From a virus, in IMG/VR virus record IMGVR_UViG_3300046467_000128, positions 1 through 21,131 of that record: 21,131 nucleotides of DNA. One strand, 5' to 3'. The position numbers and the translations under genes were made by a program. The notes under the pieces were generated by a model. The model did no database searches. It was not told the DNA's origin and was given only the letters and a program-made list of their open reading frames with translations. Each line of letters begins with the position of its first letter. The first letter of the stretch is position 1. This document shows, piece after piece, positions 1-21,131 of this stretch.

Positions 1-18
1 ATCATAGAACATGCATAA
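1..18 (+). CDS. 3' end of an upstream gene (partial)
   Basis: Only five codons (Ile-Ile-Glu-His-Ala) and a TAA stop at 16-18 are visible. The stop shares its A with the ATG at 18, the same TAATG junction used repeatedly in this genome, and that is the main reason to call it. Its product cannot be judged. By position it would be a structural gene upstream of the glycine-rich protein. Confidence 0.4.
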   Translation: MIEHA

Positions 19-1346
19 TGGCTAACGAAATTGAAAAGGTAAATTCGATAGATATAGCTGATATTGAAAAAATAATGGGGAGGAGCGATGATGACACGGA
101 CAAGCTTGGTGGTCTTGAGTTTATAGGAGCATTCGTAGACCCATACTCAGGTACACGACTAAGGTCGCAGGGAACAGGTGCTAGATACAATTGCTTTGGT
201 GGTGGCTACCTCTCCGGAGTTGGTTATGCTGATGGTATATACGTTAAGAACCCATTTAATGGTACTAATGCCTCATCAACAGGTGAGCTTGAATTTGGAA
301 AATCACAGGTTGGGGTGGCAAGTAACGGAACTAGAATCATAGGTAGTGGTGGATTTAATGACCCACCTGATAGTTCTGGTCTGCACGATTGGGCTGATGA
401 TGGAAGCGGCCCATATGGTGTTGGCAAGATTGAATATATTTCATCATCTTCTGGTGGTGATGCCGAAGACTTCGGTCAAGTTACAACTTTCACCTTGGGT
501 TATCCCGGAGACACAGGGGAAACAGCAAATGATGAAATGCGTTATACAGGTAATGCTGTAGGTGCTGACGGTGCTACAGGCTTTTACCAAGGTGGCAGTG
601 CAAGGTTCAGCCCCGGCAGAGCATTCACAAACGAGGTATGGAAAATAACTATAGATACATTAAGTGACTCTGAAGACTGGGGTGCTAATCTTGACTACTG
701 GTGGGCTACCCAAACTGGTATGGATGGGTACACAGGAACTCAGGGTACGCTTGATACAAGATGGTTAGTCATGCGTGGAACGAGAAGAGATGTAACTGCT
801 ACAAGTGCAGGTAGTACTACTTCCTATGTAGGAGAAGTAAGATATTTCACATTTGCATCCCCCGGCACAGGTGCTGATTTTGGTGACCCAATTACCCGGT
901 CTGACGGTTACGCCCAATACAGTGGGTGGCAATTATTGCTGGGTTCTAATGGGACTAGAGGTATAGCTATGGGTCGTTCTAACAATAGAGATGTTGCTAG
1001 TGGAGGTTCTCCCGGTACAGGTGGGGATACAGGTGGAGCATGGCAATCTTCGCAAGGAAACACAATACAGTATTTTACAATAGCGTCAACTGGTAATGCC
1101 TCAATGTTTGGTGACATGACCGTAACCTTCTATACAAGTAATGGGCAGGCTTGTAATGGTCAGTATCTAGAATCGTGGGGTGGATATAAGTATAACGCCA
1201 GACCAAACGATACGTCTGGTGGAACACTTCACACTATTGTTGACCAGATATCTATAGCATCTACAGGGAATGCTGTTGTAAATGGCGCACATGCTATATC
1301 AGCTCATATGAATATCGTACAAAATGGAGGAACAGGCAGCAACTAA
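18..1346 (+). CDS. Glycine-rich repeat virion structural protein (candidate)
   Basis: A 442-residue protein rich in Gly, Ser, Thr and Asn with no signal peptide or membrane segment. About five degenerate repeats of 58-76 residues can be seen. Each centres on a block like I-x-Y-F-T-I-A-S-T-G-N-A-x-x-F-G-D, near residues 137-153, 206-224, 272-290, 348-366 and 406-423. Between them lie looser S-N-G-T-R-x-x-x-x-G blocks (near 102 and 310). Similar 'IASTGNAxxFGD' repeat proteins are known from memory in marine phages, usually annotated as virion structural proteins. The regular beta-type spacing suggests a propeller-like or fibrous fold (inference). It overlaps both neighbours by one base (TAATG). 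Head decoration, neck appendage or fibre are all possible. Confidence 0.6.
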   Translation: MANEIEKVNSIDIADIEKIMGRSDDDTDKLGGLEFIGAFVDPYSGTRLRSQGTGARYNCFGGGYLSGVGYADGIYVKNPFNGTNASSTGELEFGKSQVGVASNGTRIIGSGGFNDPPDSSGLHDWADDGSGPYGVGKIEYISSSSGGDAEDFGQVTTFTLGYPGDTGETANDEMRYTGNAVGADGATGFYQGGSARFSPGRAFTNEVWKITIDTLSDSEDWGANLDYWWATQTGMDGYTGTQGTLDTRWLVMRGTRRDVTATSAGSTTSYVGEVRYFTFASPGTGADFGDPITRSDGYAQYSGWQLLLGSNGTRGIAMGRSNNRDVASGGSPGTGGDTGGAWQSSQGNTIQYFTIASTGNASMFGDMTVTFYTSNGQACNGQYLESWGGYKYNARPNDTSGGTLHTIVDQISIASTGNAVVNGAHAISAHMNIVQNGGTGSN

Positions 1347-2200
1347 TGGTTAAAGAATTAGACAAAATACAAGATAAACTTGACAAAATAGAGGACTACG
1401 AATCAGAAGCCTTGGCAATAATCCCAGAGAACATGGGAATTATGGAGACTATGACTCCAGATAAGATAGCCAAGATTAATGAGCGAATGGTAGAAATAGA
1501 CAGGGCAAACAACACTGCTGGTAGAAAAAATACTCAGCATACAAATCAACTAATGACCCTGACAATGCTGACTGATTCCCCCTATAGAAGACTCAGGCAG
1601 TGTCTTGCCCAGATAGAAGATAGAAGAAGTGCTATTGAAAGTAATCTTTATGAATTAAAAAAGGGTGAGATATCTTTAAGGGAACTTGAAAAGAAAGATG
1701 ACGAGTTATCTATCCTTAAAGCTGCGTGGCAAAAGCATTCACTTAGACGTAGCAAGATGTATATTGAAGGTGCTTTAAAAGAACTTGCTGTTTTCCAAGA
1801 AGCGTATGAAGAAATAAGAAAGAACAATAATATCCCAATCTTATGGGATGAAGAAGATGCTGAAATGGATGAGGCACGACACCACATAAGACAGGTGTTC
1901 AGACAGGCATTCAGAGACACCCAGCTAACAGGTCACATTTCTCAAGGTAATGCAGAATATCTGGAACAATGGGGCATTCACCTCCAGACGGCTGAAACAC
2001 TGGTTAAACAGTACCTATATCAAACAGAAGAAATGATTAAGGAAGGCAATATGCCAACTATTGACCACCTTTATAAATTTCTTGATGACTGTGCTGATAT
2101 GTTTGAGAACGAACACATGAAAGTTATGAAGCGTATTGGGCTGGATAAGATTGTTCGTAAAGACCTTCTGTATAAATCTAATATGCACAGGGAAGTTTAA
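1346..2200 (+). CDS. Long helical/coiled-coil protein of unknown function
   Basis: A 284-residue, strongly charged protein that looks almost wholly alpha-helical. Residues 1-20 (KELDKIQDKLDKIEDYESEA) and about 85-165 have the Leu/Ile spacing of coiled coils. The C-terminal third has scattered His, Trp and acidic residues. I recognise no catalytic motif and no close family. It starts inside the TAA of the upstream gene and ends inside the ATG of the next, so it is co-translated with probable structural genes. A structural or assembly role is the simplest guess. Only 6 of its 28 Leu codons are TTA, unlike the TTA-dominated genes downstream, so it may share a different history with the gene before it. 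Confidence 0.6.
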   Translation: MVKELDKIQDKLDKIEDYESEALAIIPENMGIMETMTPDKIAKINERMVEIDRANNTAGRKNTQHTNQLMTLTMLTDSPYRRLRQCLAQIEDRRSAIESNLYELKKGEISLRELEKKDDELSILKAAWQKHSLRRSKMYIEGALKELAVFQEAYEEIRKNNNIPILWDEEDAEMDEARHHIRQVFRQAFRDTQLTGHISQGNAEYLEQWGIHLQTAETLVKQYLYQTEEMIKEGNMPTIDHLYKFLDDCADMFENEHMKVMKRIGLDKIVRKDLLYKSNMHREV

Positions 2201-2475
2201 TGAGTAGTATAGAAACACTAGCCAACATACGTACTACTGACCAATTAAGACCGCTTACTACACATATTGTCAGTTCCTTTTCTACTAACGGAAGTGGAAC
2301 GGGAGCAACATTTGAAGTGATTGTAGACCCTGTTAGTGAGGTAAGAGTAGTTGTTACAAACAAAGGAAGTGGCTACGCTACAAACAATACTATTACTATT
2401 GCTGATGTACATTTAGACGGTAAGGATACTGGAACTTTATCATTTGAAATAGCAACCATATCTAATGTATTTTAG
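2200..2475 (+). CDS. Small beta-rich structural protein (candidate)
   Basis: A 91-residue protein. Residues 31-75 hold two linked blocks, N-G-S-G-T-G-A-T-F-E-V and V-T-N-K-G-S-G-Y-A-T-N-N-T-I-T-I. This Gly-rich beta motif is common, from memory, in phage fibre, neck and whisker proteins. It probably forms a short beta-helical or beta-sandwich unit that trimerises or decorates a larger particle protein (inference). The start codon overlaps the previous stop as TAATG and is preceded by AGGGAAG, a usable Shine-Dalgarno. The stop codon TAG (2473-2475) overlaps a TATAAT-containing 14-mer that may be a promoter for the next gene. Confidence 0.55.
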   Translation: MSSIETLANIRTTDQLRPLTTHIVSSFSTNGSGTGATFEVIVDPVSEVRVVVTNKGSGYATNNTITIADVHLDGKDTGTLSFEIATISNVF

Positions 2476-2487
2476 AGTATAATAATA
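2474..2487 (+). promoter_or_regulatory. Candidate promoter, shared 14-mer copy 1
   Basis: The 14 bases AGAGTATAATAATA are repeated exactly at 4337-4350. TATAAT (2478-2483) matches a -10 box, but 17 bases upstream there is no -35 (ACCATA). This copy lies in one of the few true intergenic gaps (2476-2525), ahead of the gene at 2526. It may depend on the phage sigma factor or an activator (inference). Confidence 0.45.
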
Positions 2488-2525
2488 TATAAAGAGTTTA
2501 ATTAGATAGGAGTTAAGGAGAAGAT

Positions 2526-2765
2526 ATGACTGAAGTAAATTTACAGGATGATTTAAATGCAGTAAATGATCAATTAACTAAGTTAGTTGAAGAGTTGAAT
2601 AAACTTAATACTGCACGAGAACAGGTAGTTCAACAGATACAGAATCTAAACGGGGTAGCGATGTATCTACGAGGTAAATTACCTGAAGATGTAGAGGCTC
2701 CCATTATAGATATGGAAGAGTCTACAGATGATTTAGAACGGAGTGCTGAATACCCTACAACTTAA
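2526..2765 (+). CDS. Small coiled-coil protein of unknown function
   Basis: A 79-residue acidic protein. Residues 5-48 form a clear heptad-type coiled coil (Leu, Val and Ile at regular a/d spacing), followed by N-L-N-G-V-A-M-Y-L-R-G and an acidic, probably disordered tail. The start is well supported by AAGGAG seven bases upstream of the ATG. It is the first gene after the candidate promoter at 2474 and directly precedes the connector gene. No known family is recognised. Small coiled-coil proteins in this position often serve as assembly or scaffolding partners, but nothing in the sequence shows that here. Confidence 0.6.
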   Translation: MTEVNLQDDLNAVNDQLTKLVEELNKLNTAREQVVQQIQNLNGVAMYLRGKLPEDVEAPIIDMEESTDDLERSAEYPTT

Positions 2766-2779
2766 AATGAGGATAACTA

Positions 2780-3895
2780 ATGGCTACATCTGCTGGAGCA
2801 GAATTTACAAAAGTATTTGCGTATAACGGAAGTTCCTATACTGACGTTACTTTAGAAACACAGTCTCCAGCAGGAACAGCTTTTTCTGTTCTAGGGGGTA
2901 CTAGCCACTTTCTATATTTAGGACACAGTGCTAAATTTGATATGGCTGTCTTTGATGTAGATACTGCGGGTAGTATCGGGGCTTTAACATGGGAATTTAG
3001 TAACGGTACTAATTGGACAGAATTTGTTCCAGCATCAGCTAGACTCCAAGTAGACCCGGATGATAATGAAGGAACTGCATACGACTTCTCTAAAGATGGG
3101 GCAGAAATATTTCCCCCAAATGTGATGTCAACTTGGGCAACATTAACTGTAAATAGTTCAAATATATACTGGGTTAGAGTCTCTACTGCAAGTGTTGCTG
3201 TAGCCCCTACGATTAAACGTATACAAATGCGTCCGTATGCTGCATATTGTACTACAAAAGATGTCTTTGAACTATTACAGTTAGGTACTATAACAAGTAC
3301 AACTGATTTTACATCTTCCACTACTCCTACACAAAGTACTGTAGAACAATTTATTATGGAAGCTCAATCGATTATAGATTTTCAAACTCGGAAAGCATGG
3401 CGACCACAATATATAGCAAATGAATATCATTCATTTAATTTGAATGGGTTTCAGTTAGATAAACCTGATCCATATAAAATATTAAGTTTACAGATTTGGA
3501 ATGGAGCTAATTGGGATAATAGAACTCAAGGTCGTAAAAGCGACTTTTTCTTAGTATCCGATACAGGTTTAATACATTTTTCTAGGTATTTTTTATTACC
3601 TGCTAGGTTTACGTCCTATAATGCTCCTGTTTGGAGATGGGGTGGTGGAGAATTTACAATGCCTGTAAAAGTAACTTATTTAGCCGGTAGGGATATACAC
3701 ACAGATTCTCGACAAGGTGGACTTGTATCAGATATATGTAAAAAATTAGCCGCTATTGATGTTATGCGAAGTTCTGATTTCGGTAATTTAGTTGTAAGTG
3801 GTTCAGATCGTGTCCAATTAGGTCAAAAGATTGAAGGGTGGAATATGGAAATCGAGGACAGATTAGACTCATTACGAGCATTTGAGGTGTTTTAA
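2780..3895 (+). CDS. Head-tail connector / neck protein (candidate) with N-terminal beta domain
   Basis: A 371-residue protein of two parts. Residues 1-150 are beta-rich with aromatic strands (WEFSNGTNW near 71-79). The C-terminal part opens with Y-C-T-T-K-D-V-F-E-L-L-Q-L (156-168) and a helix with IIDFQTRKAW (about 198-207). That pattern resembles gp6/gp15-type head-tail connector proteins, where short helices pack into a ring at the portal. Its place just before tail terminator and tube candidates fits. The start has GAGGA seven bases upstream. Families with only the connector domain are usually 100-200 residues, so the N-terminal half looks like an added decoration or fibre-binding domain (inference). 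The match is from pattern only. Confidence 0.5.
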   Translation: MATSAGAEFTKVFAYNGSSYTDVTLETQSPAGTAFSVLGGTSHFLYLGHSAKFDMAVFDVDTAGSIGALTWEFSNGTNWTEFVPASARLQVDPDDNEGTAYDFSKDGAEIFPPNVMSTWATLTVNSSNIYWVRVSTASVAVAPTIKRIQMRPYAAYCTTKDVFELLQLGTITSTTDFTSSTTPTQSTVEQFIMEAQSIIDFQTRKAWRPQYIANEYHSFNLNGFQLDKPDPYKILSLQIWNGANWDNRTQGRKSDFFLVSDTGLIHFSRYFLLPARFTSYNAPVWRWGGGEFTMPVKVTYLAGRDIHTDSRQGGLVSDICKKLAAIDVMRSSDFGNLVVSGSDRVQLGQKIEGWNMEIEDRLDSLRAFEVF

Positions 3896-4329
3896 TGCCT
3901 GAACCTTTACCCGTTACAGTTCTTCTAGCTGATTTAGATGCTCAATGGAATGGTAGTAATGTAACTGAACCAGCTTTTATAGAAGTAAATAAAGCTAATG
4001 AACCACTAAGATTTAATTTAAATACTGGTGATCAAGTTATAGGACGGTCTGGAAGTCCAGCGTTTGATGAAGCACCTATCGGAAATTGGAAATACGGTAA
4101 TCGTACATACAATATTGAATTAGAATTATTTACTAATAATAGTCGTCAGCGTTTATATGATTTAATGGCGGAAATAAGACGACTGTGCCACTCAAGAATG
4201 CATAGTTTAACTAATTTTCAACGTCAGGAATTTATGAGTTTTAACGAAGAACAAAGTGAACAAATTAATATTTGGACAGGTACGGTAGATATACAGCTAG
4301 TCAATAATGCCGTCTTATTAGAAACTTAG
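3895..4329 (+). CDS. Tail terminator / tail completion protein (candidate)
   Basis: A 144-residue protein lying between the connector candidate and the tail tube, the usual place for the protein that caps the tube and joins it to the head. It has an alternating strand and helix pattern with a central helix (RQRLYDLMAEIRRL, about 86-99) and a C-terminal strand pair (IWTGTVDIQLVNNAVLLE). That fits the small alpha/beta fold of lambda gpU-type terminators, though I cannot show homology. It overlaps the upstream stop by one base (TAATG), with GAGGTG upstream as a possible ribosome site. Leu codons are 10 of 15 TTA, typical of this genome. Assignment is mainly by position. Confidence 0.45.
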   Translation: MPEPLPVTVLLADLDAQWNGSNVTEPAFIEVNKANEPLRFNLNTGDQVIGRSGSPAFDEAPIGNWKYGNRTYNIELELFTNNSRQRLYDLMAEIRRLCHSRMHSLTNFQRQEFMSFNEEQSEQINIWTGTVDIQLVNNAVLLET

Positions 4330-4336
4330 TTGTTTC

Positions 4337-4350
4337 AGAGTATAATAATA
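4337..4350 (+). promoter_or_regulatory. Candidate promoter, shared 14-mer copy 2
   Basis: An exact second copy of AGAGTATAATAATA lies in the 40-base gap before the tail tube gene. TATAAT is at 4341-4346. The hexamer 17 bases upstream (TTAGAA, 4318-4323) is a poor -35. Tail tube protein is needed in many copies per virion, so an extra promoter here makes sense (inference). Confidence 0.5.
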
Positions 4351-4369
4351 AAGAATATGGAGGCTTAAC

Positions 4370-6103
4370 ATGGCTGTATATAGAAGTGATCAAGCACAAT
4401 TAACATTTGCAACAGAAGCTGCTCAAGGTGGTGACCCTGAAATGATAGAGGGAACTGCTGGAACAGGTGATACTACGATTAACGCCGCTTTTGAAGCGGG
4501 TTCTCGTTCCATTACTGTCGCAAGTGCTTCTAACTTTACAGTTGGGGATATGATTCGTATTGGAACTGTTCTTAGCACGGCTGCTAATACCGTTACTGAA
4601 CACGAAGTACGTAGACTTGAATCAATTGATAGTACAACATTTCTTTTAGATAGACCCACAGCATTTTATCATGCAAGTGGTCAGGAAGTTAAAGAACTAA
4701 CGGCTCTTGGCGGTGATGCTACTAGAAACGATGATGGTAAATATGTCACATTTGTACCGGGTGTATACGAAACTGTAGATACTCCCGATCCACAAATGTC
4801 GATTGAGGGGAAAAGGTTTTTAGGAACAGCCTCTAAACGTAATTGGTCAGTCGCATATCCCGGTCAACAAACTCTAACTGGATCAGTCGGCGGCATGATA
4901 TTGCTTAACGGATGGCCTTTAAGATTTCCTATAGGAACAGTAACTACAACACCATCAGCTGTAGCAACAGATACTATCCTATTAAATGGGGCAGCTAAAA
5001 AAGGAGACATATATATTATCTGCGATGGGGGTGATTACGGTAACATAGCTGTTAATGATTATATTCAAATTATAGAAGCAGACAATACAAAGTCTGAAGT
5101 TAGGAAAGTTGTCCATATTGTAAGTCAAACACTTAAATTAAATGCTCCCTTACAATATGCCCATGCAGATGACGCAGTTGTAAATGAAGTTTCAGGAAGT
5201 GCTTATTACACACATGTTATTGAAGAAGCAGTTGATTTAGATACAGTATCTTGGCATGTTCATATGAAAGATAGTGGAGAAACTACGGCAAATGATTTTG
5301 ATAGAAGATATGTAGGAGGAATGATTGGTTCTTCAACTATATCTGCCGAAGAAGGTGGGTTAGTTACAATGTCGTGGGATAGTGTAAACTTCCTTGACAT
5401 GGTACATAATCAAAATAATCAAACAACAGTAAGCACTAATTTATATAGTGGTGCATCAGTTACGGCTAATATGCCTAGATATGCATTAATGCAAGCGATT
5501 GATACAAATGATGTGGGAGAACCCGGTAAAAATGATAATACAGGATTTCCAACGACTGAACCATATTACTTTTCTAATGGGTCTGTTAAATTTTATGGAC
5601 AAGAAGTTGCTAGATTAAGAAGCTTTTCCCTTTCTATAAGTAATGGAGAGGAACCTCGTTACTATATTGGTCAACAAGGTAATAGACATCGTGGCCCTTA
5701 TGAAATACGAGAAGGAGCAAGAGAGTATTCGTTAACCGCTTCTCTTGGATTACCTGATTCGGTAGCGGCTAGTTCAAATTCTCAGGCAGGAGCTTTAGAA
5801 CTATTTAAGCAGTTACTATTAGAAGGTCATTACGGTGGTACAACTGCGGCTGCTGCAAGAGCAGGTTTTACAGTTACAATGACCTTTCAACGAGGTACTA
5901 ACGATAAAATTACAATAGATATTCCCGGTAGTTCAACGGCAGGTACGCCAACTGCTGGGGCAGCAAAATTAAATGAACAGGGTGTATTTATAAACTCTGC
6001 TCCTCATACTTTAGGGACGGATAATCCATTCCAAGTAGATGCAGATATGATATTCAGAAGTTTGAAAATCACAATTGAGGATAGTGTTCCAGTATACCCG
6101 TAA
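4370..6103 (+). CDS. Major tail (tube) protein with duplicated inserted domains
   Basis: A 577-residue protein. The core recalls tail tube proteins: a beta-rich body, then 'YYFSNGSVKFYGQEVA' (about residues 398-413) and R-E-G-A-R-E-Y-S-L-T-A-S-L in the C-terminal half. Length is well above the 200-350 residues usual for tube proteins. The excess is partly explained by two copies of one domain, near residues 46-110 and 197-275. Each has a V-G-D-M-I or V-N-D-Y-I block, then a (E/S)EVR block, then a Leu-Asp/Asn-(R/A)-P block with H-A and a closing EV. The start has GGAGG eight bases upstream. The next genes are the frameshifted chaperone pair and the tape measure, which is the standard order and supports the call. 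Confidence 0.7.
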   Translation: MAVYRSDQAQLTFATEAAQGGDPEMIEGTAGTGDTTINAAFEAGSRSITVASASNFTVGDMIRIGTVLSTAANTVTEHEVRRLESIDSTTFLLDRPTAFYHASGQEVKELTALGGDATRNDDGKYVTFVPGVYETVDTPDPQMSIEGKRFLGTASKRNWSVAYPGQQTLTGSVGGMILLNGWPLRFPIGTVTTTPSAVATDTILLNGAAKKGDIYIICDGGDYGNIAVNDYIQIIEADNTKSEVRKVVHIVSQTLKLNAPLQYAHADDAVVNEVSGSAYYTHVIEEAVDLDTVSWHVHMKDSGETTANDFDRRYVGGMIGSSTISAEEGGLVTMSWDSVNFLDMVHNQNNQTTVSTNLYSGASVTANMPRYALMQAIDTNDVGEPGKNDNTGFPTTEPYYFSNGSVKFYGQEVARLRSFSLSISNGEEPRYYIGQQGNRHRGPYEIREGAREYSLTASLGLPDSVAASSNSQAGALELFKQLLLEGHYGGTTAAAARAGFTVTMTFQRGTNDKITIDIPGSSTAGTPTAGAAKLNEQGVFINSAPHTLGTDNPFQVDADMIFRSLKITIEDSVPVYP

Positions 6104-6116
6104 ATAAGGAGACTAT

Positions 6117-6491
6117 ATGGCAACCAAGAAAAGCGCAGGTGGATTCGATTTAAGTAAATATCAGATAGGGACTACTCCTTACGAGACAGAAGTTGTAATA
6201 GAAGATACAGGAGATTCATTCCCTGTTACTGTTCGTCCAATGTCGTGGAGTAAACGAAATCAATTAATTTCTAAATGCTTGAATTGGTCAAATGATGGCA
6301 ATACAAGTTTTAACGGTGATGTATACGTAAGAGAATGCTTAAAGGAAATGATTGTAGAGGCTCCTTGGGGACGTACAACCGAAGCCTTTTTAACAACAAT
6401 TGACGGTAGATTAGGAACTGCTTTAGAAGCTCTTGTTCCAGAAGCATTTGGGCAAGATGGATTAAAGGTCGATGATGTAAAAAAAGGGTAA
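6117..6491 (+). CDS. Tail assembly chaperone, first frame (gpG-like)
   Basis: A 124-residue protein directly between the tail tube and the tape measure, where long-tailed phages encode the chaperone that coats the tape measure before tube polymerisation. Visible features are P-M-S-W-S-K-R-N-Q (about 42-50), an R-E-C-L-K-E-M-I-V-E-A-P-W-G helix and L-G-T-A-L-E-A-L-V-P-E-A-F-G near residues 98-111. The pattern is familiar from phage tail chaperone genes. AAGGAG sits seven bases before the ATG. The gene ends in GTA AAA AAA GGG TAA. The run of As forms a canonical slippery heptamer from which a -1 shift enters the next frame, as in lambda gpG/gpGT. Confidence 0.7.
   Translation: MATKKSAGGFDLSKYQIGTTPYETEVVIEDTGDSFPVTVRPMSWSKRNQLISKCLNWSNDGNTSFNGDVYVRECLKEMIVEAPWGRTTEAFLTTIDGRLGTALEALVPEAFGQDGLKVDDVKKG
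6479..6485 (+). other. Programmed -1 ribosomal frameshift site (A AAA AAA)
   Basis: In the frame of the gene starting at 6117 the codons read GTA AAA AAA GGG TAA, so the heptamer has the X-XXY-YYZ layout. Slipping back one base gives AGG GTA ATG ACC and continues in the frame of 6491-6733, making a 205-residue fusion (123 + 82). A perfect dyad, TCTGCGA-GGAG-TCGCAGA (6499-6505 with 6510-6516), starts 13 bases downstream and could stimulate slippage. A stop codon (6489-6491) lies immediately after the site in the zero frame. Confidence 0.65.
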
Positions 6492-6733
6492 TGACCTTTC
6501 TGCGAGGAGTCGCAGATTTATCTTTGGAAGAGGGTCAACTATACTATTATTGGCTTACGATGGTGACCCTACTAAAAGAAGGAATACCGTGGGAAGCTCT
6601 AGTTGAATTCACAAGTGATGAAATTTCTCTTATTATGGGAATAAATGCTGCCATACATCAACAAGAAAATGATGAGCAGATGAAAAATATGGCAAAAACT
6701 AATGTTCCCTTATCTTCTATGGGTGGATTTTAA
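6491..6733 (+). CDS. Tail assembly chaperone, second frame (T region of gpGT-like fusion)
   Basis: The open frame is 80 codons from an ATG whose A is the last base of the upstream stop. It contains L-E-E-G-Q-L-Y-Y-Y-W-L-T-M (12-24), an aromatic helix, and F-T-S-D-E-I-S-L-I-M-G, then a polar C-terminus. Lambda-type T regions bind the tape measure or tube subunits and are made only as frameshift extensions. Here a -1 shift at 6479-6485 would do exactly that. Separate initiation at 6491 is also possible, since AAGGG lies just upstream, though only three bases from the ATG. I therefore treat it as the second exon-like part of the fusion, possibly also made alone. Confidence 0.65.
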   Translation: MTFLRGVADLSLEEGQLYYYWLTMVTLLKEGIPWEALVEFTSDEISLIMGINAAIHQQENDEQMKNMAKTNVPLSSMGGF

Positions 6734-6755
6734 TAAATTATAATGGGTACTTTAA

Positions 6756-7985
6756 ATGATATCTAGTTTAATAATGAGTGCTGTAAAACAAGCAGGTGTA
6801 ATGGCTGGTGCTGGTCAAAGAGGTGTCCAGAATCTTACCGAGCCAAAAGACCCTTTTGGGTTAAATAAATCTGCTGTAACTAAGGTTGTAGATAGAGAAA
6901 AACTACATATTAGAAACTCTGGTAACTTTTTTAAGAAAATGTTAGGGAAAGGCATGGGTATGACAGGAATTAGTTTAAGCCTTAGTTCGTTATTACGTCA
7001 ATCCCAGATTTTTACAGGTACTATTGGAGCAGTATTCCAGATACTTGGTGGATTTATAGACGTTATACTAGCACCATTTATGCCCATACTCGGTAAAGTA
7101 ATTCAAATGTTGGGAGCGCAAATTCCTCGTGTTCGGGATTTAGCTCAGAAAGGCTACGATTGGTTAGAGCAAAATGTATTTCCTGTACTAACAGAGGGCT
7201 TCGATTTTCTAAAGAAAATTTGGGATAAGATGTCTCCCGATTTATTTAGTTTCGTTAAGGAAGAATTTGCAAAAACTATAGATTTTTGGAAAGAGCAATG
7301 GGAAAAAGTTAAGCAAACTTTTTCTTTTATTACTGCTGATTTACCCGCTATTATGACCCCTATATCTGATCTGATGGCTGAGTTCGGAATGAAGTTAAAT
7401 GCTGGCGATGTGGGGCGTATGATAACAAATGTTTTAGGCTTCATAACAACTGTGGGACGATGGCAGGTTGGGAAAACGATAGACCTAATAGCATGGGGTA
7501 TTAAGTATGTTCTATGGCCTTTTGTCAAAGAAGCAATCAATGCAATCTCAGATATTGTACAACTTGTCATGAATGTATGGCGGATAGCCACAGATTTTGA
7601 TAATTACAAAGATACATTTATGCTCTATTTGAAGATGAAATGGGAAGAACTTAAAGACTTTTGGCCCAAACTCCAAATATATTTATTAGAGGCAATTAGG
7701 TGGATACCGGGTGTAGGAAAACAGGCTCAACAAGCCGCAGATCGAATAAATAAGGCAACTTGGGATAAACCTGAAACAGTAGCCGCTCAAAAAGCATATG
7801 CGGCATCGTTAGAGCAGTGGCATACCGATAGATCAAACGAAAAAATAACAATAGATTTAACATTAAATGGTCAGCCATTGACTGCAAATGAGGCATTTGG
7901 AGAGGCAGAAAGAAGACTAGCCATAGGTTTAGGTAACCAAAACCTTCTTGCCGATGCAGGGGGATTTAATGAGGGAGGCGGATAA
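6756..7985 (+). CDS. Tail tape measure protein
   Basis: A 409-residue protein following the chaperone pair. Residues 66-120 form a long hydrophobic stretch (S-L-S-S-L-L-R-Q-S-Q-I-F-T-G-T, then G-G-F-I-D-V-I-L-A-P-F-M-P) typical of tape measure proteins. They thread the tail lumen and enter or span the host membrane on DNA ejection. The remainder is helical and Trp-rich (W-K-E-Q-W-E-K-V, W-E-E-L-K-D-F-W). If all residues extend the tail at roughly 1.5 angstrom each, the tail would be near 60 nm, so it is short for the class (inference). The start is uncertain: 6756 has no Shine-Dalgarno, and in-frame ATGs at 6774 and 6801 are alternatives. Confidence 0.75.
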   Translation: MISSLIMSAVKQAGVMAGAGQRGVQNLTEPKDPFGLNKSAVTKVVDREKLHIRNSGNFFKKMLGKGMGMTGISLSLSSLLRQSQIFTGTIGAVFQILGGFIDVILAPFMPILGKVIQMLGAQIPRVRDLAQKGYDWLEQNVFPVLTEGFDFLKKIWDKMSPDLFSFVKEEFAKTIDFWKEQWEKVKQTFSFITADLPAIMTPISDLMAEFGMKLNAGDVGRMITNVLGFITTVGRWQVGKTIDLIAWGIKYVLWPFVKEAINAISDIVQLVMNVWRIATDFDNYKDTFMLYLKMKWEELKDFWPKLQIYLLEAIRWIPGVGKQAQQAADRINKATWDKPETVAAQKAYAASLEQWHTDRSNEKITIDLTLNGQPLTANEAFGEAERRLAIGLGNQNLLADAGGFNEGGG

Positions 7986-7988
7986 ACT

Positions 7989-8510
7989 ATGGATGCAGCT
8001 TTAGCAATATTACTACGAGATGGAACCCATGCAGGAGCCACTACTCGTTTTGCTTTAAAGGCAGAACAATTTTCAATTCAAATTGCAAAAACTCCTATAC
8101 AAATTCCAATTCCACGACAAAATCCTGAATTATTAGACTTGGGTATCTTTCGTCCATCCATAACAATTTCAGGTTTAATTGATACTATCCCCGATAGTGG
8201 AGCTAATACTAGTAGTGGCGAGTTTAGAGGAACAGAAACTCTAACAGTAAGTGGACAAACTTATTATGTTCCATATAAAAATTTATTAGAACAGTATTGT
8301 TATAAATGGGTTGCTGATAATACCACCCCTGTACAAATTGAAGTTGGTGATACTACTCAACCTATTTCAGCTTCAGCAAATTCTACCGGAGGAGGGTTAT
8401 ACCATGTGGCAATTCAACAAGCGCAATTTTCGGTTGCTCCAGCTACAGAAGATAGATGGCAATATACAATTTCGTTTGCCGCAAAAGGTAGAAACGATAT
8501 CTCTTTCTAA
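7989..8510 (+). CDS. Distal tail / baseplate protein (candidate)
   Basis: A 173-residue beta-rich protein between the tape measure and the large tip protein, where siphophages encode the distal tail (Dit) ring that joins tube to tip. Features are I-Q-I-P-I-P-R-Q-N-P-E-L-L-D-L-G (about 34-49), I-T-I-S-G-L-I-D (57-64), and a C-terminal strand set ending A-T-E-D-R-W-Q-Y-T-I-S-F-A-A-K-G. The strand pattern (target of a beta-sandwich or tube-like fold) fits, but I cannot demonstrate homology. GAGGCGG lies eight bases before the ATG, a moderate ribosome site. The last codons overlap the start of the tip gene (TAATG). A small tail tube-like hub protein is the main alternative. Confidence 0.45.
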   Translation: MDAALAILLRDGTHAGATTRFALKAEQFSIQIAKTPIQIPIPRQNPELLDLGIFRPSITISGLIDTIPDSGANTSSGEFRGTETLTVSGQTYYVPYKNLLEQYCYKWVADNTTPVQIEVGDTTQPISASANSTGGGLYHVAIQQAQFSVAPATEDRWQYTISFAAKGRNDISF

Positions 8511-11500
8511 TGTCTTATAAAAGATCAAAACTACAATACTGGAATACTATACTAAGTCCAGATACATGGTCAGATACATTTACTGCTAGTACTCAAAACC
8601 CTTTAATATCAGTAGAATTAATGGATGGACTAGGTGCGCCTATGTCCTGTATTGCCCGCCTTAGTAACCGTCCTGCTACACCCTTTAACAATACAGCAGG
8701 TAGTCGTAAAGGGCCATTAACAGGAATATTTACCGACTTTATGACTATACGGATTATAGATGATGAATCTAAAGCAACCCTCTTTATGGGCAGTGTTTTT
8801 AATGTTAAAGAATCGTATGATGTCCAATATGGAAATGTTATTGAAGTAACAGCACGAGATGGTTTAGCTGAACTACGAGATAACCCAACATCAGGATCAC
8901 ATGGATTTACAATTGATGTTAGTGCTTCGGCGAATGTAACAGTTAATCCTGAATCCGCTACAAGTGAACATACCAAATTATTTACAACAGGTATGGCATA
9001 TCGAAGTGATGTTATAAAGTCCCTTATAAATTTAAACACTAGGTGGAATTATAGTAGTAATGTCCCATATAACTTTGATTATTCAGACACGGATCGTTTT
9101 ATAACATCTATTTCTGCATATAGAGATGATGGCGAATATAAATTATCCTCTCAATCACAAAAATCAGCCTTATCTCATATTGCCTCACTAGCAGCGGAAG
9201 ACCCAGTAGCCTTAGAGGGGTCTAATCCAACGGCGTTTACATACGATTATTATATAGACCCTAATTCTAAAGACCCTCGTGCAACAACTAAATCTACCCC
9301 GCACTTTAATTATTTTAAACGTGGACAACGCCCCCATACTCATGCAACACCTGATCCAGCAACTTATGGATTTAAGCTTGAATTTGGGGGATCATCTAGT
9401 ACGGGTACGTGGGATTCAACAACAAGTGATGGGCGACAAGATGTTATGTTGGCTGATTTTGATCTAGAACGTCCAAAGACAGAATTATTTACAGATGCAA
9501 TAGTTAATTATACAGATACACAGGTTGCTGACACAGCTAATCTAAGTAAAGGTGGATCAGTATCTGGTGCAACCTCTACTAAACGTTCTGTACGTATGGA
9601 GATTATTAAAATACGGGATATTGAATCTGGTACGATTAGTAATGATACAGGTTTATGGACTAAGTTACAAAAATCGCCCATTTATGAAACAGGTACAAGC
9701 CTTATAGAATCTGGAACATCTGTTTCATCTAAGGCTGAATATTTAGAAAATACATCAGGTACAAAAGTTGCTAGATTACAGTATTTAAGTGCATTAGATG
9801 CTGGTACTGCAAATGTACCTGAATACGCTATTATTTCAGAGGTCACAGCCGATTTTCCCGATGCTGCGGATGCAGAATTAAGACATCAAGATTATGGAAA
9901 TGGTGGCGGTGCAGCTAGATTTTATCTAGTGTCTAGACCAGCCGCCGACTTTGGGACTAGACGCACCTTTATAACTAATGCTTCTAATGCCACTCGTCCT
10001 GATGAAGTTAGAGAATTAGTCGCCTCCAAGTTAATGAGGTCGGCTAAAGAAGTAGTACGAGGACGTTTTAGAACCTTACGTAAACCTCTTTATTATATTG
10101 ATAATAGTCCCGGTTCTGTAAGTGGATCACAAGCAGATCAAACAATTACATGTGCATCTAGTGTAAGACCTTATACGTATGGTTTTAGAACTGGTATGAC
10201 AGTTAATAAGTTATCAAGTGGAGAACCTTCCGCCGTATTTGGACAAGCTATTTCAGTTCAATCAGGAGCCGATACTTCCCATATCTATTGGAGTACTGGT
10301 ACGGCTGCTACTAGTGATACCTTACGTTATTATATTCCGATTAGAGCGGGAGATTTAATATACGTTAGGAATGAAACCCTTGGTCTTACGGGTATGAAGA
10401 TGTTAGTAACAAAGATTCACTATGCTGAACAACCCGGTGTAGCTAGTATGACCTTGGATGTAGTCGGTTCAGAAACTAAAGCTGAAGGAGGTTGGGCTAA
10501 AAAGCATCTTGGTGCTGCTGTAGCTCAAGCTACTGAAGAAACTATTGAATTACCGCCAAGTATAGATTCAGGTTCTGTTGCGGCTCAACCAGTTGGAGGA
10601 CAGGCTTCTTCATCCACACTTAGGTTTTATTCCGCTGGAGCCTATAATCGAATTAGATGGGGTTTAAATACCAATCATGCGTCTAATGCAACTATAGAAA
10701 TGGCAGGAGGAATTACTGCTACCATAACAGCAGGTGGAGATACAAGCGCAAATGGTACTGGTACTTACGCACTTGTAGGGTCAGATGGAACAATTACAAC
10801 TAATAGTACTACTTTAACAAACAGTAAAACATATACAGCGTTCCTTGATTTTAAACAACAAGCTGGAACAGCCGCAAAAACAGTTTATTTAACTGAACAC
10901 GTAGGTATTCCATATGGAGATCATATTGTACGACTAGCTTATATTATGATTCCAGCTAATGGGACTACTAGTAATGCCCCAACAGTTATGCCAATTAACT
11001 CAGCTTCGTCAGTAATAAATGCTGATACAATAAATGTGACTAACTTATCTGCCGTTTCAGCGGATATGGGAACATTAACCGCAGGAACTGGTACATTTGG
11101 TTCAGGTACATATAACTCTAATTTAACTGGTATTGCACTAGGTGATTTAACAGATGGTAATGATTCTGGTGGTACAACTTGGAATGATATGCAATTTGCG
11201 GGTCAAGTTTCGGGTGTAACACAGGTGGCTATACAGGATGGTGTATTTAAAGCTGCAGGGGGAAATATTGTAGCTGATTATAAAGGCTTGAACATTGTAG
11301 AAAAGGGTGCTGTCGATGAAGATTGGGTAGGAATAGGCTTTTACAATGGGGGCAGCGTTTGGAATAGCCACGCTATTCTAAGTTTTAGCCCAGCAGAAAA
11401 AGGAACACTCACTTCCCTTTTCGGGAGCGGTGGATCAGCTACTGCGGGACGAATAGATTTAGCAAGTCCTCTATCTAATCCTACAATAAATTGGAACTCT

Positions 11501-12517
11501 GCGGGAATGGAGCAGATAGGCTCCCTAAATGTAAATACTCATGGGAATAATACTGGTTGGTTTCGGCTTCCTCTTAATACAGCCTCTGATGGTGATGTAA
11601 TAACAGCTAATGGTACTGGTAGTGGTACACGAGATGCACCATATGAAGCCCAATGGGAAGCTCCGGGAAGTGGAAGTCAAAGTGGCACGAATCATTTCTA
11701 TACTAGTGCTACAGCTAGTGGAAGCCTTCCTTCAGGTTCATACGGGACTTTTAGATATACTTTGGACGGCGCAGGAGTAAATAATGATACACTAGGATTC
11801 ACTTCTAACCAGACGAGTACAAGTACTGCTTCCGGTACAGACAGGTCTGTTTTTTGGGTAATGCAATCTAAAGCTAACTATTTAATATTAGAACCTAATT
11901 TAGCATATAGTGGTGCTAATAATAATGCTTGGATCGGATTCAATAATCCATTAGTTGGTGTAAGAGGATTTTATATGCAAGCGGGTAATGGTACTGCGGC
12001 TAACCCCTCTATGAGTTTTTACGGTAATTACGATAATGGTTTTTTCCATAATACAGGTGCAGGGACAGGAAATATATCAGTTAGTCTGGAAGGAACGGAA
12101 GAATATCAATTTGCCCCTTCATACTTTAGAAGTATAACAGATGCTAGTTTAGGCAGTTCAACTGACAGATGGGATACTGTTTGGGGTGTTACTTCTAATA
12201 TGTCTTCAGATATTAGGTTAAAAGAAAACATTGTTAATATGACTAATGGTTTAGATATAGTTAATGCCTTAAAACCTATTGAGTATACTAGAATACCAGA
12301 TGAATCTAAAACACAACATTTTGGATTTTCTGCCCAACATGTTAAAGAAGTTATGTTGGAATTAGGATATGATGAAAATACTATATATTCAGAAGAATAT
12401 TCTGAGGAAAAAGATGATACTGATTGGGGGATAAATTTACCTGAATTAGTTGCTCCATTAGTTTCAGCCATACAAGAATTATCAGAAAAAGTTAAAAAGC
12501 TTGAGGAGGACAAATAA
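8510..12517 (+). CDS. Tail tip / receptor-binding fibre protein with C-terminal S74 intramolecular chaperone
   Basis: A 1335-residue protein. Residues 1-130 resemble a baseplate hub domain (I-S-V-E-L-M-D-G-L-G; then V-I-E-V-T-A-R-D-G-L-A-E-L-R-D). A middle region of repeated beta segments follows. Near 845-862 is L-S-A-V-S-A-D-M-G-T-L-T-A-G-T, a motif seen from memory in central tail fibre proteins. The end (1233-1335) is a Peptidase_S74 chaperone domain: S1233-D-I-R-L-K1238-E-N-I, then L-K-P-I-E-Y, G-F-S-A-Q-H-V, L-V-A-P-L-V-S-A-I-Q-E-L, and a C-terminal coiled coil. In that family the domain assists fibre trimerisation and cleaves itself off just before the conserved Ser, using a Ser-Lys pair; both residues are present. 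Translation appears coupled (TAATG, no Shine-Dalgarno). Confidence 0.75.
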   Translation: MSYKRSKLQYWNTILSPDTWSDTFTASTQNPLISVELMDGLGAPMSCIARLSNRPATPFNNTAGSRKGPLTGIFTDFMTIRIIDDESKATLFMGSVFNVKESYDVQYGNVIEVTARDGLAELRDNPTSGSHGFTIDVSASANVTVNPESATSEHTKLFTTGMAYRSDVIKSLINLNTRWNYSSNVPYNFDYSDTDRFITSISAYRDDGEYKLSSQSQKSALSHIASLAAEDPVALEGSNPTAFTYDYYIDPNSKDPRATTKSTPHFNYFKRGQRPHTHATPDPATYGFKLEFGGSSSTGTWDSTTSDGRQDVMLADFDLERPKTELFTDAIVNYTDTQVADTANLSKGGSVSGATSTKRSVRMEIIKIRDIESGTISNDTGLWTKLQKSPIYETGTSLIESGTSVSSKAEYLENTSGTKVARLQYLSALDAGTANVPEYAIISEVTADFPDAADAELRHQDYGNGGGAARFYLVSRPAADFGTRRTFITNASNATRPDEVRELVASKLMRSAKEVVRGRFRTLRKPLYYIDNSPGSVSGSQADQTITCASSVRPYTYGFRTGMTVNKLSSGEPSAVFGQAISVQSGADTSHIYWSTGTAATSDTLRYYIPIRAGDLIYVRNETLGLTGMKMLVTKIHYAEQPGVASMTLDVVGSETKAEGGWAKKHLGAAVAQATEETIELPPSIDSGSVAAQPVGGQASSSTLRFYSAGAYNRIRWGLNTNHASNATIEMAGGITATITAGGDTSANGTGTYALVGSDGTITTNSTTLTNSKTYTAFLDFKQQAGTAAKTVYLTEHVGIPYGDHIVRLAYIMIPANGTTSNAPTVMPINSASSVINADTINVTNLSAVSADMGTLTAGTGTFGSGTYNSNLTGIALGDLTDGNDSGGTTWNDMQFAGQVSGVTQVAIQDGVFKAAGGNIVADYKGLNIVEKGAVDEDWVGIGFYNGGSVWNSHAILSFSPAEKGTLTSLFGSGGSATAGRIDLASPLSNPTINWNSAGMEQIGSLNVNTHGNNTGWFRLPLNTASDGDVITANGTGSGTRDAPYEAQWEAPGSGSQSGTNHFYTSATASGSLPSGSYGTFRYTLDGAGVNNDTLGFTSNQTSTSTASGTDRSVFWVMQSKANYLILEPNLAYSGANNNAWIGFNNPLVGVRGFYMQAGNGTAANPSMSFYGNYDNGFFHNTGAGTGNISVSLEGTEEYQFAPSYFRSITDASLGSSTDRWDTVWGVTSNMSSDIRLKENIVNMTNGLDIVNALKPIEYTRIPDESKTQHFGFSAQHVKEVMLELGYDENTIYSEEYSEEKDDTDWGINLPELVAPLVSAIQELSEKVKKLEEDK

Positions 12518-12702
12518 TGCCAGATGTAACGGTAAGTTTTACAGATGCTCAATGGGCTAGAATTGTTGCTGCAACTTCCAATATAAAAAAAGTTGGGGAG
12601 GCGGGAGATGTTGATGCCACCTATTTAGCAGCAAAATGGAAAGCGCAAGTAGAAAAATGGGTTCTTGATTTTGAGAGTGTTCAAGCCGTATCTGATTTTT
12701 AA
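12517..12702 (+). CDS. Small tail-associated protein of unknown function
   Basis: A 61-residue protein starting V-T-V-S-F-T-D-A-Q-W-A-R-I-V-A-A, then Y-L-A-A-K-W-K-A-Q-V-E-K-W-V-L-D-F-E. Small proteins with this 'V-T-x-x-x-x-A-Q-W-x-R-x-x-A-A' opening are, from memory, common after phage tail fibre genes, with no assigned function. GAGGAGGA six bases upstream of the ATG is among the strongest ribosome sites in the window, and the start also overlaps the fibre stop (TAATG). This suggests it is made in quantity together with the fibre (inference). A helper for fibre assembly or an unrelated small protein are both possible. Confidence 0.55.
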   Translation: MPDVTVSFTDAQWARIVAATSNIKKVGEAGDVDATYLAAKWKAQVEKWVLDFESVQAVSDF

Positions 12703-13097
12703 TGCGTAAGGTTGGGTGGCAAGATAGGACAATTAAACGGATCGCTATATTTAAGCAAGAACACCCGTTAATGACCTTACAGCAAATCGCTGAACACTTT
12801 GAAGTATCCAGACCTTATATATACAAAGTATTAAAAAATAATGGTGAACCTACTAATAATAGACTAGTTCGTAGAAAAGCTTATTATTGTACGCATTGCC
12901 AAGATTTACTTCCCTCAAAACGTAAATTTTGTTCTGATAAATGTTCCTTTAATTATCGCCATGTAAAGGTATCTTGTGCTATTTGTCATGTACCTTTCTA
13001 TCGAAAAAAAGCGGTTTTACGAGGTAAAGCTAAATTAGGCCAAATATACATCTATTGTAGTATGAAATGTATGTATAAACGAAGCCAATTAGTTTGA
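12702..13097 (+). CDS. Helix-turn-helix protein with two zinc-binding ribbons; candidate regulator
   Basis: A 131-residue basic protein. Residues 24-46 (T-L-Q-Q-I-A-E-H-F-E-V-S-R-P-Y-I-Y-K-V-L) form a standard helix-turn-helix with a recognition helix starting at S-R-P. Two Cys clusters follow: C63-x2-C66-x10-C77-x3-C81, and C92-x2-C95-x23-C119-x3-C123, each able to hold one zinc ion. No nuclease motif is seen. It could be a transcription regulator, or the DNA-binding remnant of a mobile nuclease. It is the last gene before the structural/replication junction, and its stop codon lies within the -35 box of the hsp20 promoter, so control of that promoter is plausible (inference). It lacks a Shine-Dalgarno and overlaps the previous stop (TAATG). 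Confidence 0.6.
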   Translation: MRKVGWQDRTIKRIAIFKQEHPLMTLQQIAEHFEVSRPYIYKVLKNNGEPTNNRLVRRKAYYCTHCQDLLPSKRKFCSDKCSFNYRHVKVSCAICHVPFYRKKAVLRGKAKLGQIYIYCSMKCMYKRSQLV

Positions 13098-13122
13098 CAG
13101 AAAATGTAAATTTTCGTATAAT
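13094..13122 (+). promoter_or_regulatory. Consensus sigma70 promoter for hsp20 and the replication operon
   Basis: TTGACA (13094-13099) and TATAAT (13117-13122) match both bacterial consensus boxes exactly, with the optimal 17-base spacer. The -35 overlaps the TGA stop of the upstream gene (13095-13097). Transcription would begin near 13129 and give a leader of about 45 bases. This is the only two-box consensus promoter I found in the window, and it sits where structural genes give way to replication genes. Confidence 0.8.
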
Positions 13123-13133
13123 AAGGAGTAAGT

Positions 13134-13152
13134 TTGATACAGATGGTATCAA
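13134..13152 (+). promoter_or_regulatory. Dyad / leader hairpin downstream of the hsp20 promoter (candidate operator)
   Basis: TTGATAC (13134-13140) and GTATCAA (13146-13152) are perfect inverted 7-mers around AGATG. The site falls about 5-24 bases after the expected start of transcription. It could be a repressor operator, perhaps for the adjacent helix-turn-helix protein, or an RNA hairpin at the mRNA 5' end. It does not cover the AGGAG ribosome site, so a simple RNA-thermometer role is not supported. Confidence 0.5.
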
Positions 13153-13173
13153 CTTTAGTGATAGGAGAATAAA

Positions 13174-13593
13174 ATGACTAATATAAAAACTTATGACCCC
13201 ATTTTCGGTAGTGTAGCAGATTTTGTAGGTTCTAAATGGTTTAATTTTGCAGGTAACCAGCCTGATGCTTTTCCAATGGATATTATAGAACGATCTGATG
13301 AGTATGAGATACGGGTTGTCGTTCCCGGAGCTAATAAAGACGGTCTTGCCGTAGAGGTAGAAGGAGATGTTCTACATATTAATGTAGTAGGTAATAATAA
13401 TAATCCTGAAGATACAAAATATATTTATAAAGGACTACGACCCTTTACATATAAGCGACAAATAAGTAATTTAGCTAAGTACAATATAGTAATAGATGAT
13501 ATTAAATCCACTTATAGGAGTGGTATTCTTAGTATCACCATGCCACGGGCAGAAGAAGCCCAACCAAAATCTATATCTGTACAAGTGGAATGA
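13174..13593 (+). CDS. hsp20: Hsp20 small heat-shock protein (alpha-crystallin family)
   Basis: A 139-residue protein with an alpha-crystallin domain at about 31-126: F-P-M-D-I-I-E-R-S-D-E-Y-E-I-R-V-V-V-P-G-A, a central V-E-V-E-G-D-V-L-H-I-N strand, and the family's G-x-L signature as Y-R-S-G117-I-L119-S-I-T-M-P. A C-terminal I134-S-V136 matches the I-x-I/V tail that links dimers into oligomers. Small heat-shock proteins hold unfolding proteins in solution without ATP. Phage homologues are known, especially in cyanophages, where a role in particle assembly or stress protection has been suggested. AGGAG lies seven bases before the ATG. It is the first gene behind the consensus promoter, so it is probably made early and strongly (inference). 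Confidence 0.9.
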   Translation: MTNIKTYDPIFGSVADFVGSKWFNFAGNQPDAFPMDIIERSDEYEIRVVVPGANKDGLAVEVEGDVLHINVVGNNNNPEDTKYIYKGLRPFTYKRQISNLAKYNIVIDDIKSTYRSGILSITMPRAEEAQPKSISVQVE

Positions 13594-14042
13594 GTAAATC
13601 TTTAGAAGATTATATTTCATTTTTGCCCAGAGAAGGGCAGTACACTATAGATATTGCACGGGAGGAGTCTCAAGAGCCTCTTTCCGTGCTGTCCGCTATC
13701 CATTGGGTAGCTCATCACGAAGAAGTTGAAGAAACTTTAGGACGACTTTTAATACATGAAGTAAATGCTATTTTAAAACGTTTAAATAATAGCAATAATT
13801 CTACACTCACGGCAAAATCAGCAGCTTCTTTAAGTTTAACACCGGATAAATGTTTAGACATATGTTTTAGTGATTGGGAAGATTATGGTGAGATTCAAAA
13901 AGCTACTCGGACTTTAGAACGTTTTCTTGGTAGAAAGGTTTATTTACGACCTAATCATCAAAAATGGCCTAGTAAGAAGTCCCTTATTGTTCGTCTACAC
14001 GAAGATTCAGAATATAGGCGAACTAATATTAAAGAGGGATAA
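13590..14042 (+). CDS. Hypothetical protein between hsp20 and the sigma factor
   Basis: A 150-residue protein with an ATGA overlap onto the hsp20 stop. It is mostly helical, with H-W-V-A-H-H-E-E-V-E-E-T-L-G-R-L (about 38-53), a low-complexity N-N-S-N-N-S spacer near 66-71, and a C-terminal T-R-T-L-E-R-F-L-G-R-K-V-Y-L-R-P block that looks alpha/beta. No family is recognised. Its place between a chaperone and a sigma factor, ahead of replication genes, suggests an early regulatory or host-takeover role, but nothing in the sequence proves it. The AAGTGGA before the start is a weak ribosome site. Confidence 0.6.
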   Translation: MSKSLEDYISFLPREGQYTIDIAREESQEPLSVLSAIHWVAHHEEVEETLGRLLIHEVNAILKRLNNSNNSTLTAKSAASLSLTPDKCLDICFSDWEDYGEIQKATRTLERFLGRKVYLRPNHQKWPSKKSLIVRLHEDSEYRRTNIKEG

Positions 14043-14043
14043 A

Positions 14044-14565
14044 ATGATCATCGATAACGCTTTAGTAGCTCAATGGGAACCGAAAATTCAAAAGATGTCC
14101 TCGTCATCGTTTGTAATTGGGATGGATCGAGAAGATATTGCACAGGAATTACGAATTGCTTTAATCAAAGCTGCTCGTAAGTTTGATGAATCTCGTGGAG
14201 TATCTTTCCACACATATTTACACACAGCTATGGTTAATACAATTCGGACACTTATTTCACAAGCCCAACGTCATCTTAATACAACTAGTTTGGATAAAAC
14301 TTTCGCTGATTCAGAAATGTTACCCCTAGAAATTGTGGAGGCATTATCGGACACAACAGATTTCGATTCTAATTTGTTTGCTGATGACTTACTTGGAACA
14401 GATAACATAACAGATCAAGAACGTCAGTTCGTATTATTACGAGGTGAGGGGTTAACTATGAGTGAAATTACTGAAGACTTAGGTGAATCCGCATACAAAA
14501 TTCGACAAGCTCTTAGGGATAAATTAGAAGATGCAATTGCCCTCAAAGAACCCACAAGAGTATAA
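14044..14565 (+). CDS. Phage-encoded RNA polymerase sigma factor
   Basis: A 173-residue protein. Region 2 spans about 26-76: D-R-E-D-I-A-Q-E-L-R-I-A-L (core-binding helix), then K-F-D-E-S-R-G-V-S-F-H-T-Y-L-H-T-A, the -10 recognition segment. Region 4 spans about 120-165: T-D-Q-E-R-Q-F-V-L-L-R and a helix-turn-helix T-M-S-E-I-T-E-D-L-G-E-S-A-Y-K-I-R. There is no region 1 or 3, so it has the two-domain build of group 4 or phage sigma factors. It should direct host RNA polymerase to phage promoters. The frame stays open further upstream to 13927, but GAGG six bases ahead of 14044 and the conserved layout favour this start. It lies two bases after the previous gene. Confidence 0.8.
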   Translation: MIIDNALVAQWEPKIQKMSSSSFVIGMDREDIAQELRIALIKAARKFDESRGVSFHTYLHTAMVNTIRTLISQAQRHLNTTSLDKTFADSEMLPLEIVEALSDTTDFDSNLFADDLLGTDNITDQERQFVLLRGEGLTMSEITEDLGESAYKIRQALRDKLEDAIALKEPTRV

Positions 14566-15016
14566 CGCTAAAGACATATTCAATATTTTTAGTACTTTAT
14601 ACCATGATAAATTTGGACATGAGTATATAGTATCTCGATTTATTGGACATGAGATGCATTTAATTAAAGAATCTTTAATTGAACATGGCGGATACAAAAT
14701 TGCTTGTGCCATGTATAACGGAGTTAGAGCTAATGATCGTTCTGTGAATCTTCCATATATTATAGCGGGGCTAAGATACTATATTCCCGCAACTAATGCT
14801 AAAATTTATTGGTTTATTCATATGGATGGAACAACAGACATGAAGAAAAAATGGAAACGAGGGGAGATTTTAGGAGCTACATGGTTACCTTCTGCCACAC
14901 AACATATTCAGTTAAAAGAAATATCGGATGAATTAAGGATTTGGGCTAATGAAAAAGAGAAACAGTATGTTGGGACGGTTACTAAAAAGCGGAGAAAGAG
15001 CAAACCTGTTCAGTAA
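14531..15016 (+). CDS. Hypothetical protein upstream of the helicase
   Basis: A 161-residue basic, mixed alpha/beta protein that begins 35 bases inside the end of the sigma gene. Visible blocks are Y-N-A-K-D-I-F-N-I-F-S-T-L-Y (11-24), a G-H-E-M-H-L-I-K-E helix, N-L-P-Y-I-I-A-G-L-R-Y-Y-I-P (73-86), and a Lys/Arg-rich C-terminus (K-K-R-R-K-S-K) that may touch nucleic acid. No family is recognised. Being close before the DnaB-type helicase, a helicase-loading or replication-initiation role is worth testing (inference from position only). The ribosome site is weak (GAAG next to the start). Confidence 0.55.
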   Translation: MQLPSKNPQEYNAKDIFNIFSTLYHDKFGHEYIVSRFIGHEMHLIKESLIEHGGYKIACAMYNGVRANDRSVNLPYIIAGLRYYIPATNAKIYWFIHMDGTTDMKKKWKRGEILGATWLPSATQHIQLKEISDELRIWANEKEKQYVGTVTKKRRKSKPVQ

Positions 15017-15212
15017 GGTAAATTTGTCTGAAGATGTGAATAAATATAAAATTATACAGAGATTCCCTGATTCGGGGGAACTAAAGTTAATCGGTACGTT
15101 TCTTACGTATGAAACAGCAGTTGCAACCGTTGACACGTTAAAGAGTGATGGCTTATACTATTACGTATATGGAGATAGTAATAGAATTTTATATGCGAGT
15201 GAGGAGCAATGA
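14949..15212 (+). CDS. Small hypothetical protein before the helicase
   Basis: An 87-residue protein overlapping the end of the previous gene by 68 bases. The N-terminal 20 residues are basic (K-K-R-N-S-M-L-G-R-L-L-K). The rest is alternating beta and helix (K-Y-K-I-I-Q-R-F, then Y-E-T-A-V-A-T-V-D-T-L-K-S-D-G-L-Y-Y-Y-V-Y). The overlap is unusually long here, so the true start may be the ATG at 14967 or a TTG near 15026 just after the upstream stop and TAAGG. The start at 14949 has AAGGAT upstream, and the C-terminal coding frame is clear. No function is recognised. It ends in an ATGA overlap with the helicase. Confidence 0.55.
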   Translation: MKKRNSMLGRLLKSGERANLFSKVNLSEDVNKYKIIQRFPDSGELKLIGTFLTYETAVATVDTLKSDGLYYYVYGDSNRILYASEEQ

Positions 15213-16456
15213 GTAGTTACGAATACATAGAATCAGCGTTAGTTTTCGGTATAAATGATACTACGTCATTACGAAAATTTAAATATACAGCAAATGATTT
15301 TGCCAAACATGGTGACGCATATAAATTTACATTAGAGTATTACGATACACATGGAGAATTTCCTAATGAGGGAGTACTACAGGATAGTTTTCCAACCTTA
15401 GATTATGAGGCTAGGGCCACTAATTTTGAATTTGCTTTGGACACATTCAAATCCCAAGTACTTCAACGTAAAATTATTAAAACTATTCAAGGGCAAAAAG
15501 CTTTAGTTGAAGATAATCCTCATAAGGCTCTAACTAATATTATGGCTGGGTTAGCAGAAGTCGAAATTGATGCGGATGATTCGGTTATGTATTACGATAG
15601 TGGTACATTGGATCGTTTTGAAGAATGGCAATCTAGAATGAAGAAAAGACAACTAGGGGATGGTATGATCGGTATTCCCACTAGTTTTAAGACATTAAAT
15701 GCTACTGGAGTAGGGTGGCAAGCAGGAGAATTAATATCAGTATTTGCTCGACCCACAATAGGTAAGACATGGATGTGTGTTCATGCTGCTGCAACAGCGG
15801 TGATGCAGGGATTTAAAACACTATTAATTTCTACAGAAATGTCAGCAAGGGCAATTAATCTTAGAACAGATGTAGTTATGGCAAATATGATGGGGTATAA
15901 ATTATCTCATAGTGCTTTAAGAAGAGGGGAAGAAATTGAACGAGACACTTACCAGAAATTTTTACAGGAATCGAATAATAGACGTTTACTAGTCTGTGAT
16001 CATATTGAAGGACAGTCAGGAATATCTTTAGAAAGTATTGCAGGATTAATACGTAAGCATACTCCTGATTTTGTTGTAGTTGATGGAGTATATCTAATAT
16101 CAACAAGTAATTCTAAATCTGCTATGTGGGAACAATCACATGCTCTTTTTTACGGGCTTAAAAATTTATGTACATCTATGGATACTTGTATCTTTGTTTC
16201 TACACAAGCTAATCGTGATGCTGCAAATATGTTTTCGCCTCCTAGGGCGGATCAAGTAGCTTTTGGAGATGCTCTTATCCGGGCATCAGATGTGGTATTA
16301 GCTATGTGTGCTATGGAAGATGATAAAAATAAACGATTAATACAATTTCAGAAATATAGAGATGATGATGTGGGTATTGATCTAGCAGTAGTACAATGGA
16401 ATATAAATAATGGCGAAATATATGAAGATCAAGATTACGATTGGGGAGATTTTTAA
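15209..16456 (+). CDS. dnaB: DnaB-type replicative DNA helicase
   Basis: A 415-residue RecA-fold helicase that would unwind DNA ahead of the polymerase as a hexamer. An N-terminal helical domain (about 1-120) resembles the DnaB N-domain. The ATPase domain has Walker A A-R-P-T-I-G185-K186-T187, the catalytic glutamate in S-T-E210-M-S, Walker B D-F-V-V-V-D292, the STQANR sensor (331-336), and Q-K-Y-R384 as the likely arginine finger. The first residue of Walker A is Ala rather than the usual Gly. The C-terminus is acidic and ends in Phe (Y-D-W-G-D-F), recalling T7 gp4. GAGGAG upstream and an ATGA overlap support the start. The primase follows two genes on, so helicase and primase are separate proteins here. 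Confidence 0.9.
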   Translation: MSSYEYIESALVFGINDTTSLRKFKYTANDFAKHGDAYKFTLEYYDTHGEFPNEGVLQDSFPTLDYEARATNFEFALDTFKSQVLQRKIIKTIQGQKALVEDNPHKALTNIMAGLAEVEIDADDSVMYYDSGTLDRFEEWQSRMKKRQLGDGMIGIPTSFKTLNATGVGWQAGELISVFARPTIGKTWMCVHAAATAVMQGFKTLLISTEMSARAINLRTDVVMANMMGYKLSHSALRRGEEIERDTYQKFLQESNNRRLLVCDHIEGQSGISLESIAGLIRKHTPDFVVVDGVYLISTSNSKSAMWEQSHALFYGLKNLCTSMDTCIFVSTQANRDAANMFSPPRADQVAFGDALIRASDVVLAMCAMEDDKNKRLIQFQKYRDDDVGIDLAVVQWNINNGEIYEDQDYDWGDF

Positions 16457-16468
16457 AAGGAGGATAAG

Positions 16469-16666
16469 ATGAGTTTACTAGATTTGTTCAGAACAAATGA
16501 TGCTAACCCAGATCAAGTAGTTGTGAAAACAGCTAAGAGTAAAGGGATTGGTACGCCTAGTGTTCGCATAACAGCGGGTGACATCATGCGAGGAAATTGC
16601 ATTGATGAGAACGGTTATGTCAATGAAGTAGTTCTTTTTTTACGCAAGAATAAAACGGATAGATAA
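16469..16666 (+). CDS. Small protein between helicase and primase
   Basis: A 65-residue protein of unknown function. The sequence is M-S-L-L-D-L-F-R, then a polar stretch, I-R-I-T-A-G-D-I-M-R-G-N and V-V-L-F-L-R-K-N-K near the end. AAAGGAGG seven bases before the ATG is the best Shine-Dalgarno match in the window, so it is probably well translated. It is wedged between two core replisome genes and overlaps the primase start (TAATG). An accessory subunit joining helicase and primase is an attractive idea, but the sequence shows no motif that proves it. Confidence 0.6.
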   Translation: MSLLDLFRTNDANPDQVVVKTAKSKGIGTPSVRITAGDIMRGNCIDENGYVNEVVLFLRKNKTDR

Positions 16667-17517
16667 TGGATTGGACATCTCTATTATTGGAACACGGAAT
16701 TGATGTTCCTGTAGAGAGAACACAATTTAATATACCTTGTCCCTTCCACCAAGACACAATTGCTTCGTGTTCAATTAATACTGAACAAGGAGTTTGGATT
16801 TGTTTTGCGGGATGTGGACAAGGTAAATTATCTTACTTCTTTTATAAACTAACAGGCAAACCTCTAGAAGAAAAAGAGATTATATTATCAGCTTTAAATT
16901 TCTCTTTATTCGATGACCTAGAGAAAAAGTTGGATGATAATCCAGTTATTCCACCCGATTCGTTAACCAATATTCCTAATAATCATTGGATTTATCGAAG
17001 AGGGTTTTCTCCTACAGTAATTGAACAATGGGATTGTTCTATAAATCAGTATGGGGATTTTGTATTACCTGTTTTTGATAAACAAAAGAATCCTTTAGGA
17101 TGGATTACTCGTAGACAACAAGCTACTCCAAAATATTTATACTCTAAAGGGTTTAAAAAATCCCACGCTTTATTTGGTATTCATAGATTACCAAAACAGC
17201 TTGATCGTTTATACGTAACAGAAGGAGCTTTAGATACGATTTGGTTAGATGCTCATGGTTACCCTAGTGTAGCTCTTTTAGGGGCTATTTTATCTTCAAC
17301 CCAAAATACATTAATTAGTACTTTACATCCCTCTGAAGTTGTGCTATGTTTAGATAATGATCAAGCAGGACAAAGAGGAATCGAAAAAGCATTACTTGAC
17401 ATGCAAGATAAATTTTTAGTATCATATATTAAGATTCCAAAAGATTCTAAAGATGTACAAGATATAAGAAACGCAAATCAATTACATAAAATATTAGCAA
17501 ATAAAACATATTGGTAA
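16666..17517 (+). CDS. DNA primase (zinc-binding + Toprim)
   Basis: A 283-residue primase that would make RNA primers for lagging-strand synthesis. A zinc-binding module at 25-50 shows C25-P-F-H28, then C46-F-A-G-C50, as in DnaG/T7 gp4 type CHC2 domains. A Toprim domain follows: V-T-E186-G-A-L-D, V-V-L-C-L-D230-N-D232-Q-A-G, and a third acidic cluster K-D-S-K-D-V-Q-D near 259-266. These residues bind the catalytic Mg2+. It lacks the helicase-binding and helicase parts of longer DnaG and gp4 proteins, and the helicase is the separate gene at 15209. It overlaps its upstream neighbour by one base (TAATG). Confidence 0.85.
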   Translation: MDWTSLLLEHGIDVPVERTQFNIPCPFHQDTIASCSINTEQGVWICFAGCGQGKLSYFFYKLTGKPLEEKEIILSALNFSLFDDLEKKLDDNPVIPPDSLTNIPNNHWIYRRGFSPTVIEQWDCSINQYGDFVLPVFDKQKNPLGWITRRQQATPKYLYSKGFKKSHALFGIHRLPKQLDRLYVTEGALDTIWLDAHGYPSVALLGAILSSTQNTLISTLHPSEVVLCLDNDQAGQRGIEKALLDMQDKFLVSYIKIPKDSKDVQDIRNANQLHKILANKTYW

Positions 17518-17525
17518 AATACCAA
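17511..17525 (+). promoter_or_regulatory. Hairpin next to the SSB-candidate ribosome site
   Basis: TTGGTA (17511-17516) and TACCAA (17520-17525) form a perfect 6-bp stem with an AAA loop. It covers the primase stop codon (17515-17517). Its last two bases are the first two of the AAGGAG ribosome site (17524-17529) of the gene at 17539. It could modulate translation of that gene (inference). Confidence 0.45.
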
Positions 17526-17538
17526 GGAGAAATATTCA

Positions 17539-18228
17539 ATGAGTGGTATCTCTAGAATACAGCAACTTAGACAGGAAAATAAATATCCTGTAAATAATGG
17601 CCCCGCTAACAGAGAACTTTGGTTTAAAGATGGTGACCAAGCTTTTCTTTCAGCAGTAGCAACAGGTAAAGATAATGATACTCTGCTAGACGAAGTATAT
17701 CTTTATGTATACAGGGTAGGAAATCGTTGGGTATCTGTGCTAAAAGACGAGTCTATAGACATAACGGAAGTTCCATCTGATACACGCCCTTCCCATAAAT
17801 TCGCATTTTGGGCATACGTTCACGAGGTTATACATCCTGTAAAGCGTGTAGATACATGGGAAGAAGTAGAAGGGCCGGGGGGACGAAAAATGTTTAAGGA
17901 AACAATTAATGATTTCCGTATTATTCCCCTAGGTTTTGGTAGAAGTGATTATATTTGGAACCAGTTAGTAGATGTTTATAGTGATTGGGGTCAATTAGAT
18001 AAAGGGGTTATCCGTATTAAAAGAACTGGATCAGGAGCATATGATACTTCTTATGCTATCACTGCAACACCACGAGATACGGAGATTCCTGAAAATAAAT
18101 TAACTGAGGTCACTGACCTTCCTGCTATTAAGCAATACTACTTAGAAAGATATAGTGATGTACCTACAACAGAGTCAACTGGATTCGATAAATCTAGTTC
18201 CGAATCCAAAGCTAACGATTTATTTTAA
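17539..18228 (+). CDS. Single-stranded DNA-binding protein (candidate)
   Basis: A 229-residue protein. It begins with a basic/polar arm, then N-R-E-L-W-F-K-D-G-D-Q-A-F-L-S (24-38), V-Y-L-Y-V-Y-R, R-P-S-H-K-F-A-F-W-A-Y-V (83-94) and R-I-I-P-L-G-F-G-R-S-D-Y. From memory these blocks match proteins annotated as ssDNA-binding in aquatic phages, between primase and polymerase. The aromatic- and basic-rich strands suit an OB-like fold. The C-terminus is Ser/acidic and ends N-D-L-F, resembling the D-x-(P/L)-F tails by which SSB and T7 gp2.5 recruit partners. AAGGAG lies nine bases before the ATG, next to a hairpin. No conserved zinc site of T4 gp32 type is seen. The call rests on remembered resemblance and position. 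Confidence 0.6.
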   Translation: MSGISRIQQLRQENKYPVNNGPANRELWFKDGDQAFLSAVATGKDNDTLLDEVYLYVYRVGNRWVSVLKDESIDITEVPSDTRPSHKFAFWAYVHEVIHPVKRVDTWEEVEGPGGRKMFKETINDFRIIPLGFGRSDYIWNQLVDVYSDWGQLDKGVIRIKRTGSGAYDTSYAITATPRDTEIPENKLTEVTDLPAIKQYYLERYSDVPTTESTGFDKSSSESKANDLF

Positions 18229-20198
18229 TGTCAATTGTTACAACCGCAGAGGATTTTTCTGCTGTTTGTGAACATCTAAAACAATTTGAAACTTTGGTCG
18301 TAGACGTTGAAACAAATGGTTTAGACGCTTTTGGTATAAATCAATTATGCGGGGTTGGTGTAGCTACTAGCCCCAATGATTCCTACTATTTCCCTTTTAG
18401 ACATCAAACAGGCGAAAACTTACCCCTAGTTTTTCATAAGTCATTAGTAGATTTATTATCAAACTGTTCAACACTTATTGGATATAACTTAAAGTTTGAT
18501 CTACATTTTTTAGTAAGTGACGGATTAGTCATATCCGAACAAACTTTAATTGATGTTATTGTAATGGTTCGGATGACTGAACACGCTGATATCAAAAATT
18601 TGGGTTTAACAGATACTCTTATTCGTAGCTATGGAGCAGAATGGGGAAAATACGATATAGAGACAAAAAAACTTCTAAGTAAAAATAAGTGGCGTAAGGA
18701 TTTTTCTTTAGCACCTCCCGAAATTCTTGGCCCTTATTGTAAGAAAGATGTTGAAATGACCTATAAACTTTATGAGGATAGGTTAAAACAACTAAAGAAA
18801 TCTAAACAACTTCCCTTATTACAACAACAATGTGCTTTGACAACTGTTCTATATAAAATGGAACGTAGAGGAATTACTGTTGATACACAATATGCTAAAA
18901 AAACTAATGATCGTTTAATTGAACGGTTAGAAGAGATTACAAAAGAGATTCATGAAATAGCGGAAGAGGAATTTAATATAAGTAGTCCACGACAAATCGG
19001 TGTAGCTTTTGCTACATTCGGAATTAAATCACCCACTAAAACCCCGAAGGGGGCCGATTCATGGGGTGAAGAAGCATTAGTACAGATTAATCACCCGATG
19101 GCAGGATTAATTAGGCAATATAGAACATTATTAAAATTACAGTCTACTTACATTGAACCTTACTTAGAGACTTATGAAGATACTATGCATACATCTTTTT
19201 GTAATTGGGGAGCCGCCACAGGAAGATTATCAAGTAAAGAACCTAATTTACAGAATATACCACGTAATCACTTTAAATTAAATTATGGTGATTTAACTGA
19301 AAATGAATTACTTGAAACAAAAAGTCGTATCGCTGCAACAATGGCTTCTAGGGGACAAAATTCGGAAACTATTGAACTATCTAAAGAAGCATTACAAACA
19401 TGGGGCTTTATGGGGGATGAATCATTTGATGAAACTTCAGATACACAAATTGCAATGCGTAGATTATTTATTCCACGTAAAGGGTACACGTTAATTGGGT
19501 TTGATTACTCACAAATGGAAGTTAGAGTGTTTCTTTCATACCTCCAAAATAAAACAATTGATACATTATTAAATAAGAGTGATGTAGATTTTCATGGGGA
19601 AGCAAGTAAATTAGCCTTCAATACAACAGAAGATGCGGATGATTATAAATTCTATAGACAGATGGCAAAAGCAATAACCTTTGGTACTATCTATGGTATA
19701 GGACGCAATAAATTGGCTTTACAACTAGGAACTACTCCCTATGAAGCAGGACAGTATAAAAAACGCTATTTCGACGGGCTAGAGGGTTCTAAAGAGTTCT
19801 TTGATAAAGTAGTAGAAACAGTTGAAGATCGAGGATGGATTAGAAATAGATATGGACGAGTATATAAGATAAATAAAGACTTTGCTTATAAGGGTGTAAA
19901 TTACTTAGTTCAAGGTACTAGTGCAGATATTATGAGTGAAAGAATGATAGCTGTAGATAAATATCTAGATGACACAAAAAGCAATATGTTATTACAAGTA
20001 CATGATGAGATTATTTGTGAAATTCATAAGGATGAGTTAGCTACCATTCCATTTGAGATTAAGGCATTATTAGAGATAAATTCTTTAGATATACCCTTAC
20101 AAGTTGATATGGAAATTTGTTCTCCATCATGGGCTACAAAAAAAGATTTTGTCTTACCTACAGATGAAGTCGAAAATTATATAGATTGGGGTAATTAA
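18228..20198 (+). CDS. polA: Family A DNA polymerase with 3'-5' exonuclease
   Basis: A 656-residue replicative polymerase. The exonuclease domain carries D26-V-E28 (Exo I), N87-L-K-F-D91 (Exo II) and Y170-C-K-K-D174 (Exo III), so proofreading should work. There is no 5' nuclease. Polymerase motifs: T-G-R-L-S-S before N-L-Q-N-I-P (340-345); motif A D426-Y-S-Q-M-E-V-R; O-helix R477-Q-M-A-K481-A-I-T-F485-G-T-I-Y489-G; motif C V-H-D593-E. F485 aligns with E. coli F762, a residue correlated with lytic phage lifestyle. Between NLQNIP and motif A there are 81 residues against 25 in E. coli Pol I, so about 56 residues are inserted. The start overlaps the SSB-candidate stop (TAATG) without a Shine-Dalgarno. 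Confidence 0.95.
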   Translation: MSIVTTAEDFSAVCEHLKQFETLVVDVETNGLDAFGINQLCGVGVATSPNDSYYFPFRHQTGENLPLVFHKSLVDLLSNCSTLIGYNLKFDLHFLVSDGLVISEQTLIDVIVMVRMTEHADIKNLGLTDTLIRSYGAEWGKYDIETKKLLSKNKWRKDFSLAPPEILGPYCKKDVEMTYKLYEDRLKQLKKSKQLPLLQQQCALTTVLYKMERRGITVDTQYAKKTNDRLIERLEEITKEIHEIAEEEFNISSPRQIGVAFATFGIKSPTKTPKGADSWGEEALVQINHPMAGLIRQYRTLLKLQSTYIEPYLETYEDTMHTSFCNWGAATGRLSSKEPNLQNIPRNHFKLNYGDLTENELLETKSRIAATMASRGQNSETIELSKEALQTWGFMGDESFDETSDTQIAMRRLFIPRKGYTLIGFDYSQMEVRVFLSYLQNKTIDTLLNKSDVDFHGEASKLAFNTTEDADDYKFYRQMAKAITFGTIYGIGRNKLALQLGTTPYEAGQYKKRYFDGLEGSKEFFDKVVETVEDRGWIRNRYGRVYKINKDFAYKGVNYLVQGTSADIMSERMIAVDKYLDDTKSNMLLQVHDEIICEIHKDELATIPFEIKALLEINSLDIPLQVDMEICSPSWATKKDFVLPTDEVENYIDWGN

Positions 20199-20199
20199 T

Positions 20200-20508
20200 A
20201 TGAGTAAACATGCAAACGGAACATTTGAACAGGCGTGTCGTAATATTGCGTTAGAAATTGCTACTCTTGTAATAGAGAAACAAAAAGATTATGGCCCCGA
20301 TAATGTGATGATGTTTAAAGAAAAAGGAATAGTTGTTCGATTATGGGACAAAATGAGTCGATTAAAAACTTTAATTTGGGAGGGACGAACCCCCAATTAT
20401 GAGACAGTCGAAGACAGTTTTAAAGATACAGCTGGATATGCTATAATAGCTTTGATGGTTATGAGAGAATGTTTTACAAATCCAATGGAGGAAGAAATAG
20501 ATGCCTAA
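20200..20508 (+). CDS. DUF1599-like (nucleotide modification-associated) protein
   Basis: A 102-residue helical protein with the pattern I-E-K-Q-K-D-Y-G (25-32), V-R-L-W-D-K-M-S-R-L (46-55) and E-D-S-F-K-D-T-A-G-Y-A (71-81). I associate this with DUF1599, named in databases as a nucleotide modification-associated domain and frequent in phages near replication genes. The paired acidic residues (E71, D72, D76) could bind metal or nucleotide, but no activity is established for this protein. It begins one base after the polymerase stop. GGGG ten bases before the ATG is a poor ribosome site. Confidence 0.6.
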   Translation: MSKHANGTFEQACRNIALEIATLVIEKQKDYGPDNVMMFKEKGIVVRLWDKMSRLKTLIWEGRTPNYETVEDSFKDTAGYAIIALMVMRECFTNPMEEEIDA

Positions 20509-20719
20509 AGTTAGTATGCACTTAGGGTTTACTTTTAGAGTTGGCCCGTTAGATACAAATCAATATGGTCGAATAGATTTAACTGTAGACCAGATAGATA
20601 CAGATTTACCAATAGAACCACAACTTACCGATGCTGGTATAGTTTCGGATAAAGCGTATGAATTTATAAAAGAAAAGATAGATACTCAATTAGATGGGAT
20701 TCTAGATTCAAATGGATGA
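20501..20719 (+). CDS. Small hypothetical protein in the nucleotide-metabolism cluster
   Basis: A 72-residue acidic protein overlapping the previous gene by eight bases. It has an N-terminal beta segment (M-H-L-G-F-T-F-R-V), then Y-G-R-I-D-L-T-V-D-Q-I-D-T-D-L-P-I-E (22-39), and a C-terminal helix (A-Y-E-F-I-K-E-K-I-D). GGAGGAAG lies six bases before the start, a strong ribosome site. No family is recognised. Being placed between two probable nucleotide-handling genes, a related role is possible but unproven. Confidence 0.6.
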   Translation: MPKVSMHLGFTFRVGPLDTNQYGRIDLTVDQIDTDLPIEPQLTDAGIVSDKAYEFIKEKIDTQLDGILDSNG

Positions 20720-20963
20720 GATGAACAGAGCCAAAGTTTTAGAACATGTATTGGCAGAAAGAGAACGTCAACACACAATGTACGGAGAACAGGCTCATCA
20801 TTCTGACGCATGGTGGAATGTAATCGCTACCGAAGAAAACGGCGAGGTAGCCCGTGCTATTTGGGAACGAGATTCAGAACATATGTACACTGAAATTATT
20901 CAAGCTTGTGCTGTATATTTTGCATGGGCTGAAGCTATATTAGTGAGAAGGATACAAACGTGA
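20712..20963 (+). CDS. MazG-like all-alpha nucleotide pyrophosphohydrolase (candidate)
   Basis: An 83-residue helical protein. A-E-R-E-R-Q-H-x-x-Y-G-E-Q (15-27), then W-W-N-V-I-A-T-E41-E42-N-G-E45-V-A-R-A-I and T-E61-I-I-Q-A-C-A-V-Y-F-A-W-A-E follow the pattern of small MazG-type NTP pyrophosphohydrolases, which hydrolyse nucleotides to monophosphates. The first acidic motif EExxE is intact. The second, ExxD, reads E61-I-I-Q64, a change I have also met, from memory, in other phage members. The second Met (20721), with GGATGAG just upstream, may be the true start, since nothing resembling a ribosome site precedes 20712. It overlaps both neighbours. Confidence 0.65.
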   Translation: MDEMNRAKVLEHVLAERERQHTMYGEQAHHSDAWWNVIATEENGEVARAIWERDSEHMYTEIIQACAVYFAWAEAILVRRIQT

Positions 20964-21131
20964 AAAATACTTCTGAAGACGCAATCGAATCCCTTCTAAA
21001 AAATAAGAATTTAAATTTAATGCGGGGTGATAGCGATGAATTTTCTTATGGAAGAATTGCTTTCGGTATTCCTGCTCTTGATACTCTTACTGGTGGTGGC
21101 ATACCTAAAAAAAGGATGACCCTTATTTACG
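20960..21131 (+). CDS. RecA/RadA-family recombinase (partial, N-terminus)
   Basis: A GTG-initiated frame runs off the end of the window after 57 codons. AGAAGGAT six bases before the GTG supports it, and the GTG overlaps the TGA of the MazG-like gene. The visible part has an N-terminal helix, then I-A-F-G-I-P-A-L-D-T-L-T-G-G-G-I-P and M-T-L-I-Y. This is the segment that directly precedes the Walker A loop in RecA, RadA and related strand-exchange or ATPase proteins. The Walker A itself lies beyond the window, so which branch it belongs to (RecA, UvsX, RadA or Sak4-like) is open. A role in recombination-linked replication or repair is likely, by family. Confidence 0.7.
   Translation, partial: MKNTSEDAIESLLKNKNLNLMRGDSDEFSYGRIAFGIPALDTLTGGGIPKKRMTLIY

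Follow-up and report, generated by a model that had tools for sequence, protein, structure and literature searches.

The best explanation we can offer for this region is that an uncultured, apparently marine phage expresses its sigma-factor and replication genes from a promoter, P1, suited to the housekeeping RNA polymerase holoenzyme of its host. We consider this explanation probable when taken as a whole, its other parts being two further promoters (P2 and P3), a phage sigma factor (SIG), and a hairpin at the start of the message. It draws on P1 and its conservation, on the constraint at P2 and P3, on the family membership of SIG, on a motif, TAGTATAATA, and on the recurrence of leader hairpins, all obtained from the 21,131-nucleotide stretch of viral DNA analyzed here (the window) and from its comparison with relatives. 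From this evidence we infer both the use of P1–P3 by the host polymerase and its timing. The features concerned are as follows.

2474–2485, plus strand: -10-only motif (GTATAATAA core), upstream of ORF79.
4337–4348, plus strand: -10-only motif (GTATAATAA core), upstream of a 577-aa gene in the virion-gene region.
12702–13097, plus strand: gene for an HTH and Cys-rich (zinc-type) protein, the conserved neighbor upstream of P1.
13094–13122, plus strand: predicted promoter P1, TTGACA-17-TATAAT, conserved in relatives; the HTH/zinc gene ends within its -35 box (stop codon TGA, 13095–13097).
13100–13115, no strand assigned: 6+4+6 dyad GAAAATGTAAATTTTC, which fills the P1 spacer and was not mentioned in the initial annotation.
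13113–13124, plus strand: TTCGTATAATAA, an 11/12 match to the phage-wide motif TTAGTATAATAA that overlaps the P1 -10 box; a possible dual promoter.
13130–13155, plus strand: predicted leader hairpin with the dyad TTGATAC-AGATG-GTATCAA (13134–13152); relatives have hairpins of other sequence at this place.
13163–13167, plus strand: AGGAG, the ribosome-binding site of hsp20 as predicted from sequence, outside the dyad.
13174–13593, plus strand: hsp20 (alpha-crystallin; PF00011, 3.6e-13), an optional first gene.
13590–14042, plus strand: ORF150, an optional second gene with no assigned function, encoding a conserved protein between P1 and the sigma gene.
14044–14565, plus strand: SIG, sigma-70-family factor of the phage, from TIGR02937, PF04542, fold, and relatives.
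15130–15159, plus strand: predicted promoter P2, TTGACA-18-TATACT, inside ORF87 and ahead of the helicase gene (15209).
15209–20198, plus strand: genes for a DnaB-type helicase, a primase, an SSB-like protein, and PolA.
17396–17425, plus strand: predicted promoter P3, TTGACA-18-TATCAT, inside the primase gene and ahead of the SSB and polymerase genes.

The initial annotation had placed an exact consensus promoter at P1, heading hsp20 and the replication genes. The promoter itself stands. With a -35 of TTGACA, a -10 of TATAAT, and a spacer of 17 nt (16–18 being required of a sigma-70, or RpoD, promoter), P1 is the sole 12/12 match on either strand of the 21-kb window, for which chance predicts 0.02 (Markov-1 simulation) to 0.04 (base composition); for its own intergenic stretch, ∼6e-5 exact matches are expected. 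Moreover, P1 is not a product of chance, because it is conserved in relatives. These were collected with PolA, which gave 80 loci (mostly 56–77% identical), with SIG, which gave another 80, and with HSP20, which gave 20; the sets overlap. An exact TTGACA lies 17–18 nt ahead of a -10-like hexamer at all 12 loci where hsp20 comes first and at five of the six scored where ORF150 does, and the sixth (L102) also has TTGACA-17-TATAAT, given a different placement of the start codon. P1 matches the consensus at 12/12 positions in L007 and L105, and many relatives have an extended -10 (TGn) at this place. The -35 of P1 is not universal across the relatives compared, since TTGACA is rare at loci where SIG lies directly behind the HTH gene (3/50). 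One group of these SIG-first loci has TGATATAAT in place of TTGACA. Upstream of the TGATATAAT promoter in L047, L049, L061, L063, L068, and L076 lies an 11-bp palindrome-like ACGAAATTCGT, common to the group with small changes. The dyad within the P1 spacer was considered separately as an operator and rejected, as it is not kept in L007.

The rest of the original claim needs revision, because the constant gene behind P1 is SIG rather than hsp20 and because two further conserved host-type promoters inside the operon had been missed. Downstream of P1 the order is hsp20, ORF150, SIG, two small ORFs, helicase, a 65-aa ORF, primase, the SSB-like gene, and PolA; upstream are tail genes (tape measure and tail fiber) and a 61-aa ORF, followed by the HTH/Cys-rich gene. 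This gene order is conserved in relatives. Among 90 distinct SIG loci, 60 are arranged HTH-SIG, 8 HTH-ORF150-SIG, 7 HTH-HSP20-SIG, and 5 HTH-HSP20-ORF150-SIG. Thus, SIG is the constant member, and hsp20 and ORF150 are optional additions. The product of hsp20 scores well over the PF00011 cut-off (49.9 vs 20.8 bits), and the remark that a small heat-shock gene at the head of the operon is unusual proved apt: the gene is an optional insertion, found at 12 of the 80 loci where the HTH gene and SIG are present together. ORF150, used as a lone query, found no match in viral_contigs. It is plausible that the operon led by P1 is early, a term qualified by the location in some relatives of a dense sigma-70 promoter cluster elsewhere in the genome than this operon. 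Many TTGACA-17/18-TATAAT-like promoters are clustered at 18832–29071 of G003, at 415–6616 of G004, and in the G009 and G010 records, and these clusters are probably early regions, away from the replication module.

The TTGACA sites of P2 and P3 (at 15130 and 17396) recur at matching places in relatives. In the primase gene, the -35, TG, and -10 bases of P3 take ranks 1–5 of 280 among the most constrained third positions (49 clusters), and these scores far exceed the highest found in the six other genes scored. No comparable constrained cluster appears in helicase, SSB, polymerase, or three small genes; HTH, HSP20, ORF150, SIG, and ORF61 were left out of this scoring. In ORF87, three of the four top constrained sites of 71 fall on P2 (14 clusters). 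Because codon alignments show this constraint at synonymous positions, the conservation of P2 and P3 is not protein-driven. At 17396, GAC is nearly always the codon used for Asp, the codon ahead of it has T in its third position regardless of the amino acid, and xTA codons (for Val, Ile, or Leu) supply the TA of the P3 -10 box; in 13 primase clusters TGC replaces GAC, giving a different -35 there. We read P2 and P3 as two further conserved host-type promoters within the operon, with their constraint established by comparison and their start sites predicted.

The main gap in the initial annotation was SIG. Judged by its sequence, the product of 14044–14565 is a sigma-70-family factor, scoring 57.6 bits against a curated TIGR02937 cut-off of 42.9. 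Its region 2, the part for -10 recognition and core binding, matches PF04542 at 1e-11, and its structure model resembles sigma domain 2 bound to -10 DNA (3ugp, Z 8.6, rmsd 2.2 over 68). The match of region 4, for -35 recognition, to PF04545 is below the cut-off (16.4 vs 24.1 bits), and the alignment of SIG to sigma-E is nearly full-length. SIG was found in 10 of 10 relatives' records, every copy over the TIGR02937 cut-off. The SIG genes of L044 and L048 (6121–6813) have an insertion of ∼37 residues within the region-4-like part.

A second class of promoter-like sequence accompanies SIG in these genomes. In 11 records, TAGTATAATA is present in 32 coding-strand copies and 3 on the other strand, and 400 permuted 10-mers gave a mean of 2.7 and a maximum of 14; in 47 records, AGTATAATAA occurs 74 times and its reversed control 10 times. 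The motif, as (T)TAGTATAATA, lies in intergenic stretches ahead of virion genes, with no -35 match; in G001, copies precede genes adjoining a portal gene, and the motif also precedes a gene for a minor head protein. The G001 positions of TAGTATAATA are 5788, 31827, 34020, and 38670; in the window, AGAGTATAATAA occurs at 2477 and 4340. This -10-only class also has a purine preference 19–20 nt upstream of TATAAT, which may reflect nearby stop codons. The T4-type late motif TATAAATA was in no excess over its reversed control in 11 records, and PF02916 (gp45-type sliding clamp) matched nowhere, control records included, so that this search had no positive control. On co-occurrence, SIG is the obvious candidate for the reader of TAGTATAATA, and we infer that it would read this motif. 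Furthermore, P1 could be dual in the window and in L007, since it matches TTAGTATAATAA at 11/12 positions in the window and at 12/12 in L007.

Two other accounts of these promoters deserve consideration. The overlap of P1 with GTATAATAA, which in L007 is the full TTTAGTATAATAA, could mean that P1 is mainly a late-type promoter for the phage sigma, with TTGACA secondary and the operon also expressed late. However, other lineages keep TTGACA with -10 boxes that are unlike the motif (TACAAT, TAGACT, and TAAGAT), and we regard this account as unlikely. In the case of P2 and P3, both sites are coding and their role as promoters is predicted from sequence, so the constraint might be of some other kind acting on the nucleotides of coding DNA. 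This we find very unlikely, because the constraint falls precisely on TTGAC, TG, and the -10 box, whose spacing is fixed, and leaves the spacer codons free. Promoters for the host polymerase are thus our preferred reading of all three sites.

The leader dyad was reported to occur in its full form only once in the window, which is correct: the half-site TTGATAC recurs at 751, 5499, 8179, 18880, 19558, and 21078, and GTATCAA nowhere else. By itself, the dyad is unremarkable. The window holds 13 perfect 7-bp dyads with 3- to 8-nt spacers, against 10.8 ± 4.5 expected, which is chance level for such DNA, and the probability of one such dyad in the 51-nt leader is P = 0.02. What recurs is structure, as hairpins of unrelated sequence are found in the leaders of most lineages (16 leaders, Fisher p ∼1e-6, a value to be read with the relatedness of the leaders, L128 and L129 being near copies). 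The hairpin of the window is a modest one (z -1.3 to -1.6), and the SD region there pairs weakly with early codons. The initial annotation had instead proposed an operator for the HTH/zinc protein encoded upstream, at which a repressor could block promoter clearance; as considered here, the protein would bind it as a dimer. The dyad does sit just after the expected start, and the HTH gene is a constant upstream neighbor. The HTH_11 match of its product is below the cut-off and its Cys-rich part weakly matches an HNH family, and the structure model places an HTH, predicted with fair confidence, at residues 1–55, resembling the HTHs of repressors (FapR, Z 7.5, rmsd 1.7 over 51). Yet lineages that keep the recognition helix (SRQYI[YH]KVLK type) have dyads with no common sequence, even the window and L007, whose proteins are 65% identical; the window has just one copy of the full dyad, and many relatives with the HTH gene have no dyad at that place. 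This operator reading is, on this evidence, improbable. Because the dyad sequence varies by lineage where the recognition helix is kept, and because a hairpin recurs in place, a hairpin formed at the 5′ end of the message appears to be the better reading; it would act as RNA, although these comparisons do not distinguish an RNA role from a DNA one. Small heat-shock genes are classic targets of RNA thermometers, and a hairpin upstream of hsp20 invites the idea of a thermometer or other translation switch for that gene. But the SD (AGGAG) lies outside the dyad and similar hairpins precede sigma genes where hsp20 is missing, which makes such a switch highly improbable; in Rfam the leader had no match, described thermometer families included.

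With the 5′ mRNA hairpin as the preferred reading of the leader, these elements suggest the following program. The host housekeeping polymerase would transcribe from P1 an operon comprising hsp20, ORF150, SIG, the two small ORFs, helicase, primase, SSB, and PolA, and P2, ahead of helicase, and P3, ahead of SSB and PolA, would boost expression of the downstream replication genes. The hairpin following the start would most likely protect or tune the transcript, leaving the ribosome-binding site of hsp20 outside. SIG would then probably redirect RNA polymerase to the -10-only promoters (TTAGTATAATAA) ahead of virion genes. In its fullest form, this becomes a two-step program in a widespread uncultured phage family: host polymerase, acting at conserved promoters of which two are hidden in genes, makes a new phage sigma and a replisome; the sigma then reads its -10-only promoters; and the first promoter of the window and of L007 is a hybrid for both sigmas, creating a self-sustaining switch. 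We put this full form forward tentatively, as a possibility that is less probable than its alternatives taken together.

The family is known from metagenomes. Searches of genome_contigs for a host returned no relative of SIG and only distant matches of PolA (23–36%), and deposited phages had no DNA match to the region. Our work offers a transcription plan that can be tested in a large, apparently marine phage family lacking close cultured relatives within the collection searched. The plan names predicted host-read promoters, a likely switch gene, and, for virion genes, a candidate motif. More broadly, synonymous-site constraint across metagenomic relatives can expose promoters hidden in phage coding genes. 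The most interesting point is whether SIG reads TAGTATAATA.

It is useful to compare this region with known systems. No description of this phage family or motif was found in the open papers searched, nor of TTAGTATAATAA as a promoter for any other phage sigma; the arrangement itself, in which a host-type promoter leads an operon of phage sigma and replication genes, is of a known kind. Small heat-shock proteins are carried by cyanophages (PMC3827213), and hsp20 by the marine methylophage Melnitz (PMC9004378). The window shares with these marine phages the possession of hsp20, but here the gene opens a sigma and replication operon and is optional within the family. P1 resembles consensus sigma-70 (RpoD) promoters in its TTGACA, 17-nt spacer, and TATAAT, to which relatives often add the extended -10 TG; it differs in that the preceding gene's stop codon falls within its -35 box and in being predicted from sequence. 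Like the TIGR02937 sigma-70-family factors (ECF and SigH-like), SIG scores over the family cut-off in a match spanning region 2 to region 4, its best solved relatives being sigma-E, FliA, and SigH; by contrast, its matches among deposited phages are ≤33% identical, and it forms a separate phage family. Finally, if SIG does read TAGTATAATA, the system would resemble T4 late transcription, in which late promoters with only a -10 element are read by gp55, a small sigma of the phage. The two differ in that the motif here is TAGTATAATA rather than the TATAAAT(A) of T4 and in that SIG has a region-4-like part.
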